Position numbers and translations under genes: made by a program. A stretch of 64,000 nt of DNA, from positions 2,232,001-2,296,000 of the forward strand of contig NZ_AP022596.1 of NCBI RefSeq assembly GCF_010731895.1. The letters are read 5' to 3'. The stretch is from Mycolicibacterium helvum. Lineage in GTDB: Bacteria > Actinomycetota > Actinomycetes > Mycobacteriales > Mycobacteriaceae. The notes beneath the pieces are model-generated. The model had not been told where the DNA came from. It searched no databases and worked only from the letters and a program-made list of their open reading frames with translations. Positions 1 through 64,000 of this stretch are shown piece by piece. The first letter of the stretch is position 1. Each line of letters begins with the position of its first letter.

Positions 1-1145
1 CCAGCCTCGGTCAACACTGCCGCGGTGTCGTCGCCGAGCGCGGGGGCGGGCTGCGCCGCGACGTGCGCGCCGTCGACGGACATCGGCAGACCCGGCGCCA
101 GGTAGTTGCCGATCCTGGGTTGCGCCAGCATCGTGAACAACGGGTTGGCGGTCACCCGTGGGTCCTCGGCAACTTCGGCGAAGTCCAGGTAGCGGTCCCA
201 CAGCACCGAGGTTTGCGATAGCGCGGCTGCCACCTGCTCGGCGGTGTGGCTGGTGAACCACGGCGCGAACAAGCCGCTGAGCACCGCACGATGCTCGTAG
301 CGCTGGCCCTCGTCGTTGAAGTCCGCACCCAGCGCTTCGGCCACCGCGGCAACGGCTTTGGCGGTACCGGTCAGCTCGGCGAGATCGCGGAAGTGCCGGC
401 TGGTGAGCGCCACCAGCATGAAGGTCACGCCGTCGCCGCTGGTGTAGTCCTGACCGTACTGCCCGTAGATCGCGTTGCCCAGGCGTGGACGCTGGGTGCC
501 GTTGACCATCGGCTCGGTGAGGAATCCGAGGTTGGCCGCGGTAGCCAGCGCGACATCGTCCAGCGGCAGCCGGATGCGGCTGCCCGCCCCGGTGGCGTCG
601 CGGCGGCGCAGCGCCGCCAGGATCGCCAGAGCCGCGTACAAACCGCAGCTGACGTCCCAGGCCGGCAGCACGTGGTTGACGGGGCCGCCCTGTGCGGGTG
701 ATCCGGTAACCAACGGAAATCCGGTGGCCGCGTTGACCGTGTAGTCGACGCCGGTTGATCCGTCACCGCGGCCGACCACTTCCAGGTGGATCAGGTCTGG
801 GCGCTGGGCACTCAACTCCTCATAGGAATGCCATTGCCGCCCAGCGACATTGGTGATCAGGATGCCGGCGTCGGCGATCAGTTGGGCAACCAGCCGCTGG
901 CCTTCCTCGGAGCGCATATTGGCGGCCACCGAGCGTTTGCTCTTGTTGAGCCCAGCCCAGTAGATGCTGTCACCGGCCTCGGTCACCGGCCAGCGCTTGT
1001 AGTCGGCCGCCCCGCCGACCGGATCAACCCTGATGACCTCGGCACCCAGCTGCGCCAGAGTCATCCCGGCCAGCGGCACCGCCACGAAGCTGGAGATCTC
1101 GACAATGCGGACACCTGCCAACGGCAGGTCATCAGAAGCGCTCAC
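1..1145 (-). CDS. CaiB/BaiF-family CoA-transferase (3' end outside the window)
   Basis: The reverse strand is open from a GTG at 1145 to the window edge, about 381 codons, so most of a usual 390-400 residue protein is present and only the C-terminus is missing. The N-terminus reads as the CaiB Rossmann-like start (GVRIVEISSF, then LAQLGAEVIRVDP and a WAGLNKSKRSV segment), which forms the CoA-binding fold of class III CoA-transferases. The family moves CoA between acids or isomerises acyl-CoAs. The wording of the N-terminus is close to what I remember of mycobacterial 2-methylfumaryl-CoA isomerase-like members, but this is only recollection. It lies 25 bp downstream of a small membrane protein on the same strand and may be co-transcribed with it. 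Substrate unknown. Confidence 0.85.
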   Translation of the reverse strand, partial: MSASDDLPLAGVRIVEISSFVAVPLAGMTLAQLGAEVIRVDPVGGAADYKRWPVTEAGDSIYWAGLNKSKRSVAANMRSEEGQRLVAQLIADAGILITNVAGRQWHSYEELSAQRPDLIHLEVVGRGDGSTGVDYTVNAATGFPLVTGSPAQGGPVNHVLPAWDVSCGLYAALAILAALRRRDATGAGSRIRLPLDDVALATAANLGFLTEPMVNGTQRPRLGNAIYGQYGQDYTSGDGVTFMLVALTSRHFRDLAELTGTAKAVAAVAEALGADFNDEGQRYEHRAVLSGLFAPWFTSHTAEQVAAALSQTSVLWDRYLDFAEVAEDPRVTANPLFTMLAQPRIGNYLAPGLPMSVDGAHVAAQPAPALGDDTAAVLTEA

Positions 1146-1170
1146 CCGACGAGTATGGCGGGTGCCCCGC

Positions 1171-1470
1171 TCACCACACCGCGACGGGTACGCCCAGGCA
1201 GAGCAGGAACAGACCCAGCAGGACCCATCCGGCGCCCTGCCAGATCGGCCAGGTTCCCGCTATCCGCCAGACCCGATAGGTCTGCACGAACGCGCCGATC
1301 CCACCAGCGAACAAGCTCAGCGGCACCAGAATCCCGGCGATCCGCGAATGCCAGATCACCGCCGCCGCGAAGGCCAGCCCGGCCACCACCACGACGGATA
1401 CGACGTACATCACCGCCGCGCGAAAGGCCGCCGGATCGTGCCAGCTCTTCTCGACATCATTGCGGTCCAT
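1171..1470 (-). CDS. Small multi-pass membrane protein, function unknown
   Basis: 99 residues starting at ATG 1470, with a GAGG-type ribosome site a few bases upstream. After about 18 polar residues there are three hydrophobic segments (roughly residues 19-41, 46-62 and 76-98), so an inner-membrane protein with three helices is predicted. There is no motif I recognise. It precedes the CaiB-like gene by 25 bp and probably shares its transcript. A 17-bp inverted repeat lies in the divergent intergenic region upstream. Confidence 0.7.
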   Translation of the reverse strand: MDRNDVEKSWHDPAAFRAAVMYVVSVVVVAGLAFAAAVIWHSRIAGILVPLSLFAGGIGAFVQTYRVWRIAGTWPIWQGAGWVLLGLFLLCLGVPVAVW

Positions 1471-1512
1471 CAGTCACCTCATCTCCGTCCCCAGCGTAGG
1501 TCGTGGAACACA

Positions 1513-1571
1513 TTGATTGAGCGCCCACGTTCGACCATCGGGTGAAATATGCCGCGTGGGCTCTCAATCAA
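1513..1571. repeat. 17-bp inverted repeat in a divergent intergenic region
   Basis: Left arm 1513-1529 (TTGATTGAGCGCCCACG) and right arm 1555-1571 are inverted copies that match at 16 of 17 positions, separated by 25 nt. The repeat sits between a leftward small membrane protein (start 1470) and a rightward phosphoesterase (start 1593). It could be a pair of operators facing each promoter or a stable hairpin. A GATAAT -10-like box at 1581-1586 follows the right arm. Confidence 0.6.
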
Positions 1572-1592
1572 CGCGGTGGGGATAATCGGCCT

Positions 1593-2093
1593 ATGCGTCT
1601 GCTGCTGATGGCCGACACGCACGTTCCCAAGCGCGCCCGCGACCTGCCGGAACTCCTCTGGCGGGAAGTTGAGCGCGCTGACGTCGTCATCCATGCCGGC
1701 GACTGGATCGAGGCCGGCCTCGTCGATGAACTGTCGGAGCGCTCCAACCGTCTGGTCGGCTGCTGGGGCAATAACGACGGACCGGAACTGCGGTCCCGGC
1801 TGCCTGAATGCGCCGACGTGACGTTGGACGGCCTGCGCTTCACTGTCGTTCACGAAACCGGCGCCGCCTCCGGCCGGGAAGCCCGGATGGCGCAGCGCTT
1901 TCCGCACACCGACGTGCTGGTGTTCGGCCACAGCCACGTCCCATGGGACACCACCGCGCGGACCGGGCTGCGACTGCTCAATCCCGGCTCGCCAACCGAC
2001 CGGCGCCGCCAGCCGTTCTGTACGTATATGACCGCCATAACCAGGCCAGGAGCGCTGGCTGACGTGCTGCTGCACCGCATCGAGAAGACTTAG
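1593..2093 (+). CDS. YfcE/MJ0936-type metallophosphoesterase
   Basis: 166 residues from ATG 1593. This start was chosen because the protein begins directly with the family's first beta strand (MRLLLMADTHVP) and because a GATAAT box at 1581-1586 is 6 nt upstream, which suggests a leaderless mRNA. Metal-ligand motifs in order are D-x-H (ADTH, residues 8-11), GD near HAGDW (about 38), GNND (GNCD-like, about 64), and two late histidine motifs (H in VVHE, and GHSH near residue 113). This is the compact YfcE subfamily of calcineurin-like phosphodiesterases. The substrate is not predictable. The stop codon overlaps the operator of the following MarR gene. Confidence 0.85.
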   Translation: MRLLLMADTHVPKRARDLPELLWREVERADVVIHAGDWIEAGLVDELSERSNRLVGCWGNNDGPELRSRLPECADVTLDGLRFTVVHETGAASGREARMAQRFPHTDVLVFGHSHVPWDTTARTGLRLLNPGSPTDRRRQPFCTYMTAITRPGALADVLLHRIEKT

Positions 2094-2113
2094 CTCTGAA
2101 ACAGAGCTAATCT
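2091..2113 (+). promoter_or_regulatory. MarR operator palindrome with leaderless promoter
   Basis: Perfect inverted repeat TAGCTCTG-AAA-CAGAGCTA at 2091-2109, overlapped by a TAATCT -10 box (2108-2113). The box is 6 nt before the GTG start of the MarR gene at 2120, so the transcript is probably leaderless and a repressor bound here would block it. The left arm also contains the stop codon of the phosphoesterase gene. Binding by the adjacent MarR is inferred from position. Confidence 0.7.
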
Positions 2114-2119
2114 GACCGA

Positions 2120-2572
2120 GTGAACCTTCGCACCGATCTCGTCGCCGAGCTATTCGGCACCGTCGGCCGATTCCGTCGCACGATTCGCAGAGCCGCAGGC
2201 GCCTCGTTCGTGACCGCCGGGTTGACCGAATCGCAGGCCGAGCTGTTGCGACTGGTTGGCCGGCAGCCGGGCATCTCGGTCAGCGCGGCCGCCGCCGAAC
2301 TCGGGTTGGCTGCCAATACCGCCTCCACGCTGGTGTCGAAGCTGTCGACCGACGGACTGCTGGTGCGCACACCGGACCCCGGCGATCGCCGGATAGGCCG
2401 CCTCGAGCTCACCACACCGGCCCAGCGGATCGCCGACGAATCCAGAGCCGCACGCCGCGCGGCCGTGGCCGAAGTGCTCGACGAACTCGACGATGACGAC
2501 GCGCAGTCGCTGGCCGCTGGGATCCGAGTGCTGGCCGAGGTCACCACCAAGTTGCGAGAGAAGCGGCCATGA
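2120..2572 (+). CDS. MarR-family transcriptional regulator
   Basis: 150 residues from GTG 2120. A winged helix-turn-helix occupies roughly residues 35-100: the recognition region reads SVSAAAAELGLAANTASTLVSKL, followed by a wing with the DPGDRR turn typical of MarR proteins. Flanking helices at both ends would form the dimer interface. The gene overlaps the ABC ATPase start by 4 bp (ATGA), so it is translationally coupled to the transporter it probably controls. The 19-bp palindrome over its own promoter supports autorepression, presumably relieved by a small ligand that the transporter exports. Confidence 0.9.
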   Translation: MNLRTDLVAELFGTVGRFRRTIRRAAGASFVTAGLTESQAELLRLVGRQPGISVSAAAAELGLAANTASTLVSKLSTDGLLVRTPDPGDRRIGRLELTTPAQRIADESRAARRAAVAEVLDELDDDDAQSLAAGIRVLAEVTTKLREKRP

Positions 2573-3378
2573 CCACACCCGCGATCGACTGCCAGAACCT
2601 GACCCACCGCTACGGCGACTTCACCGCCGTCGACGATCTGACGCTGCAGGTCCATACCGGCGAAACCCTTGGTCTGCTGGGCCCCAACGGCGCAGGCAAG
2701 ACCACCGTGGTGCGGCTGCTGACCACGCTGGCCCCGATCCAGCGCGGGCAGGTGCGCATCTTCGGGCTCGACGCGCGGCACGACACCATGGACATCCGGT
2801 ACAACCTCGGCTATGTGCCACAACAGCTTTCGATCGAGCCGGCGCTGACCGGCCGGCAGAATGTGGAATGGTTCGCCCGGCTCTACGACGTGCCGCGGTC
2901 GGTGCGCAAGCAACGGGTCGCCGACGCCCTGGAGGCGATGCAATTACTCGACGTCGCCGACCGGCTGGCCAACACCTATTCCGGCGGCATGGTGCGCCGC
3001 CTGGAGCTGGCTCAGGCATTGGTCAACCAGCCGTCGCTGCTGATTCTCGACGAACCGACGGTGGGGCTGGATCCCATTGCCCGCGACAGCGTTTGGTCAC
3101 AGGTGGCCAGCATGCAGCAGGAGTTCGGCATGACCGTGCTGCTGACCACCCACTACATGGAGGAAGCCGACGTTCTGTGCGACCGGGTCGCGCTGATGCA
3201 CCACGGCCGGCTGCGGGCGGTCGGCACCCCCGCCGAGCTCAAGACCAAGATCGGCCCCGACGCGAGCTTGGAGGACGTCTTCCGCCATTACGCCGGCTCC
3301 GGGCTCGATGAGGCAGGAGACCACAGCGGCCTCGGCACGGTCCGGGCCGGGCGGAAGGCGGCACGCAATGCCGGTTGA
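2569..3378 (+). CDS. ABC transporter ATP-binding protein (DrrA/ABC-2 type)
   Basis: 269 residues. Walker A GPNGAGKT at 38-45, Q-loop near VPQQ (83-86), signature YSGGM at 137-141, Walker B LLILDEP at 157-163 and the switch histidine in TTHYMEEA (about 195). The C-terminus continues into a DrrA-like extension. It energises the permease encoded immediately downstream, which overlaps it by 11 bp, and together they form a half-size exporter of the daunorubicin-resistance/ABC-2 class. The MarR gene upstream is coupled by an ATGA overlap. The exported compound (drug, lipid or glycolipid) cannot be read from the sequence. Confidence 0.93.
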   Translation: MTTPAIDCQNLTHRYGDFTAVDDLTLQVHTGETLGLLGPNGAGKTTVVRLLTTLAPIQRGQVRIFGLDARHDTMDIRYNLGYVPQQLSIEPALTGRQNVEWFARLYDVPRSVRKQRVADALEAMQLLDVADRLANTYSGGMVRRLELAQALVNQPSLLILDEPTVGLDPIARDSVWSQVASMQQEFGMTVLLTTHYMEEADVLCDRVALMHHGRLRAVGTPAELKTKIGPDASLEDVFRHYAGSGLDEAGDHSGLGTVRAGRKAARNAG

Positions 3379-4192
3379 ATCCGCTATCACGCCCCGCCTG
3401 CTGCGGGCGCCGCGCGGCTGGCGGCGAGTGCCCAGTTTGGCCGGCCGGATGGAAACGTTCGCGTGGGTCGAGTTACAGAAGCTGCGCCACGACCGCACCG
3501 AACTGTTCACCCGCATGGTGCAACCGGCGTTGTGGCTGCTGATCTTCGGCACGACGTTCAACCGGTTGCACGTCATCGATACCGGCTCGGTACCGTACCT
3601 GGCGTTCCTGGCTCCGGGCATCATCGCCCAATCGGCACTGTTCATTTCGATCTTCTACGGCATCCAGATCGTCTGGGATCGCGATGCCGGCATCCTGGCC
3701 AAGCTCATGGTGACCCCGGCCCCCGCGTCGGCGTTGGTGACAGGTAAGGCGTTTGCCGCGGGGGTCCGTTCGATAGCGCAGGTGGTCGGTGTGCTGGCGC
3801 TGGCCTACATCATGGGTATCCACATGACCTACAACCCATTACGGATCCTGGCCGCGATGGGTGTGGTGATGCTCGGGTCGGCGTTCTTCGCCTGCCTGTC
3901 GATGGCGCTGGCCGGGCTGGTGCGCAACCGGGACCGGCTGATGGGAATCGGGCAGGCGATCACGATGCCGTTGTTCTTCGCCTCCAATGCGCTGTACCCG
4001 GTGTCGGTGATGCCGGAATGGCTGCGCTGGCTGTCCCGGGTGAATCCGCTCAGCTACGAGGTGGATTCGCTGCGGCTGCTGCTGGTGGGCATCCCGTCGG
4101 CGCATCCGTGGCTGGACCTGGGCGTGCTGGCACTGTCCGCGGTGATCGGTGTCGCCGCGGCGTCGGCGCTGCTGCGCCGGCTGGTGCGGTAG
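3368..4192 (+). CDS. ABC-2 type transporter permease
   Basis: 274 residues from ATG 3368. This start is preferred over an upstream in-frame one at 3308 because it overlaps the ATPase gene only slightly and has a purine-rich site upstream. It has about six hydrophobic segments, an ABC-2 family core with the FLAPGIIAQSALF region and a late PLSYEVDSLR motif before the last helices, typical of DrrB-like permeases. It is the membrane partner of the preceding ATPase. The next gene is convergent; the 151 bp between (4193-4343) show no clear gene or strong hairpin. Confidence 0.9.
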   Translation: MPVESAITPRLLRAPRGWRRVPSLAGRMETFAWVELQKLRHDRTELFTRMVQPALWLLIFGTTFNRLHVIDTGSVPYLAFLAPGIIAQSALFISIFYGIQIVWDRDAGILAKLMVTPAPASALVTGKAFAAGVRSIAQVVGVLALAYIMGIHMTYNPLRILAAMGVVMLGSAFFACLSMALAGLVRNRDRLMGIGQAITMPLFFASNALYPVSVMPEWLRWLSRVNPLSYEVDSLRLLLVGIPSAHPWLDLGVLALSAVIGVAAASALLRRLVR

Positions 4193-4343
4193 CGCCCCGC
4201 TCCCCTTCTTGTCGCCGAGCGTGTCGAACGCGGCACCGAGCCGGGGAACGCGCGCAGCACCGTGTGGGGAGTGGGCATGATCCTGGCCGACCCGTCAGCG
4301 CGGTGACCTTGCGCCCAGCGTGACTCTGGTGTCGCGTTCGGGT

Positions 4344-5573
4344 TTATGGGCGAGCTGTCGAGACCGCCGGCGAAACCGAGGTGGCTTCGCAGCGGCGATG
4401 ACGATGGTGCTCGACGTCGGTGGCGAAGGCGCCGAGTGCGCTGCGGATCATCCGGGCAGTCCCGTCGGGATGTCGACACGATCCTCGGCCTTCGACCAGC
4501 CGGACGATTCTGCGTATCTCCTTGACCAGGCTGTCGCTGACCCGGGTGTAGGCAAGGTCGTTGAGCAGCTGCTCCAGCCGAGGTAGGCCATTGCGGCACG
4601 GTCCGCACTGGCGGGCGCTCTGCTCGGCGAGATAACTGGCGATCTCCGCGGTGCGCGCGAGCCCGCACTCGCCGACCCCGAGGGCGTGAATGACCCCGGC
4701 ACCCGGGCTCGCCCCCAGTGCCTTCAAACCCGCCCGCGATAATCCGCTGCCCTCGAAGGCTTTCGCGGGAATCCAACTGCCGTGATAGCCACCGACGAGA
4801 ATCGCGCGCACAGTGCGAGGGTCGGTGCCGCCGTTGCGTTCGATCAAGCTCGTCAGGAGTGCACCGGTCGGAACCTCGATGACACCGGTGTTGTTCAGCG
4901 CTCCGGACAACGTGATCAGCAGGCTGCCGGGGTCTGCCTGATCGCCCACCGACCGGAACCAGCGCGGCCCGAATCGAGCGATCAGCGCGATATGAGCCAG
5001 TGTTTCAACGTTGTTCACCAAAGTCGGCCGTCCGCGAACCCCCGAGATCGCGGTCAAGACAGTGCGGTCGCGCGGCAGCGCGGGGCCGCCCTCGATCCGT
5101 CTGACAGCCGCGGACTCCTCCCCCGCGACGAACCTGTCGGGAGCCTCGACCACGGCGACCCGATACCGATCGAGCCCGGCGGCGCGGCGCTCGTCGAGCG
5201 CGCGGGTCACCGCCGGCACGGCGGCCGAGTGCACATACAGGTAGACCGTGTCGGCCTCGACTGCCGCTGCCGCGGCATCCAGGCCGTCGAGGACCAGATG
5301 CGGCGCCTGTGTCAGCAGGACCGCATCCTTACGGCTCAGCGGCTCGCCCTCGGCGCCGTTGCCCACCACTACCGACTTGGGTCCGGTGATCGCGGCGATC
5401 TTGCGAGCCGTCGGGAAACCCGCGCCGCCGCGCCCCGACAGGCCGGCCTGCTCGAGTAACGGGATCAAGTCCTGGCCGGCGGCATCGGGCAGGGCACCGA
5501 ACTGCAGGTGATGTTCGGCCAGACCGGGTCCCGGCGCGGCGAGCAGACGGGGAAGCTGCGGTGCCGTGGTCAT
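4344..5573 (-). CDS. NuoF-like NADH-binding flavoprotein (complex I 51-kDa family)
   Basis: 409 residues from ATG 5573, an ATGA overlap with the upstream membrane gene. FMN-binding GRGGAGFPT is at 47-55, the NADH/FMN loop GNGAEGEP at 71-78 and GEES at 151-154, followed by an SLBB-like region and the C-terminal Fe-S domain. Normally four cysteines bind the 4Fe-4S cluster; here C323, C326 and C366 are visible, and the first of the usual C-x2-C-x2-C triplet is replaced (SARQCGPC). It probably oxidises NAD(P)H and passes electrons to the ferric-reductase-like protein encoded upstream or to the ferredoxin at 17993. It is not near any nuo operon. Confidence 0.85.
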   Translation of the reverse strand: MTTAPQLPRLLAAPGPGLAEHHLQFGALPDAAGQDLIPLLEQAGLSGRGGAGFPTARKIAAITGPKSVVVGNGAEGEPLSRKDAVLLTQAPHLVLDGLDAAAAAVEADTVYLYVHSAAVPAVTRALDERRAAGLDRYRVAVVEAPDRFVAGEESAAVRRIEGGPALPRDRTVLTAISGVRGRPTLVNNVETLAHIALIARFGPRWFRSVGDQADPGSLLITLSGALNNTGVIEVPTGALLTSLIERNGGTDPRTVRAILVGGYHGSWIPAKAFEGSGLSRAGLKALGASPGAGVIHALGVGECGLARTAEIASYLAEQSARQCGPCRNGLPRLEQLLNDLAYTRVSDSLVKEIRRIVRLVEGRGSCRHPDGTARMIRSALGAFATDVEHHRHRRCEATSVSPAVSTARP

Positions 5574-6127
5574 GAGCGTCCGGTCTGCGCGTCGGCATAC
5601 TCGGTGTAGTTGGCCCGCAGCCGCCACACCAGGACGCCGGCCACGATCAGCGCGCAACACCCGGCGAACGCCAGGAACCACGCGCGATCGGTGTCGGTTC
5701 CGTTCCCGAGCGCATGCCCCAAAGCGATCGGCCAGAGCGCGTACGTCGCCCAGTGCACCGCGCGGAAGATCCGCAACCCGATCCGCTGACGCAGCAGGCT
5801 GGTGACGATCACCACGACGAGCACGTCAAAGGCGAGCGTGCCCAGGCCTTGCCACAGCGGTCGGTACGCGCCGAGGAACGGAACCACGAAGTCGACAAGT
5901 CGCAGCTGCGCGTACGGGTCGAAGAACAGCAGCCCCATGTGCAGCACGATCAACAGGGTTCCGGCCAACGCGGCGAAGCGGTGGACATCGGCGACGGCGA
6001 AACGCGGCAGCACGAACAACGGACGGCCCGATCGGGTGGCGATCCCCATTGCCAGCGAGACAGTGAGGAAGCCGAGCGCCGTGATGCCGGTGCCCCGGCC
6101 CAGGGCCCAGAGCGCCTCGCTGGTCAT
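5570..6127 (-). CDS. Ferric-reductase-like / cytochrome b transmembrane protein
   Basis: 185 residues from ATG 6127, overlapping the preceding gene's stop. Five to six hydrophobic segments are visible. Histidines in membrane-facing positions (DVHRFA, VLHMG, AVHWAT, LGHAL) fit the paired haem-b ligands of the ferric reductase-like transmembrane family. There is no FAD/NAD domain, so it must receive electrons from a partner, most simply the NuoF-like protein encoded directly downstream with an ATGA overlap. Predicted role: transfer of cytosolic electrons across the membrane. It is the middle gene of a three-gene leftward operon. Confidence 0.8.
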   Translation of the reverse strand: MTSEALWALGRGTGITALGFLTVSLAMGIATRSGRPLFVLPRFAVADVHRFAALAGTLLIVLHMGLLFFDPYAQLRLVDFVVPFLGAYRPLWQGLGTLAFDVLVVVIVTSLLRQRIGLRIFRAVHWATYALWPIALGHALGNGTDTDRAWFLAFAGCCALIVAGVLVWRLRANYTEYADAQTGRS

Positions 6128-6615
6128 GAGCCGCGGGTGCGGGTGACGTGCGGGGTGAAGTTAGGAGAGCTGCTTCCCACCGACGGCGTGTGACTGGTCC
6201 GGATGGGGAAGGCCGGCTGGGAGGCGGGCGCCTGGGTCTGCTGCACCGGGGCCTGCTGCACGGCGGTCTTCGGCGTGTACTGCGGCGCAGGCGTGGACCG
6301 CGGCGTGTAGGTCTCGACCGGCGCCTGGGTGACGGGCTCCGGGTTGGACGTCGGTGCCGGCTCAGGCACCGGGGGCGGCGGTGGTGGCGGCGTGTCGGTC
6401 GGTGAGACCGCCTCGGGTACTGCCGGGCCGTACACGACGGGGCTGGTAGCAGGATCGCCCGCTACGGAATCGGCGGCGGGGGCTTCCGCCGGGACGGGCC
6501 TGACGGTGTCGGCATACGCGAGGGCAGACGCACCGGCCACACCGGCCACACCGATGCCCGACAGCGCCCACGAAGCCACGGCGGCCCGGCGGAATCCCGA
6601 ACGAGGTGATTTCAT
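6124..6615 (-). CDS. Proline-rich exported protein of the ferric reductase operon
   Basis: 163 residues from ATG 6615; an upstream in-frame ATG at 6651 is less likely because it would put the start inside the 22-bp operator. A basic N-terminus (KSPRSGFRR) and one hydrophobic segment (about 14-33, ending SALAYAD) indicate a signal peptide or anchor. The rest is low-complexity, rich in Pro, Thr, Ala and Gln, with a run of seven prolines and repeated QAP/TP units. There is no FMN-binding domain and no cysteine. It may be a cell-wall-spanning linker. It is the first gene of the operon with the ferric-reductase-like and NuoF-like genes. Confidence 0.7.
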   Translation of the reverse strand: MKSPRSGFRRAAVASWALSGIGVAGVAGASALAYADTVRPVPAEAPAADSVAGDPATSPVVYGPAVPEAVSPTDTPPPPPPPVPEPAPTSNPEPVTQAPVETYTPRSTPAPQYTPKTAVQQAPVQQTQAPASQPAFPIRTSHTPSVGSSSPNFTPHVTRTRGS

Positions 6616-6634
6616 GCCGAGATACTGGCAACCA

Positions 6635-6656
6635 GTTCTTACAGCCTTCAAAGAAC
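6635..6656 (-). promoter_or_regulatory. Predicted response-regulator site upstream of the ferric reductase operon
   Basis: GTTCTT-N10-AAGAAC inverted repeat. The inner 20 bases match TTCTTACAGCNNTCAAAGAA, and 18 of 20 positions are identical to a second copy at 17010-17029 between the response regulator and apbE genes. It lies 20 bp upstream of the predicted start at 6615 and 15 bp downstream of the recD stop codon. The best candidate binder is the OmpR-type regulator encoded at 16265-16945. Confidence 0.65.
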
Positions 6657-6670
6657 CAACGCGAGCTTGC

Positions 6671-8413
6671 TCACACCGACTCGTCGCGCAACCGCCGGCT
6701 CAGCCCACTGGCCCGCACCGCCCTGCGCGCCACCGCGGCGTGCAACTGCTCGGCCGAGCCGATCACCCGCACCTTGGTCCTGGCCCGGGTGATCGCGGTA
6801 TACAGCAACTCCCGGGTCAGCAGCCGGGAATCCGCGGGCGGCAACAGCACGGTGATCTCGGTGGCCTGGCTGCCCTGACTCTTGTGGATGGTCATCGCGT
6901 GCATGGTTTCGATATCGGCGAGCCGACTTGTCGCGAGCTCGAGCGCGCCGTCGGCTCCGGCCATCACCGCTCGCAGCGCACCGCCACGCAGCACCGCCAC
7001 CCCGACGTCGCCGTTGTAGATGCCCAGTCCGTAGTCGTTGGCGGTGGCCAGAACTGGTCGGCCGACGTACCAGGACGCCCACAGCGGCATATCGGTCGCC
7101 TCGGTCAGCCAACGTTCGACCTGACGGTTCCAGTAGGTGGCGCCGTAGGGACCATTGCGGTGCGCGCACAGCAGCCGGTGCTCTTCCAACGTGGCCAGCG
7201 CCGCTTGCGCGTCGCCGAGTATCGCGGCCTCGCGCAGCCGCAGGGCATGGGGCACAACGATTCTGCGCAGGTGATCTGTCGGTTGGTCGGTGTCGATCCA
7301 TTCGATGTGCTCGCCACCGGCAGCCAGCACTTCGAGGGCACGATCTGCTTCACCGAGACGGATCGCGCTGGCCAGTCGGCCAATCGACACCCCGAACCGA
7401 TGTGACGTGACGAGCGTGGCGATCGGGGTGTGCCCCTGCGAGCCCAGGCCCTCGACCAGATCGGCCAACACCGCCCCGGCTTCGACCGACGCCAGCTGGT
7501 CCGGGTCGCCGACCAGTAGTAGGCGCGCCTGGGGGCGCACCGCTTCGACCAGTCGGGCCATCATCGTCAGCGACACCATCGATGTTTCGTCGACGACGAT
7601 CACGTCGTGCGGCAGCCGGTTGCCGCGGTGATGGCGAAACCGCGACGACGTGTCCGGGCGGCTGCCCAGCAACCGGTGCAGCGTGGTCGCCCGGAGCCCG
7701 GGTAACCGGTCGCGGTCAACGGATTCGAGGCCGTCGACCTCGAGCTGGACTGCCTCCTGCAAGCGGGCGGCCGCCTTCCCGGTCGGTGCGGCCAGCGCGA
7801 TGCGCAGGCGTGGCTCCTGGCTCAGCTCCGCCTGTTCGGCGAGCAGCGCCAGCAGTCTGGCCACCGTGGTGGTCTTGCCGGTGCCCGGACCGCCGGTGAG
7901 CACCGTCAACCCCTGCGACAGTGCGATCTCCGCGGCTCGTCGCTGCTCTTCGTAGCCCGCGGGGAAAAGCCGGTCGATGGCGGGCACCGCCCCCAGCGGT
8001 CGAACCGCGACCAGGCCCAGCACGTCGGCGGCGACCTGGCGCTCCTCGAGCCAGTACCGGTCCAGGTAGAGCAGGTCTTTCTCGAGGTGTAGCACCGGGG
8101 GCGAATCGAGCAACGGGCTGGCCGCCACGGCACCCAGCCACTCTTGCGCGACGGGCCATGGCAGGTCGGGCTTCGCGATCTGATCCTGCAGGGCAGGCAG
8201 GGCCACGCACACCGAACCGCCGCGCACCGCGCGCACCACGAATGCGACAGCCAGCGCCACCCGATCATCGGGCTCACCGGCCATCGCCGTCAGGCGTTGC
8301 GCCACAAGCACATCGGCGGACTCGATCACCTCGGCGTCGTTGAAGGTCCGCAGCAGCCCGTCGGCGTGCTGAGCATGCCGCCAATGCGCGAGGTCCACCA
8401 CATCCGCCGTCAT
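6671..8413 (-). CDS. recD: RecBCD subunit D, 5'-3' helicase
   Basis: 580 residues from ATG 8413, chosen because it overlaps the recB stop by 4 bp; the frame stays open further upstream but inside recB. SF1B helicase motifs: Walker A GGPGTGKT at 174-181, a DE box in VVDETSMV, GDPDQL (motif III), and the late UvrD-like HKSQGSQATEI and LYTAITRA motifs. It is the fast 5'-3' motor of the RecBCD helicase-nuclease acting on double-strand ends. In mycobacteria RecBCD is known to work mainly in single-strand annealing while AdnAB resects ends for recombination. It is the last gene of the recC-recB-recD operon. Confidence 0.95.
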   Translation of the reverse strand: MTADVVDLAHWRHAQHADGLLRTFNDAEVIESADVLVAQRLTAMAGEPDDRVALAVAFVVRAVRGGSVCVALPALQDQIAKPDLPWPVAQEWLGAVAASPLLDSPPVLHLEKDLLYLDRYWLEERQVAADVLGLVAVRPLGAVPAIDRLFPAGYEEQRRAAEIALSQGLTVLTGGPGTGKTTTVARLLALLAEQAELSQEPRLRIALAAPTGKAAARLQEAVQLEVDGLESVDRDRLPGLRATTLHRLLGSRPDTSSRFRHHRGNRLPHDVIVVDETSMVSLTMMARLVEAVRPQARLLLVGDPDQLASVEAGAVLADLVEGLGSQGHTPIATLVTSHRFGVSIGRLASAIRLGEADRALEVLAAGGEHIEWIDTDQPTDHLRRIVVPHALRLREAAILGDAQAALATLEEHRLLCAHRNGPYGATYWNRQVERWLTEATDMPLWASWYVGRPVLATANDYGLGIYNGDVGVAVLRGGALRAVMAGADGALELATSRLADIETMHAMTIHKSQGSQATEITVLLPPADSRLLTRELLYTAITRARTKVRVIGSAEQLHAAVARRAVRASGLSRRLRDESV

Positions 8414-11400
8414 GCCGCCACCTGCTGACCGTCGAGCAGGTCCGACAGGGCGACCACCAGGGCCGCGGTCGGCCGCCAGCTGAACACCCCGGCGGGATGC
8501 CCCTCGGCCGTGGGCGTAGCCGGCCCGCACATCCCCCGCACGAACAGATACAGCACCCCACCCAGGTGGCACTCCGGGTCGTAACCGGGTTGGCGCCAGC
8601 GCAGAAAACGGTGCAGAACAACGCTATACAGCAGCGCCTGCAATGGGTAGTCCGAGTGCAGCATCGCCTCGGCCAGACGCGGGCGCTGGTAGTCCGCAGC
8701 CGTCAGCGGCTTGTCCGGTTCACCGAGCCAGTTCGTCTTGTAGTCGACCACCAGGTAACGATGCCCCGCCTGGTCGGGAACCCGCAGCACCGCGTCGACC
8801 GAGCCGCTGAGATAGCCACGCAGCGGCTGTGACCCGAGCGCGCCGCCGCTCAACCGGTCGACGTAGGCGGCCAGCGGATCATCGGCCGGCAGGTGCGCCC
8901 GCAGCAGCCGGCCCACATCGGCGAGACGGATATCGCGCGCGCTCGGCCGCAGATCACCGCCGGCCAACGGGAACTCGAAATCCATCTCCCGCAACCGGTC
9001 CCGCAATCCGATCTGGCGCAGTGTCAACCCATCGGCGAGTGGGCCCAACGGGGTGTCGTGCAGCGGCACCAGTGCCGCAGCCAACTCGGCAGCGGGAACG
9101 TCGACAGGCCACCACACCGAGTGCCGCTCGATCTGGGTCTGGAGTTCGGCGGCGAGATCGGCCGCGAACGGATCGGCGGTCTCCAGCACCGCATGCACCA
9201 GGGTGCCGAACTTCGCGCCGCTCGGCAGATCCGCCATCGGCGATGGAACATCAGGGCCTGCAACCGGTTCCAGCAACGGAATGTCGCCGATCTCGTCGTC
9301 CAGTTCGCTCACCTCGGGTTCGCTGCTGACCCCGTCATTCTCGGCCGACCGGATCAGGCCCGAGTACGAGGTGCGCCGCCACGCGGTGTCGATGCTGCGG
9401 TGGAAGTGCCGTTCGTCGATATCGGCGGACGGACGTTCGTGCGGCACTGACGCCACGGTGGCAACAACCGAGTCCTCGATCACCGGGCCGCCGGCAGCCT
9501 CCCACTCTCGCAACCGGGCCAGCGCGTCGTCGTCGCTGATCTTGGCCGGCTCACAGCGATCCGGCACCGCCGACTCCCCGGGCCGACGGCCGCGCAGCAG
9601 CCGCGACAGCCCGCCGTTGGGTTCGTCCCACGACGGCGCCCACCACGCCACCACCTGGGCCTGCGCCCGCGTCATCGCAACATAGGTCAAACGGCTGTCG
9701 TCGCTGGCGGACTCCTTGCGACCCAGCCGCTCGACGGCGTTGTAGTCCGGACTGTCCTTGCCGCCGATGTGCAGGCAGCGCGCCCCCTCGTCGTGGAACA
9801 GAATCAGATCGCGCTCCTGGACATTGCGATTGAACGCGAACGGCAGGTACACGATCGGGTACTGCAGGCCCTTGCTGGCCCACACCGTCATGATCTGCAC
9901 GGCCGCGGCGTCACTGTCCAGGCGGCGGTTCCGTTCGGTCGCGCCGCTGCGCTCCTCACGCTGGTGACGCAGCCAGTCCCGCAGGGCCGGCAGGTTGTAG
10001 TGCTCGCGGTGAGCGGCGTCCTGCAGCAGCTGCGTCATGTGCGCCAGGTCGGTCATGTGCCGCTCACCGCCCACCCAGGACAACACCCGATCGGCCATGC
10101 CGTGCAGTTGGGCGGCCTCGAAGATGGCCGCGACGCCGCGCTCGCGGGCATGGGCGGCCCATTCGCGCAGGGTCTCGGTCATCCGGTCGGTCAGCTCGTC
10201 ACCGCCCGCGGCAAGGGTTTCGGCAGTCTCGCCGAAGAACATCGTCGCCGCCGCCGCTCGCACGAGCCCGGGCCGGTGCGGCTGGTCGAACGCCTCGAGG
10301 AGGCAGAGCCAGTCCTCGGCGGCCTCGGAGTCGAACACGTCCGAGTCGCCGGTGTAGACCGCGGGAATGCCCGCGGCGGTGAGCGCCCGGAAGCAGGTCC
10401 GGGCGTCCTTGTGCTTCTCGACGATCACCGCGATGTCGCGGGCTTGCACCTGCTCGCCGTCGAAGGTGGTGTCGCCGCTCAGCAGGGCACCGATGTCAGC
10501 CGCCAGATCCCTGCCGACGTGCGACCGCAGCTCGTCGATCGGCATGTTCTGGATGCCTCTGCGGCCGAACGTCTCCCGGCGAACCACCCGCAGCCGGAAC
10601 GGATCGGTGCGAGTGCCGCCGGCCAGTCGACTGCCGCGGTGATGTGCTTCGACACGGTGCACGACGATGCGATGGTCACCCAGCTCGGCACCGCCCAGCA
10701 CGACCTGCAGACGATCGACGAGCGCGGCGTCGCTGCGCCAGTTGGTGACGAGCGTCCTCTTGTCACCTGCGGTCTCGGCCGCCTGCAGGTAGGTGACGAT
10801 GTCACCGCCGCGGAAAGCGTAGATCGCCTGCTTCGGGTCCCCGATGAGGATCAGCGTGGAGCACTGGCTGAACGCCCGGTCGATGACCTTCCACTGCACG
10901 GGATCGGTGTCCTGGAACTCGTCGACCATGACGATCGGCCAGCGCTGATGCATCCGAAGCCGGGCCGGCGAATCGGGGCTGTCCAGCGCGTCGGCGAGCC
11001 GGCTGAGTAGATCGTCGTAACCCAGGACGCCCAGCCGCCGCTTGCGTATCTCCAATTCGCTTTGCACACATGTCGCGAAGTGCAGACAGACCGCGGCGCG
11101 CGAATCCGGATCGGGCTCACGTGGCCGCAGTTCCGTCGACGGGTTCTTCACCACCTCGCGGGCCAGCCGCAGCGCGTCAGCGTAGCTCAGCAAGGGGTCC
11201 TCACGCTCTCGGCCGAAGTGGGCGAGGTAGAGGTCGTCGACGATCTCACCGACCAGGTCGTCGAGGCTTTCGACCAGCGTGACCCCGGCGTCGGTGTCCC
11301 CGGCTACCCCAAGGGATCTCAGCACCAGCTGACAGAACTGATGCGTGGTGGCGATGGTGGCGGCGTCGAAACCGGCGAGCGCGTCGCGTAACCGGGTCCG

Positions 11401-11709
11401 GCGGTCGGTGCGCTGTTCGTCGGTGCCCGTGACAAGTTGCGCCACCACCTTATTGTCGCCAACCAGCGCGGGATCGTCGAATGCCCGTACCGCGTGCAGG
11501 ATTTGGCCCCGCACCCGTTCCCGTAGCTCCTGGCTCGCCGCCCGGCTGAAAGTGATGAGCAGCATCTGGTCAAGCGTCGCGGCGCCCTCGGCGACGTACC
11601 GGGTCACCAGACCCGCCAGAGCAAAGGTTTTGCCCGTGCCCGCGCTGGCCTCCAGCACAGTGGTGCTTCGGGGCGTCGGCAGGGGTCCGAGCAGATCGAA
11701 CGGCGTCAT
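8410..11709 (-). CDS. recB: RecBCD subunit B, 3'-5' helicase and nuclease
   Basis: 1099 residues from ATG 11709, a one-base overlap (TGATG) with recC. UvrD/SF1A helicase: Walker A SAGTGKT near residues 22-28, DEFQDTDP (motif II), GDPKQAIY (motif III) and a VTWASKGLQYP-type motif V region. The C-terminal RecB nuclease domain carries the catalytic VDYKTNW motif about 100 residues from the end, preceded by a conserved LVHAVLE segment. Full length for the family, with no frameshift seen. It forms the main motor and the only nuclease of the complex. Confidence 0.96.
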   Translation of the reverse strand: MTPFDLLGPLPTPRSTTVLEASAGTGKTFALAGLVTRYVAEGAATLDQMLLITFSRAASQELRERVRGQILHAVRAFDDPALVGDNKVVAQLVTGTDEQRTDRRTRLRDALAGFDAATIATTHQFCQLVLRSLGVAGDTDAGVTLVESLDDLVGEIVDDLYLAHFGREREDPLLSYADALRLAREVVKNPSTELRPREPDPDSRAAVCLHFATCVQSELEIRKRRLGVLGYDDLLSRLADALDSPDSPARLRMHQRWPIVMVDEFQDTDPVQWKVIDRAFSQCSTLILIGDPKQAIYAFRGGDIVTYLQAAETAGDKRTLVTNWRSDAALVDRLQVVLGGAELGDHRIVVHRVEAHHRGSRLAGGTRTDPFRLRVVRRETFGRRGIQNMPIDELRSHVGRDLAADIGALLSGDTTFDGEQVQARDIAVIVEKHKDARTCFRALTAAGIPAVYTGDSDVFDSEAAEDWLCLLEAFDQPHRPGLVRAAAATMFFGETAETLAAGGDELTDRMTETLREWAAHARERGVAAIFEAAQLHGMADRVLSWVGGERHMTDLAHMTQLLQDAAHREHYNLPALRDWLRHQREERSGATERNRRLDSDAAAVQIMTVWASKGLQYPIVYLPFAFNRNVQERDLILFHDEGARCLHIGGKDSPDYNAVERLGRKESASDDSRLTYVAMTRAQAQVVAWWAPSWDEPNGGLSRLLRGRRPGESAVPDRCEPAKISDDDALARLREWEAAGGPVIEDSVVATVASVPHERPSADIDERHFHRSIDTAWRRTSYSGLIRSAENDGVSSEPEVSELDDEIGDIPLLEPVAGPDVPSPMADLPSGAKFGTLVHAVLETADPFAADLAAELQTQIERHSVWWPVDVPAAELAAALVPLHDTPLGPLADGLTLRQIGLRDRLREMDFEFPLAGGDLRPSARDIRLADVGRLLRAHLPADDPLAAYVDRLSGGALGSQPLRGYLSGSVDAVLRVPDQAGHRYLVVDYKTNWLGEPDKPLTAADYQRPRLAEAMLHSDYPLQALLYSVVLHRFLRWRQPGYDPECHLGGVLYLFVRGMCGPATPTAEGHPAGVFSWRPTAALVVALSDLLDGQQVAA

Positions 11710-14700
11710 CAATCGTTACTCCCCTCGGCGCGCAGCATTGGCAGCCAGAGCCGAGCCGAGTACGCCCCGAGCCGGTTGTTCTCGCCCTCGTACTCTTCGC
11801 CGGGGCGAACCGGTTCCATCAGTGTCGTCAACGGGGCGTTGCGTCCCCACACCCGCAGACTTGCCGGCTGCTGGTCCTCGCCGGGATAGCGCCCAGACCG
11901 CCATCGGTAACCGGCCGCACGATCGGGGTCGTCACCGCAGTGCCTGGCAGCAGCCCACGCATAAGAAGTCTTGGGAGGTAGGGGAATCGGCTCACGTCGG
12001 CCAGCGTCGTAGATTGCGACGAGATCTTGCAGCAACTCGACCGCGTCGACGTCGGGCCGGCCGAGGCTCTCCCGGCGGGGCGCGGTTCCCCGCTTCGGCC
12101 TGCCGATGCACACCGCCGACCAGTCCCGTCGTGGCACATGAGCGAACAACGCCAACAACGGAATCCATGACTCCAGCAGGTGCCTGCCGTCCAACTTGGA
12201 GTACGTCACCGATACCAGCCGGTCGCCGAACACCGGCGCGACGGTTCCGGTCAGCCGCCGCCCGGAACCCAGGTCCACGTCCAGATCGATCGCGTGTGAT
12301 TCGGTGGTGCGGCAACGCATCGCCTCGCCAGCCAGCAACGCCACCTGGTCCCGTATCTGGGTGGCCTTGCGCCACCCCAGATTGCCGGGCGGCAGCGTAC
12401 CGCGGCGCCATTCGGCCTGCCGCGCTTCGTCCGGAGTCATACCGCCCACGATGTCGCCGAGCATCCGGTCACCGACCGCCCACTCCTCGAGCGCGTCGAT
12501 GTCGACGGGCATGGCGTCGCTCACCCCGTCGACATCCCACGGCAGGGTGAAGTCGAGGGCGCGGAAGAAACCCTTCACCGGGTCCTTGAAGAAGCCGACG
12601 AGATCAGCGAGCACGACATCATCCGGCGGCGGCGCGGGCAGCGGGCCCGAGATGAACCGCGACTGCTCGCCCCGATGGCCGGTCATGGCGCGTGCGGCGC
12701 TTCGCACTGTCGGATCGAAGCTGAAGGCGACGCCGGGAACCAGAGCACCACGTTCGACATTACGGATGTCGAAGGGCTGCAACGGGTGATGAACCACGAT
12801 GCGCTCACGGACCTGCTCGCCAGTGGTGACGTCGAGAGCGTCGAGCAGTTCGGCAAGCGGCACCGCCGGCGGGCGCGGCTGACCGGAGTACTCGTTGGCG
12901 CCGGTGTAGGTGATGACGAGCTTCTCGGTCGCCGCGCCGATCGCGTCGAGCAGCAATTGCCGGTCCTCCGAACGGATGTCGCGCTCCCCGGTCATCGGGT
13001 TGCGCGCCAGAACGTCGTCGCCGTCGACCACGCCGAGCCGCGGGTAACTGCCGTCGTCGAGACCGACCAGGCACACCACCCGGTGCGGCACCGAGCGCAT
13101 CGGCACCATCGTGCACACCGTCAGCGTGCCGGTGCGGAAGTTGGCCCGGGTCGGCCGCCCGGCGAGATGACGCGAGAGCAGCGCTCGGATGTCCGGCAGG
13201 CGCATCAGGGTGGCGCGCGACCCCGCGCTCGACAGCACGTCGTTGAACTCCCGTTGCAGCTGACTGATCTGCCATGCGTCGCCGTCGTCGACCCGGGTGA
13301 GCACGTCGATGCCGGAGGCGAGCGCCGACAGCCAGTCGCCCAGCGGCCGGACCCCGGTCAGCGCGTCGATGACGTGCTGCAGTCGGCCGACGTATTCAGC
13401 AAGCCGGCCGGCCAGTTCGACGCGGTTGCTGCCCACGTCGTCCAGCGGCAGGGTGGAGTCGATCCAGGCGTGGGAATCGTCGGACATCGCCACCCCGGCC
13501 AGCACCCGGTCGAGGCCGAAACGCCAAGTGTTGTGCACGAAGTCGACGCCGAACGGCTTGCGGTGCTCCTCGTCGAATCCCCACCGGATGTTGGCTTGCC
13601 GCACCCAGCGAGTGATGCCCTCCAGATCGTCGTCGGTGAAGCCGAACCGGGCCCGGACCGGTGCGGCCTGGGCCAGGTTGAGCACCTCGCTGGCGGTGAC
13701 CCTGCTGCCGGCGAGGGCGAGCAGCTGGGCGGCCACCCCGAGCAGCGGGTTGGTCTGGATCAGCGACCGGTCGGCCAGACGCACCCGCAACTGATGGGCG
13801 GGATGGGCGCCCGGCACGACGTCACCGAGACCGAAATCAGCGACGATCAGCGGCGCGTAGGCCTCGATGTCGGGGCACATCACCAGGATCTCGCGCGGTT
13901 CGAGGGTTGGATCGTCGGCAAGCAGCCCGAGCAGTACCTCGCGCAGAACGTCCACCTGTCGAGCCGGCCCGTGACAGCTGTGCACCTGCACCGATCGGTC
14001 GTCATCGCGCACTGCCCTGCGCGCCGGGCGCAGGGCATTGGCGGAGATGTCGGACTGCAGCCAGCCGAGCAGGGTGTCGGGGCGCTGGGCGGGATCGGCG
14101 CCGAGGAACTCATCGCTCGCCACGGTGTCTGGCATCCCTCGCTGCAGCTCACGCAGGTCGCGGCCGAGCGTGGCCAGCAGCGGATGCAACACCTGCCGAT
14201 GGCTGGTGTCAGCACGGCGCGGAATCGACCCCCGCAGTCCGGACAGCGCCGTCCACAGCTCGGCGCTGGGGTGCGGCACCCACAGGTGCAGCTCATGGTG
14301 ATCGGCGAGCGCGTCGAGCAACTCCATGTCGGTGCTCGACAACCTGGTGTGACCGAACAGTGACAGGCGCGCGGGCAGCTCAGCCCCTGATTCACGCAGC
14401 CGCGCAACGGTTTTGGCGTGCCTCACGTGCGGCGGGTCGATTCCCACCCGGTTGACGAGCGCTCGCCAGAGGTGCGGTTGCCAGCGCAGGTCGGAGTCGA
14501 GGTCACCGGCCTCGCCGCCCAGCCAGTCGATCAGCAGCCGCGGGCGCTGCCGGGCGTAGGAGGCGAACAGCCCCGCCAGCCGACGTGCCACCGCGTAGCG
14601 CCGACCCTGCCGCAGCTCCTGTTCCTCACCGATCTCGAAGTAGCCGAGGTGGGTGGCCAGGGTGTGACACCACGGTTCGCCGAGGCTTGCGTCGATGACC

Positions 14701-14996
14701 TCGAGAAGGGGCCACGACATCGCCTCGGGCGACCACGGGTCCTCGTCGCCGGTGCCGGTCAGTTCCGTGACGAGCGACGCCGGTGACCGGAAGGACACGC
14801 CCGCGCACACGCCGTCGGCGCCATCACCGCGGCCGAGTAGATGCGACAGCCGTTGGGACAGCCAGCGTTCGACCCCGCGAGCGGGCACCACGACGAGTTC
14901 CTCGGCGAACGGGTCGGATTGAGGCCTGGCCAGCAGCCCGCCGAGTCCGTCGGCAAGTGTGTCGGTGCGCTCGGCCCGGTGTACGTGCAGGGACAT
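11709..14996 (-). CDS. recC: RecBCD subunit C, Chi-recognition/scaffold subunit
   Basis: 1095 residues. Start ATG 14996 (MSLHVHRAERTD) is preferred over the in-frame start at 15020 because RecC proteins begin with this strand, and a TACGGT box 7 nt upstream would fit a leaderless message. It is a degenerate helicase-nuclease fold lacking functional Walker motifs, with recognisable RecC segments such as VVVPARGVERWL near the N-terminus and ILVMCPDIEAYAPLI in the middle. It begins the three-gene repair operon. It is preceded by the histidine kinase stop at 15048 in the same direction, 51 bp away, so read-through is possible. Confidence 0.95.
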   Translation of the reverse strand: MSLHVHRAERTDTLADGLGGLLARPQSDPFAEELVVVPARGVERWLSQRLSHLLGRGDGADGVCAGVSFRSPASLVTELTGTGDEDPWSPEAMSWPLLEVIDASLGEPWCHTLATHLGYFEIGEEQELRQGRRYAVARRLAGLFASYARQRPRLLIDWLGGEAGDLDSDLRWQPHLWRALVNRVGIDPPHVRHAKTVARLRESGAELPARLSLFGHTRLSSTDMELLDALADHHELHLWVPHPSAELWTALSGLRGSIPRRADTSHRQVLHPLLATLGRDLRELQRGMPDTVASDEFLGADPAQRPDTLLGWLQSDISANALRPARRAVRDDDRSVQVHSCHGPARQVDVLREVLLGLLADDPTLEPREILVMCPDIEAYAPLIVADFGLGDVVPGAHPAHQLRVRLADRSLIQTNPLLGVAAQLLALAGSRVTASEVLNLAQAAPVRARFGFTDDDLEGITRWVRQANIRWGFDEEHRKPFGVDFVHNTWRFGLDRVLAGVAMSDDSHAWIDSTLPLDDVGSNRVELAGRLAEYVGRLQHVIDALTGVRPLGDWLSALASGIDVLTRVDDGDAWQISQLQREFNDVLSSAGSRATLMRLPDIRALLSRHLAGRPTRANFRTGTLTVCTMVPMRSVPHRVVCLVGLDDGSYPRLGVVDGDDVLARNPMTGERDIRSEDRQLLLDAIGAATEKLVITYTGANEYSGQPRPPAVPLAELLDALDVTTGEQVRERIVVHHPLQPFDIRNVERGALVPGVAFSFDPTVRSAARAMTGHRGEQSRFISGPLPAPPPDDVVLADLVGFFKDPVKGFFRALDFTLPWDVDGVSDAMPVDIDALEEWAVGDRMLGDIVGGMTPDEARQAEWRRGTLPPGNLGWRKATQIRDQVALLAGEAMRCRTTESHAIDLDVDLGSGRRLTGTVAPVFGDRLVSVTYSKLDGRHLLESWIPLLALFAHVPRRDWSAVCIGRPKRGTAPRRESLGRPDVDAVELLQDLVAIYDAGRREPIPLPPKTSYAWAAARHCGDDPDRAAGYRWRSGRYPGEDQQPASLRVWGRNAPLTTLMEPVRPGEEYEGENNRLGAYSARLWLPMLRAEGSND

Positions 14997-15047
14997 CGCC
15001 ACCACCGTAGACCGCCCCACCGACGGCCGAAACGCGGTGCGCGCAGA

Positions 15048-16268
15048 TTATGCCGGCGGCGCTGCGGGCAGGGTCAGGGTGAAGGTCGCACCCTCGCCGG
15101 GTACCGATGTCACCGCGATATCGCCCCCGTGCGCATCGGCGATCTCGCGGACCAGCGCCAGCCCGATGCCGTGCGGTTCCCGGTCCGCCCGGGTGGTGTG
15201 TTCGACGCCGTGCGAGAACCGGGTGAACAGCGTCGCCACGGCGTCCGGGTCGATACCCACCCCGTCGTCGGCGACCGCCACACTCACCTTCGGGCCGGCG
15301 CGCCGCACCCACAGTTCGACCGTCCCGCCGCCGTGCTCGTGCGCGAGCGCGTTGTCGACCAGAGCGGTGAGCGCCCGACGCAGCGCTGCCACCGAACCGA
15401 TCACGTCGAATCCGGCTGAGCCGTTGACACTTTCGCACTCGCAGTTCAACGTCACACCGATCGACTGCGCATAGGGGGCCATGCTGTCGCGCACCGACAC
15501 CGCCACCGCCGATAGGTCCACGCGATCGCGTGGCGGCTTGCCTGCGGCCATCGTGGCAGCGGCGAGCAGATCCTCGACGATGTCGCCCAGCGCCCGGGTG
15601 TCGGCGACCAGCGCGTCGGCATCCTTCTGCAGCGCGTGCACATCGGCAGTGCCGACCCGAAGCGCCAGCATCTGCGCCCGGGTGTGCAGCACCGTCAAAG
15701 GTGCCCGCAGCTCATGGGAGGCATCGGCGACGAACCGGCGCTGCAGGGCCAGCGCATTGGCCAGTGGGCGCACCGACCGCCGACTGAAAAGAGCGACCAC
15801 AGCGATCGACGCGAGGATGCCCGCCAGCTCCGCGAACCCCAGCGCCATCAGCAGCCGGTTCCGTCCCGCGTGGTACGGCGCCAGATCCGTCATCGCCACC
15901 ACCCGGCCCTCGGGGCGGTCAACCACCAGCGTGCGGTACTCCCGTCCGTTGGCGTAGAGATCGCCATAGCCGGTAGCACCAGTCAGCAGCGGAACCCCAG
16001 GCTCGCCGCCGTCGCTGGTCGAGATGTGGCCGTTGTCGTCCCGCAGCGCCAGCTCCATATCCGAAGGCGGATCGTTGGCGTCGTCGGCGGTCATGGCCAG
16101 CTTCTGGAGTTCCGCACCGATCTGGCGGTTCTGCGCCTGCAGATACACCGCGAACACCACGCCGCCCACGACCAGCAGCACCAGCGCGAGCGCCACCGAG
16201 GCTTGCACCGCAGCGACCCGACCGGCCCGCTTCACGACGGTGAGGTCGTTGGGTGGAGCCGCTGTCAT
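15048..16268 (-). CDS. Sensor histidine kinase of an OmpR-type two-component system
   Basis: 406 residues. Two membrane helices at about 21-43 and 140-162 enclose a roughly 95-residue extracytoplasmic sensor region with no recognised fold. The HisKA motif DASHELRAP has the phospho-acceptor histidine at 185. The ATPase domain has an N box (VDNALAHE), a G1 box (DDGVGID) and a G2 box (HGIGLALV). Its start overlaps the response regulator stop by 4 bp. It probably senses an envelope or redox signal and controls the redox genes on both sides of recBCD. No HAMP domain is obvious. Confidence 0.92.
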   Translation of the reverse strand: MTAAPPNDLTVVKRAGRVAAVQASVALALVLLVVGGVVFAVYLQAQNRQIGAELQKLAMTADDANDPPSDMELALRDDNGHISTSDGGEPGVPLLTGATGYGDLYANGREYRTLVVDRPEGRVVAMTDLAPYHAGRNRLLMALGFAELAGILASIAVVALFSRRSVRPLANALALQRRFVADASHELRAPLTVLHTRAQMLALRVGTADVHALQKDADALVADTRALGDIVEDLLAAATMAAGKPPRDRVDLSAVAVSVRDSMAPYAQSIGVTLNCECESVNGSAGFDVIGSVAALRRALTALVDNALAHEHGGGTVELWVRRAGPKVSVAVADDGVGIDPDAVATLFTRFSHGVEHTTRADREPHGIGLALVREIADAHGGDIAVTSVPGEGATFTLTLPAAPPA

Positions 16269-16945
16269 TCGAGCCCGAATCGGTAACCGGTTCGGTGCAC
16301 GGTGCGCACCACCTGCTTGCCCAGCTTGCGGCGCAGATAGTGCACATACAGGTCGACCGCTCCGGTGGTCTCCGCGCCGTCGAACACCGACTCGAGCAGC
16401 TGGGCCCGGCTGAACACGCGCTTGGGCGCGGCCATCAGTACACCCAGCAGCGATGCCTCCCGCTCGGAGAGTTCCACCTCAATGCCCGCCGGGGTGGCTC
16501 CGGCCACCCGGCGGGTGACCCGGTCGAGTCGTAGACCGCCGGCTTGCACCACGGTCGCCGCACTGTCGGCGCGCCGGACCAGCGCGCGGACACGGGCCAG
16601 CAGTTCGGGAATCTCGAACGGTTTGACCAAGTAGTCCTGGGCGCCGGCGTCCAGGCCCTCGACGCGGTCCTCGACCGCGCCGCGGGCGGTGAGTATCAGC
16701 GCAGGAGTCGCGATGCCGCGCGACCTCAGCAGCGCCACCAAGTCCGAGCCGTCCATCACCGGGAGCCCGCGATCGACGATCATGGCGTCGTAGTCGCCGG
16801 TCAATCCACGGTGCATGCCTTGCTGACCGTCGTAGGCGGCATCGGTCCGGTAGCCCTGCTCGTTGAACAACTCGACGAGCATCGCGCTGAGCGCGCGGTC
16901 ATCCTCGACCACCAACAGTGCGGGCGACAGATTCCGCGCGGACAC
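16265..16945 (-). CDS. OmpR/PhoB-family response regulator
   Basis: 226 residues from GTG 16945. The receiver domain has the acidic pair E14-D15-D16, phospho-acceptor D58 (MIVDRGLP), T86 and K108 (YLVKPF). The C-terminal winged helix (about 130-226) contains the LSEREASLLGVL and DLYVHYLRRKLG segments typical of OmpR DNA-binding domains and ends in the TVHRTGYRF hairpin. It is co-transcribed with the histidine kinase. The intergenic region upstream holds two direct TTACAGC-type repeats, a likely autoregulatory site shared with the divergent apbE gene. Confidence 0.93.
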   Translation of the reverse strand: MSARNLSPALLVVEDDRALSAMLVELFNEQGYRTDAAYDGQQGMHRGLTGDYDAMIVDRGLPVMDGSDLVALLRSRGIATPALILTARGAVEDRVEGLDAGAQDYLVKPFEIPELLARVRALVRRADSAATVVQAGGLRLDRVTRRVAGATPAGIEVELSEREASLLGVLMAAPKRVFSRAQLLESVFDGAETTGAVDLYVHYLRRKLGKQVVRTVHRTGYRFGLE

Positions 16946-16990
16946 GTAGCGAGCGTGCCATGCCGATGGCGTACGCCGCGCACAAAAGCG

Positions 16991-17029
16991 TTTGTTACAG
17001 CGCTAGCGTTTCTTACAGCGCTCAAAGAA
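16991..17029. promoter_or_regulatory. Repeated operator between response regulator and apbE
   Basis: Two direct repeats, TTTGTTACAGCGCT at 16991-17004 and TTTCTTACAGCGCT at 17009-17022, start 18 bp apart. The second one forms a palindrome-ended element (TTCTT-N10-AAGAA, 17010-17029) with 18 of 20 bases identical to the element at 6636-6655. The core ACAGC recalls half-sites of mycobacterial OmpR-type regulators such as PhoP and MtrA. Position between divergent genes fits control of both. Confidence 0.65.
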
Positions 17030-17081
17030 TGTCCCCTCAGCATGGCTGCATGCAGTCACCTGACTCTGGATCTCGCGACTC

Positions 17082-17996
17082 ATGAGCCAATCCGCCCTGG
17101 TCAACCTCGCCCAGTGTGAGTGGACCAGGTGGAGCACCGGAATGCATCTGCTGGTCACCGAGCCTGCGGCGCTGTCACCGGCGCGGGCAATCGTCGATAC
17201 CGTCCTCGACGATGTCGAGGACGCCGCGTCGCGGTTCCGGCCCGACTCCGAGATCTGCACGCTGGCCGCCGCCGGCGGGGTCCGCACAGCGGTCAGCCCC
17301 GTGCTCGCCGCGCTCATCGATGCCGCGCTCGCCGCGGCCCGCTGGACTGATGGCGACGTCGATCCGACTGTCGGCTCGGCGATGATTGCGCTGGGCTACG
17401 ACCGCGATATCGCCGATCTCGATCCGTCGACGCCGCGATTGAGTTCACTCACAATTCCCTCCGATTGGTCGATGGTTGAGTTCGACGGGCGCAGCGTGCG
17501 ACTACCCGCCGGCGTGCTGCTCGACCTCGGCGCCACTGCCAAAGCGCTGGCCGCCGACTGGTGCGCGCAACGCGTCCATACCCAAACCGGCAGCGGCGTT
17601 CTGGTCAATCTCGGCGGCGACATCGCCACTGCGGGAGCTCCTCCCAACGGCGGTTGGCATGTCCTGGTGCAGGACACCGACGACGACCCGGCCAGCCAGG
17701 TCGCGCTGGGCGCCGATACCGGCCTGGCCACGTCGAGCACCCGCCGCAGGCAGTGGTGGCGCGACGGTGACCTCGTCCACCACATTCTCGAGCCCCGGAC
17801 CGGCCGCCCGGCCGATCCGGTGTGGCGCAGCGTCAGCGTCGCAGCAGGCAGCTGCCTGGCTGCCAACACGATCAGCACGGCCGCGATCGTCCGCGGGCAC
17901 CGCGACCCGGATTGGATTGCCACACTTGGCGTTCCAGCCCGGCTGATCGATCGCACCGGCGCCGTGCGCACCGTAGGAGGGTGGCCACAATCGTGA
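17082..17996 (+). CDS. apbE: ApbE-family FAD:protein FMN transferase
   Basis: 304 residues from ATG 17082. ApbE motifs are visible in order: SRFRPDSEI (S-x-F-x-x-x-SE-like), VDPTVG, the DLGATAKALAAD helix (usual D-x-G-x-x-AKG-x-x-x-D; the Gly after AK is Ala here), VNLGGDI, and HHILEPRTGRP near the C-terminus. These enzymes attach FMN covalently to a Thr or Ser of extracytoplasmic redox proteins. No lipoprotein signal is visible, so it may act before or during export. It overlaps the ferredoxin gene by 4 bp. No obvious acceptor with a flavinylation motif is encoded in this window. Confidence 0.88.
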   Translation: MSQSALVNLAQCEWTRWSTGMHLLVTEPAALSPARAIVDTVLDDVEDAASRFRPDSEICTLAAAGGVRTAVSPVLAALIDAALAAARWTDGDVDPTVGSAMIALGYDRDIADLDPSTPRLSSLTIPSDWSMVEFDGRSVRLPAGVLLDLGATAKALAADWCAQRVHTQTGSGVLVNLGGDIATAGAPPNGGWHVLVQDTDDDPASQVALGADTGLATSSTRRRQWWRDGDLVHHILEPRTGRPADPVWRSVSVAAGSCLAANTISTAAIVRGHRDPDWIATLGVPARLIDRTGAVRTVGGWPQS

Positions 17997-18211
17997 ACAA
18001 GAGCCGAAGTCGTCTGCACATCGACTGGACCCGCTGCGACGGCCGCGGGCTGTGCACCGAACTGCTGCCCGACGTGTTCACCCGCGACGACTGGGGCTAT
18101 CCGCTGGCTCGAGACGGCTCTGCTGAGCCGGCGATCCCGCCGGAGGTAACGAAGTTCGCGAAGGCTGCGGTCAAGCGGTGCCCGCGGCTGGCGCTGCGGC
18201 TGCTGGACTGA
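17993..18211 (+). CDS. 3Fe-4S ferredoxin
   Basis: 72 residues from GTG 17993, which overlaps the apbE stop (GTGA); an AGGAGG at 17975-17980 serves as ribosome site. Three cysteines, C15, C21 and C63, in the pattern CDGRGLC...CP. The position where 4Fe-4S ferredoxins have a fourth cysteine is Arg here, the 'C-x2-X-x2-C-(x)n-CP' type common in mycobacteria. It probably shuttles electrons within the redox module with the NuoF-like protein, although such ferredoxins more often serve P450s and none is adjacent. Confidence 0.85.
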   Translation: MNKSRSRLHIDWTRCDGRGLCTELLPDVFTRDDWGYPLARDGSAEPAIPPEVTKFAKAAVKRCPRLALRLLD

Positions 18212-18237
18212 CCGCACCCTCGTCAACTGGCGCCGGA

Positions 18238-19560
18238 CTACCCCACCAGGCGGGCGATCGACCGCATCGGGATGTGTAGCCAGCTAGGCCGGTGCCGCGC
18301 CTCGTAGGCAGCCTCGTACACCGCTTTGTCCAACTCGTAAGCCGCGAGCAGGGTGGCACTATTGCGCGGGTCGGTCTCGGACTCGGCGGCATAGCCGTCG
18401 CAGAACGAGGTGCAGTTGCGATCCACCCATTCCTTGGCGCGGGCGGCCAGTTGCCGGTCCTCGGACTGACCGATCAGCTGTTGATAGGCCGCATATTCGA
18501 ACGAACGCAGCATGCCGGCGATGTCACGCAACACCGAGTCCGGCTTGCGGCGCTCGTCCAGCGGCTGACCCGGCTCCCCTTCGAAGTCGATCAACAGCCA
18601 GCCCTCCGGGGTGCGCAGCGCCTGGCCGAGGTGAAGATCGCCGTGCACGCGCTGCACGGTGATCTGCTCGTCGGTCACCTTCGCGTAGCGCTCCTCGATG
18701 GCAGGCAAATACTCCGCGAGATCGGGCACCGCCGCAGCGGCGCTCGCCAGTCGCTCGCGCATCACGTCGACCGGTAGGACCGCCGTCGAGGTACCCAACT
18801 CCTGGGCCAGCGTGGCGTGCACCGACGCCACCGCCTCGCCCAATCGGTATGCCTCCCCGGCGAAGTCACCGCCGACCTCGTAGGCATACAGGTCACCCTC
18901 GGCATACAGGTCGCGGGTGCTCGCGGTAGCCATCTTCCAGCCCTCGGCGGAGTTCGCGGCATAGGCCGTCACCATGCCCAGCGGACAAGGCAGGCCGTTG
19001 TCACTCGCCTCGAACGACCCGAGAAGCCTTGCCACATGGGGGTTCCCGGCCCGGCCCAGCACCCGATTGAGTTCGATATCGGGGTTGATCCCGACGGAAA
19101 CCCGGCGGAACAGCTTGAAGATCGCCTGGTCGTCGAACACCACACTGGTGTTGCTCTGCTCGGCGTCCGAGACCCGCGGCGCGGCATCCAGTGGCAGGGC
19201 CACGCCGGGTTCCTTGGTGAAGACGATGTCTCCGATCCTGGCCTCCGAGTCGATCAGCGACAGCAGGAACTGCGCCGACGACTGATCATAGAGACCGTCG
19301 TAACCCGTGTGATCGTTGTCGGAACCGATGGTGGCGATGGTGCCGTATTCCGATACTGGTGCCGAATCCCATTGGACCACAACCTGATAACGCTCGGCAG
19401 AGTCGTCAGTGTAGGCGACGTCGAGCAGCATCAGGTCCAGCTCGGGCCGTAGCGACACGACCTCGGCGACCTGCACTGAGGACAGCGTCCGGCTACGACC
19501 GGCGTACCACCGCTGGGCGGGCAGCCACTGCGTCCAGGGCAAGTTCACCGGTGAGCTCAT
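18238..19560 (-). CDS. mak: Maltokinase (Pep2/Mak)
   Basis: 440 residues from ATG 19560, an ATGA overlap with treS; longer readings lie inside treS. Eukaryotic-kinase-like fold: the catalytic-loop motif VHGDLHLGQ and the metal-binding DFEGEP are in the C-terminal half, and the N-terminus [12 protein letters not shown] is characteristic of mycobacterial maltokinases. It phosphorylates the maltose made from trehalose by TreS, giving maltose-1-phosphate for GlgE-driven alpha-glucan synthesis. In M. tuberculosis the same treS-pep2 order occurs (Rv0126-Rv0127). GlgE is not in this window. Confidence 0.93.
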
Positions 19561-21311
19561 TGCGTGGCCTCCGACGGACTCAACCTGAACCAGTAGAACC
19601 CGTGCCCCGGCAGCGTCAGCAGATAGGGCAGCTGGCCGATCCGCGGAAACGGTACGTGCCCGGTCAGCTCCACCGGCGTGAACGAGTTCCAATGCTGCAG
19701 ATTCAACTCGATCGGTTGCGGGAAGCGGGACAGATTATTCACACACAACACCGTGTCACCGTCGTCGATCTCCCGCACATACGTCAGCACCGACGGGTTG
19801 GAGCCGCTCAGTTCCCGAAAAGTTCCGGTGGCGAACGCGTCGTAACGGCGGCGCACCGCCAGCATGGTGCGAGTCCAGTTCAGCAGGGAGGTCGAACTGT
19901 CGCGCTGGGCTTCGACGTTCACCGACTGGTAGCCGTAGATCGGATCCTGGTTCGGCGGCAGGTACAGCCGGCCCGGGTTGGCGGTCGAGAATCCGGCGTT
20001 GCGATCCGGGGTCCACTGCATCGGGGTGCGGACGCCGTCGCGGTCACCCAGCCAGATGATGTCGCCCATCCCGATTTCGTCGCCGTAGTACAGCACTGGC
20101 GAACCAGGCAGCGACAACAGCAACGCGGTGAACAACTGCATCTGGTTGCGGTCGTTCTCCAGCAGGGGCGCCAGCCGCCGGCGGATACCCACGTTGGCCT
20201 TCATCCGCGGGTCCTTGGCGTACTCCGCGTACATGTAGTCACGTTCTTCGTCGGTGACCATCTCGAGCGTCAACTCGTCGTGGTTACGCAAGAAGATGCC
20301 CCACTGCGCCATCTCGGGGATTTCCGGTGTCTGGGCCAGGATTTCCGAGATCGGAAAGCGAGATTCGCGGCGGACCGCCATGAAGATGCGCGGCATCAGC
20401 GGGAAGTGGAACGCCATATGGCACTCGTCGCCGCCGGTGTTTGGGTCACCGAAGTAGTCGACGACATCTGCCGGCCACTGGTTGGCTTCGGCCAGCAGGA
20501 TCCGGCCCGGGAACTCGTCGTCGATGACCTTGCGGCAGTGCTTGAGGAACGCATGCGTCTCGGGCAGGTTTTCGCAGTTGGTGCCCTCGCGTTCGAACAG
20601 GTACGGCACCGCGTCGAGGCGGAAGCCGTCGATCCCGATGTCCAGCCAGAACCGCAGGACGTCGATCATCGCTTCCTGGACGGCTGGGTTGTCGTAATTC
20701 AGGTCGGGCTGGTGGGAGAAGAACCGGTGCCAGTAGAACTGCTTGCGCACCGGGTCGAACGTCCAGTTCGACTCCTCGGTGTCGATGAAGATGATCCGCG
20801 CGTCGGTGTAGCGCTGGCTGGTGTCGCTCCATACGTAGAAGTCCCCGTAGGGGCCGTCCGGGTCGCGACGCGACTCCTGGAACCACGGATGCGAGTCAGA
20901 GGTGTGGTTCATCACCAGGTCGGTGATGATCCGGATACCGCGCCGGTGGGCGGCGTCGAGCAGGGACACGAAGTCGTCGACGGTGCCGAATTCCGGCAGC
21001 ACCTTGTAGAAGTCGCGAATGTCGTAGCCGCCGTCGCGCAGCGGCGAGTCGTAGAACGGCGGCAGCCACAGGCAGTCGACGCCAAGCCACTGCAGGTAGT
21101 CGAGTCGTTCGATCAGGCCACGCAGATCGCCAATCCCGTCGGAATTGGAGTCGTAGAACGCCCGCACCAGCACTTCGTAGAAGACCGCGCTCTTGAACCA
21201 GGTGCGGTCGGCGGGCAGGGCTCGCGCCTGCCCGAAGTCCTCAGCGGTGGGGTGCTCGACGACGCCACCTTCTACATGGCTGCCCTCTGCCGGATCGTTG
21301 GTCAACTCCAT
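19557..21311 (-). CDS. treS: Trehalose synthase / maltose alpha-D-glucosyltransferase
   Basis: 584 residues from ATG 21311, near the family's usual 590-600. GH13 motifs in order: [16 protein letters not shown] (nucleophile Asp), LAEANQ (acid/base Glu) and LRNHDEL (transition-state Asp). It interconverts trehalose and maltose in the cytosol and is coupled to the overlapping maltokinase gene, so the pair feeds trehalose into alpha-glucan synthesis. The 128 bp upstream (21312-21439) separate it from the quinone oxidoreductase gene. A TAGTGA box 7 nt before the ATG is a weak promoter candidate. Confidence 0.95.
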
Positions 21312-21439
21312 CTAGGTCTCACTACCCCACACTGGCCGAGCCGAATCGTCTCCGCGACGTCGTTGTCGTCGCCCACCGTTGTAGTGCTCGCCCGGACCGG
21401 CGGCAACCGGGATTCGAAAACGCCTGGAGCAGAACAGAT

Positions 21440-22426
21440 CTATCCCGCCCCTGCCTCGCGGACGCGGACGACGACCTTGCCCTTGGCGGTGCGATTCTCC
21501 AGCGAGGCGACCGCTGCGGCGGCCTCCTCCAGCGGATACACCTCGGGCTGCGGGGCTGCGAGCTTGCCGGAGATCAGCAATTCGGCCAGCCCGTCCCACT
21601 GCTGACTCAGCGCGCCCGGGTGGCTCATCGTCCAGGCACCCCAGCCCACCCCGACGACGTCGATGTTGTTCAGCAGCAGCCGGTTGACCTTGACAGTGGG
21701 GATCTCACCACCGGTGAACCCGACCACCAGCAGGCGGCCGGCCGGGGCCAGCGAGCGCAGTGAGTCGGTGAAACGGTCGCCGCCGACCGGGTCCATCACG
21801 ATGTCGACGCCCAAGCCGCCGGTCAGCTCGGCGACCGCGTCCTTGAATCCGTCCGCCAGCACGACGTCGGTGGCGCCGGCCGCCCTGGCGATGTCCGCCT
21901 TGTCCTCGGTGCTGACCACCGCGATCACTCGGCTGGCGCCCAGCGCCGGGGCGAGCCGCAGGGTGGAGGTGCCGATACCGCCGGCCGCGCCGTGCACCAG
22001 CACCGTCTCCCCGGCGGCTAACCGCGCGCGCACTTTCAGCGCGAAATACACGGTCAGGTCGTTGAACAGCAGCCCGGCGCCCGCCTCGAAGCTGACGTTG
22101 TCGGGCAGCGGGAACACCCGGTCGGGGGTTAGCGCCACCGTCTCGGCCATCGCGCCGGTAATCATCGTCAGGCCGAGGACCCGGTCACCAGCCTTGACCG
22201 GGGCGCCATCGGGCGCCGAGCGCACCACACCGGCGATCTCGGCGCCGAGGGTGAACGGCAGCTCCGGCTTGTACTGGTAGAGCCCGCGGGTCAGCAGGGC
22301 GTCGGGGAAGGCCACGCCCGCGGCGTGGACGTCGACCAAGATCGTGCCCTCACCCGACGGTTCGTCGATCTCGACCAACTGCACCGACTCCGGACCGGCC
22401 AGCTCGGTCACCCTTATCGCCCGCAT
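21440..22426 (-). CDS. NADPH:quinone oxidoreductase-like MDR protein
   Basis: 328 residues from ATG 22426. Zinc-independent medium-chain dehydrogenase/reductase: an N-terminal GroES-like domain (PFTLGAEIAG, AGDRVLGL) and a Rossmann domain with the NADPH-binding GAAGGIGTSTL motif. The structural zinc cysteines of alcohol dehydrogenases are absent, as expected for the quinone oxidoreductase branch. It likely reduces a quinone or an alpha,beta-unsaturated carbonyl. It is in the same direction as treS but 128 bp away, so it probably has its own transcript. Confidence 0.87.
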   Translation of the reverse strand: MRAIRVTELAGPESVQLVEIDEPSGEGTILVDVHAAGVAFPDALLTRGLYQYKPELPFTLGAEIAGVVRSAPDGAPVKAGDRVLGLTMITGAMAETVALTPDRVFPLPDNVSFEAGAGLLFNDLTVYFALKVRARLAAGETVLVHGAAGGIGTSTLRLAPALGASRVIAVVSTEDKADIARAAGATDVVLADGFKDAVAELTGGLGVDIVMDPVGGDRFTDSLRSLAPAGRLLVVGFTGGEIPTVKVNRLLLNNIDVVGVGWGAWTMSHPGALSQQWDGLAELLISGKLAAPQPEVYPLEEAAAAVASLENRTAKGKVVVRVREAGAG

Positions 22427-22551
22427 CGCACCTCTATCGCTCGTTCGGAACGTCAGTGTTTCACGACGCCGGCACAGGGATTTTGAGAACGCTCTGGGAG
22501 CGGAGCTTTGACCGAATCGTCGCTCTCAGCGCCCTCTCAACGGAGCCAGGC

Positions 22552-23019
22552 CTACGGAGACTCAATGGCGAGCAGCTCGACCTGCAGTTCGCCGCGCGGC
22601 GTGGTGTAGGTGACGGTCTCGCCGGCCTGCCGCCCGACCAACGCCAAGCCCAGTGGACTGTCGGAGGTCAACGTGGTGTCCTCTTCGCCGGCCGGCGTTT
22701 CCTCCAGGAAGTGGACGATCCGCATCTGGATCGGCTCGTCGCCGGGGAACCGCAAGGTGACCTTCGTACCGTTGGGCACTTGGCCCGGGGTGTCCGCATT
22801 TCCCCCGGCCAGCAGCCAGGTCAGCCGGTTGATCTGCTCGTCGATACCGGCCAGATCCTCGGAACGCTGCAGCGCGTCGGCAGCATCCCCACGGTCCCCG
22901 ACGGTCTCGGCGTCGCCCTGCAGTTCGGCGCGAAGTTGATCACGACGAGTGCGTAGCTCGGCGAGCTCCTCTTCGATCCGATCGCTTTCCTCACCGGTGA
23001 AATTCGTGTCCTGACCCAT
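22552..23019 (-). CDS. GreA/GreB-family RNA polymerase secondary-channel factor
   Basis: 155 residues from ATG 23019 (MGQDTNFTG), matching where GreA proteins start; the frame is open further upstream without support. An N-terminal coiled coil (about 10-75, with the RIEEELAELRTRRDQLRAE pattern) is followed by the C-terminal FKBP-like Gre domain (DSPLGLALVGRQAGETVTY). The coiled-coil tip contains acidic residues. It resembles the second Gre homologue of mycobacteria (Rv3788 type) more than the main GreA, which lies elsewhere with different neighbours. A small CGCTC-TGG-GAGCG hairpin at 22490-22502 follows it. Confidence 0.85.
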   Translation of the reverse strand: MGQDTNFTGEESDRIEEELAELRTRRDQLRAELQGDAETVGDRGDAADALQRSEDLAGIDEQINRLTWLLAGGNADTPGQVPNGTKVTLRFPGDEPIQMRIVHFLEETPAGEEDTTLTSDSPLGLALVGRQAGETVTYTTPRGELQVELLAIESP

Positions 23020-23270
23020 GCTCGACAAGGTACCCGCGGGGTTGCCTTCCAGATGCTGTCTTGTCCGCAACCGCCGATTTCGATGCCGCGCCGTGCGCGG
23101 ATCGCCCAACTGGCCGGTCCGTCCCGTGCGACCCCCAATCGAGGCTCGATCAAGCTGCGCGGCAAGAGATTACTGAGCGCTGATAGCCGAGGCGGCGATG
23201 GCCGGTCTGTCGGAATCGGCACTGCGGCTCCGAGCAGGTGCACCACGATGTCGCGGCAGCACCGCCGCGG

Positions 23271-23276
23271 TAGGGT
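23271..23276 (+). promoter_or_regulatory. Leaderless -10 box for the HugZ-like gene
   Basis: TAGGGT ends 6 nt before the GTG at 23283, which is the spacing expected when transcription begins on the start codon. No Shine-Dalgarno sequence is present. The rest of the 263-bp interval 23020-23282 shows no convincing gene or RNA. Confidence 0.5.
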
Positions 23277-23282
23277 CCTGAC

Positions 23283-24083
23283 GTGGTAACCCGCGATCAT
23301 GGCGACCCAGGCGATGCGCCCTCGGTTCCGCCGCCGCTCACCGATATCGCCGACGCGACCCGCCCCTCGGCGGCCGAGGAGGCGCGCAGCATCGCCGAGT
23401 CGACCAACACCGCGACGCTGGCCTCCCTGACCGCCACCGGCGATCCATGGGCCTCGTTCGTCACCTACGGGCTAGTCGGCGGCGCGCCAGTGCTGTGCGT
23501 CTCCAACATGGCCGAACACGGCCGCAACCTGCTCGGTGATCCTCGCGCCAGCCTGGCCATCGTTGCGCCCACCAGCGACTCCGATCCACTCGCCAGTGGG
23601 CGGATCACGCTGGCCGGTGTCGCCGAGCGCCCGAGCGGAGACGAACTACTGGCGGCGCGACAGGCGCACTTGGCGGCCGTCGCGGCCGCCAAGTACTACA
23701 TCGACTACTCCGACTTCACGTTGTGGGTGCTGCGAGTTCAGCGGGTGCGCTGGGTGGGCGGTTACGGCCGGATGGATTCGGCGACCGCGGCCGACTACGC
23801 CGCGGCCGCGCCGGACCCGGTTCGCCCGAACGCCGCCGGGGCGCTGGTACATCTCAACGCCGACCACGCCGACTCCCTGGTGGAGATGGCGCGGGCGCTC
23901 GGCGGCTATCCCGACACGACCGTCGCGGTGTGCACCGGCATCGACCGGTACGGGCTGGACCTTCGCGTGGAGACTCCGCGGGGCATGGGGTACACCCGGG
24001 TCGGGTTCGGTGCACCGCTGTCGTCGGCGGACGAATTACGCTCGGCGTCAGTCGATCTGGTCGCGCGCGCCCGGCGCGGGTGA
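23283..24083 (+). CDS. HugZ-like split-barrel FMN/haem protein with DUF2470
   Basis: 266 residues from GTG 23283. The N-terminal pyridoxamine-phosphate-oxidase-like split barrel (about 30-160, starting with ATLASLTATGDPWAS) is joined to a C-terminal DUF2470 domain (HLNADHADSLVEMARA to the end). This architecture is that of HugZ/HutZ haem-degrading or haem-binding proteins. The DUF2470 HxxH-type histidines are present (HLNADHAD). It is likely cytosolic, with a role in haem utilisation or flavin-linked reduction. It stands alone in its direction and converges on the small gene at 24085. Confidence 0.85.
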   Translation: MVTRDHGDPGDAPSVPPPLTDIADATRPSAAEEARSIAESTNTATLASLTATGDPWASFVTYGLVGGAPVLCVSNMAEHGRNLLGDPRASLAIVAPTSDSDPLASGRITLAGVAERPSGDELLAARQAHLAAVAAAKYYIDYSDFTLWVLRVQRVRWVGGYGRMDSATAADYAAAAPDPVRPNAAGALVHLNADHADSLVEMARALGGYPDTTVAVCTGIDRYGLDLRVETPRGMGYTRVGFGAPLSSADELRSASVDLVARARRG

Positions 24084-24084
24084 G

Positions 24085-24330
24085 CTAGCCGCCGAGTTCA
24101 GCGACGGCCATATCGAGGGCGGCAGCCTGCTCCAGCAGTTCACGATCGGACAGCTGCTCGGCACCGGCCTGCTCGATCAGTTCTTCGCGAGTGACGACCT
24201 GTAGCGCGCCGCGGTACTGTTTGGCACCCAATGCTGATGGGTCGAGAATCTCGATGCGGCCCTCGACGAGGACCATTACCGCATCCGTCGGGCTGTCGAG
24301 CAGTCGGCGAACGTCGTCGGCAGTGATCAT
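24085..24330 (-). CDS. Small acidic conserved hypothetical protein
   Basis: 81 residues from ATG 24330, chosen because a strong AGAGGAGG ribosome site lies 7 nt upstream; the frame is open further 5' but overlaps the VWA gene. It is rich in Glu, Asp, Ala and Leu with two predicted helices in the second half, and has no cysteines and no membrane segment. Not recognised. It follows the VWA gene by 32 bp in the same direction, so co-transcription is likely. Confidence 0.7.
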   Translation of the reverse strand: MITADDVRRLLDSPTDAVMVLVEGRIEILDPSALGAKQYRGALQVVTREELIEQAGAEQLSDRELLEQAAALDMAVAELGG

Positions 24331-24362
24331 TAAGGTGCCTCCTCTAGTGATGTCTGTACTCA

Positions 24363-25373
24363 TCATGCGGGCAGGCTTCGGTTCACTGCCAGACCCAGGA
24401 ACACCGCAATCGTGGCAATCAGGACAGCCAGGCGCAGCCATCCGGTGCCGGCCGGGGCGCTCACCGTCTGATAGCCGACCTGCTGCAGCACCGAGTCGTA
24501 GCTTTTGTTGAGCTCATCGACGTTGGTGGCCTTGTAGCTCTGGCCGCCGGACAGTTGCGCGATCTGCTTCATCTGCCTGTCGTCAGAGGGCACCGGGATG
24601 GTGTCGTCTTTCAACTTGACGACCCCGCCCTGGGTGCCGAAGGTGATGGTGGAGATCGGCACGCCTTGGTCCTTGGCGGCCCGGGCGGCGGTGAAGGCTC
24701 CCCGCGGATTGTCGGGGTTGGCCGGCTTGTTCTCGCCGCCGTCGGACAGCAACACGATGCGGGCCGGCGGTGGGGTCGCATCGCCGGCGCTGAGCACCGT
24801 CGAGACGGTCTGGATGGACTCCAGTGCGGTGAAGAGGGCCTCCCCGGTGGCGGTCTGGTTGTCCGGCTGCAGTTTGTCCAGTGCGGTGACGGTGGCACCG
24901 TGATCCGGCGTTGGCGAGACGAGCAGGTTCACGTTGCCGCCGAAGGACACCAAGCCCAGATTCACGCCCGGTGTCAGCTGTTGCGCGAAGGTCTTCGCCG
25001 CGTCCTGCGCCGCCCGCAGTCGGGTCGGGGGAACGTCTTTGGCCTGCATGGACTGTGAGACATCGATGACCAGCATCACGACGGCCCGGTTGCGGGGGAT
25101 GCGCGCCTGATGGGTGGGGCCGGCCAACGAGAAGACCAGGAACAGCAGGGCGACCATGGCCAGCACAATGGGCAAGTGCCGCAGGCGATGTGGACGCTTC
25201 GGCGTGAGGCGGACCATTGCCGCGGGATCGCCGAACTGGCGCAGGCGTCGGCGCCGTTGAATCTGCACGGCGGCGTACAGCGCGACCAGCGCGACGGGCA
25301 CCAGCGCCAGCAGCAGCAGGCCCGGATGCGCCAGTCCGGCCAGAGTCAACGACCCGATGCCGGGCAACGTCAT
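24363..25373 (-). CDS. VWA-domain membrane protein (Rv1481-like), copy 1
   Basis: 336 residues from ATG 25373, with a GTG directly before it as alternative. Two N-terminal helices (about 12-34 and 55-75), a von Willebrand A domain with the MIDAS sequence DVSQS and a downstream LLSDGGEN, and a C-terminal helix (about 312-330). This is the layout of Rv1481, which in M. tuberculosis accompanies the MoxR1 ATPase (Rv1479-Rv1480). No moxR gene is present here. It is head-to-head with a close paralogue at 25463, the starts being about 90 bp apart. Confidence 0.88.
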   Translation of the reverse strand: MTLPGIGSLTLAGLAHPGLLLLALVPVALVALYAAVQIQRRRRLRQFGDPAAMVRLTPKRPHRLRHLPIVLAMVALLFLVFSLAGPTHQARIPRNRAVVMLVIDVSQSMQAKDVPPTRLRAAQDAAKTFAQQLTPGVNLGLVSFGGNVNLLVSPTPDHGATVTALDKLQPDNQTATGEALFTALESIQTVSTVLSAGDATPPPARIVLLSDGGENKPANPDNPRGAFTAARAAKDQGVPISTITFGTQGGVVKLKDDTIPVPSDDRQMKQIAQLSGGQSYKATNVDELNKSYDSVLQQVGYQTVSAPAGTGWLRLAVLIATIAVFLGLAVNRSLPA

Positions 25374-25462
25374 CACGCTCGACCTACTCCTATCGTCACT
25401 ACTCTCGGCTAGTCATCAGAAATCGTGGCTAACGTGTCCTTTGTACCGGCGGAAGTTGAGAG

Positions 25463-26473
25463 GTGGTTGCACAGGCTGTGAATTCGCTGTCCCTTTCTGG
25501 CTTCGCAACCCCGTGGTTGTTCTTGTATCTGTTGATCATCGGCGTCGCCGTCGTGGTCTACGTGCTCATTCAACGGGTGCGGGCCCGGCGGGTGTTGCGC
25601 TTCGCGAACATGGCGCTGCTGGAGCAGGTCGCCGCCGGACAGAAGCCCCGGCGGTGGCGACACCTGCCGGCGGCGTTGTTGGTGGCGGCATTGGCCTTGT
25701 TGACCACCGCGATGGCCGGCCCGACCCACGACGTGCGCATCCCCCGCAATCGCGCCGTCGTCATGCTGGTGATCGATGTCTCGGAGTCGATGTCGGCAAC
25801 CGACGTGGCGCCCAGCCGGATCGAGGCCGCCCGCGAGGCGGGTAAGCGTTTCGCCGACCTGCTCACGCCGGGCATCAATCTGGGCCTGGTGAAGTTCTCC
25901 TCCGGCGCAACGTTATTGGTTGCCCCGACGATCGACCGTGACCAGGTCAAGCAGGCAATCGACAAGCTGGTGCCCGAGCCGCGCACCGCCACCGGCGAAG
26001 GTATTTTCACTGCGCTACAGGCGATTGCCACCACTGGCGCGGTGATGGGCGGCGGTGACGGACCACCGCCCGCCCGCATCGTGCTGGAGTCTGACGGTAA
26101 GGAGACGGTGCCGCCCGACCTGGACGCCCCGCGCGGTGCCTTCACCGCCGCCCGCGCGGCCAAGGAACAGGGCGTGCCGATCTCGACGATCTCGTTCGGC
26201 ACTCCAAACGGGGTCGTCGAAGTCGACGGTCAGCAGATCCCCGTTCCCACCGACGACGCATCGCTGGCCACGATCGCCGATCTCAGCGGCGGCCAAGCCT
26301 TCCGCGCGGAGAGCCTCGGTGAACTGAACCGGGCGTATTCAACCCTGGACCAGCAGATCGGCTACCAGGTGGTGCGCGGTGATGCCAGTTCAGGCTGGGT
26401 GGCACTGGGCGGGCTGGCGCTGGCGTTGTCCATCGGCGCGGGGATCCTGGTGAATCGCCGACTGCCCGCGTGA
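25463..26473 (+). CDS. VWA-domain membrane protein (Rv1481-like), copy 2
   Basis: 336 residues from GTG 25463 (GGAAG 7 nt upstream); a GTG at 25478 would match the paralogue's N-terminus better and remains possible. It has the same plan as copy 1: two N-terminal helices, MIDAS DVSES, a SDGKE motif and a C-terminal membrane anchor ending in NRRLPA, nearly the same ending as copy 1 (NRSLPA). The two proteins are clearly related along their whole length, so this is a divergent inverted duplication. The MIDAS region should sit on the outer or cytoplasmic face between the anchors. Function is unknown; VWA-MoxR pairs act in complex assembly. Confidence 0.88.
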
Positions 26474-26546
26474 CGCATGCCTGACAGCCGAAGGCCTGCC
26501 CTTCCGCCTGGATGATCGCTCCACCCATCGAATTCACAGCACATTC

Positions 26547-27965
26547 CTAGGTGTTGTGCAGCGTTTGCCTTCGCTGAACGGTCGGATTCCCGGCCAGCCT
26601 GCGCCGGCGCGGCAAGAACTCGAGGGTGAGCAGGACGACAAGCGCCGAAGGAATATGGCGTAGCGATACGAGCACATACCGCCGTCGTCCTAGCGCATGG
26701 AATTTACCCAGGTAGCGGTAGAGGGCCTCGAGTCGGATCAGCAGGCTTCCCAAAGAGATCACCCGGTAATAGAAGTCCTCGAGCGACGTCCGCTGCCGCT
26801 CATCGAACAGCTCGGGAAAAGCAGCGAAGGCCAGCGAAAGCCTTTGAGTTCCTTGGCCCTTGCACCACTCGATCATGTCGACGGTCAATCGCTCATCGAT
26901 GCCGTTTGGCGAGCCGGGCCGGCGCCAGGAGACGTCGAGGGACACATCGCTTCCGCCGCCGGCCACCAGGTAGCGTTGGAAGCCTTGGATCCTTCCCGTT
27001 CGTTCACGCCCGATCATCAACAGAACGCCGGGGTATCGGCCCTCCAAAGCGGCGTCCAGGATCATCGAGAACCCCCGCTCCCAGCGGGCGCCGCGGTGCG
27101 AGGCGTAGAGCACCTCTGCCAGTTCGGCAGCCACCGCAGCATCCAACTCCCGTTCGGCTACCAGTTCCGTCGTCATACCGCGGTTGTGGGTACGCGAAAC
27201 AGCCTGTCGCAAATTGCGATAACGCCGTCCCACCATGTCGAACCGCTGGACCTCCACGACGACGTCGCGCCCGAACGGGATCGCCGTAAGCGCCTGGCCG
27301 AGAATCCTGGCGTCGCGCCACAACGCAAGTCGATTCTCCCCGCATCCCAGCACCATGATGCGCCAGCCTCGGCTTTGACACATCGCGGCGAAATCGACGA
27401 CCAAATCTGCGAACGCGGTGTGCCGTCCAACCGGGTCACCGCTGACCACCGCGAAACCCAGCCGGGCGCGATAGGCCACCGCAGCGGTGCCGTCTGAACT
27501 GAAATGGTGGCTCTTCTGCGAGTGCATTGCGAAGGGTGCCAATGGATCTCCGCGTGTCTTACCGATGAGCTTCCACACCTGCGGAAGAAGCTCAGGATCC
27601 GGCCGTGATCCTATCGGCCACACCAACGCGGCACCCCCGGCAACAAGGAGGGAATCTCCTAGCAGCCGAAACGACATCAGATGCAGGCCCAGGCCACTGA
27701 CCAACAGTGCCATCGCTGCCATCGAGTGGCGCGCGGAGACCGGTCGCCCGAGGTAGATCCCACGGGCAATCAGCATGACCACCAACGTCAAAGTGATCAG
27801 CCATTCCGATCGGCTGACGAGATGGTGATGATTACCGCGCCGGCCGTCTGCCAGGAGGAACACCAGCCAGGAGAAGCCGGCGATCACCGTAATGGCGGCG
27901 AAGCGGCGCGCCCGGCGGGATTCGATATCGACCAGCACCCGCTGGCGCACAACGGACTTCACCAT
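26547..27965 (-). CDS. DUF2156 membrane protein (MprF/LysX-type C-terminal domain)
   Basis: 472 residues from ATG 27965; an upstream in-frame ATG at 28034 adds an unlikely polar tail. Four to five hydrophobic segments (about 22-145) are followed by a cytoplasmic domain of the phosphatidylglycerol lysyltransferase C-terminal type (two GNAT-like halves), with the conserved VAYRARLGFAVVSGDP start and ERLTVDMIEWCKGQG near residue 370. Members of this family move aminoacyl groups to lipids, but many mycobacterial copies lack a proven function. It stands alone. An AT-containing stretch of about 160 bp separates it from the P450 gene. Confidence 0.85.
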   Translation of the reverse strand: MVKSVVRQRVLVDIESRRARRFAAITVIAGFSWLVFLLADGRRGNHHHLVSRSEWLITLTLVVMLIARGIYLGRPVSARHSMAAMALLVSGLGLHLMSFRLLGDSLLVAGGAALVWPIGSRPDPELLPQVWKLIGKTRGDPLAPFAMHSQKSHHFSSDGTAAVAYRARLGFAVVSGDPVGRHTAFADLVVDFAAMCQSRGWRIMVLGCGENRLALWRDARILGQALTAIPFGRDVVVEVQRFDMVGRRYRNLRQAVSRTHNRGMTTELVAERELDAAVAAELAEVLYASHRGARWERGFSMILDAALEGRYPGVLLMIGRERTGRIQGFQRYLVAGGGSDVSLDVSWRRPGSPNGIDERLTVDMIEWCKGQGTQRLSLAFAAFPELFDERQRTSLEDFYYRVISLGSLLIRLEALYRYLGKFHALGRRRYVLVSLRHIPSALVVLLTLEFLPRRRRLAGNPTVQRRQTLHNT

Positions 27966-28126
27966 TCTGATGTTGCGCGCACCGCAGTATGGGGTTCCAC
28001 CACTACCCCTTCCTTGGTACGGGCCCTCCTGCATCCGGAAACGGCTTCGCGAGATCGCCCACCCATCCGATCAGCCCTAGTGGTGCAGCAAACAGGGCCT
28101 TTGGCCTCTCCAAGGGAAGCCGATGG

Positions 28127-29497
28127 TCACGAGTTGGCCTGCGACCCGGCCACTGCGGCGTTTGCCACACCGTTCGGCCTGCAGACACCCGAGCGCCGCT
28201 GCACGACCGCAAGTCCGCCGTCGCCAGGGGCGTTGGCGATCCCGCGTGAGTGATAGGCCTCACCCGGCGCACTGGTTGGCTCAAAAGTGAATTCGCGCAG
28301 CAATGTTCGCAGGGTCACGCGCATCTCCATATTGGCGAACGCGGCCCCTATGCACCGGCGGATGCCGCCGCCGAAGGGAATCCAGGTGTAGTTGTCCGGT
28401 GGGCTGCCGACAAATCGGTCTGGGTCGAATGCCGATGGGTTCTCGAACCGGTCACGGTTAGCGTGGGCCGCGGCGATGCTGACGATCACGACACACTTCT
28501 CCGGGATCACCCACTCGCCCAACCGCATGCGCTGCAGAGTCAGCCGGGAGGTGCCGTCGATGACGGGCCGCGTCCGCTGCACTTCCCAGATCGTCGCCTG
28601 TTGCAGTTCGGAGCCGCCGGCGTCGACTTCCTCGGTCAGCCGGTCCAACAGGCGCGGGTGCCGGCGCATGCGCTCGACCAGCCAGGCCAGAGTGGTCGCC
28701 GTGGTCTCGTGGCCGGCGGTCAGCAGAGTCAGCAGTTCGTCGGCGACATGGCGATCCGAGATCGCGGATCCGTCTTCGTAGCGTGCCCGCAGCATCAGCG
28801 AGAGCACATCAGCGCGCTCTTCGAATGCCGGGTCGTTGCGGGCGTCGGCGATCAGCGAGTCGAAGATCTCGTCGTAGCGGCGCCGGTAGCGCCGCATCGC
28901 GCCGCCCGGGCTGCGCGGGCCATAATCCCGACGGAATAGCTTGGGCAGAATGGCCAGGCGGGAGCCGACCACCACCGCCTTGGGCAGCGCTTCGCGCAGC
29001 TCATCGAACGCCGCGCCCTCGGCGCCGAATACCGCACGCAGGATCGCGTTGAGCGTGATGTGCATCATCGACGGCAACGTCTCGAACTCGACCCCGTCGG
29101 GCCAGCCCGCGATCTCGCGCATCACCTCCTCTTCGACGATGGCTTCATAGCCCTGCATCCGCTTGCCGTGAAACGGCGGGACCAGCAGTTTGCGCCGCTC
29201 GCGGTGTTCGTCGCCGTCCAGGCTGAAGGTGGAGCCCGGACCGAGCACCTCACCCAGGTTTGTCGCCCGGCCCACCAAGTCGCCGCCGGTGGTGAACAGG
29301 TCCTTGACCAGAGACGGCTCGCTGATCAGCACGGCCTTGCCGAAGATCGGCAGGTTCAGGGTGACCGCCGAACCGTAGCGCCGCGTGAGATCGCCGACTG
29401 CCGCCCGCCGGGAGCTGACGAACTGCAGCCCCTGGATCCATCTTGGGGTGTGCGGACCGGGGGGCAGTCGAATCGGATCACTCGTCACCTGCGCCAT
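28127..29497 (-). CDS. Cytochrome P450
   Basis: 456 residues from ATG 29497, placed 9 nt after a GGAGGG ribosome site; an ATG at 29506 abuts that site and is less likely. The I-helix motif is AGHETTAT, the K-helix ExxR is EVQR and the haem loop is FGGGIRRCIG with the ligand cysteine. It is longer than typical soluble mycobacterial P450s of about 410 residues and resembles the CYP138/CYP110-type branch with an RRKLLVPPFHG C-helix. No ferredoxin gene is adjacent. Two CGGTAC-N6-GTACCG operators lie in its promoter, so it is probably tightly repressed. Substrate unknown. Confidence 0.92.
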   Translation of the reverse strand: MAQVTSDPIRLPPGPHTPRWIQGLQFVSSRRAAVGDLTRRYGSAVTLNLPIFGKAVLISEPSLVKDLFTTGGDLVGRATNLGEVLGPGSTFSLDGDEHRERRKLLVPPFHGKRMQGYEAIVEEEVMREIAGWPDGVEFETLPSMMHITLNAILRAVFGAEGAAFDELREALPKAVVVGSRLAILPKLFRRDYGPRSPGGAMRRYRRRYDEIFDSLIADARNDPAFEERADVLSLMLRARYEDGSAISDRHVADELLTLLTAGHETTATTLAWLVERMRRHPRLLDRLTEEVDAGGSELQQATIWEVQRTRPVIDGTSRLTLQRMRLGEWVIPEKCVVIVSIAAAHANRDRFENPSAFDPDRFVGSPPDNYTWIPFGGGIRRCIGAAFANMEMRVTLRTLLREFTFEPTSAPGEAYHSRGIANAPGDGGLAVVQRRSGVCRPNGVANAAVAGSQANS

Positions 29498-29516
29498 CGT
29501 CCTCATCCCTCCACTT

Positions 29517-29556
29517 CGGTACGTGACCGTACCGGACACGGTACGCCGATGTACCG
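29517..29556 (-). promoter_or_regulatory. Tandem palindromic operators of the P450 gene
   Basis: Two sites with the same form, CGGTAC-N6-GTACCG, at 29517-29534 and 29539-29556, with centres 22 bp apart (two helical turns). The first ends 20 bp upstream of the P450 start. This spacing suits two dimers of a TetR-type repressor on one face of the DNA. The nearest regulator gene is the TetR at 29878-30534, but no copy of the site is seen upstream of that gene. Confidence 0.7.
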
Positions 29557-29641
29557 AACGACACAACGTGGGTCTGGCGGGGTCGTCGCAGTACTGTTGG
29601 TCGTCGGGGCCTCATACGACGGCCAAGAGGAGTAGTCACTG

Positions 29642-29866
29642 ATGTCTGGCACCGACGAGCGGCAGGCCCTTGCGGAGGCCGGCGAGGAAAAGGGCTGGCA
29701 CCGCCGGGAAAGCGATCGCGTCGATGTCTACCTCCGCGACCGCTACCGGGTCAGGGTGATCTGGCAGGGCGCCGACAAGATCAGCGGTGCGTCGTTCTTC
29801 GACAACGAAATGTACGAGACCTACACCCGCGACCTGGCCAAAGTCCGTACCTGGCTGAAGAAGTAG
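29642..29866 (+). CDS. Small conserved hypothetical protein
   Basis: 74 residues from ATG 29642 with AAGAGGAGT 8-9 nt upstream, a good ribosome site. It is a charged soluble protein with a central beta-rich segment (RVDVYLRDRYRVRVIW) and a C-terminal helix (ETYTRDLAKVRTWLKK). No cysteine or membrane segment. Not recognised. It is divergent from the P450 and shares the intergenic region carrying the tandem operators, so it may be under the same control. Confidence 0.7.
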   Translation: MSGTDERQALAEAGEEKGWHRRESDRVDVYLRDRYRVRVIWQGADKISGASFFDNEMYETYTRDLAKVRTWLKK

Positions 29867-29877
29867 CCGCACGCGAC

Positions 29878-30534
29878 TCAACCGCCGCGGGGTGGTCCGA
29901 GCAGTGCGATGGCGGCATCGACCGCCTCGTCGGTGACGTCGCTCATCCGGCCACCGCTCTCGACGGTGACCGCCGTCAGTTCTCTCAGGCCCCCGATCAG
30001 CATGAGCGCCCGTTGCCGGGACACCGTCGGGATACCGGCGGCGCGCAATTCCTCGGTGTCGGACAGAGTCTGGACCATCGTGATGAACGATTCCGTGACC
30101 TCGCGCTGCAACTCGCGGGCCGCCATGCCAAGCGCGGGCAAGTCACGGATCCAGCTCAGCATCACCGCTGGCCGTGACTCGGCATTGGCGACCCATGCCT
30201 GCACCGCCTGCCTGATCTGCACCTCCCACGGCAACGCCGGGTCGACGGCCGCCGAGATCGTGCCGACGGCACGACGATTGGTGTCGGCGAGCAGCGCGAC
30301 CAGACACGCTTCGCGATCGGTGAAGTACTCGTAGAACGTGCGCCGGGAGGTTCGCGCGCGGCGGACGATTTCGGCAACCGTGGTGGCCGAGTAGCCGATG
30401 TCGGTGATCGAGGCGGCCAGGGCGTCGACGAGCCGCTGACGCGGGTTCGACGGAAGACGGTCCGAAAGCGGTGCTGCGGATTTCGCCGATTCCACCAACT
30501 TCACCGTTTGTACACCCTGCCTTCCCCTCCGCAT
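29878..30534 (-). CDS. TetR-family transcriptional regulator
   Basis: About 218 residues from ATG 30534; a GTG at 30504 is an equally reasonable start, and the longer readings overlap the divergent gene. The N-terminal HTH contains the recognition helix pattern TTVAEIVRRARTSRRTFYEYF, typical of TetR, followed by an all-helical ligand domain. It is divergent from an SGNH hydrolase gene starting at 30575, so the two share a very short control region. It converges on the small hypothetical gene at 29642. Candidate regulator of the nearby P450, but unproven. Confidence 0.88.
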   Translation of the reverse strand: MRRGRQGVQTVKLVESAKSAAPLSDRLPSNPRQRLVDALAASITDIGYSATTVAEIVRRARTSRRTFYEYFTDREACLVALLADTNRRAVGTISAAVDPALPWEVQIRQAVQAWVANAESRPAVMLSWIRDLPALGMAARELQREVTESFITMVQTLSDTEELRAAGIPTVSRQRALMLIGGLRELTAVTVESGGRMSDVTDEAVDAAIALLGPPRGG

Positions 30535-30574
30535 GCCGATGGTACTGGCGTGCCTGGCACTAAAGTGGAAGATC

Positions 30575-31378
30575 GTGTCGGACATTGGTTTCTCCCGGTA
30601 CGTCGCGATCGGCGACAGCCAAACCGAGGGCCTGTGGGACGGCGATGACACCAGTGGTGTGATCGGATTCGCCGACCGGCTCGCGGCCCTACTGGACACC
30701 CGCTATCCCGGGTTGATGTACGCCAACCTCGCCATTCGGGGTAAGCGCGTGATCGACGTTCTCAATGACCAACTGCCACAGGCACTGGCGATGGAACCCG
30801 ACCTGGTCACCGTCTGCGTGGGCATGAATGACGTGACCAGACCGGGCAGGACGTTCACCGCCGCGATGGCCGATCTCGACGACGTCTATCAGCAGCTCTC
30901 CGATTCCGGAGCGACCGTGGTGACGACACTGTTCCCCGACGTCGCCAGGATGCTGCCGGTGGGCCGGCTGATCGGTTCACGAATTCAGCAGGTCAACGAC
31001 ATCATCAGGGATGCGGCCGATCGGCACGGTTTCGGATTGGTCGATCTTTACCACGCCGAATCGATGAACGAGCCGTCGATCTGGAGCCACGACCGCATGC
31101 ACGCGTCGACAAGGGGTCACATCCTGTTTGCCGAGGCCGCCGCCGAAGCACTGAAACTTCCGGGCAGCAACCATGATTGGGCGCAACCCAGCGGTGAAGA
31201 GATCCAGGACAGCTTCTGGGAACGGATGTACGCACAAGCGCAGTGGACCCGCGGTCTGCTGATTCCCTGGGTGTGGCGCCACGCGCGCGGCCGGTCATCC
31301 GGAGACGGCAGGGTTCCGAAATATGGTGAGCTGCAACCGGTTTCCGAGCGCGTGCGGGTGGACCACCAGACCGCCTAA
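30575..31378 (+). CDS. SGNH/GDSL-family hydrolase
   Basis: 267 residues from GTG 30575, with a TAAAGT box 8 nt upstream. The protein begins directly with the nucleophile block AIGDSQTEG (Ser about residue 14), then the conserved GMND block (about 89) and the late DRMH motif (D-x-x-H, about 173-176) supplying the catalytic Asp and His. There is no signal peptide, so it is a cytosolic esterase or lipase. It is divergent from the TetR gene at 29878, which may regulate it. A perfect CRP-type site follows its stop codon. Confidence 0.88.
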   Translation: MSDIGFSRYVAIGDSQTEGLWDGDDTSGVIGFADRLAALLDTRYPGLMYANLAIRGKRVIDVLNDQLPQALAMEPDLVTVCVGMNDVTRPGRTFTAAMADLDDVYQQLSDSGATVVTTLFPDVARMLPVGRLIGSRIQQVNDIIRDAADRHGFGLVDLYHAESMNEPSIWSHDRMHASTRGHILFAEAAAEALKLPGSNHDWAQPSGEEIQDSFWERMYAQAQWTRGLLIPWVWRHARGRSSGDGRVPKYGELQPVSERVRVDHQTA

Positions 31379-31387
31379 TCGGCCTGA

Positions 31388-31403
31388 TGTGACGCAGCTC
31401 ACA
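31388..31403. promoter_or_regulatory. Consensus CRP (cAMP receptor protein) binding site
   Basis: TGTGACGCAGCTCACA matches TGTGA-N6-TCACA exactly, the consensus used by E. coli CRP and by mycobacterial Crp (Rv3676 type). It lies 10 bp after the SGNH hydrolase stop and about 150 bp upstream of the MCE gene. An adenylate cyclase is encoded at 43225. Activity as a site is inferred. Confidence 0.55.
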
Positions 31404-31551
31404 CCCGCTTCGGGACTGCGGACTCATCACTGATATCGATTGGTCTGAAAACGCCGACGGCCCCGACCTGCATGGGATAGTGGCAACACGAACGAACGGC
31501 GAGCCGCAGTTGAACGGTGGGGGGAAACCGTGATTGGTAGGCGCGGACCTG

Positions 31552-32793
31552 ATGACTGACCGCAACGGCGCACCGCCCGGGTGGTTCCAGTCCCGAGTCC
31601 GGCACTGGCAGTACTCGCCACCGCTCAAGACTGCGTTCACCGTGACGATTGCCCTGTTCGCCGTGGTCGTGGTGGTCGTCCTCATGCAGTTCCGCGGCGA
31701 TTTCACGCCCATGACCCAATTGACGCTGATCTCGCAGCGATCCGGCCTGGTGATGGACACCGGGTCAAAGGTCACCTACAACGGGGTGCAGATAGGCCGA
31801 GTCACCGGCGTCAACCCCGTCGAACGCGACGGCGTCACCAAGGCCAAGCTGTCGTTGGACGTCGACCCGAAATACATCGCGTTGATCCCGGCCAACGCCA
31901 TCGCGGAGGTCCAGGCGAGCACTGTGTTCGGCAACAAGTACGTGTCCTTCCGCAGCCCGCCCGATCCGACCAAGCAGCGTATTTCCAGCAAGGACGTGAT
32001 CGACGTTTCACACGTGACGACCGAGTTCAACACGTTGTTCGAGACGCTCACGTCGATCTCGGAGAAGGTCGATCCGGTCAAACTGAACCTGACTCTGTCG
32101 GCGGCTGCCGAAGCGCTGGGCGGGTTGGGCACCAAGTTCGGGCAGTCGATCGTCAACGGCAATGCCGTCCTCGATGACATCAACCCGCAGATGCCGCAGA
32201 TCCGCACCAACATTCAGCAGCTGTCCAAGCTGGCCGATGTCTACACCAAGGCCAGCCCCGACCTGTGGGACTTCCTCGACCACGCGGTCACCACCGCCCG
32301 CACCCTCAACGGGCAACAGAAGGACCTCGACGCCGCGCTGCTGGCCTCCACCGGCTTCGGCAACACCGGCGCCGACATCTTCGAACGCGGCGGCCCCTAC
32401 TTCGTACGCGGCCAGGCCGACCTCATCCCCACCGCCAAACTGCTGGACACCTACAGCCCCGAAATCCTCTGCACAATCCGCAACTACGCGACATCGAACG
32501 CCAAGGACAGTGCCGGGGGCAATGGCTACTCGATCGATTTCCACATCGGTCTGACCGGCGCCCCCAATCCGTACGTCTATCCCGACAACCTGCCGCGGGT
32601 GAACGCCAAGGGTGGCCCCGGCGGAGCGCCCGGCTGCTGGCAGCCGGTCACCCACGACTTCTGGCCGGCACCATTCCTGGTCGCCGACTATGGCGCATCC
32701 TTGGCCCCGTACAACCACTTCGAGCTCGGCCAGCCGATCCTCACCGAGTACGTCTGGGGACGTCAGGTCGGCGAGAACACCATCAACCCCTAA
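31552..32793 (+). CDS. Orphan MCE-family protein
   Basis: 413 residues from ATG 31552; a TTG at 31534 is in frame but weaker. A cytoplasmic N-terminus, one membrane anchor (about 27-46, very Val-rich), then an MCE/MlaD domain (about 55-130, LISQRSGLVMDTGSKVTYNGVQIG) and a long helical part followed by a C-terminal region with two cysteines. Such proteins form periplasmic lipid-binding tunnels for MCE lipid importers. Normally six mce genes follow two yrbE permease genes; none of these is present, so this is an orphan. Its stop overlaps the convergent LLM gene's stop (CTAA, 32790-32793). Confidence 0.88.
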   Translation: MTDRNGAPPGWFQSRVRHWQYSPPLKTAFTVTIALFAVVVVVVLMQFRGDFTPMTQLTLISQRSGLVMDTGSKVTYNGVQIGRVTGVNPVERDGVTKAKLSLDVDPKYIALIPANAIAEVQASTVFGNKYVSFRSPPDPTKQRISSKDVIDVSHVTTEFNTLFETLTSISEKVDPVKLNLTLSAAAEALGGLGTKFGQSIVNGNAVLDDINPQMPQIRTNIQQLSKLADVYTKASPDLWDFLDHAVTTARTLNGQQKDLDAALLASTGFGNTGADIFERGGPYFVRGQADLIPTAKLLDTYSPEILCTIRNYATSNAKDSAGGNGYSIDFHIGLTGAPNPYVYPDNLPRVNAKGGPGGAPGCWQPVTHDFWPAPFLVADYGASLAPYNHFELGQPILTEYVWGRQVGENTINP

Positions 32794-33692
32794 AGGTTCA
32801 GCACCGCGGCGAGTTCGCGCAGCGCCGGACGCGGGTCCCAGGCCGGATCTCCGTCGCCGAGCACCTGCACCACCACGTGGTCGGCACCGGCATCGAGGTG
32901 AGCGGTCACCGACGCCGCGGCCTGTTCCACGGAGCCCTGCCCGACGATGCGGCCGGCCAGCCGGTCCGAGCCACCGCGCACCAGATCCGATTCCTCGAAG
33001 CCCTGCCGAAGCCAGGAATTGCGGTAGTTCGGCAGGCCCGAATAGACCTCGAGGTGCAGGTGCGCCCGGCGCAGTTGCTCCTCGGCGCTCTCACCCACGA
33101 CGACGGCCTGCTCGGACACCACCCATTTGTCCGGCCCCAGGATCTCCCTGGTGGTGGCGGTCTGTTCGGGCAGCACCAGATAGGGGTGCGCACCGTCGGC
33201 GTGGGTGCCCGACAGCTCGATCATCTTGGGGCCCAGCGCTGCGAGCAGCCGGGTCGGCCGTCCCGAGCCCGGCTCGACGAACTCCGGTAGCCCAGCCATC
33301 CGGTCCAGGTAGCCCCGCATGGTGGCCAGCGGCTTCTCGTAGGTGCCGCCGAGCATGTTCTCCACCAGCGGACCGTGGCTGACGCCGAGACCGAGAATGA
33401 ACCGCCCCGGGTAGGTGGCGTTCAGGCTGCGGCCGCCGCCTTCCGCGATCGTCGCCAACCGAGCGTGGATGTTCGCGATGCCCGTGCCCAGCACCAGTCG
33501 CTGCGTCCCGGCCAGAAATACCGCCGACTGCACCATGGCGTCCTTGAGGCCGACCTCGGGGATGAACAGCGAACCGTAGCCGAGTGCTTCGATTTCCTGG
33601 GCAACCTCGACGGCCGCGGGCATCGGCCAGCTCTCGCTGGCCCACCACACGCCGATGCGGGACGGGAAGTCGACGGTCGGGCGATCAGTCAC
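32790..33692 (-). CDS. LLM-class F420-dependent oxidoreductase
   Basis: 300 residues. Luciferase-like TIM-barrel protein: the N-terminal strand RIGVWWASESW, then ALGYGSLFIPE, LGTGIANIHAR and GRFILGLGVSHG are typical of the mycobacterial F420 LLM families. It probably uses coenzyme F420 rather than FMN. Substrate unknown. It converges on the orphan MCE gene with a shared stop region and lies 14 bp from the TetR gene stop upstream in the same direction, so it could be expressed from the TetR promoter at about 34406. Confidence 0.88.
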   Translation of the reverse strand: MTDRPTVDFPSRIGVWWASESWPMPAAVEVAQEIEALGYGSLFIPEVGLKDAMVQSAVFLAGTQRLVLGTGIANIHARLATIAEGGGRSLNATYPGRFILGLGVSHGPLVENMLGGTYEKPLATMRGYLDRMAGLPEFVEPGSGRPTRLLAALGPKMIELSGTHADGAHPYLVLPEQTATTREILGPDKWVVSEQAVVVGESAEEQLRRAHLHLEVYSGLPNYRNSWLRQGFEESDLVRGGSDRLAGRIVGQGSVEQAAASVTAHLDAGADHVVVQVLGDGDPAWDPRPALRELAAVLNL

Positions 33693-33706
33693 GGGCCACT
33701 CCTGGT

Positions 33707-34399
33707 TCAGTCGTCAGCAAGAGATTCGATGCGCAATGTGTCACCCGTCAGCATGGCTATCGAACTGCGGAGCTCCTCGGCGGGGGTGGGTGGCGGCAGC
33801 GCGTCGTGCGGACCGACCCGAAACGCGTCGACCATCAATGCGGCGAATCGGCGCCAGGCATCGGGCGCGTGCTCGCGGGTGGCTTCGAGAACTCCGGTGT
33901 TGGCCAACAGCATCACCACGATGTCGCCGACACCGATATCCGGGCGCAGCATCCCGTCCTGCTGCGCGCGGGCGATGACCTGGGCGAGCTTGTCCACGGC
34001 TTCGGCGGCGCGCTGTTCGATCACCGAGCTGGCCGGAAACGCGGTGGTGAGCAGGGCCCGCAAGCCCGGGTCGGATGCCTGCAGGGCGCATACGTCGTAG
34101 ACGAGGTCACGAAAGCCGTCCCAGGCCACCGGATTGTTCATGGCCTTCCCGACGGCGTCCTCATAGGAGGTCATGTTGCGCTCGAACGCCGCAATCGCCA
34201 GATCGGTGCGGGTGGGAAAGCGCCGGTACAAGGTCGCCACCCCGACGCCTGCGCTGCGCGCCACATCCTCCAAGGGGACTGACAGGCCTTGTTCAGCAAA
34301 CAGGCGAGCGGCAGCGGTCACGATCCGCTCCCGGTTGCGTTCAGCGTCGGCCCGCAGTGGCCTGGATCGCTCCACACCCCGTTGTGCGCCTGGAATCAC
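33707..34399 (-). CDS. TetR-family repressor of the adjacent MFS transporter
   Basis: 230 residues from GTG 34399, chosen because a TATTCT -10 box (34406-34411) lies exactly 6 nt upstream, indicating a leaderless message; the longer frame from 34435 would begin inside an operator. The HTH (about 25-70, PLEDVARSAGVGVATLYRRF) is followed by a helical sensor domain with a TetR_C_33-like look. It is divergent from the MFS gene, and the intergenic region has two near-identical operators, so it probably represses itself and the pump. Confidence 0.92.
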   Translation of the reverse strand: MIPGAQRGVERSRPLRADAERNRERIVTAAARLFAEQGLSVPLEDVARSAGVGVATLYRRFPTRTDLAIAAFERNMTSYEDAVGKAMNNPVAWDGFRDLVYDVCALQASDPGLRALLTTAFPASSVIEQRAAEAVDKLAQVIARAQQDGMLRPDIGVGDIVVMLLANTGVLEATREHAPDAWRRFAALMVDAFRVGPHDALPPPTPAEELRSSIAMLTGDTLRIESLADD

Positions 34400-34418
34400 C
34401 GCTTCAGAATACTCGCCG

Positions 34419-34440
34419 AAGTGGAGGGTTGCCACCAGTT
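34419..34440 (-). promoter_or_regulatory. TetR operator 1 (over the tetR promoter)
   Basis: Palindrome with arms AAGTGGAGG and CCACCAGTT around a 4-bp centre. Read on the other strand it matches operator 2 at 19 of 22 positions. It covers the -35 region of the predicted leaderless tetR promoter (TATTCT at 34406-34411). Confidence 0.7.
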
Positions 34441-34461
34441 ACGGCTAGGGTTGTGAGCAAC

Positions 34462-34483
34462 AAGTGGTGGCATTCCTCCACTT
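34462..34483 (+). promoter_or_regulatory. TetR operator 2 (upstream of the MFS gene)
   Basis: Arms AAGTGGTGG and CCTCCACTT around a 4-bp centre, one mismatch between arms. It ends 18 bp before the MFS start and just before its AAAGGAG ribosome site. It is an inverted copy of operator 1, 43 bp away. Confidence 0.7.
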
Positions 34484-34501
34484 ATCGAAAGGAGTGGAAC
34501 C

Positions 34502-36079
34502 GTGGCTATCACCACAGTTCAGCACCCTGCGCACGCGCGTCACGCGCGACCCACGCAGGGCGTACGCGGGAATCCGTGGTGGATTCTCGCCGCCGTGTCA
34601 GTCGGCGTCATCATGGTTGGGCTGGACGCATCAGTCGTGGCCATCGCCAACCCCCGCATCGCCACCGACCTCAACGCGTCGTTGTCGGACCTGCAGTGGA
34701 TCACCGACGCCTACCTGCTCAGCCTGGCGTCGCTGTTGATTTTCGGCGGCAAACTCGGCGACATGTTCGGCCGACGCCTGGTCTTCCTGATCGGCGTGGT
34801 CGGGTTCGCGGTGACCTCCGTCGGGATCGGCGTCATCGGCACGGTCGCCGGAGTGATCGCCATGCGCGCGTTGCAGGGCGTGTTCGGCGCGCTGCTGATG
34901 CCCAGCACGCTGGCGATCATTCGCAAGGCATTCCCGCAAGAGAAGCTCAACACCGCCATCGGGATCTGGGGCGCCGCGACCGGGGTGTCGGTGGCTGCCG
35001 GACCTGTCTTGGGTGGCGTCCTGGTCGAGCACTTCAACTGGGAATCGGTCTTCTACATCAATGTGCCGATCGCGGTGGTCGCCGTGGTCATCGGTGCTGC
35101 CGCGATCGTCGAAAGCCGCAGCGACGAGAAGGCGCGACTGGATGTGGCCGGCATCCTGACCCTGTCCGGCAGTCTGTTCTTGCTGGTGTACGGACTGATC
35201 AAGGCCCCGGAGTGGGGCTGGCTGGATCCGCAGACCGTGGCCTTCCTGATCGGTGGGGTGGTTCTGATGGGCGCCTTCGTCATCGTCGAACGGCACACCA
35301 GCGACCCGATGCTGCCGCTGCGGTTGTTCGCCAACCCGTCGCTGTCGATCGGCGCCGCCGTGGTCACCATCAACTTCTTCGCACTCTTCGGTGCACTGTT
35401 CTTCATGACGCTGTACCTGCAGAACCTGCAGGGCTGGAGCCCGGTGGAAACCGGCGTCCGGACTCTGCCCCTCAGCGCGGCGATGATGGTCATGGCCCCG
35501 CTGTCCGGTGTCATCACCGAGCGGTTCGGCCCGCGACCGGCGATGGTGGCCGGCCTGCTCGGTGTCGCCGGCGGCCTGGCACTCCTCAGCGGACTGCAGG
35601 CCGATTCCGGCTACGGCGCGATCTGGCCGGCCTTCGCACTGCTGGGCACCGGCGTCGGCCTGGTGCTGACCGCGAGCTCGGACGCCATCGTCGGCAACGC
35701 GCCGGTCGACGACGCCGGAGTGGCCGGGGGTATCCAGAGCACGTCCGTTCAGCTGGGCGCCGTGCTGGGCACGACGATCCTCGGCTCGGTGCTGTCCAGC
35801 AAGGTCGGCTCGACCCTGGTCGACAAGCTGACCGCCGCGGGCACCCCGGCCCCGGTAGCCGAAAAGTTGTCCCCGGCAAAGGAATTGGTCTCGAAAGGGT
35901 TGGCTCCGTCAATCCCCGGTGCGCCACCCCAGCTGACGGCCGCGATCGCCGGCGGTAGTCACGAGGCGTTCATGGCCGGCCTGCAGCTGTCGATGTGGGT
36001 TGGGGCCGCCGCCGCGGCCGTCGGCGCGGTGCTGGCGCTATTTGTCCGGGGCGGCGGAGCTGTGGCCGCGGCTCGATAG
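34502..36079 (+). CDS. MFS transporter, DHA2 (EmrB/QacA) drug-efflux family
   Basis: 525 residues from GTG 34502, with AAAGGAG 7 nt upstream. About 14 membrane helices are predicted, starting after a 20-residue polar N-terminus with WWILAAVSVGVIMVGLDASVV (motif D1 of 14-TMS exporters: the Asp in LDASVV), motif A GGKLGDMFGRR between helices 2 and 3, and motif C AAGPVLGG in helix 5. It is a proton-driven exporter of hydrophobic drugs. It is probably repressed by the divergent TetR. The next gene begins 32 bp downstream in the same direction. Confidence 0.93.
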   Translation: MAITTVQHPAHARHARPTQGVRGNPWWILAAVSVGVIMVGLDASVVAIANPRIATDLNASLSDLQWITDAYLLSLASLLIFGGKLGDMFGRRLVFLIGVVGFAVTSVGIGVIGTVAGVIAMRALQGVFGALLMPSTLAIIRKAFPQEKLNTAIGIWGAATGVSVAAGPVLGGVLVEHFNWESVFYINVPIAVVAVVIGAAAIVESRSDEKARLDVAGILTLSGSLFLLVYGLIKAPEWGWLDPQTVAFLIGGVVLMGAFVIVERHTSDPMLPLRLFANPSLSIGAAVVTINFFALFGALFFMTLYLQNLQGWSPVETGVRTLPLSAAMMVMAPLSGVITERFGPRPAMVAGLLGVAGGLALLSGLQADSGYGAIWPAFALLGTGVGLVLTASSDAIVGNAPVDDAGVAGGIQSTSVQLGAVLGTTILGSVLSSKVGSTLVDKLTAAGTPAPVAEKLSPAKELVSKGLAPSIPGAPPQLTAAIAGGSHEAFMAGLQLSMWVGAAAAAVGAVLALFVRGGGAVAAAR

Positions 36080-36115
36080 ATTCGGGAGATGCCGAGCCTC
36101 ATCGTTTCGCCGTGA
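36077..36115 (+). other. Possible leaderless octapeptide leader before the SGNH gene
   Basis: A TAGATT box (36077-36082, including the MFS stop codon) is 6 nt before ATG 36089, which opens an 8-codon reading frame (MPSLIVSP). Its TGA stop overlaps the GTG start of the SGNH hydrolase (GTGA at 36112-36115). The layout would couple translation of the hydrolase to a short leader, but chance is a real possibility. Confidence 0.25.
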
Positions 36116-37254
36116 TCACCCAGCCCATTGCGGCCGGCCTCTTCCGCGGACTGGCCGAGCTGGAACGGACCGAACGGGGTTGGCTTGCACACCGACTGCC
36201 ACACCGCGCGCGCGAGCAGTGTGCCGACTCCCAACTGGCGGCCGCAGAAGCGCAACCGTCCGGCGTTCGTCTGGCATTCCGCACTCGCTCGACGGTGGTC
36301 GAGGTGGACCTGCTGCGAACCCGGACGGTGCTGACGGGTGTGCCTGAACGCCCGGACGGCACGGTCGACCTGCTCATCAATGGCACGCTCGCCCGCCAGG
36401 CGCCGACGAGTGGCGGAGACACCGTGCTGGTCGATCCGGCCTCCGGGCTCACCACCGTCGAGCAAGGCTCGGCCGCGACCGTCCGGTTCGCCGGGTTGAA
36501 CGCACAGGAGAAGGACGTCGAGATCTGGTTGCCGCACTACGAGCGAACCGAGGTCGTCGCGCTGCGCACGGACGCTCCCGTCGCGCTGTCACCGACCGGA
36601 CGCCGACCGGTCTGGCTGCACCACGGAAGTTCGATCAGCCAGGGTTCCAATGCCGCCAGCCCGAGCACCACCTGGCCGGCGGTGGCGGCCAGGCTCGGCG
36701 GGGTCGAGGTGATCAACCTCGGACTGGCCGGCAGCGCCATGCTCGACCCGTTCACCGCACGCGCCATGCGGGACACTCCCGCCGACGTCATCAGCATCAA
36801 GATCGGGATCAACCTGGTCAACGCCGACGTCATGCGGCTGCGGGCCTTCGAACCCGCCGTCCACGGGTTCTTGGACACCATCCGGGACGGCCACGCGGGA
36901 GTGCCATTGCTCGTGGTGGGGCCGCTATACTGCCCGATCCACGAGCACACGCCGGGGCCGGGTGCCTTCGATCCGGCTGCGCTCGCCGCGGGGCAGGTCA
37001 GATTCCTGGCCACCGGCGACCCGGCTGAGATCGGTCGAGGCACGTTGACGCTTTCCGTCATCCGGGAGCGCCTCGCCCACATCGTGCGGGACCGCGCTGC
37101 CAACGACCCCCACCTGGACTACCTCGACGGTCACGACCTCTACGGTCCGCACGACAGTGCCGAACACCCGCTTCCCGACAACCTTCACCCCGACGCGGCC
37201 ACCCACCAGGTGATCGGCGAGCGCTTCGCCCACCGCGCGTTCTCCGCACTCTGA
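36112..37254 (+). CDS. SGNH-hydrolase-fold protein with N-terminal beta domain
   Basis: 380 residues from GTG 36112; the frame is open further upstream inside the MFS gene without support. An N-terminal beta-sandwich-like domain (about 1-165) precedes an SGNH hydrolase domain beginning WLHHGSSISQG (nucleophile Ser). The catalytic Asp/His are in DNLHPD (D-x-x-H) near residue 355. This two-domain plan recalls carbohydrate esterase-type GDSL proteins. No signal peptide. It lies 32 bp after the MFS transporter gene and may be expressed with it, perhaps de-esterifying the exported compound. Confidence 0.8.
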   Translation: MITQPIAAGLFRGLAELERTERGWLAHRLPHRAREQCADSQLAAAEAQPSGVRLAFRTRSTVVEVDLLRTRTVLTGVPERPDGTVDLLINGTLARQAPTSGGDTVLVDPASGLTTVEQGSAATVRFAGLNAQEKDVEIWLPHYERTEVVALRTDAPVALSPTGRRPVWLHHGSSISQGSNAASPSTTWPAVAARLGGVEVINLGLAGSAMLDPFTARAMRDTPADVISIKIGINLVNADVMRLRAFEPAVHGFLDTIRDGHAGVPLLVVGPLYCPIHEHTPGPGAFDPAALAAGQVRFLATGDPAEIGRGTLTLSVIRERLAHIVRDRAANDPHLDYLDGHDLYGPHDSAEHPLPDNLHPDAATHQVIGERFAHRAFSAL

Positions 37255-37350
37255 CCGCGGTCCCGCTAGGTGATGTTCCGCCACAGGCGAAGTCGGGCGC
37301 CGTGGCAGACTCGATCGCGTTCTGGAGTCTGGGCACGCAGAGGAGCGCCA

Positions 37351-39018
37351 ATGAGCAGCGACGTCAGCTTCGACCTTTCGTCGGTGTTCCGTACCGTCGC
37401 CCAGACCCTGCCGGATCGTGAGGCGCTAATCTGGCGGGACAGTCGCTGGACGTATGCGCAGCTGGACGCCCGCATCGACGGCGTCGCGCACTACCTCGCC
37501 AGCCGGGGACTGGGCTGCCATACCGAACGCGATCAGCTGGCCCCGCACCAGTCCGGCCAGGACCACCTCGGGTTGTACCTGCGCAATGGCAACCAGTACC
37601 TGGAGGCCATGATCGCCGGCTACCGGGCCCGAGTGGCGCCGTTCAACGTCAACTACCGCTACGTCGAGGAAGAACTCCTCTATCTGCTCACCGACTCTCA
37701 CGCCAAGGCCCTCGTCTACGGCGCCGAGTTCGCCCCGCATGTCGCGTCCATTCGCGACCGGCTGCCCGAACTGCAGGTGCTGATCCAGGTCGCCGACTCC
37801 TCCGGTAACGACCTGCTGCCCGGCGCGGTGGACTATGAGTCGATCGTCACCACCCCGGCTCCGTCCGGCGGCATGCCCACCCCGAGCGGCGACGACCTCT
37901 ACATCCTTTACACCGGCGGCACTACCGGCATGCCGAAGGGCGTGCTGTGGCGTCAGCACGACATCTTCATGTCCGCGATGGGCGGCCGCCCGTTCGGGTC
38001 CGACACGTCGCTGGCGTCCTACGAGGAACTCGCCGAGCAGGCCCGTACCAACGCCGGCTTCCGGTCGATCCTGATGATCCCGCCACTGATGCACGGCGCG
38101 GCGCAATGGGCCGCCTTCAACATGTTCAGCACCGGCGGGTGGATGGTGTTGCCCGACGACGTCGATCGCATGAACGCCCCTGCGGTGATGAAACTCGCCG
38201 AACGTGAACGGGTACTGAGCATTCCGGTCGTCGGCGACGCGATCGCCCGGCCACTGCTCGACGAGATCGAGACCGGCACGTACGACCTGTCCGGCTTGCT
38301 GACCATCACGAACGGCGGAGCGCCGCTGTCACCGACGGTACGTGAGCGGCTACTGGCCGCGTTGCCCAACCTGATGGTGCTCGATGCGGTCGGCGCTTCG
38401 GAGACCGGGATGCAGATGACCACCATGGCGGCCAAGGGCGTCGAGCAGAAGGCGGCCACCTTCACTCCCCAGCACGACACCGCCATCATCTCGGCGGACT
38501 TGCGCACCGTATTGCAACCCGGCGACGGCGAGGGCTGGCTGGCCCGGCGGGCATACGTGCCGCTGGGCTATCTGGGCGACGCCGAGAAGTCGGCACGCAC
38601 CTTCCCCACCATCAACGGCGTCCGTTGGTCGGTGCCCGGCGACAAGGCCCGCTTCCTTGCCGATGGCCAAATCGAGCTGCTGGGCCGCGATTCGGTGACC
38701 ATCAACTCCGGTGGGGAGAAGATCTTCGCCGAAGAGGTCGAGCGCGCGGTCGCCAGCCATCCGGCGGTGTACGACGTCGTTGTGGCCGGGCGGCCGTCGG
38801 AACGATGGGGCAGCGAGGTGGTGGCCATCGTGCAGTTGGCGGAGGGCTGCAGCGCCACCGACGATGAGCTCACCGATGCCTGCCGCGCCCACATCGCGCA
38901 GTACAAGCTGCCGAAGGCCTTCATCCGGACCGAGAAGGTGCTGCGCTCACCCGCGGGCAAGGCCGACTACCGCTGGGCCAAGGAGTTGGCCGTCGAAAGC
39001 CTTGCCGCACAAGGCTAA
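37351..39018 (+). CDS. Fatty-acyl/steroid-side-chain-type CoA ligase (FadD family)
   Basis: 555 residues from ATG 37351 with GAGGAG 6 nt upstream. ANL-superfamily motifs: the P-loop YTGGTTGMPKG (A3), a VGASETG-type A5 segment, GRDSVTINSGGEKIFAEEVE (A8 hinge and C-terminal domain) and the catalytic lysine in SPAGKADYRW near the end. It activates a carboxylic acid to acyl-AMP and then acyl-CoA. The sequence style resembles FadD17/FadD19-type mycobacterial enzymes that act on steroid side chains, but the substrate is not settled. It converges on an SDR gene across a strong hairpin. Confidence 0.9.
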   Translation: MSSDVSFDLSSVFRTVAQTLPDREALIWRDSRWTYAQLDARIDGVAHYLASRGLGCHTERDQLAPHQSGQDHLGLYLRNGNQYLEAMIAGYRARVAPFNVNYRYVEEELLYLLTDSHAKALVYGAEFAPHVASIRDRLPELQVLIQVADSSGNDLLPGAVDYESIVTTPAPSGGMPTPSGDDLYILYTGGTTGMPKGVLWRQHDIFMSAMGGRPFGSDTSLASYEELAEQARTNAGFRSILMIPPLMHGAAQWAAFNMFSTGGWMVLPDDVDRMNAPAVMKLAERERVLSIPVVGDAIARPLLDEIETGTYDLSGLLTITNGGAPLSPTVRERLLAALPNLMVLDAVGASETGMQMTTMAAKGVEQKAATFTPQHDTAIISADLRTVLQPGDGEGWLARRAYVPLGYLGDAEKSARTFPTINGVRWSVPGDKARFLADGQIELLGRDSVTINSGGEKIFAEEVERAVASHPAVYDVVVAGRPSERWGSEVVAIVQLAEGCSATDDELTDACRAHIAQYKLPKAFIRTEKVLRSPAGKADYRWAKELAVESLAAQG

Positions 39019-39042
39019 TTTGCCGTGGATTGATTCCGCGAA

Positions 39043-39093
39043 CGTAACGTCACGGCGGGAATTCGGGGGGCCAAGGCCCGCCGTGGCGTTACG
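39043..39093. terminator. Bidirectional hairpin terminator between convergent genes
   Basis: Stem arms 39043-39059 (CGTAACGTCACGGCGGG) and 39077-39093 pair at 16 of 17 positions around a 17-nt loop. It sits midway between the stops of the acyl-CoA ligase (39018) and the SDR (39114). No U-run follows, as is usual for mycobacterial terminators. Confidence 0.7.
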
Positions 39094-39113
39094 CTCGACG
39101 GGGACCAGACCAG

Positions 39114-39938
39114 TTAGACCTTCAGATAGCCCTTGTCCGCCGGGATCTGGGCGGCGGTCAACAGCGCCGAGGCATCGCTGGCCAGGAACAGCACCACCTC
39201 GCTGACCTGATTCGGCGCGATGAGCGACTCGGTGGGCAGCGCACCCGGAGAGAAGCTGTAGACGTAATGCGGGTGCTTCTCGAACATCCCGTACATCGAC
39301 AGGTCGTTACCCAGCGTGGTGTCGACACCGTAAGTGTGCACCGAGTTCACCCGGATGCCGAACTCGCCCAACTCCAGCGCGAGCGAATTCGCCAGTCCCA
39401 CAACGCCGAACTTGCTGGCGCAGTAGTGACCCGCGCCGGGAACGGATTTGATTCCGGCCGAGGAACTGATCGCGATGATCGACCCGCCGTTGCCGGCCTC
39501 GATCATCGCCGGGACGGTGGCCTGCACGGTGTTGAAGAACCCGGTCAGGTTGATGTCGATGACCTCCTGCCACTGCTCGGCCGGGATCTCCCAGGCGCGA
39601 CCCCAGCTCATCACCCCGGCATTGGCGACGACGACGTCTAGGCGGCCGAATTGTTCGATGGCGCTGGCGATTACCCGCTTCTGCCCGTCGAGGTCACGCA
39701 CGTCGACCCGGTCGGCACTGATCTTGACGCCCTCGTCTTCGACCAAGCGGACGGTCTCGGCGAGATCCTCGGGCTGCGAAGGTTGGTAGCCGATGTGCTT
39801 GCCAACCGGCCCGCAGGCATCGATGGTGACGATATCGGCTCCGGCGCGAGCCAGCCGGACACAATGCGCGCGGCCCTGCCCCCGGGCCCCGCCGGTCACA
39901 TAGGCGACTTTGCCCTCCAGAGGGCGTTCGTTGGTCAC
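39114..39938 (-). CDS. Mycofactocin-type short-chain dehydrogenase/reductase
   Basis: 274 residues from GTG 39938, with a TATGGT box (39945-39950) exactly 6 nt upstream. Rossmann motif TGGARGQGR (the RGQGR form is typical of mycofactocin-coupled SDRs), DVRD, NAG in VVANAGV, and catalytic Ser...YCASK (Tyr and Lys). The roughly 25-residue insertion after the second strand (DACGPVGKHIGYQPSQPEDLAET) is the hallmark of the mycofactocin-dependent group, whose bound NAD does not exchange. Its substrate is likely an alcohol or ketone. It is a single-gene unit. Confidence 0.9.
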   Translation of the reverse strand: MTNERPLEGKVAYVTGGARGQGRAHCVRLARAGADIVTIDACGPVGKHIGYQPSQPEDLAETVRLVEDEGVKISADRVDVRDLDGQKRVIASAIEQFGRLDVVVANAGVMSWGRAWEIPAEQWQEVIDINLTGFFNTVQATVPAMIEAGNGGSIIAISSSAGIKSVPGAGHYCASKFGVVGLANSLALELGEFGIRVNSVHTYGVDTTLGNDLSMYGMFEKHPHYVYSFSPGALPTESLIAPNQVSEVVLFLASDASALLTAAQIPADKGYLKV

Positions 39939-39944
39939 GGCCTC

Positions 39945-39950
39945 ACCATA
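39945..39950 (-). promoter_or_regulatory. Leaderless -10 box for the mycofactocin-type SDR
   Basis: TATGGT on the reverse strand, 6 nt before GTG 39938, with no ribosome site between. It fits leaderless transcription. Confidence 0.5.
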
Positions 39951-40011
39951 CGTTCGCCTGCTTCGTGGATGGTCAGGAATGCGGCAACCTCCCATACCGC
40001 TTCTACACGCT

Positions 40012-40806
40012 ATGCACATCAACCTCAGCGGAAAAACAGCATTGGTGACCGGCTCCACCCAGGGCATCGGTCTCGCGATCGCCAAGGGCTTGGCGAGTTC
40101 AGGGGCACGGGTTGCGATCAACGGACGCTCCGCGACCTCGGTACAGCGGGCGGTTGACCACCTGGCGGCCACCGTCGACGGCGCCAACCTTGTTTCGGTG
40201 CCCGCCGACGTCACGACCGACGAAGGTGTGGCGGCGGTTCAGGCGCAACTCCCCGGTGTCGACATCCTGGTGAACAATGTCGGGATCTTCGAGGCGGTGC
40301 CCGCCCTCGAGATCGACGACGAGGCGTGGCGCAGATTCTTCGAGGTCAACGTGCTGTCGGCGGCGCGGCTGAGCCGTACGTACCTGCCGGGCATGATCGA
40401 ACGGTCCTGGGGGCGAGTCCTCAACATTGCCAGCGACTCTGCTGTGGTGACGCCGGTGGAAATGATCCATTACGGCATGTCCAAGACCGCGTTGCTCGCG
40501 GTAACCCGCGGATTCGCCAAGGCTGCGTCGGGATCCGGGGTGACTGTCAACTCCGTCATCGCCGGGCCGACCCACACCGCAGGTGTCGAGGACTTTGTCT
40601 ATCAGCTCGTCGACAAGGCCCTGCCGTGGGATCAGGCGCAGCGGCAGTTCATGATTGAACACCGGCCCCAGTCACTGCTGCAACGGCTCATCGAGCCAGA
40701 GGAGATCGCAAACATGGTGGTGTATCTCAGCTCACCGCTGGCGTCAGCCACCACCGGTGGTGCGCTGCGCGTCGACGGCGGCTACGTCGACTCCATCCTG
40801 CCGTGA
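40012..40806 (+). CDS. Short-chain dehydrogenase/reductase
   Basis: 264 residues from ATG 40012. Cofactor motif TGSTQGIG, NVG in LVNNVGI, catalytic Ser (IASDSA), YGMSK, and a C-terminal GGALRVDGGYV, all in classical order. INGRS after strand 2 suggests NADP(H) preference. Substrate unknown; relatives are annotated as 3-oxoacyl-ACP reductase-like. Its TGA overlaps the GTG of the following DUF1275 membrane gene, so the two are coupled. It is divergent from the mycofactocin-type SDR with 73 bp between starts. Confidence 0.88.
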   Translation: MHINLSGKTALVTGSTQGIGLAIAKGLASSGARVAINGRSATSVQRAVDHLAATVDGANLVSVPADVTTDEGVAAVQAQLPGVDILVNNVGIFEAVPALEIDDEAWRRFFEVNVLSAARLSRTYLPGMIERSWGRVLNIASDSAVVTPVEMIHYGMSKTALLAVTRGFAKAASGSGVTVNSVIAGPTHTAGVEDFVYQLVDKALPWDQAQRQFMIEHRPQSLLQRLIEPEEIANMVVYLSSPLASATTGGALRVDGGYVDSILP

Positions 40807-41471
40807 GCGGCGGCCCGGCAACCTCGCGGCTGACCATCGCGGCGCTGCTGAGTCTCACCGCCGGCACCGGGGTGATCGACGCGGTTTCCTACCTTGGCCT
40901 CGGTCACGTGTTCGTCGCCAACATGACCGGCAATATCGTGTTCCTCGGCTTCGCGGCCAATCCCAGCTCCGGGCTGTCGGCATCGCTGGCGCTGATCGCG
41001 CTGGCCGCGTTCATGTTCGGTGCACTTCTCGGCGGTGCCGCCGGGCACCGGCTTGCCGGGTCACGGGTGTGGCCGACGTCGGTATTGCTGATTCAGGCAG
41101 TCCTTCTCGGCGGCGTCGCGGCGGCGGGTGCGGCACTGGGCATCGCCACGCTGGGCCGCCCGGCTGTCGTCGCGGTGCTGGCGTTCGCGTTCGGGTTGCA
41201 GAACAGCACGGCGCGGCGGATGGCCGTCGCCGACCTGACCACCACCGTGCTGACATTGACGGTGACAGGCCTGGCCGCCGACAGCCGCGTCGCCGGTGGA
41301 CCTGGCGCCAAGCCGATCCGGCGAGTGGCGTCGATCGCCACGATGCTGGCCGGGGCGGCCGCCGGCGCGCTGTTGGTGCAGGTGTCCGTGCCGCTGACTA
41401 TCGGTGCCGCGGCGCTCTGTGTCCTCGTCGCCGCGGGCCTGCTCGGCATGGACCGTCCGGTCGCGGATTGA
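40803..41471 (+). CDS. DUF1275 (YoaK-type) membrane protein
   Basis: 222 residues from GTG 40803, a GTGA overlap with the SDR. Six hydrophobic segments are visible; the start region AGTGVIDAVSYLGLGHVFVANMTGN is the family signature. Function is unknown, although members are often annotated as possible transporters. It ends directly against the convergent SDR gene (stops at 41471 and 41472), with no space for a terminator. Confidence 0.87.
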   Translation: MSGGPATSRLTIAALLSLTAGTGVIDAVSYLGLGHVFVANMTGNIVFLGFAANPSSGLSASLALIALAAFMFGALLGGAAGHRLAGSRVWPTSVLLIQAVLLGGVAAAGAALGIATLGRPAVVAVLAFAFGLQNSTARRMAVADLTTTVLTLTVTGLAADSRVAGGPGAKPIRRVASIATMLAGAAAGALLVQVSVPLTIGAAALCVLVAAGLLGMDRPVAD

Positions 41472-42272
41472 TCAGCCCGGCCCGAACCGGGCACCGTCGT
41501 CGGTGTGATACCAGCCCGACGCGGCGTGCGTTCCACCATCGACGTGCAGCGTCTGCCCGGTGATGTTGCGCGCCATGTCGGAAGCGAGAAAGACTGCAAC
41601 TGAGGCAATTTCGTCGACATCGCCGAGGCGTCCCAAGGGGACGGCCTGGCTGAGCTCCTGGCGGATCCCGTCCGGGGACAGCGCGAGCAGGCCTTCGGTG
41701 ATCGTGATGTCGGGGGCGATCGCATTGACCCTGATGTTGTGCGTCGCCAGCTCAAAAGCCGCCGTCCGGGTGTAGTTGATCACCCCGGCCTTGGCCGCGG
41801 AGTAGGCCGCGTAGCCGGGTGCGGCGCGCACGCCCTCGATCGACGTCAGCGAGATGACACTGCCGGGTCGCCCGTCGACGACCAGCTGGCGCGCGACCCG
41901 CTGCGTGCACAGCAGCACGTGACGAAGGTTCGCCCTGTACAAGGCATCCCAACCGTTTTCGGTGGTGTCCAGCAGCGGGGAGGCGAACACACCGCCGGCG
42001 TTATTGACCAAGATGTCCACCGGCCCGAGTTCGTCGCGGGTGCGCTTCAACGCGGCGTCGACCTGCTGCGCGTCACGGACGTCGGTGACGATCCCGAGCA
42101 CGCCTAGCTCGACTGCGATCGCCGCGCAGGTGTCCGCGTCGCGTTCCCAGATCGCGACCTTCGCGCCGAATTGCGTCAGCCCGGCGGCAATCCCACGTCC
42201 AATACCGGTCCCGCCACCGGTCACGACCGCCACCCGGTCGGTCAGCAGGATGTCCGACGGCGCGATCGCCAC
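41472..42272 (-). CDS. Short-chain dehydrogenase/reductase
   Basis: 266 residues from GTG 42272. TGGGTGIGRG cofactor loop, DVRD, NNAGG, Ser in LTSIEG, YSAAK and a LHVDGGTHA C-terminal segment. IWERD after strand 2 points to NAD(H). It starts 4 bp after the LLM oxidoreductase stop and is therefore the second gene of that operon. The pair probably acts on one oxidised substrate. Substrate unknown. Confidence 0.88.
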   Translation of the reverse strand: MAIAPSDILLTDRVAVVTGGGTGIGRGIAAGLTQFGAKVAIWERDADTCAAIAVELGVLGIVTDVRDAQQVDAALKRTRDELGPVDILVNNAGGVFASPLLDTTENGWDALYRANLRHVLLCTQRVARQLVVDGRPGSVISLTSIEGVRAAPGYAAYSAAKAGVINYTRTAAFELATHNIRVNAIAPDITITEGLLALSPDGIRQELSQAVPLGRLGDVDEIASVAVFLASDMARNITGQTLHVDGGTHAASGWYHTDDGARFGPG

Positions 42273-42276
42273 GGCG

Positions 42277-43128
42277 CTAACCGCTCCGCGACGGTGTGAG
42301 GATGTCGTCGGCGAAGCGGGCGATTCCGTCGAGCGCTTCCCGGGTACGCCGCCACGGCATGACGATCATCCGGTCGATGCCGGCATCAGCCGCCCGCGCG
42401 ACGTCCCCGGGCGAATCAGCCGGGGCCGATGTGGTGATCTCGGGCTTGCCGGTCCGGCCGTGTTCGGCCCACAGCGCCGACAGCGTCTGCACCGACCCGG
42501 GGATCTGGTCCAGGGTGTGGTTCATCGGGATCCAGCCCGACCCGAAACGTGCCACGCGCCGCAGGGCGGGCCGGCCATCACCGCCGACGTGGATCGGCGG
42601 GCCGCCCGGCTGGACGGGCTTGGGCTCGAACGCGACGGCATCGAAGTCGAAGAAGCGGCCGTGATGGGAGATGGTCGGCTCGGTCCACAGCGCCCGGCAC
42701 ACCTCCAGCGCCTCGTCGACACGGGCGCCGCGGGTGCTGAAGTCCAGCCCGGTGGCGTCCCACTCCTCACGCAGCCAGCTCGCGCCGATACCGAAGTCGA
42801 AGCGGCCGCCCGAGACGATGTCCAGCGTGGTGGCGGCGCGCGCGCTGACGAACGGGTGCCGCAGCCCGATGTTGTAGACGTAAGTACCCATCCGGATCGT
42901 GCTGGTCTGGCCAGCCAGGTACGACAGGTAAGCGATCGCGTCGTACATCGGGGTCTGGGACGGGATGGGCGGATGGCTGTCGCCGTGATGCGGGCTGCCC
43001 GACATCGCGGCCGGCAGCACGAGGTGCTCGGGCAGCCAGACCGAGTCGTACCCCAGCTCCTCGGCGCGCACGGTCAGATCACGCCAGAGGCCGGGGTGGA
43101 CGCCACCCAGCGGAATCCCGAACTTCAC
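42277..43128 (-). CDS. LLM-class F420-dependent oxidoreductase
   Basis: 283 residues from GTG 43128, with a TAACAT -10 box (43136-43141) 7 nt upstream and a TTCCGA -35 candidate 17 bp further. Luciferase-like barrel with KFGIPLGGVHPG, ELGYDSVWLPEHL, GGRFDFGIGASW and PPIHVGGDG segments, the last being the usual TIGR03619-type phosphate-binding loop of F420 enzymes. It heads an operon with the SDR at 41472. A perfect 17-bp palindrome lies 43 bp upstream of its start. Confidence 0.9.
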   Translation of the reverse strand: MKFGIPLGGVHPGLWRDLTVRAEELGYDSVWLPEHLVLPAAMSGSPHHGDSHPPIPSQTPMYDAIAYLSYLAGQTSTIRMGTYVYNIGLRHPFVSARAATTLDIVSGGRFDFGIGASWLREEWDATGLDFSTRGARVDEALEVCRALWTEPTISHHGRFFDFDAVAFEPKPVQPGGPPIHVGGDGRPALRRVARFGSGWIPMNHTLDQIPGSVQTLSALWAEHGRTGKPEITTSAPADSPGDVARAADAGIDRMIVMPWRRTREALDGIARFADDILTPSRSG

Positions 43129-43170
43129 AGCGCGGATGTTACGCAGCCGGACTCCCCTTCGGAAGTACTA

Positions 43171-43187
43171 CTCTCATTTTATGAGAG
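43171..43187. promoter_or_regulatory. Perfect palindromic operator without adjacent regulator gene
   Basis: CTCTCAT-TTT-ATGAGAG between the LLM/SDR operon and the adenylate cyclase. It is just upstream of both predicted -35 regions. No TetR or GntR gene is adjacent, so the regulator is encoded elsewhere. The form is typical of TetR-family dimers. Confidence 0.65.
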
Positions 43188-43211
43188 CGTGATTCTGCGC
43201 CGGCGTCCCAG

Positions 43212-43217
43212 TAGCGT
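43212..43217 (+). promoter_or_regulatory. Leaderless -10 box for the adenylate cyclase
   Basis: TAGCGT, 7 nt before ATG 43225; no ribosome site intervenes. Confidence 0.5.
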
Positions 43218-43224
43218 CTGAGCC

Positions 43225-44697
43225 ATGACGGCGAGGTGGTGGAAGGTCCGCTACGCCGCCGCTCTCGTCTTGGCCCAGATCCTGGCCGGCGTCGAACTCA
43301 CCGCGCTGGTGCTGCCGCTGCGCCACGATCTGGTCGAGTCGGTCGACACGGTGTTCGCGACCGACACCCTGATCGCCGCGATCGTCCTGTCGGTCTTCGG
43401 CATCGCCGGCGTCATCGTCTACGCCGTCCTTGTCGTCGACTACAAACTGCGCTGGTTCACCGCCGGCGAGCCGCCCGATGACAAGGACCGGTTGTTCGTC
43501 GAGCGGTTCCTGCGCAATCAGTCCGCGATGCTGGGGGCGATCTGGGGGCTGAGCGCCGTCGTGCTGCTCGTCATCAACCGCGACGGCGGCCCGCCGGCGG
43601 CCTGGTTGATCGGGATGACTCTGCTGTTGGGTGTCACCACGTCGACCGGTGCGGCGCTGCTGTTCATCCAGCGCCCGATGCGACCGATCGTCGCCGCCGC
43701 GACCCGGCTCACCGGCCGGGACACCGCACCGGGGGTGCTCTCGCGGCTGCTGCTGATGTGGCTGATGAGTAGCGCGCTGCCGATCATCGGCCTCGCCGTG
43801 GTGGTCATCATGCGGTCCAACGGCTGGATCATCCAGAAAACTGCGTCGCTGGAGATCCCGGTGATCGTGCTCGCGGTGATCTCGGTGTTCGTTGGGCTGC
43901 GCGGGATGGCCATCGTCGCGCTGTCTATCTCCGATCCCGTGCACGACGTCGTGGCCGCGATGGCCGAGGTCGAGCGCGGCCAGATGACCACGAGGGTCGG
44001 CGTCTACGAACGCTCCGAGATCGGCCGGCTGCAAAGCGGTTTCAACCGGATGGTCGCTGGGCTGGCCGAACGTGACCGACTGAAAGATCTGTTCGGCCGC
44101 CACGTCGGCACGGACGTGGCGCTGCGCGCGGTCAAGGACGCGGACACGCTCACCGGCGAGGTCCGCGAGGCCGCCGTGCTGTTCGTCGACCTCGTCGGCT
44201 CAACCCAGCTGGCCCAGAGCCGGTCACCGGCCGAGGTGGCCGAGGTGCTCAACCACTTCTTCCAGATCGTCGTGGCCGCGGTCGACGAACGCCGCGGGCT
44301 GATCAACAAGTTCCAGGGTGACGCGGTCTTGGCGGTGTTCGGTGCGCCGCTGCCCAGCGCCAACCCAGCTGCCGACGCGCTGGCGACAGCTCGCGCCTTG
44401 ACCGCCGCGCTGCGCCGGCTGCCCGTGGTGGACTTCGGCATCGGGGTGTCCGCGGGGCCGGTGTTCGCCGGGAACATCGGCGCTGCGCATCGCTACGAAT
44501 ACACCGTGATCGGTGATGCGGTCAACGAGGCGGCGCGACTGGCGGATCGGGCCAAGGACTTCGACGCACGCGCCCTGTGCTCGGATGTCGCCCTGCTGAA
44601 ATCCGACGCGACCGAACGCGCGCACTGGACCGAGTGCGCCGCCGAAGTGTTGCGCGGCCGGCGCGAACCCACCCGGATGTCGGCACCCACCACGTGA
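43225..44697 (+). CDS. Membrane class III adenylate cyclase with HAMP domain
   Basis: 490 residues. Six hydrophobic segments (two in about 8-68 and four between about 100 and 230), a HAMP domain (about 235-285, SDPVHDVVAAMAEVERGQMT) and a C-terminal cyclase domain. Catalytic residues are all present: metal-binding Asp in VLFVDLVGST and in KFQGDAV, the adenine-selecting Lys (INKFQGD) and Asp, and the transition-state Asn and Arg in GDAVNEAARL. It is of the Rv1318c-Rv1320c/Rv3645 type and produces cAMP. A CRP consensus site is found at 31388. Confidence 0.92.
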   Translation: MTARWWKVRYAAALVLAQILAGVELTALVLPLRHDLVESVDTVFATDTLIAAIVLSVFGIAGVIVYAVLVVDYKLRWFTAGEPPDDKDRLFVERFLRNQSAMLGAIWGLSAVVLLVINRDGGPPAAWLIGMTLLLGVTTSTGAALLFIQRPMRPIVAAATRLTGRDTAPGVLSRLLLMWLMSSALPIIGLAVVVIMRSNGWIIQKTASLEIPVIVLAVISVFVGLRGMAIVALSISDPVHDVVAAMAEVERGQMTTRVGVYERSEIGRLQSGFNRMVAGLAERDRLKDLFGRHVGTDVALRAVKDADTLTGEVREAAVLFVDLVGSTQLAQSRSPAEVAEVLNHFFQIVVAAVDERRGLINKFQGDAVLAVFGAPLPSANPAADALATARALTAALRRLPVVDFGIGVSAGPVFAGNIGAAHRYEYTVIGDAVNEAARLADRAKDFDARALCSDVALLKSDATERAHWTECAAEVLRGRREPTRMSAPTT

Positions 44698-44797
44698 ATT
44701 GCGCGACGAGTTCATCCATTCTGCGGTGAGCGCGGCGCCCGGAGGCCGGCAACACGCGCTCAGCGCAGACTCGATGTCCACGACTCTAGCGCCCGGC

Positions 44798-44823
44798 GAT
44801 TATATATGGTTGCATACATAATC
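44798..44823 (+). promoter_or_regulatory. 26-bp palindromic operator abutting a TetR start
   Basis: Outer arms GATTAT and ATAATC, inner arms TATG and CATA, centre GTTG; 10 of 13 base pairs are symmetrical. It ends one base before ATG 44824 and contains a TATGGT -10-like box (44805-44810). Autorepression by the TetR encoded immediately downstream is the obvious reading. Confidence 0.7.
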
Positions 44824-45381
44824 ATGCCGAGCCCGCGCGACCGGATGGTCGCTTCCGCCGCACTGTTGATCCGCGAACGCGGAGCGCAGTCGACGGCGAT
44901 CGCCGACGTCCTGGCGCACAGCGGAGCACCGCGCGGCTCGGCCTATCACTACTTCCCCGGCGGTCGCACCCAGTTGCTCTGTGAGGCCGTCGATTACGTG
45001 GCCGACTTCGTCGCCGCTCGAATGGCCAAGGCGGACAGCGGCATCCAGGTGCTCGACGGCCTGGCCCGCTTCTACCGCAAGAACCTGCTGGAAACCGACT
45101 ACCGCGCCGGCTGCCCGATCCTGGCCGTCGCCGTCGAAGCCGGCGAAGCCGGGAAGGACAACCCGGTGCTCGAGCGGGCCGCCGCGACGTTCGCCCGCTG
45201 GAACGATCTGATTACTCAGCGCCTCATCGCCGACGGCTTCGCCAAGGAGCGCGCCGAGGACCTCGCGGTGTCGATGACCGCCGGGCTGGAAGGCGCGATC
45301 GTGCTCGCGCGTGCGGCTCGCGATACCAAGCCACTCGACATCGTTCACCGGCAATTGCGCGATCTGCTCGAGGCTGAGTAG
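44824..45381 (+). CDS. TetR-family regulator (LmrA/YxaF type)
   Basis: 185 residues from ATG 44824; an upstream in-frame ATG at 44806 lies inside the operator. The HTH region AIADVLAHSGAPRGSAYHYFPGG is the characteristic LmrA/YxaF version, followed by a C-terminal helical domain with a RAGCPILAVAVEA segment typical of that subfamily. It is 19 bp upstream of the molybdopterin oxidoreductase gene in the same direction and probably controls that operon through the palindrome at its own start. Confidence 0.92.
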   Translation: MPSPRDRMVASAALLIRERGAQSTAIADVLAHSGAPRGSAYHYFPGGRTQLLCEAVDYVADFVAARMAKADSGIQVLDGLARFYRKNLLETDYRAGCPILAVAVEAGEAGKDNPVLERAAATFARWNDLITQRLIADGFAKERAEDLAVSMTAGLEGAIVLARAARDTKPLDIVHRQLRDLLEAE

Positions 45382-45400
45382 CCCGACGAGAGGAAGACCG

Positions 45401-47650
45401 ATGTCCGCCGACTGGCAACCCACCGCCTGCATTCTCTGCGAATGCAACTGCGGCATCGTGGTGCAGACCGAGGGCCGCACGCTGGCCCGCATCCGCGGGG
45501 ACAAGGACAACCCGGCCTCGCAGGGCTACACCTGCAACAAGGCCCTGCGCCTGGACCACTACCAGAACAACCGGGCCCGGCTGACCTCGCCGATGCGCCG
45601 CCGCACCGACGGCAGCTATGAGGAGATCGATTGGGACACCGCGATCTTCGAGATCGCGGCGGGGTTCCGGCGCATCGCCGACACCCACGGTGGGGACAAG
45701 ATCTTCTACTACGGCGGCGGCGGTCAGGGTAACCACCTCGGCGGCGCCTACAGCAGCTCCTTCCTCAAGCTGCTCGGTTCGCGCTACCGGTCCAATGCGC
45801 TGGCCCAGGAGAAGACCGGCGAGAACTGGGTGGACGTCCAGCTATACGGCGGACACACCCGCGGCGAGTTCGAGCACGCCGAGGTGTCGGTGTTCGTCGG
45901 CAAGAACCCGTGGATGTCGCAGAGTTTCCCGCGCGCCCGCACGGTGCTCAATGACATCGCCAAGGATCCCGCCCGCTCGATGGTGGTCATCGACCCGGTG
46001 GTCACCGATACCGCCAAGATGGCGGACTTCCACCTTCGGGTGAAACCCGGCACCGACGCCTGGTGCCTGGCCGCGCTGGCCGCCGTGCTGGTGCAGGAGG
46101 ACCTCTGCAACGAAACCTTTCTCACCGAGCATGTGCACGGCGCCGACGAAGTCCGCGAGGTATTGCAGACGATTCCAGTCGGCGAGTATGTGCAGCGCAG
46201 CGGTGTCGACGAGGAGCTGTTGCGCGCCGCCGCACGCCGGATGGCCGCCGCCGATTCCGTCGCGGTCATCGAGGACCTCGGCGTGCAGCAGGCCCCGAAC
46301 AGCACCCTGTGCTCCTACCTCAACAAACTGTTGTGGATTCTCACCGGGAGCTTTGCCAAACGTGGCGGGCAACACCTGCATTCGTCGTTCGCGCCGTTGT
46401 TCAGCCTCAGTGGCGTCGGGCGCTCCCCGGTGACGGGTGCGCCGATCATCGCCGGCCTGGTGCCGTCCAACGTGGTGCCCCAAGAGATCTTGACCGATCA
46501 CCCCGACCGGTTCCGGGCCATGCTCGTCGAGAGCGCCAATCCGGCTCACTCCATCGCCGACTCCGGGAACTGCCGCGCCGCGTTCGAGTCGCTGGAGCTG
46601 CTGGTGGTCGTCGACGTGGCGATGACGGAGACCGCACGGCTGGCCCATTACGTGTTGCCCGCGGCCAGCCAGTTCGAGAAGCCCGAAGCCACGTTCTTCA
46701 ATTTTGAGTTCCCGCGCAACGAGTTCCACCTGCGCCATCCCCTGTTCGATCCGGTGCCCGGCACCCTGCCCGAGCCCGAGATCTGGGCACGGCTGGTACG
46801 CGCGCTGAATGTGGTCAGCGATGACGACCTGCGACCGCTACGCGAAGCCGCCAAGCAGGGGCGGGACGCCTACACAAGGGCGTTCTTCACCGAACTGGCC
46901 GCCAATCCGGCGCTGGGCAAAGTGCTGCCGTACGTGCTCTACGAAACGCTGGGTCCAACCCTGCCCGACGGGCTGGCCGGCGCGGCCGCACTGTGGGGCC
47001 TGGCCCAGAAGGCTGCCGTCGCCTACCCCGACGCGGTGCGGCGTGCCGGTCACGCCGACGGCAATGCGCTCTTCGACGCTATCCTGACCGGCAAGTCGGG
47101 CGTGACCTTCAGCGTGCACGAGTATGCCGATGACTGGGCCCTGATGAGTCACGCCGATCACAAGATCCGACTGGTGATTCCAGAGATGCTCGACGACATT
47201 CGCGCGCTGACCAATGCCGGCGCCGAGCTGACCAGTGCGGAGTTCCCGATCGTGTTGTCCGCCGGTGAGCGGCGCGCGTTCACCGCCAATGACATCCTCC
47301 GGGATCCGTCCTGGCGCAAGCGCGATGCCGACGGCGCGCTGCGGGTCAGCGTCGAGGACGCCGAAGCCCTTGGCCTGGTCGACGGCGCCCGCGCCCGCAT
47401 CACCACCGCCGCGGGCAGCGCCGAGGCCGTGGTCGAGGTCAGCGAGACCATGCTGGCGGGGCATGCGGCCCTGCCCAATGGTTTCGGGCTCGACTTCGTC
47501 GACGCCGATGGGCAGACCCGCGTGCCCGGTGTCGCCCCGAACGCGCTGACCTCAACCGACTGGCGCGATCCCTATGCCGGGACGCCGTGGCACAAGCACG
47601 TCCCGGCACGTATCGAAGCGGTACCGGCCGGCCTCGTCGCGGCCGGGTAA
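45401..47650 (+). CDS. Molybdopterin oxidoreductase with N-terminal 4Fe-4S cluster
   Basis: 749 residues from ATG 45401 with a GAGAGGAAG ribosome site. The N-terminal cluster motif is C-x2-C-x3-C (CILCECNC, about 9-16) plus a fourth Cys in GYTCNKA (about 45). The large molybdopterin domains and a C-terminal dinucleotide-binding domain (from about 620) follow. Where formate dehydrogenases and nitrate reductases carry the Mo-ligating Cys/SeCys/Ser, the aligned stretch reads NALAQEKTGEN, i.e. Glu or Lys. No Tat signal, so cytosolic. It is co-transcribed with the TetR gene; the next gene, an enoyl-CoA hydratase, has its own operator. Substrate unknown. Confidence 0.9.
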   Translation: MSADWQPTACILCECNCGIVVQTEGRTLARIRGDKDNPASQGYTCNKALRLDHYQNNRARLTSPMRRRTDGSYEEIDWDTAIFEIAAGFRRIADTHGGDKIFYYGGGGQGNHLGGAYSSSFLKLLGSRYRSNALAQEKTGENWVDVQLYGGHTRGEFEHAEVSVFVGKNPWMSQSFPRARTVLNDIAKDPARSMVVIDPVVTDTAKMADFHLRVKPGTDAWCLAALAAVLVQEDLCNETFLTEHVHGADEVREVLQTIPVGEYVQRSGVDEELLRAAARRMAAADSVAVIEDLGVQQAPNSTLCSYLNKLLWILTGSFAKRGGQHLHSSFAPLFSLSGVGRSPVTGAPIIAGLVPSNVVPQEILTDHPDRFRAMLVESANPAHSIADSGNCRAAFESLELLVVVDVAMTETARLAHYVLPAASQFEKPEATFFNFEFPRNEFHLRHPLFDPVPGTLPEPEIWARLVRALNVVSDDDLRPLREAAKQGRDAYTRAFFTELAANPALGKVLPYVLYETLGPTLPDGLAGAAALWGLAQKAAVAYPDAVRRAGHADGNALFDAILTGKSGVTFSVHEYADDWALMSHADHKIRLVIPEMLDDIRALTNAGAELTSAEFPIVLSAGERRAFTANDILRDPSWRKRDADGALRVSVEDAEALGLVDGARARITTAAGSAEAVVEVSETMLAGHAALPNGFGLDFVDADGQTRVPGVAPNALTSTDWRDPYAGTPWHKHVPARIEAVPAGLVAAG

Positions 47651-47678
47651 GACGCTGCCGGTCAGTCATCCAATCAAA

Positions 47679-47696
47679 TAAATTGGTTGATTTACT
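47679..47696 (+). promoter_or_regulatory. Operator A of the TetR encoded at 48706
   Basis: Read on the reverse strand: AGTAAATCAACCAATTTA, containing the palindrome TAAAT-N6-ATTTA. It is the same as operator B (49434-49451) at 16 of 18 positions. It lies 60 bp upstream of the enoyl-CoA hydratase start. Two overlapping repeats, AATCAA-N9-TTGATT and CCAAT-N7-ATTGG, extend it to the left. Confidence 0.7.
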
Positions 47697-47756
47697 CTCG
47701 CGGGTGGCTCAATGTCGTTATGTTGCGGGCAGCATCACCACCTCGACGACGGGAGC

Positions 47757-48734
47757 ATGGCCACAATGAACCACGACTACGAGGAGATGAAGAAGGACGC
47801 CGAACCATTCATCAAATTTGAGAAAGACGTCGCGAATCGGATCGCGTACATAACATTCGACCGACCCGACGAACTGAACTCGACCACCATGGGGATGCGG
47901 CAGAACTTCGCCGACATGATCCACAAGTGCAACGTCGACGACGACGTCAAGGTCGTGGTGATCCGCGGTGAAGGCAACGATTTCGGCAGCGGCGGCGATC
48001 TCCCTGAGCAGCGCGAGATGTTGGAGAACCCGGGAACACCTCTACTGCACGAACTTTCGATCAACGATGACAGCGTGAAGTACCCGCCCGGGGATTCCTA
48101 CCGCTACCTCTACACCCTCACCGATCACTACGCCAAGGCCCGGGCCGGCAACCGCCCGCTGCAGGAATGTAAGAAAGTCACGATCGTGGAGGCGAAGGGA
48201 TACTGCTACGGCTGGCACTTCTACCAAGCCGGCGACGCGGACCTGGTGGTGTCCTCCGATGACGCGTTGTTCGGTCACCCGGCCTTCCGGTACGTCGGCT
48301 GGGGTCCACGACTGTGGTGGTGGGCAGAGACGATGGGCTTGCGCAAATTCTCCGAAATGCTGTTCACCGGTAGGCCGTTCACCGCCCAAGAGATGTACGA
48401 GTGCGGGTTCATCAATAGCGTGGTCCCCCGCGACCAGCTCGAAGCCGAGACCCTCAAGTATGCGATGGCCTGCTCCAAGTCACGCCCGACCGACACCGTC
48501 GTGGTCCAGAAAGCCTTCCTCGAACTCTACAAGCAGCACAAGGGTGAGTACTTCGGCAGCCTGCTGACGGGTGTGGTCGAGGGCATGCTGCCGATGATGA
48601 CCAACGACCGCGACAACTACCCGGACCTCACTGAGGGCACCTTCGAGAAGGGCCTCAATAACGTCGTCAAGGACAACGACCTCAACTTCCCGCCGGAATG
48701 GCGGCTCAGCCACTCCGGACGGAAGAAACCCTGA
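47757..48734 (+). CDS. Enoyl-CoA hydratase/isomerase (crotonase) family protein
   Basis: 325 residues from ATG 47757; ATG 47766, 10 nt after GGGAG, is an alternative. Crotonase core: AYITFDRPDELN, the oxyanion-hole segment NDFGSGGDL, and a VEAKGYCYGWHFYQAGDADLVV region in place of the usual hole-2 Gly loop. It is longer than the usual 260 residues because of an N-terminal extension and a C-terminal tail. The catalytic Glu pair of true hydratases is not obvious, so a different crotonase reaction is possible. Its 3' end overlaps the convergent TetR gene by 29 bp. Confidence 0.87.
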   Translation: MATMNHDYEEMKKDAEPFIKFEKDVANRIAYITFDRPDELNSTTMGMRQNFADMIHKCNVDDDVKVVVIRGEGNDFGSGGDLPEQREMLENPGTPLLHELSINDDSVKYPPGDSYRYLYTLTDHYAKARAGNRPLQECKKVTIVEAKGYCYGWHFYQAGDADLVVSSDDALFGHPAFRYVGWGPRLWWWAETMGLRKFSEMLFTGRPFTAQEMYECGFINSVVPRDQLEAETLKYAMACSKSRPTDTVVVQKAFLELYKQHKGEYFGSLLTGVVEGMLPMMTNDRDNYPDLTEGTFEKGLNNVVKDNDLNFPPEWRLSHSGRKKP

Positions 48735-49407
48735 CCTGGACGTCGCGGCGGGCACCTTCTCGCCGAGCTACCGGCGCCTCCCACAACCCCACCAGCGCGG
48801 TGACCAGCTCCTCGGCCACCACCGGCCAGTTCGGACCGGTTGTCCCTCGAGTGTTGGCATGCTCGCCTTCGATCTCGGCGAGGCTGTGCATCAACAGATT
48901 TCGCGCCATCATCCAGCGGCCAGCCCGAACGCGCTTCGGGTGATCGGGAAGGCTCCGGTTGATTCCTCGGACGGTTTTCAGCATGAGCTCGGAGGTCATC
49001 GCATCGGATCCCACCAGATCCCGACAGGTGGGATCGGCCATCACCTGGGCCGCGAAACGTGCGTAAGACGTTGTTGTTCCGAGTGCTTCGAGATGCTCGG
49101 TCAACGGATAGACCAGGACGCCGATCCAGTCCCGTAACTGTGGGGTCGACGGAATGCTGGCCAGCTCGCGCTGCCGGATCTCGTCAATGGCGGCGCGGTG
49201 CCTGGCTTCGATCGCGCGCAGCAGATCTGCCCGGGAGCCGAAGTGGTAACAGGCGGCCGCATTGTTGCCCTGGCCGGCGGCCTCACTGATATGCCGGTTC
49301 GACACCCCATGCATGCCGTGCTCAGCGAAGAGTTGCTCTGCAGCAGCCAACAGTGCATCACGGGTGACGGCCGACCGATCAGTTCGCTGGTCTTTGGCTG
49401 GGCTCAC
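48706..49407 (-). CDS. TetR-family regulator
   Basis: 233 residues from GTG 49407. HTH segment GVSNRHISEAAGQGNNAAACYHFGS, with the NNAA form seen in TetR proteins of fatty-acid and steroid metabolism, and a long helical ligand domain. It probably represses itself and the convergent enoyl-CoA hydratase, because the same 18-bp operator (TAAAT-N6-ATTTA core) occurs in both promoters. Its last 29 bp overlap the hydratase gene's 3' end on the other strand. Confidence 0.9.
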   Translation of the reverse strand: MSPAKDQRTDRSAVTRDALLAAAEQLFAEHGMHGVSNRHISEAAGQGNNAAACYHFGSRADLLRAIEARHRAAIDEIRQRELASIPSTPQLRDWIGVLVYPLTEHLEALGTTTSYARFAAQVMADPTCRDLVGSDAMTSELMLKTVRGINRSLPDHPKRVRAGRWMMARNLLMHSLAEIEGEHANTRGTTGPNWPVVAEELVTALVGLWEAPVARREGARRDVQVRVSSVRSG

Positions 49408-49433
49408 CGTTCATAGTGGACACCAGAGGCCAA

Positions 49434-49451
49434 AGTAAATCAAGAAATTTA
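49434..49451 (-). promoter_or_regulatory. Operator B upstream of the TetR gene
   Basis: AGTAAATCAAGAAATTTA with the palindrome TAAAT-N6-ATTTA, 27 bp upstream of GTG 49407 and 18 bp after the P450 stop codon. It matches operator A at 16 of 18 positions. Being AT-rich in a GC-rich genome, it stands out clearly. Confidence 0.7.
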
Positions 49452-49469
49452 GCCCGCGAACCCGCCGAG

Positions 49470-50693
49470 CTACACCTGAACCGGGATGCTGTTCCAGCCC
49501 CACTGGAAGCTGGACGGCGGCCGGTGAGCCTCCTCGCCGATGATGCGATAGTCACCGACGCGTCGCAGCCATTCCTGCACCATCACCGCGATCTCCAGGC
49601 GCGCCATGTGATAGCCCAGGCAGAAATGCTGACCACGCCCGAAGGCCAGTGATCGCTGGATCGGCCGATTCCAGATGAACGTCTCCGGCTCGGGGAACTC
49701 CCGCTCGTCGCGGTTGGCCGACGCCAACAGCGTGATGATCCGCTGACCCGGCACAAAAGTGGTGTCGTGGATGGTAAAGGGCCGCCGCACCGTTCGGGCG
49801 AACCACTGCGCAGGAGCGCAGTAGCGGATGATCTCTTCGCGGGCCACCGGCACGGTGGCCTCGGTATCGGCCCGCACTGCCGCCAGCTGTTCGGGGTTAC
49901 GGCGCAGCTCCCACAACCCGTGCGCGACGATCTTCGGCACCGTCTCGGTGCCGCCGATGAACACCCCCAGCATCTGGACGGCCACTTCACTGTCGGTCAG
50001 TGCCGAGCCGTCGGGCAGCCGGTAGGCCAGCAGATTCTCCACGATCGGCAGGGGTCCGCCGAAGCTGCCTGCCCTGACCCGTTCCACGATCGGGATCAGG
50101 TACTCCAGGTAGCCGGGCCTGGCGTTGGCCACCTCGACACCGCTGCCCGGCTGCGCCAGGCTGCCGGCGTTGACGGTGGCCAGTACATCGGCGGCCAAAT
50201 CGGTCGGTAGACCGACGAGTTCGCACACCACCGCGGCAGCGACGACGCCGCCGTAATCCTGGGTGAGGTCGAATGTGCCGCGGGGCAGCAGTTCGTCGAG
50301 ACGCTGGTTGGCCAGCTCGCGGATCCGCTCCTGCCACGTCGCAACCGACTTCGGCCGAAACTGGCTTGCGGTGCAGCGGCGGACATCGTCATAGAGCGGG
50401 GCGTCGAAGTTGGCGTGAAACGGCAAGGGGTGCAACGGCGGATCAGCGACCGGACCGTTGTTGCGCCTGCCGAGTACCGCCGCGGCAGGCAGTGTCCCCT
50501 CCGATGCGACGAACGTCCCGTCGTTGATCGCGAGCACCTGCCAGACGTCGCTGAACCGTGACAACGCGAAGGTGTCGAGCGCTTCGACGTAGTACACCGG
50601 GTGGTGGTCGCGCAGCGTCCGGTAGAAGGGCTGCGGATCTGCCATCACCGCCGCGTCAAAAGGGTTATACGAGAAGTCTTGCATCACAACCAT
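49470..50693 (-). CDS. Cytochrome P450 (second of the cluster)
   Basis: 407 residues from ATG 50693, which overlaps the stop of the preceding gene by one base (TAATG). I-helix FIGGTETVPK, with Val after the conserved Thr, ExxR EIIR, haem loop FGRGQHFCLG. Soluble bacterial P450. It is the last gene of a leftward operon P450-ferredoxin-unknown-P450 (52851 to 49470). Electrons should come from the ferredoxin at 51401. The substrate is unknown; the cluster context (LLM enzyme, SDR, TetR) suggests catabolism or modification of a terpenoid, steroid or xenobiotic. Confidence 0.92.
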   Translation of the reverse strand: MVVMQDFSYNPFDAAVMADPQPFYRTLRDHHPVYYVEALDTFALSRFSDVWQVLAINDGTFVASEGTLPAAAVLGRRNNGPVADPPLHPLPFHANFDAPLYDDVRRCTASQFRPKSVATWQERIRELANQRLDELLPRGTFDLTQDYGGVVAAAVVCELVGLPTDLAADVLATVNAGSLAQPGSGVEVANARPGYLEYLIPIVERVRAGSFGGPLPIVENLLAYRLPDGSALTDSEVAVQMLGVFIGGTETVPKIVAHGLWELRRNPEQLAAVRADTEATVPVAREEIIRYCAPAQWFARTVRRPFTIHDTTFVPGQRIITLLASANRDEREFPEPETFIWNRPIQRSLAFGRGQHFCLGYHMARLEIAVMVQEWLRRVGDYRIIGEEAHRPPSSFQWGWNSIPVQV

Positions 50694-51397
50694 TATCGGA
50701 GCGGTGACGGCGGTAGCGCCTGCAGGATGGAGTCCTCCCAGCCGTCGCGCAGGGCGGGTGCGACGCTCATCCACGTCACGATCTCGGCCGGCGGGCTGTC
50801 CTTCCAGGACGGATAATGGTTCTCGAAGCAGTCCCAGCCGCCGTCGAGCGCCCAGTAGTGGATCACCTCGTTGAAGCGGAAGGTGGTGATGAACGACCCG
50901 AGCCACCGTTTACCCGTCCGCTCCGACCACGGGACGTAGAGGCGCTCCAATTCGCGGATGTAGTCGTCCTGCCGGCCGGGTTTGGTCTGCATGATCTCCT
51001 GGATCACCAGTCCGGCACCGAACTTCGCGTCCTGCAGCTGCGCCAGCGTGCGGTTGCTGCGACCGGCGTACATGATCCGGCCCTCCCCCGATGCGCCGAC
51101 GCTGGCGAGGTAATCCGACCATGCCACCGCCGCCTCGCGCTGGCCGCCGCCGGGAGCCTGGTCCCGGCCGATACGGGCGTAGTCGGCGAACGCGTCGATC
51201 TCCCAGATGATCGTCACCTGCGGCCAACGGCCGTTGTAGGGCGTGGTTTCCCAAATGGAGAACAACCGTGCCCCAAGCGCTTCCATCATCGGCTGATAGA
51301 CACTGGTGAACTGCTCGGTGAAGCGATCGCTGCGCTCCGAACCCAGCGCGATCGTCTCGTGCAGATACATCAGGGTGTGGCTGAAGAACTTCTTCAC
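50693..51397 (-). CDS. Unknown protein, duplicated dimeric alpha-beta barrel type
   Basis: 234 residues from GTG 51397, 3 bp after the ferredoxin stop. Two similar halves each contain a beta strand, helix and a Trp-rich strand (IWEIDAFADYARI in the first half, HYWALDGGWDCFENHYPSW in the second), which recalls NIPSNAP or EthD-like dimeric ferredoxin-fold proteins. There is no signal peptide. It lies between the ferredoxin and second P450 genes with overlapping or nearly overlapping ends, so it must serve the same pathway, perhaps as an enzyme or binding protein for the P450 product. I cannot name a family with confidence. Confidence 0.75.
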   Translation of the reverse strand: MKKFFSHTLMYLHETIALGSERSDRFTEQFTSVYQPMMEALGARLFSIWETTPYNGRWPQVTIIWEIDAFADYARIGRDQAPGGGQREAAVAWSDYLASVGASGEGRIMYAGRSNRTLAQLQDAKFGAGLVIQEIMQTKPGRQDDYIRELERLYVPWSERTGKRWLGSFITTFRFNEVIHYWALDGGWDCFENHYPSWKDSPPAEIVTWMSVAPALRDGWEDSILQALPPSPLR

Positions 51398-51400
51398 CGA

Positions 51401-51613
51401 TCAGTCCTCGACCAGACTCAGCGCCGCGGCCGGACATTGGCTGACCGCCTGCCGGATCCGCTCCCGATCCGATTCCGGACGCGGATCACCGTGGATGCGG
51501 ACGCTCCCGTCGTCGGCGACCTCGAACACGTCCTCGGCGATCGACTCGCAGATGCCGTGTCCGGTGCACTTGTCGAGATCCACTTCAATCCGCATGACCT
51601 GTTCCACACTCAC
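51401..51613 (-). CDS. 3Fe-4S ferredoxin partner of the P450s
   Basis: 70 residues from GTG 51613, a GTGA overlap with the upstream P450; an internal ATG at 51595 also exists. Cluster motif CTGHGIC...CP with His at the position of the fourth cluster ligand, the usual P450-partner ferredoxin of mycobacteria. It probably passes electrons to both P450s in the operon. No ferredoxin reductase is encoded nearby. Confidence 0.93.
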   Translation of the reverse strand: MSVEQVMRIEVDLDKCTGHGICESIAEDVFEVADDGSVRIHGDPRPESDRERIRQAVSQCPAAALSLVED

Positions 51614-52851
51614 CGGACGAACGCTGGGAGGTGCTTGATGCCGTGGACGAAACTGCTCATCAGATAATCCGGCTCACCCAGCTCAACGTCGACCCGGAAC
51701 AACAATTCCCGGAACAGATTCCGCAGTTCAGTCCGGGCGAGCTGATTGCCGAGGCAGAAGTGCGGACCGCCACCGCCGAAGCCCAGGTGTGGGTTGGGCG
51801 AGCGCTCCAGGTTGAACGCCCCCGGTTGGTCGAAGGCGGCTTCGTCCCGGTTCGCCGAGCAGTAGAACAACCCCACCTTGTCACCGGCCTTCAGTTCCTG
51901 GCCGGCCAGTTCGGTGTCCTCGGTGACGAACCGGGCGAACTGCAACACCGGGGTGGCCCATCGGATGAACTCCTCGACCGCCGGGCCGATCCTGGCGTCG
52001 AAGTCCGCCATCAGCCAGGCTCGCTGGTCCGGGTTCGCCGCCAGCGCCAGCATGGCGTGCGACGTCGTCTGCTTGGTGGTGTCGTTACCGGCCGAGGCGA
52101 GCAGCACCAGGAAGGCGCCGATCTCCTCGTCGGTGAGCCGATGCCCATCGACCTCGGCGTTGACGATGCTGGTCATCAGGTCGTCGGCGGGATGACGGCG
52201 GCGGAACTTCGCCAGTTCGATGCCGGTGCCCGCGAGCAGGAACATCTCGTTGACGGTCGCTTCGGCTCGTTCCTCCAGCGAGCTGTACTCGTCGTCGCTC
52301 ATGCTGAACAGCTTCTCGGCAGCTTTGGCGACGGCCTCCCGCTCGGAGTTGGGCACCCCCAGCATTTCGGAGATCGTCATCATCGGCAGTCGCGCCGAGC
52401 AGGCGGCGACGAAGTCCACCTCCCCGGCGCCGACCAGTTCGTCGACCACAGTGGCGGCGTTCTTGCGGACCTGCTCGTCGATCTGGGCGACGTTGCGGGG
52501 GGTGAACGCCGCACTGATCAGTCGGCGGTAGGTCGTGTGTTGCGGGGGATCCATCATCAGGAAGAACGTTGCGATTCGCTGGATGTCGGCGGGCATCGGG
52601 TCCAGCGCGATGCCCTGCGCCGAGCTGAACAGCTCCGGATGCAGGCTGGCGTGGGCGATGTCGGCTCGGCGGGTCAGCGCCCAGTAACCGGGCTCCTCCA
52701 TCGGGAAGAGCGAGGGAAAAGGCTGGTGCCAGGTGAGGCCGTCGACGGCCCGCAGCGCGGCGAAGGTCTGCTCGCGGACGTCGAACGGCTGGCCCCAGAA
52801 TCGCCGCGACGTGATGTCGTGATGGCTGTACTCACGTTGGTCCCCGGACAC
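51610..52851 (-). CDS. Cytochrome P450 (first of the cluster)
   Basis: 413 residues from GTG 52851. I-helix ASAGNDTTK, ExxR EFIR, haem loop FGGGGPHFCLG. The N-terminus (DITSRRFWGQPFDVREQTFAALR) is of the group related to CYP125/CYP142/CYP188-189, many of which oxidise steroids or terpenoids. It leads the operon with ferredoxin, the 234-residue unknown protein and a second P450. It is divergent from a TetR gene; the shared intergenic region has two copies of a 26-bp motif. Confidence 0.92.
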   Translation of the reverse strand: MSGDQREYSHHDITSRRFWGQPFDVREQTFAALRAVDGLTWHQPFPSLFPMEEPGYWALTRRADIAHASLHPELFSSAQGIALDPMPADIQRIATFFLMMDPPQHTTYRRLISAAFTPRNVAQIDEQVRKNAATVVDELVGAGEVDFVAACSARLPMMTISEMLGVPNSEREAVAKAAEKLFSMSDDEYSSLEERAEATVNEMFLLAGTGIELAKFRRRHPADDLMTSIVNAEVDGHRLTDEEIGAFLVLLASAGNDTTKQTTSHAMLALAANPDQRAWLMADFDARIGPAVEEFIRWATPVLQFARFVTEDTELAGQELKAGDKVGLFYCSANRDEAAFDQPGAFNLERSPNPHLGFGGGGPHFCLGNQLARTELRNLFRELLFRVDVELGEPDYLMSSFVHGIKHLPAFVR

Positions 52852-52859
52852 GTGCCCAG

Positions 52860-52945
52860 CGTGACACTTTGCCTAGTATTTGTAAAGACAGTGTTTTCCG
52901 TCTCGGATGTGCCGACGGACGTGACACATAGCCTTCGACCTGTAA
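52860..52945. promoter_or_regulatory. Two direct repeats between P450 and TetR genes
   Basis: Copies at 52860-52885 and 52920-52945 share 19 of 26 bases, with an identical start CGTGACAC followed by GCCT and TGTAA. They lie 60 bp apart, one near each divergent start (52851 and 52956). They are probably binding sites of the TetR encoded at 52956. Confidence 0.5.
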
Positions 52946-52955
52946 TCCTGTACAC

Positions 52956-53504
52956 GTGACCCAGGCGCCGGCAGGAAGCACCGCGATACCCGACGAGGAC
53001 GAGTCCTCCTCGCGGCGGCGCATCCTCAACGCCACCGCCGAGGTGCTTGCCCGAAGCGGTCAGACCAAGCTCAGCTTGTCCGAGGTCGCCCTGCAGGCCG
53101 GTGTCTCGCGGCCCACGTTGTACCGCTGGTTCGCCTCCAAAACAGAGTTGCTCGACGCGTTCGGCGTCTACGAGCGGGAGATGTTCGACACCGGTATCAG
53201 CCGAGCCACCGCTGGGCTGCGCGGGACCGACAAGCTGGACGCGGCGCTGCAGTTCATCGTCGCCTATCAGCAAACCTACTCCGGTGTCCGGCTCATCGAC
53301 GTCGAACCCGAGGTAGTGGTCGCCCAGCTGGCGCGGATCCTGCCGGTGATGCGGGCACGGCTGCAACGACTGCTGAGTGGGCCGAACGCTGGACTCAAGG
53401 CGGCCACCGCAATTCGCGTCGCGGTCTCGCATTACGTGGTCCGCAGCGACGACGCCGACCAATTCCTGGCCCAGCTGCGGCACGCCGTCGGCATCAAGCA
53501 GTGA
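52956..53504 (+). CDS. TetR-family regulator of the P450 cluster
   Basis: 182 residues from GTG 52956, with a TAATCC -10-like box 7 nt upstream, so possibly leaderless. HTH: LSEVALQAGVSRPTLYRWF. Helical sensor domain of about 120 residues. It overlaps the LLM gene (GTGA at 53501) and is therefore in one operon with it, and is divergent from the P450 operon. It likely coordinates both directions. Confidence 0.9.
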   Translation: MTQAPAGSTAIPDEDESSSRRRILNATAEVLARSGQTKLSLSEVALQAGVSRPTLYRWFASKTELLDAFGVYEREMFDTGISRATAGLRGTDKLDAALQFIVAYQQTYSGVRLIDVEPEVVVAQLARILPVMRARLQRLLSGPNAGLKAATAIRVAVSHYVVRSDDADQFLAQLRHAVGIKQ

Positions 53505-54436
53505 CTGTTCCCCTCGACATCGGGATCTACGTCCCGCAGATGGGCTTCGCCTTCACTGAGGTGCTGCACCGCGCGCATCGCTGCGAGGAGCTCGGGATCG
53601 GGTCGCTGTGGCTCTACGACCATATGTATGGCCCCGGTGTCCCCGGCATCGATTCGCTGGAGGCTTGGACACTGGCGACCGCACTGCTGACCCGGACCGA
53701 GCGGCTCCGCGTCGGACACATGGTGCTGTGCAACCAATTCCGTCACCCGGCTGTGCTGGCCAAGATGGCCACCACACTGGATCAGATTTCCGGCGGCCGC
53801 CTCGAGCTGGGCATCGGCAGTGGTTCCATCGAAGACGAACACCACCGGCTCGGACTGGACTGGGGATCGTTAGCGGAGCGATCCGATCGGCTGCGGGAGA
53901 CGCTGGAGATCCTTACCCAGGCATTCGCCGAACAGCGGATCGATTTTGCCGGAACGCATTACACGGTTCGCGATATGCCGATCAGGCCCGGCCCGGTCCA
54001 GGCTCCCCGGCCACCGATCGTGGTCGGCGGCTCCGGGGAGAAGTACACCCTGCCGCTGGTGGCCCGCCACGCCGATGTCTGGAATGTGCCCACCTACGCA
54101 CTGGGCGAGGTGGAGCACAAACTGTCCGTGCTGCGCGGGCTGTGCGAGGAAATCGGGCGCGATCCGGCGACCATCGTGATGTCGGTGGAGGCCGTGCTGG
54201 CCATCGCCCCCGACGATACGGCATTGGACGAGGTCCGGAGGATCGCCGAAAAGCGCTTCGGTGGGCCAGGATTCGGGCTGCACGACGGCGGGCTGATCGG
54301 TACGCCGCAGGCGATCGTCGACCGCCTCGGTCAGCTGCGTGAGATGGGATTCGGCCAGGTGGTGTTGTTCACCCATGACCGGGCCTCGGATGCGACACTC
54401 GAGCTGCTTGCCGGCGAAGTGCTCCCACAGTTCTGA
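53501..54436 (+). CDS. LLM-class F420-dependent oxidoreductase
   Basis: 311 residues from GTG 53501, coupled to the TetR gene. Luciferase-like barrel: IGIYVPQMGFAF, ELGIGSLWLYDHM, GGRLELGIGSG, and PPIVVGGSGEK near residue 170. It belongs to the same broad class as the enzymes at 32790 and 42277 but is only distantly similar in detail. It probably works with the P450s and the SDR in the same catabolic path. Confidence 0.9.
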   Translation: MTVPLDIGIYVPQMGFAFTEVLHRAHRCEELGIGSLWLYDHMYGPGVPGIDSLEAWTLATALLTRTERLRVGHMVLCNQFRHPAVLAKMATTLDQISGGRLELGIGSGSIEDEHHRLGLDWGSLAERSDRLRETLEILTQAFAEQRIDFAGTHYTVRDMPIRPGPVQAPRPPIVVGGSGEKYTLPLVARHADVWNVPTYALGEVEHKLSVLRGLCEEIGRDPATIVMSVEAVLAIAPDDTALDEVRRIAEKRFGGPGFGLHDGGLIGTPQAIVDRLGQLREMGFGQVVLFTHDRASDATLELLAGEVLPQF

Positions 54437-54474
54437 GCCCGGCTCGCGCACAATGCTTTTCGAATATTCGACGG

Positions 54475-54503
54475 TTGACACCACAGGTCGCGCACCCTAG
54501 CGT
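54475..54503 (+). promoter_or_regulatory. Consensus promoter of the SDR gene
   Basis: TTGACA (54475-54480), 17-bp spacer, TAGCGT (54498-54503), then 8 nt to ATG 54512. This is the clearest sigma-A type promoter in the window and would give a nearly leaderless mRNA. Confidence 0.65.
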
Positions 54504-54511
54504 TGGCCTCC

Positions 54512-55264
54512 ATGAGCCACCCCCTGCAAGGACGCCGCGCGGTGGTCACCGGTGCCGCCAGCGGTCTCGGTGCCGCGGCGGTGCGCGCACTGTCGGCCGC
54601 CGGCGCACACGTCGTGGCGACCTACCACCAGACGCAGCCAACCGACGAGGCGCAGGCGACCTGGATCCAGTGCGATGCCAGGGAAGCCGCCTCGGTCGAG
54701 AAGATGATCGACGCTGCGGTGGCGACCCTGGGCGGGCTGGACGTGCTGGTCAACGCCGCCGGGCTCTGGCAGCAGGGCGTCCCGGGAAACATCAGCGCCG
54801 ACGATATCGACTTTCTGCTCGCCACCAACGTGAAGACGACGATTCTCACCAACCAGGCCGCGCACGCGGTGATGCGAAAGTCCGGTGGGCGCATCATCAA
54901 CTTCGGCTCGGCCGAGGCGGTGATGGGCAGTCCGATCTCGGCGGTGTACGCCGCGACCAAGGGAGCGGTGCAGGCCTGGACCCGCTCGGCAGCCAAGGCC
55001 TGGGCGTCGGACAACGTGACGGTCAACGCGCTGGCGCCGGCGATGCAGACCCGAGGAGCCGACCGGTTGCGCGAGTTCCTCGGGCCCGAGGCAGCACCAT
55101 TCATCGATCAGCAGATCAAGGCATCCATCCCGCTGGGCGGCGCGCTCGGCGATCCCGATCGCGACCTCGGCCCGGTGCTGGTCTTCCTGGCCGGTGAGGG
55201 TTCACACTTCATCACCGGTCAGCTGCTTCCCGTGGACGGCGGACTGATCATGGTCGGCGGTTAG
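54512..55264 (+). CDS. Short-chain dehydrogenase/reductase
   Basis: 250 residues from ATG 54512. TGAASGLGAA cofactor loop, DAR after strand 3, NAAG, Ser in NFGSAEA, YAATK, and a C-terminal LPVDGGLIMVGG. It is 75 bp downstream of the LLM gene but has its own strong promoter (54475-54503). Probably a hydroxyl or keto oxidoreductase in the neighbouring pathway. It converges on a GjpA-like gene 30 bp away. Confidence 0.88.
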   Translation: MSHPLQGRRAVVTGAASGLGAAAVRALSAAGAHVVATYHQTQPTDEAQATWIQCDAREAASVEKMIDAAVATLGGLDVLVNAAGLWQQGVPGNISADDIDFLLATNVKTTILTNQAAHAVMRKSGGRIINFGSAEAVMGSPISAVYAATKGAVQAWTRSAAKAWASDNVTVNALAPAMQTRGADRLREFLGPEAAPFIDQQIKASIPLGGALGDPDRDLGPVLVFLAGEGSHFITGQLLPVDGGLIMVGG

Positions 55265-55294
55265 CGCAGGCAGGCCAGCTTGAAGACGCCTGAC

Positions 55295-56221
55295 CTAGCG
55301 CCGGGCGCTACGACCGGTGCCGGCCTTCCGCTCGTCGCCGCTACCGTTCGTGCTTGCCTTGGCTGCTGAGCTGGCAGACCGATGGGCACCTTGATGATTT
55401 CGCGTGCCAGCGGCGGCTCGAGCTGGACTCTGTTCTGCGGCATTAGCTTTGGGCTGCACCTCGACAGTGAGATCACCGGACTTGTTCGTGCTATCCGCTG
55501 CCGGCAGAGGGCCGTCGATGTTCCGCGGCGTCACCGTGGCACCCCACGGGGTGAACAGTCCTGGCGGCGCGATCACGTCGCCCTTGCCGTCGAAACCCTG
55601 GCCCAGCAAGGGACCAAGATCGCCGTAGCCGCCATTCAAGAATCCGTCGATGACGTATATGGGCGCCTTCACCACCGCCACCAGGAAACCGGGGATGTCC
55701 CACGTGGTCATCGGCCGGAAAATCCCGGCATGAGCCTCACCGGCCCCGGCGAACGCACTCAGGAGCGGTCCCACCACCCTGATGGCGGCGTACTCGACCG
55801 CTTCGAAGAACTGTCCGATCTCCTCGGAGTGGTCCGGGAATTGATCACTCAACACACCGGCGAGGGCGCGGTTGAACGGCCCCGATACAAAGGGCACCGC
55901 CGGTAGCAGAAGCAATTCGGCGACCCGACCGTAGTTGCGCCCGGTCAGCCGCTCATCGATCCAGTCGGCGGTCACCGTGTTCCATAGCTGGGGAACTTCG
56001 GTCGTCCACGCATGAACGCTGGCCCGCAGGGTGTCCATTGCGGCCGCGGCGAGCGTCTCGGCGGAACTGGCGGTGGGCACGACGTCGGCGACCACGATCC
56101 GCGGCGCAGCGAGCGCCGTCTGGTCGCCAACCAGGGCCGGCACCGGCGCCCAGGCGAGCACACCAGCCCCCGCGAGCGCCACCCCGGCGTTGATGGACCG
56201 GCAGAATACGTTGTGCCCCAT
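55295..56221 (-). CDS. Secreted mycobacterial envelope protein (GjpA-like)
   Basis: 308 residues from ATG 56221. An N-terminal signal peptide (about 1-38, AGVALAGAGVLAWAPVPALVG, probably cut after ALA) is followed by a helical region and a segment with DGFLNGGYGDLGPLLG and PPGLFTPWGA. These recall the repeated family annotated as 'outer membrane porin GjpA' in mycobacteria. A Ser/Ala/Lys-rich basic tail (about 250-308) may bind the wall. It stands alone. An inverted repeat AATGGG-N6-CCCATT lies 66 bp upstream. Confidence 0.6.
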   Translation of the reverse strand: MGHNVFCRSINAGVALAGAGVLAWAPVPALVGDQTALAAPRIVVADVVPTASSAETLAAAAMDTLRASVHAWTTEVPQLWNTVTADWIDERLTGRNYGRVAELLLLPAVPFVSGPFNRALAGVLSDQFPDHSEEIGQFFEAVEYAAIRVVGPLLSAFAGAGEAHAGIFRPMTTWDIPGFLVAVVKAPIYVIDGFLNGGYGDLGPLLGQGFDGKGDVIAPPGLFTPWGATVTPRNIDGPLPAADSTNKSGDLTVEVQPKANAAEQSPARAAAGTRNHQGAHRSASSAAKASTNGSGDERKAGTGRSARR

Positions 56222-56286
56222 AGGTGATACGGCTCCCGAGTTGGATCGAATCGCTGACGGCGCTGACCGTACTCGAAGACCACCGA

Positions 56287-56304
56287 AATGGGTGGCGTCC
56301 CATT
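56287..56304. repeat. Small inverted repeat downstream of the FAD hydroxylase gene
   Basis: AATGGG-N6-CCCATT. It is 66 bp upstream of the GjpA-like start and 16 bp after the FAD hydroxylase stop, so it may be an operator of the first or a weak terminator of the second. Confidence 0.35.
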
Positions 56305-56319
56305 CACTCGAAGCTTGTG

Positions 56320-57528
56320 CTATCGCCTGGCGAAGTCAGGCGCGTGCTCGGGTCGCACGCCGACCCCGACGAGGTAGGCCGGGATCACCGAAAGCCACGG
56401 CAGCCGGCGGATCAACGCGACAGCCGCCGCCGGCGGGTTACCGCTCTGGCCCCGCAGGATCGGCGCCACCAGCTGACGGTGCAACACCCGCTGCACAGCC
56501 TGGGTGATCGCGGCCGGCGGCAGCCGCCGGCGGCGCACCGCCGCCAACGCCCGCTCGGTGACGACGCCGCGTCGCAGCGGGTCGGCCAGCAGCCTCGCGG
56601 CACCCACCGCATCCTGAACCGCCACGTTGATGCCCACCCCGCCGACCGGCGACATGGCGTGCGCCGCGTCGCCGATACACAGCAGCCCGTCGGCATGCCA
56701 GCGTTTGAGCCGGTTCAGCTTGACGTCGAGAAACTTCACGTCGTCCAGCGAGGTCAGGCTATCGACGTCGGCCTCCGGAATCAGTTCGGCGAGTTCGGCT
56801 TTGAGGGCATCCAGGCCGCGCGCCCGAAGCTGACCGTCAACGCCTTTCGGGATCAGGTAGGCGATCTGGAAATAGCCCTCGCGCGGAATCATGATCAGCA
56901 CCCGGCCCGCAACGATCCGTGGAATCAGGGTGTACTGCCCGCCCGCCTGTCGAGGAAGGCGAAACCACCACACGTCGAATGGAACTGGAAATTCTCGCGC
57001 GGTCAGGCCGGCGCTCTGCCGCACGATCGACCAGCGGCCGTCGCAGGCCACTGTCAGATCGGCGCGCAGCTCGCCTTCCCCGTCCGGAGAGGTGTAGGTG
57101 ACTCCGGTCGTCCGGCCGCCGCTGCGCAACAGCCCGGTCACCTCGTGGCACATCGCAAGTGTGTAGGTCGGCTCGGCCTGGCCGGCCTCGGCCAGCAGGT
57201 TCAGCAGATCCCACTGCGGCACCATCGCGACGTACGGATGCGGTTGGCGCAGTCGGCGGAAGTCCACCATGGTCAGGGACTGCCCGTCGACGGTGATTTC
57301 GGCGTGGTCGACTTTGCTCTGTGGGAGCGCAGAGAAACGGGCGCCCAGACCCAGCTCATCGAGCAGTCGCAAGGTCGTGGGATGCACTGTGTCGCCACGG
57401 AAGTCACGCAGAAAGTCGGCGTGTTTCTCCAACACCGTGACTTTGACACCCGCCCTCGCCAACAGCAGTCCGAGCACCATGCCGGCGGGGCCCCCGCCGA
57501 CGATCGCACAGGTGGTGGAGTCGGTCAT
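56320..57528 (-). CDS. FAD-dependent aromatic hydroxylase-like monooxygenase
   Basis: 402 residues from ATG 57528. Group A flavoprotein monooxygenase: GxGxxG fingerprint CAIVGGGPAGMVLG at the N-terminus, ADLTVACDGRWS (DG motif about residue 157-163) and GDAAHAMSPVGGVGINVAVQDA (GD motif about 280) with Asn and Asp contacts to FAD. It is of the PHBH/UbiH type; the substrate is probably aromatic or a quinone. It is a single-gene unit, followed 98 bp later by the GjpA-like gene. Confidence 0.9.
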   Translation of the reverse strand: MTDSTTCAIVGGGPAGMVLGLLLARAGVKVTVLEKHADFLRDFRGDTVHPTTLRLLDELGLGARFSALPQSKVDHAEITVDGQSLTMVDFRRLRQPHPYVAMVPQWDLLNLLAEAGQAEPTYTLAMCHEVTGLLRSGGRTTGVTYTSPDGEGELRADLTVACDGRWSIVRQSAGLTAREFPVPFDVWWFRLPRQAGGQYTLIPRIVAGRVLIMIPREGYFQIAYLIPKGVDGQLRARGLDALKAELAELIPEADVDSLTSLDDVKFLDVKLNRLKRWHADGLLCIGDAAHAMSPVGGVGINVAVQDAVGAARLLADPLRRGVVTERALAAVRRRRLPPAAITQAVQRVLHRQLVAPILRGQSGNPPAAAVALIRRLPWLSVIPAYLVGVGVRPEHAPDFARR

Positions 57529-57554
57529 GCGCTAACCGTAGCTCGCGCGGGAGA

Positions 57555-59483
57555 CTAAACCTCGATTCGCGATCCGATCAGCACCGTCTGATCACCCGGC
57601 AGCCCGAAATACCCGACCGAGTCCGCGGCCAGGAACGACGTCGCGATAAAGAGCCGCTTCCGCCAGGGCGCCATCGTTGGCTGGTCCCCCAGGACGGGCT
57701 CGATCTTGGACAGGAAATACGACGCGCGCGTGCAGTCGATCGGGCCGCCGATCAGCGCCGGGTCCACCATCCGCAACGCGCTGGGGACGTCCACGCGTTC
57801 CATATAGCCGAATTGGGCCTTCACGTACCAGATCCCGTCATCAGGGTCGCCGAGGTCGTCGACGCTGATGCGCTCCTCGTCGGGCACCCGGGGTACCGGC
57901 GGCACCACGATCGACAAGATGATGACTCGTTCGTGGACGACGTGGTTGTAGTTGACGTTGGCCCGCATCGATAGCGGTGCCGTCTCGTCCTCGCGGTTGA
58001 GGAACACCGCCGTGCCGGGAACCCGCGGATACGGCGGCTTGTGGGTGTTGATCTCGTCGATGAACGGCTGCAGCGGACCCTCGGCCTTCTCCCGGGCCTG
58101 CGAGACGACCGCGCTGCCCCGCTGCCAGGTGATCAGCACGGTGAAGGTCACGACCCCGATCAGCAACGGCAACCAGGCACCGTGAACGAGCTTGGTCAAG
58201 TTGGCGGCCAGGAACATCAGATCCACGGTCAGCAGCGCACCGCCACCGACGATCACCATCCACAGCGGCCATCGCCAGCGGGTGTGCGCAATGTAGAGGA
58301 ACAGCAGGGTGGTGATCGTGATCGTGCCGGTGACCGCCATTCCGTACGCGTAACCCAGTGCCGCCGAGCTACGGAAAGCGAACACCAGGATCAGCACCGC
58401 CACCATCAGCATGCCGTTGATCCACGGGACGTAGATCTGGCCGATCGACGACGCCGAGGTGTGTGCGATCCGCAACCGCGGAAGGTATCCGAGCTGGGCC
58501 GCCTGCGAGGCCACCGAATACGCCCCGGTGATCACCGCCTGGGAGGCGATCACCGTCGCGGCGGTGGCCAGGATCGCCATCGGTAGCTCCCAGCCGCTGG
58601 GCACCAGCAGAAAGAACGGCGCGTTCACCACGCTTTGGTCACCCAGCAGCAAGGCACCCTGGCCGAGGTAATTGAGTACCAGCGCCGGGAGCACCAGGCC
58701 GAGCCAGCCCCAGGTGATCGCCTTGCGGCCGAAGTGCCCCATGTCGGCGTAGAGCGCTTCGGCTCCGGTAACCGCCAGGACCACGGCGGCGAGCGCGAAG
58801 AAGGCGATGTGGAAGTGGCCGAAGATGAATTCGAGGGCGTACGTCGGGGACAGTGCCTTCAGAATCTGCGGGTGACCGGCGATCCCGCGCAGCCCGCACG
58901 CGGCGATCACGAGGAACCACACGATCATCACCGGGCCGAAGTAGCGGCCCACCGCGGCGGTGCCCCGTTTTTGCACGGCGAACAGCCCGACGATGATGAC
59001 CGCGGTGATTGGCACCACCCAGTCCGACAGCGACGGATCCACGAGCTTCAGGCCTTCCACCGCGGAGAGCACCGAGATCGCCGGGGTGATCATGCTGTCA
59101 CCGAAAAACAATGCTGCACCGAGGATTCCGAGTGCGGATAGGGCGCTGATGATCCTCGGACTAGACCGCCGTCCCAGTCTGCGCACCAGAGTGATGAGGG
59201 CCATGACGCCGCCCTCACCTTCGTTGTCGGCGTGCATGACCAGCGTGACGTAGGTCAGGGTGACGATGATCATCACCGACCAGAAGATCAGTGACACCAC
59301 CCCGTAGACGTTGGCACTGCTGATCGGCACGGGGTGCGGATCGCCGGGGTTGAACAGCGTCTGAATGGTGTAGATCGGGCTGGTGCCGATGTCACCGAAC
59401 ACCACTCCGAGCGCGCCGACGATCACCCCGGTACGGGCCTTGCTCGCGACCGAATGCACCGGAACCGCGGCAGCTGTGCTCAC
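57555..59483 (-). CDS. kup: Kup/HAK-type low-affinity K+ transporter
   Basis: 642 residues from GTG 59483. About 12 membrane helices with the family start GALGVVFGDIGTSPIYT and NEGEGGVMAL, then a C-terminal cytoplasmic domain of about 190 residues (from RGSAVV, with VPGTAVFLNRED and MERVDVPSAL). It imports potassium with protons. Only 97 bp separate it from the divergent lut operon, so there is no room for a c-di-AMP (ydaO) riboswitch, and none is visible. Confidence 0.94.
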   Translation of the reverse strand: MSTAAAVPVHSVASKARTGVIVGALGVVFGDIGTSPIYTIQTLFNPGDPHPVPISSANVYGVVSLIFWSVMIIVTLTYVTLVMHADNEGEGGVMALITLVRRLGRRSSPRIISALSALGILGAALFFGDSMITPAISVLSAVEGLKLVDPSLSDWVVPITAVIIVGLFAVQKRGTAAVGRYFGPVMIVWFLVIAACGLRGIAGHPQILKALSPTYALEFIFGHFHIAFFALAAVVLAVTGAEALYADMGHFGRKAITWGWLGLVLPALVLNYLGQGALLLGDQSVVNAPFFLLVPSGWELPMAILATAATVIASQAVITGAYSVASQAAQLGYLPRLRIAHTSASSIGQIYVPWINGMLMVAVLILVFAFRSSAALGYAYGMAVTGTITITTLLFLYIAHTRWRWPLWMVIVGGGALLTVDLMFLAANLTKLVHGAWLPLLIGVVTFTVLITWQRGSAVVSQAREKAEGPLQPFIDEINTHKPPYPRVPGTAVFLNREDETAPLSMRANVNYNHVVHERVIILSIVVPPVPRVPDEERISVDDLGDPDDGIWYVKAQFGYMERVDVPSALRMVDPALIGGPIDCTRASYFLSKIEPVLGDQPTMAPWRKRLFIATSFLAADSVGYFGLPGDQTVLIGSRIEV

Positions 59484-59580
59484 AGGTCAGTCCCCCGATC
59501 GCTCCGCCCGGTGTCGGTCCCCGGCGACGTGGTCGCCAATCGTAGCGGTCAGGACCCGGTCCCGACGTACGGTGGAGCGG

Positions 59581-60321
59581 ATGCGTATCGCCCTGTTCGC
59601 GACCTGTCTGGCCGACGCGATGTTTCCTGCGGCCGCGATCGCGACTGTCGAGTTGCTGGAGCGGCTTGGGCATGAGGTGGTGTTCCCGAGCGGGCAGACG
59701 TGCTGCGGCCAGATGCACGTCAACACCGGCTATCTGGGGCAGGCCGCCGATCTGGTGCGCCACCACGTTGAGGTGTTCGAGCACAGCGGTTGCGATGCCG
59801 TGGTGGCCCCGTCGGGGTCGTGTGTCGGCTCGGTTCGCCACCAGCACGCGATGGTGGCCCGGCGCGCGGGCGACGATGCGCTGGCGCGGCGTGCCGAGAC
59901 GCTGGCAACGCGCACCTACGAGCTATCCGAATTCTTGGTCGACGTCCTCGGCGTGGCCGACGTCGGCGCGTACTACCCCCACCGGGTCACCTATCACCCC
60001 ACCTGCCATTCGCTGCGGCTGTTGCGCGTTGGGGACAAGCCCTTGCAACTGCTGCGTCGGGTGCGGGGGCTGACCCTGGTGGAGCTGGCCGAGGCGGACA
60101 CGTGCTGCGGGTTCGGCGGCACCTTTGCGATCAAGAACGCCGACACGTCGACGGCCATGCTGGCGGACAAGATGTCGGCCGTCATCGCCTCCCGCGCCGA
60201 AGTGTGCACCGCAGGGGACAGTTCATGCCTGATGCATATCGGTGGCGGGCTGAGCCGCATGCGCTCGCCGGTGCGCACCGTGCATCTCGCCGAGATCCTT
60301 GCCTCGACCGAGGCCGGCTGA
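59581..60321 (+). CDS. lutA: L-lactate utilisation protein A (Fe-S oxidoreductase)
   Basis: 246 residues from ATG 59581 with a GGTGGAGCGG site directly upstream; the frame is open far upstream, but this start matches the family (MRIALFATCLADAMFP). Cysteine motifs of the CCG family: TCCGQMH, PTCHSLR, ADTCCGFGGTF and SSCLMHIGG. With LutB and LutC it forms the iron-sulphur L-lactate dehydrogenase complex that oxidises lactate to pyruvate. It overlaps lutB by one base (TGATG). Confidence 0.93.
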   Translation: MRIALFATCLADAMFPAAAIATVELLERLGHEVVFPSGQTCCGQMHVNTGYLGQAADLVRHHVEVFEHSGCDAVVAPSGSCVGSVRHQHAMVARRAGDDALARRAETLATRTYELSEFLVDVLGVADVGAYYPHRVTYHPTCHSLRLLRVGDKPLQLLRRVRGLTLVELAEADTCCGFGGTFAIKNADTSTAMLADKMSAVIASRAEVCTAGDSSCLMHIGGGLSRMRSPVRTVHLAEILASTEAG

Positions 60322-61808
60322 TGGCGACGTCGGATCCACCCCCGGGTCCTGCCCGCCGCTTCCTCGGGGTGCCCGGCACCGGCAACCTGCGGGGCACGCA
60401 ACCGTTTCCGGAGGCGGCGCGCCGCGAGCTGGCCAACACTCAGATGCGCCACAACGTCGGGCACGCCACCCACACAATCCGCACCAAACGCCTTGCAGCA
60501 GTGGCCGAGTGCGGCGATTGGGAAGAACTGCGGGCCGCAGGCAGCGCGCTCAAAGCCGACGTTATGGCCCGGCTACCCGAGTTACTCGAAGAGCTGGAAG
60601 CCAACGTGGTGGCCCGCGGCGGGGTGGTGCATTGGGCGCGCGACGCGGGACAGGCCAACCAGATCGTGACCGGCTTGATCCGGGATACCGGCGCCGACGA
60701 GGTCGTCAAGGTCAAGTCGATGGCCACCCAGGAGATCGGTCTCAATGAGCACCTGGAGGCCCAGGGCATCGCCGCAATCGAAACCGATCTGGCCGAGCTG
60801 ATCGTCCAACTCGGCCACGACAAACCGAGCCATATTCTGGTTCCGGCGATCCACCGCAACCGGGCCGAGATTCGCGAGATCTTCGCCCGGGAAATGCCGG
60901 ATGCCGGCGAGCTGACCGATGAGCCGCGGGTGCTGGCGATGGCAGCCCGAGCGCACCTGCGCCGAAAGTTCCTGTCCGCCAGGGTCGCCGTCAGCGGCGC
61001 CAACTTCGGGATTGCCGAGACGGGCACGCTGGCCGTCGTCGAATCCGAGGGCAACGGCCGGATGTGTGTAACCCTGCCGCAGACCTTGATCACGGTGATG
61101 GGCATCGAGAAGGTGGTGCCGGCCTTCACCGATCTCGAGGTGTTCATGCAGCTGCTGCCGCGCTCGTCGACCGCCGAACGGATGAACCCGTACACCTCGA
61201 TGTGGACCGGCGTGCACCCCGGTGACGGACCGCAGGAGTTCCATCTGGTGCTGCTGGACAATGGCCGCACCGCGGTGCTCGGCGATCCGGTCGGCCGCGC
61301 CGCTCTGCACTGCATCCGCTGCAGCGCCTGCCTCAATGTCTGCCCGGTCTACGAACGCACTGGCGGGCATGCCTACGGGTCGGTCTATCCCGGCCCGATC
61401 GGCGCGATTCTGAGTCCCCAGCTGACCGGCACCCGCGGGCACGACGACCCCAACGCGTCGCTGCCGTATGCCTCATCACTATGCGGCGCGTGCTTCGACG
61501 CCTGCCCGGTGCGCATCGACATCCCGTCGATCCTGGTGCATCTGCGGGCCGCCCAGGTCGAGGATCACCGGGCTCCGGGACAGGACCTGGCGATGCGGGC
61601 GGCGGCGTGGGCGATGGCATCGCCGAAAAGGTTCGCCGCCGCCGAGAAGCTGCTGGCGGGCGGACGGCTGGTGGCCGGCCCCGACAAGCGGATCACCGCG
61701 CTGCCCTGGCCCGCATCGCGCTGGACGTCCAGTCGCGATATCCCGGCCCCGCCCGCGGAGACCTTTCGGCAATGGTGGGCACGCACCCATGGTGAGCCGT
61801 CCCGATGA
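60321..61808 (+). CDS. lutB: L-lactate utilisation protein B (Fe-S protein)
   Basis: 495 residues from ATG 60321. An N-terminal LUD domain (about 60-300, including VSGANFGIAETGTLAVVESEGN) is followed by two 4Fe-4S motifs, CIRCSACLNVCP (about 333-344) and CGACFDACP (about 389-397), and a C-terminal DUF3390-like tail ending in WWARTHGEPSR. Electron-transfer subunit of the lactate dehydrogenase complex. It overlaps lutC by 4 bp. Complete, no frameshift. Confidence 0.95.
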   Translation: MATSDPPPGPARRFLGVPGTGNLRGTQPFPEAARRELANTQMRHNVGHATHTIRTKRLAAVAECGDWEELRAAGSALKADVMARLPELLEELEANVVARGGVVHWARDAGQANQIVTGLIRDTGADEVVKVKSMATQEIGLNEHLEAQGIAAIETDLAELIVQLGHDKPSHILVPAIHRNRAEIREIFAREMPDAGELTDEPRVLAMAARAHLRRKFLSARVAVSGANFGIAETGTLAVVESEGNGRMCVTLPQTLITVMGIEKVVPAFTDLEVFMQLLPRSSTAERMNPYTSMWTGVHPGDGPQEFHLVLLDNGRTAVLGDPVGRAALHCIRCSACLNVCPVYERTGGHAYGSVYPGPIGAILSPQLTGTRGHDDPNASLPYASSLCGACFDACPVRIDIPSILVHLRAAQVEDHRAPGQDLAMRAAAWAMASPKRFAAAEKLLAGGRLVAGPDKRITALPWPASRWTSSRDIPAPPAETFRQWWARTHGEPSR

Positions 61809-62452
61809 ATGAGACTCGCCGGATCGTCCTCGATCGAATCCGCGGCGCGCTCGCAGCCGCCCCGCCCGAAGCCGTGCAGGTGCCTCGCGACTACGAGCGG
61901 CAACCCGCACGCGGGCCCGGCAACCCGGACCGCTTCGCGGAGATGGTGGCCGAATACCGAGCCCAGGTTTTACGTGTCGACGCCACGGCGATCGCCGCCA
62001 CGATCGCCGCGCTATCCGGTCCCGATGCCCGGGTGGCGATCCCCGCCGACCTGCCACCGCACTGGGTCAGCGGAATCCGCACCGTCCCCGACGACCCCGA
62101 AAACCCTTTAGCGGTAACCGAACTCGACCAGACCGACGCCGTCGTCACCGGCTGCGCCCTGGGCATTGCCGCCACCGGCACGATCGTCCTCGATGCTGGA
62201 CCGACCCAAGGCCGGCGCGCACTGACCCTGATACCCGACCACCACATCTGCGTGGTCTTCACCGATCAGATCGTCGATACCGTCCCCCAGGCATTCGCCG
62301 CCCTCGACCCGCGCCGCCCGTTGACCTTTATCTCCGGGCCAAGCGCCACCAGTGACATCGAACTGAACCGCGTCGAGGGCGTGCACGGACCGCGCACCCT
62401 CGACGTACTCCTGGTGACCGGTGACATTGCAGATTCCACTCGATTCCGATGA
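61805..62452 (+). CDS. lutC: L-lactate utilisation protein C (LUD domain)
   Basis: 215 residues from ATG 61805, overlapping lutB by 4 bp. LUD domain with DAVVTGCALGIAATGTIVLDAG and PDHHICVV (about 120-155). The N-terminus is a helical tail with RRIVLDRIRGALA. It is required for lactate oxidation together with LutA and LutB. No lactate permease or GntR-type regulator gene (LutR/LldR) lies beside the operon here. Confidence 0.93.
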   Translation: MNETRRIVLDRIRGALAAAPPEAVQVPRDYERQPARGPGNPDRFAEMVAEYRAQVLRVDATAIAATIAALSGPDARVAIPADLPPHWVSGIRTVPDDPENPLAVTELDQTDAVVTGCALGIAATGTIVLDAGPTQGRRALTLIPDHHICVVFTDQIVDTVPQAFAALDPRRPLTFISGPSATSDIELNRVEGVHGPRTLDVLLVTGDIADSTRFR

Positions 62453-62470
62453 CCACACCGCTTAGATTTC

Positions 62471-62483
62471 ATGGTCGGACCAT
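62471..62483. repeat. Short perfect palindrome between lutC and the secreted protein gene
   Basis: ATGGTC-G-GACCAT, 18 bp after the lutC stop and 29 bp before ATG 62513. It may end the lut transcript or serve as an operator for the next gene. Confidence 0.35.
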
Positions 62484-62512
62484 CCGTGAAAGTCGGAGGA
62501 GGGAGCCCGCCC

Positions 62513-62971
62513 ATGCGGACGTTGGCGATAGGCGTTGCGCTCACGGCAGTGGCGTCAGCATTGACACTGGCGCCGCCCGCTTCGGCTGAGCTGTGGCCGG
62601 GCAACTACAACTTCATCATCCCGGACCGGCGCGACTTCCATACCTGGGCCTGGGCGGCCAACCCCTGCCCCGGAGAGATCGTGTTCTCCCCGACGTGCGT
62701 GCGGGTCTCGGCCAACCCGATGCCGATCGCCAAGGCCTATCCCTGGTACGGCATTGCGACGCTGAACAACGGGCAATACACGATGACGGTCGACAACCCC
62801 GACGGACTGCGCTGCGGCGATATCTACTACGGCCCGGTCATCCCGACCCGCGACGTCTTCACCTGGGACGCCACGACCCTGTCTGGCACCTTGCAGTCGT
62901 CATTCGACGCCGGTTGCGACGGGGCGCCGGGCGGCACCTTCACCTATCCGTTCTGGCTGACCCGGCTGTAG
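62513..62971 (+). CDS. Small secreted protein, function unknown
   Basis: 152 residues from ATG 62513 with a strong GGAGGAGGGAG site 7-10 nt upstream. Sec signal peptide of about 24 residues (RTLAIGVALTAVASALTLAPPASA, cleavage before ELWPG). The mature protein has four cysteines, likely two disulfides, and several aromatic residues (YTMTVDNPDG, FTWDATTLSG). It resembles the many small secreted proteins of mycobacteria with a beta fold. No motif tells its function. It may be co-transcribed with lutABC, 60 bp away. Confidence 0.8.
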   Translation: MRTLAIGVALTAVASALTLAPPASAELWPGNYNFIIPDRRDFHTWAWAANPCPGEIVFSPTCVRVSANPMPIAKAYPWYGIATLNNGQYTMTVDNPDGLRCGDIYYGPVIPTRDVFTWDATTLSGTLQSSFDAGCDGAPGGTFTYPFWLTRL

Positions 62972-62998
62972 CCCCAGCTCTAGCGCCGATTGTCTCGC

Positions 62999-63862
62999 TC
63001 AGCCTGTGATGAGCGCGCCGTACTGGCCGATCAACTCGGCTGTGCGCCAGTAGATCAGCGCTGCGAACACCAGCAGTACGGCCGCGCAGGCCCCGCCCTG
63101 CACCAGGTTGCGGCGCTCTCGTGGGGCGTAAACGAAGACCGCGGCGATCAGCGACCCGGTGACCAAGCCACCGATATGACCCTGCCAGCTGATCGTCGGC
63201 ACGCTGAATGTCAGAACCAGGTTGGCCACGATGATCGCGATCAGCCACTTCATATCGAGACGCAGGTGCTTAGCGAGTACGAACGTGGCGCCGAACAGAC
63301 CAAACACCGCCCCCGACGCGCCCGCCGTCGCGGCCCCGATCGGGGCGAGCAGATACACCAGCACCGACCCGCCCAGCGCGCTGAGCCCGTAGAGGGCTCC
63401 GAATCGCAATCGCCCCAGCCAGGCCTCCAGCGGCGGGCCGATGACATACAGCGCCCACATGTTGAACAGCAGGTGCAGCACGCCGTAGTGCATGAACGCC
63501 GAGGTGAGCAGCCGGTAGTACTCGCCGCCGGCCACACCAGGAGCCCACAGCACGAGTTCGCGTTCCAGATTCTTTGAGGACATCTGCAGCACGAGCATCA
63601 GCACGTTGACTGCGATCAGCGCGAAGGTGACCACCGGCCGGCCGGTGCGCCACACCCCACCGGCTGCGGTTCGCGCCTGGGGTACGGCCTGCGCGGCTGC
63701 GGCCACACAGTCGACGCACTGATGACCGACCGCGGCGCTGCGCATGCACTCGGGGCAGACGGGTCGCTGACAGCGCGTGCACTGCACGTACGTCGGCCGG
63801 TCGGGATGGCGGTAGCAGGTCGGTATGCCTGCCGGTGTTTGCGGTATGTACGGGATGCTCAT
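62999..63862 (-). CDS. Rhomboid-family intramembrane serine protease
   Basis: 287 residues from ATG 63862 (MSIPYIPQTP); a longer frame starts at 63901. An N-terminal B-box-like zinc segment with cysteines and histidines (CYRHPD, CTRC, CPEC, GHQCVDC, about 13-54) is followed by six membrane helices. Catalytic Ser is in GASGAVFG and His in WQGHIGG. It corresponds to the Rv0110-type mycobacterial rhomboids. It cleaves membrane proteins within the bilayer; the substrate is unknown. It converges on the secreted protein gene. Confidence 0.92.
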   Translation of the reverse strand: MSIPYIPQTPAGIPTCYRHPDRPTYVQCTRCQRPVCPECMRSAAVGHQCVDCVAAAAQAVPQARTAAGGVWRTGRPVVTFALIAVNVLMLVLQMSSKNLERELVLWAPGVAGGEYYRLLTSAFMHYGVLHLLFNMWALYVIGPPLEAWLGRLRFGALYGLSALGGSVLVYLLAPIGAATAGASGAVFGLFGATFVLAKHLRLDMKWLIAIIVANLVLTFSVPTISWQGHIGGLVTGSLIAAVFVYAPRERRNLVQGGACAAVLLVFAALIYWRTAELIGQYGALITG

Positions 63863-63906
63863 GGTCTTGCCACCGAAGATACTGTGCCGCGCAAGCGGCA
63901 CCGCGC

Positions 63907-64000
63907 TCAGCGCACGCCGCGCAGTACTTTGCCCGGCCGAGCCCCGGTGTCGGCGCCGCCCAGGCGGGTGACGACACCGCTGACCACAGTGGCGTCGTAG
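63907..64000 (-). CDS. C-terminus of an amidohydrolase (5' part outside the window)
   Basis: The last 30 codons of a leftward reading frame that enters from the window edge and stops at 63907-63909. The ending (ATVVSGVVTR, then TGARPGKVLRG) is characteristic of the D-aminoacylase/N-acyl-D-amino-acid deacylase branch of metal-dependent amidohydrolases. Too little is visible to judge the enzyme's substrate. The rhomboid gene starts 44 bp downstream in the same direction and may share its transcript. Confidence 0.6.
   Translation of the reverse strand, partial: YDATVVSGVVTRLGGADTGARPGKVLRGVR

Follow-up and report, generated by a model that had tools for sequence, protein, structure and literature searches.

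Two near-identical 20-bp elements stand on either side of the recBCD genes of Mycolicibacterium helvum, which raises the question of which protein reads them and which genes they control. The first-pass annotation of the window (the whole 64-kb stretch of DNA analysed here) placed them at 6636-6655 and 17010-17029, with 18 of 20 letters identical, and both the positions and the identity were borne out. Putative operator 1 (minus strand) reads TTCTTACAGCCTTCAAAGAA on the forward strand and TTCTTTGAAGGCTGTAAGAA towards the gene for a proline-rich protein (PRO), with 20 nt between its end and the ATG. Putative operator 2 (plus strand), about 10.4 kb away between the response regulator (RR) and apbE genes, reads TTCTTACAGCGCTCAAAGAA towards apbE. 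When up to 3 mismatches were allowed, the 20-mer was found in the window at operators 1 and 2 only, and 100 shuffles gave no match. In the complete genome, a single contig of 6.40 Mb, exact 20-mers occurred at these two sites only, rather than at many unrelated places, and there was one further match with 3 mismatches versus two for the reversed-pattern control. The element is an imperfect palindrome (dyad) with the consensus TTCTTYGARNNCTNNAAGAA. The two operators are oriented oppositely relative to their genes; thus, the symmetry is a feature common to both promoters. At 3 mismatches, the palindromic pattern matched eight places in the genome versus four for the reversed control, so weak matches by themselves mean little. 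The other places included 271565 (2 mismatches) and 461851, 1717767, 4288152 and 5461237 (3 mismatches). Adding the -10 hexamer to the palindrome gave seven matches versus none for the reversed control. Three of the seven were the promoters described here, and the remaining ones were located at 1717767 (2 mismatches), 271551, 2538030 and 3433426 (3 mismatches each). The place at 1717767 sits within an ORF and was dropped as a further site.

The genes next to the elements form two groups. Operator 1 precedes, on the minus strand, the genes encoding PRO (6124..6615), a ferric-reductase-like (MsrQ-like) transmembrane protein (FRD; 5570..6127, PF01794) and a NuoF-like protein (4344..5573, PF01512 and PF10589). 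PRO has no Pfam match; it carries an N-terminal hydrophobic segment, and both its start (MxSPRSGFRRA) and its C-terminus, ending in RGS, are conserved. On the plus strand, operator 2 is followed by apbE of the FAD:protein FMN transferase family (17082..17996, PF02424), the sole ApbE match in this genome, and by the gene for a ferredoxin-like 4Fe-4S protein (17993..18211, PF13459). On its other side, the minus strand encodes the presumed operator-binding protein, an OmpR-type response regulator (16265..16945, PF00072 and PF00486 above cut-off), and a sensor histidine kinase (HK; 15048..16268, PF00512 and PF02518). The regulator has the receiver and the C-terminal winged-helix Trans_reg_C domain of the OmpR/PhoB family, with a partner kinase encoded adjacent to it. 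In many relatives, RR-HK and PRO-apbE-FRD-NuoF-ferredoxin form a single cluster (labels assigned by tblastn with the window genes). In the lineage of the window, this module is split, with RR-HK and apbE-ferredoxin upstream of recC and PRO-FRD-NuoF after recD. A presumed trace of the split is an 11-codon leader ORF (MQSPDSGSRDS; 17050..17085, plus strand), which starts 20 nt past operator 2 and overlaps the apbE start by ATGA. It is also present in L004 (MWSPRSGSRDS), L005 (MRSPRSGARDS) and L041 (MTSPDSGPRGS). Because of its similarity to the PRO start MKSPRSGFRRA, we read it as a probable relic of the PRO N-terminus, left when PRO-FRD-NuoF split from apbE. In L016, L025, L028 and L086, apbE itself begins with a fused PRO-like start; the list of PRO-like starts also took in such ApbE fusions and one regulator.

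The site and the genes that follow it share a common layout. In the window, a CAGYAT hexamer follows the site by 8 nt at both operators: as part of the extended -10-like element TGC-CAGTAT (6622..6630, minus strand) past operator 1, which is TGNCANNNT-like in most relatives, and as CAGCAT (17038..17043, plus strand) on the apbE side of operator 2. An alignment of 33 non-redundant promoters showed near-invariant TTCTTYGA and AAGAA arms around a variable centre; palindrome forms in relatives include TTCTTTGAGCGCTTAAAGAA and TTCTTCGAAGCCTCGAAGAA. The upstream flanks were mostly uninformative, except for an A located 2 nt before the site. The site was followed by TGNCANNAT and, 20-22 nt from the site, by the start codon, usually with TGNCANNNT between the site and the first start codon of the operon. 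The alignment accepted start codons 17-24 nt from the site and kept 42 of 45 operons, of which 33 were left after collapse at 85% identity. The start-codon filter left out G123, G263 and G268, though G123 and G263 have sites, and the apbE-side site was taken for G286. The hexamer of the module promoters has A as its second base and T as its last, with TGN before it, i.e., an extended -10 in which CA replaces TA. In M. tuberculosis, TANNNT is reported at 73% of primary starts, with TGN marking stronger promoters and no conserved -35 found in that data set (PMC3898074). The distance from the site to the start codon implies leaderless mRNAs, and we presume such starts for PRO and the leader ORF, as for the other transcripts that would begin just after the sites.

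The regulator side is looser. In the window, the extended -10-like element of the regulator promoter, TGGCACGCTC (16951..16960, minus strand), lies 49 nt from operator 2, and across the loci compared the spacing takes values of 5-6, 23, 30-32, 37, 49 and 52 nt. Given this variation, autoregulation may differ in kind from the control of the other targets. The third partial copy of the element, which the first-pass annotation had reported at 16991-17004, is present, but it belongs to a local 18-bp direct tandem duplication (16987..17022, minus strand; copies 16987-17004 and 17005-17022, 17/18 identical by eye) and not to a conserved site. The duplication, which carries the extra half-site, is absent from the three relatives compared (L041, L004 and L005). 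The window spacing of 49 nt equals 31 + 18, and 30-32 nt is a common class among relatives. The idea of a box made of direct repeats, spaced by 9 or 18 bp, was rejected, since the 18-bp period stems from this duplication. In nine loci with divergent PRO and RR genes (L030, L033, L037, L039, L040, L044, L046, L047 and L057), each side of the site carries a TGNCANNNT element and, at a distance of 20-21 nt, a start codon. L043 has the same two-sided layout, but PRO was not matched there. In total, 26 sites were flanked on both sides by a start codon at a distance of 19-23 nt, some of these being apbE or chance codons. A single operator may thus serve both genes of a divergent PRO-RR pair.

The association between site and regulator was evaluated across 297 genomes of the genus. 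The response regulator (E <= 1e-60) was found in 47 of them and FRD (E <= 1e-30) in 45; by our own reading, 43 carried both. The exact pattern TTCTTNNANNNNTNNAAGAA occurred in 43 genomes: 39 of the 47 that carry the regulator, and 4 of the 250 that do not. Exact matches of the TTCTTCAACTACTC type were rejected as module sites, as they recur in one conserved context holding no module gene. Such non-module matches alone explained six of the 39 regulator-bearing genomes (G004, G024, G053, G136, G144 and G151) and three of the four regulator-less ones. After their removal by hand, the pattern remained in 33 of 47 genomes with the regulator versus 1 of 250 without it (Fisher p 1.5e-31, a value that ignores shared ancestry). 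When diverged sites were included, 46 of the 47 regulator-bearing genomes had a site before a module gene or an fkbM gene. Among the eight that lacked an exact match, six had a diverged copy of the site upstream of PRO or RR and G184 had one before fkbM. The exception, G090, had neither site nor module, and its kinase match was shorter.

A site (<=5 mismatches, 2.6 kb searched) was found before 43 of the 45 FRD operons, with the start codon 20-22 nt further on in each. The two remaining operons (G163 and G268) are at contig edges, and both genomes carry a site elsewhere, on a different contig. Of the 43 site-bearing FRD operons, 15 lay either at a distance of over 0.75 Mb from the gene for the regulator (G004, G009, G098, G151, G284, G293 and G295, on one contig) or on a different contig, some of these short (G018, G024, G053, G126, G156, G167, G176 and G194). 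Linkage therefore does not account for the association between site and regulator. Across 47 loci (821,613 bases, <=4 mismatches), 55 matches preceded PRO, apbE or RR by no more than 120 bp and four lay elsewhere, with none for the reversed pattern; the four were fkbM sites (L014, L016, L025 and L028). In L012, L015 and L019, the regulator gene lies downstream of the operon and is not itself preceded by a site at <=5 mismatches, and no site was found at this threshold in the Intrasporangiaceae relatives (L050-L054). The genus-wide comparison thus backs the proposal of the first-pass annotation that the element marks a two-part redox regulon, made up of the PRO-FRD-NuoF operon on the one hand and the apbE-ferredoxin and two-component genes on the other. 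Its further claim, that the OmpR-type regulator controls both halves, is favoured by a site that tracks the regulator throughout the genus even where the operon is unlinked; a conserved role for recBCD was not supported.

A third target was indicated by one of the weaker matches in the M. helvum genome, located 21 nt upstream of the start codon (ATG) of a gene at 1,215,913-1,217,043, which lies 1.03 Mb from the regulator and encodes an FkbM-domain methyltransferase (PF05050). In L016, an fkbM homologue with its own site lies between the kinase gene and apbE. Homologues at E <= 1e-60 were present in 24 genomes of the genus (30 gene copies). All the copies, those of L232 and L250 included, were examined by tblastn. 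In each of the eight regulator-bearing genomes, one copy had a site (1-2 mismatches, 21 nt before the ATG), and six extra copies in these genomes (58-73% identical) had none. None of the 16 regulator-less genomes had a site within 350 bp upstream of fkbM (best 5 mismatches), and a 4-mismatch stretch found in G180 by a wider search was without the layout. In 13 of these 16 genomes, the homologues are distant (42-49% identity), so that G289, G172 and G241 alone serve as close negatives. A CANNNT hexamer was seen by eye at the expected place in four of the eight positives. These data support the assignment of the fkbM promoter to the predicted regulon as a third target, with the same layout as at the module promoters.

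The element is very probably the operator of the response regulator encoded at 16265-16945, which would act as an activator of the module and of fkbM. In the proposed mechanism, a regulator dimer would bind the two arms TTCTTYGA/TCRAAGAA, with a 6-4-6 inverted-repeat core. The bound site would cover approximately -41 to -22 from the presumed leaderless start, which is the position of a -35 box, and the regulator would recruit RNA polymerase to the extended -10 TGNCANNNT. The predicted targets in M. helvum are the PRO-FRD-NuoF operon, the apbE-ferredoxin transcript, the operon of the regulator itself, with looser spacing, and the distant fkbM. Their products may form a membrane electron-transfer chain, in which electrons would pass from NADH to the NuoF-like protein, the ferredoxin, the ferric-reductase-like haem protein and the outside, accompanied by ApbE and the proline-rich surface protein.

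PhoB/PhoP-type boxes are direct repeats that replace the -35 element. They share with the layout proposed here an activator box in the -35 place but differ in the arrangement of the repeat, which is inverted in our case. Many OmpR-family regulators are likewise described as binding direct repeats, whereas CopR and PcoR recognise an inverted repeat within 16 bp (PMC7380067). The closest likeness in that report is AgrR, which apparently works by type II activation at most of the promoters examined and has a 6-4-6 inverted repeat (box ATKACANNNNTGTMAT) and extra half-sites at some operators (PMC7380067). As far as AgrR is described there, both systems combine an OmpR-family regulator, 6-bp arms with a 4-bp spacer and a site at the -35 position (the starts being presumed in our case). 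The window arm CTTACA shares TTACA with the AgrR half-site ATTACA, and an extra half-site is present near one operator. Unlike those of AgrR and CopR in the same source, the arms in mycobacteria are mostly TTYGA/TCRAA with outer TTCTT/AAGAA, and the predicted targets are redox genes behind presumed leaderless mycobacterial promoters, not metal efflux genes. The regulator scored 153 bits against the heavy-metal family NCBIfam TIGR01387 (CopR/CusR/CzcR), below its cut-off of 279.2; we therefore liken it to AgrR and CopR in operator geometry and do not class it among them. None of the literature titles and abstracts searched described this regulon or two-component system, which is a weak sign of novelty, as subscription journals were mostly outside the search.

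Other explanations for the element were also considered. A different, unlinked dimeric regulator could bind it, with the two-component system merely one of the targets, and symmetric dyads are indeed typical of many one-component regulators. G172 and G241 would suit such a binder: both retain the FRD operon together with its site, while the closest regulator match reaches 43-44% identity at best. They also lack ApbE, which we read as decay of the regulator-apbE half with the other half left behind, although another binder would fit these two genomes equally. The tight co-occurrence of site and regulator, together with fkbM homologues that have the site only where the regulator exists, makes another binder improbable. 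Somewhat less remote, albeit still unlikely, is repression by the bound regulator, which would keep the -35 region blocked until it is released by phosphorylation or a signal; the site covers that region and reaches almost to the extended -10. Against this, and by analogy, promoters without a conserved -35, such as those reported for M. tuberculosis (PMC3898074), would be better matched by activation from a strictly spaced site in that place, as proposed for AgrR. That the two 20-mers are a chance or mobile repeat, as their proximity might suggest, is practically negligible given the shuffled and reversed controls, a spacing fixed in dozens of genomes and the unconserved upstream flanks. We thus favour activation by the neighbouring response regulator.

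The recC-recB-recD genes (6671..15020, minus strand) lie between the two halves, as the first-pass annotation stated; recB and recC keep their labels from that annotation, and recD was assigned by a family scan. Its end at 6671 leaves 15 bp to operator 1. The regulator, kinase and recC genes run in the same direction, and the gap between kinase and recC in the window is 27 nt, or 51 nt when recC is taken to start at an internal ATG. It is 27 nt also in L004, L005 and L041, and 15 nt in L049. This arrangement could place recBCD in the regulon and tie DNA-break repair to redox signalling in this lineage, a reading that we regard as doubtful. The gap widens to 263-8170 nt in the other nine of 13 relatives, many module loci show no recBCD match in the fetched stretch, and no site was found before recC in the window at <=5 mismatches. 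The wide gaps and the loci without a match mark recBCD as a neighbour. It appears to be a local bystander adjoining the module in some lineages, and not a conserved part of the regulon; read-through from the regulator operon into recBCD is possible in the lineage of the window.

In the literature, 31 MsrQ-like flavinylation clusters with a NuoF-like protein are reported, and MsrQ-like clusters are mainly actinobacterial (PMC8238504). The module resembles these NuoF-containing clusters, as outlined there, in combining a PF01794 protein, ApbE and a PF10589 NuoF-like protein (PMC8238504). It differs from the MsrQ-like clusters of that report in lacking the typical FMN-binding-domain protein: PF04205 had no match in the whole M. 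helvum genome, and a control search detected the domain in 4 of 14 known genomes. The ferredoxin, the proline-rich protein and the two-component system go beyond the cluster composition given in PMC8238504. A further mark of such systems is a signal peptide or lipobox on ApbE or another of the named substrate genes; by eye, no signal peptide was obvious in ApbE, and PRO has its hydrophobic N-terminal segment. A TGAT in the sensor domain of the kinase was rejected as a flavinylation motif, as L016 reads SGPA there (by eye) and the motif is not conserved. Likewise, [ST]GA[ST] was rejected as a general motif of PRO, since it occurred in only 2 of 46 distinct PRO proteins, three of which have aberrant ends. 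A lone ApbE encoded with the module, the absence of an FMN-binding-domain protein, the secreted-looking conserved start and the conserved C-terminus make PRO a candidate substrate; it could, rather speculatively, be a non-canonical ApbE substrate or a flavin carrier in the presumed regulator-controlled electron-export chain.

Taken together, the element is most likely the switch used by a regulator that is encoded among electron-transfer genes in many environmental mycobacteria. The analysis delineates a redox module with an ApbE for which the genome encodes no recognised substrate, and provides a likely case of one divergent operator replacing the -35 box for leaderless promoters on both sides. 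A mycobacterial two-component system thereby gains a sharply predicted binding site, a promoter layout and a regulon that includes an unlinked gene.

The proline-rich protein PRO was found to have a variable proline-rich middle followed by a conserved GS-type C-terminus, with 43 of 46 distinct proteins ending in GS and 42 of 46 in [RKH]GS. Its N-terminus was resembled by a presumably leaderless 11-codon leader ORF (window 17050-17085), which overlaps the apbE start through ATGA. The pattern of this ORF, MxSPxSGxRxS, was kept in three relatives, and the leader suggests translational coupling with apbE. In four loci of relatives (L016, L025, L028 and L086), ApbE carried a fused PRO-like start (MDSPGS) immediately after the operator, the 20-bp imperfect palindrome, and a full PRO gave no match in these loci.

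A near-perfect inner palindrome of the operator motif was also present elsewhere in the M. helvum genome (G000:C1:271565-271584, locus L111), with a possible GTG start 17 nt on; it may represent a fourth target or a chance occurrence. A mycobacterial-type module was additionally observed on a contig labelled as a Bifidobacterium breve MAG (L018), a label that probably reflects a binning error.

The regulator and ApbE were absent from genomes G172 (locus L142) and G241 (locus L207), which both retained the ferric-reductase-like (FRD) operon and the operator. These two genomes constitute a possible natural test of site decay.
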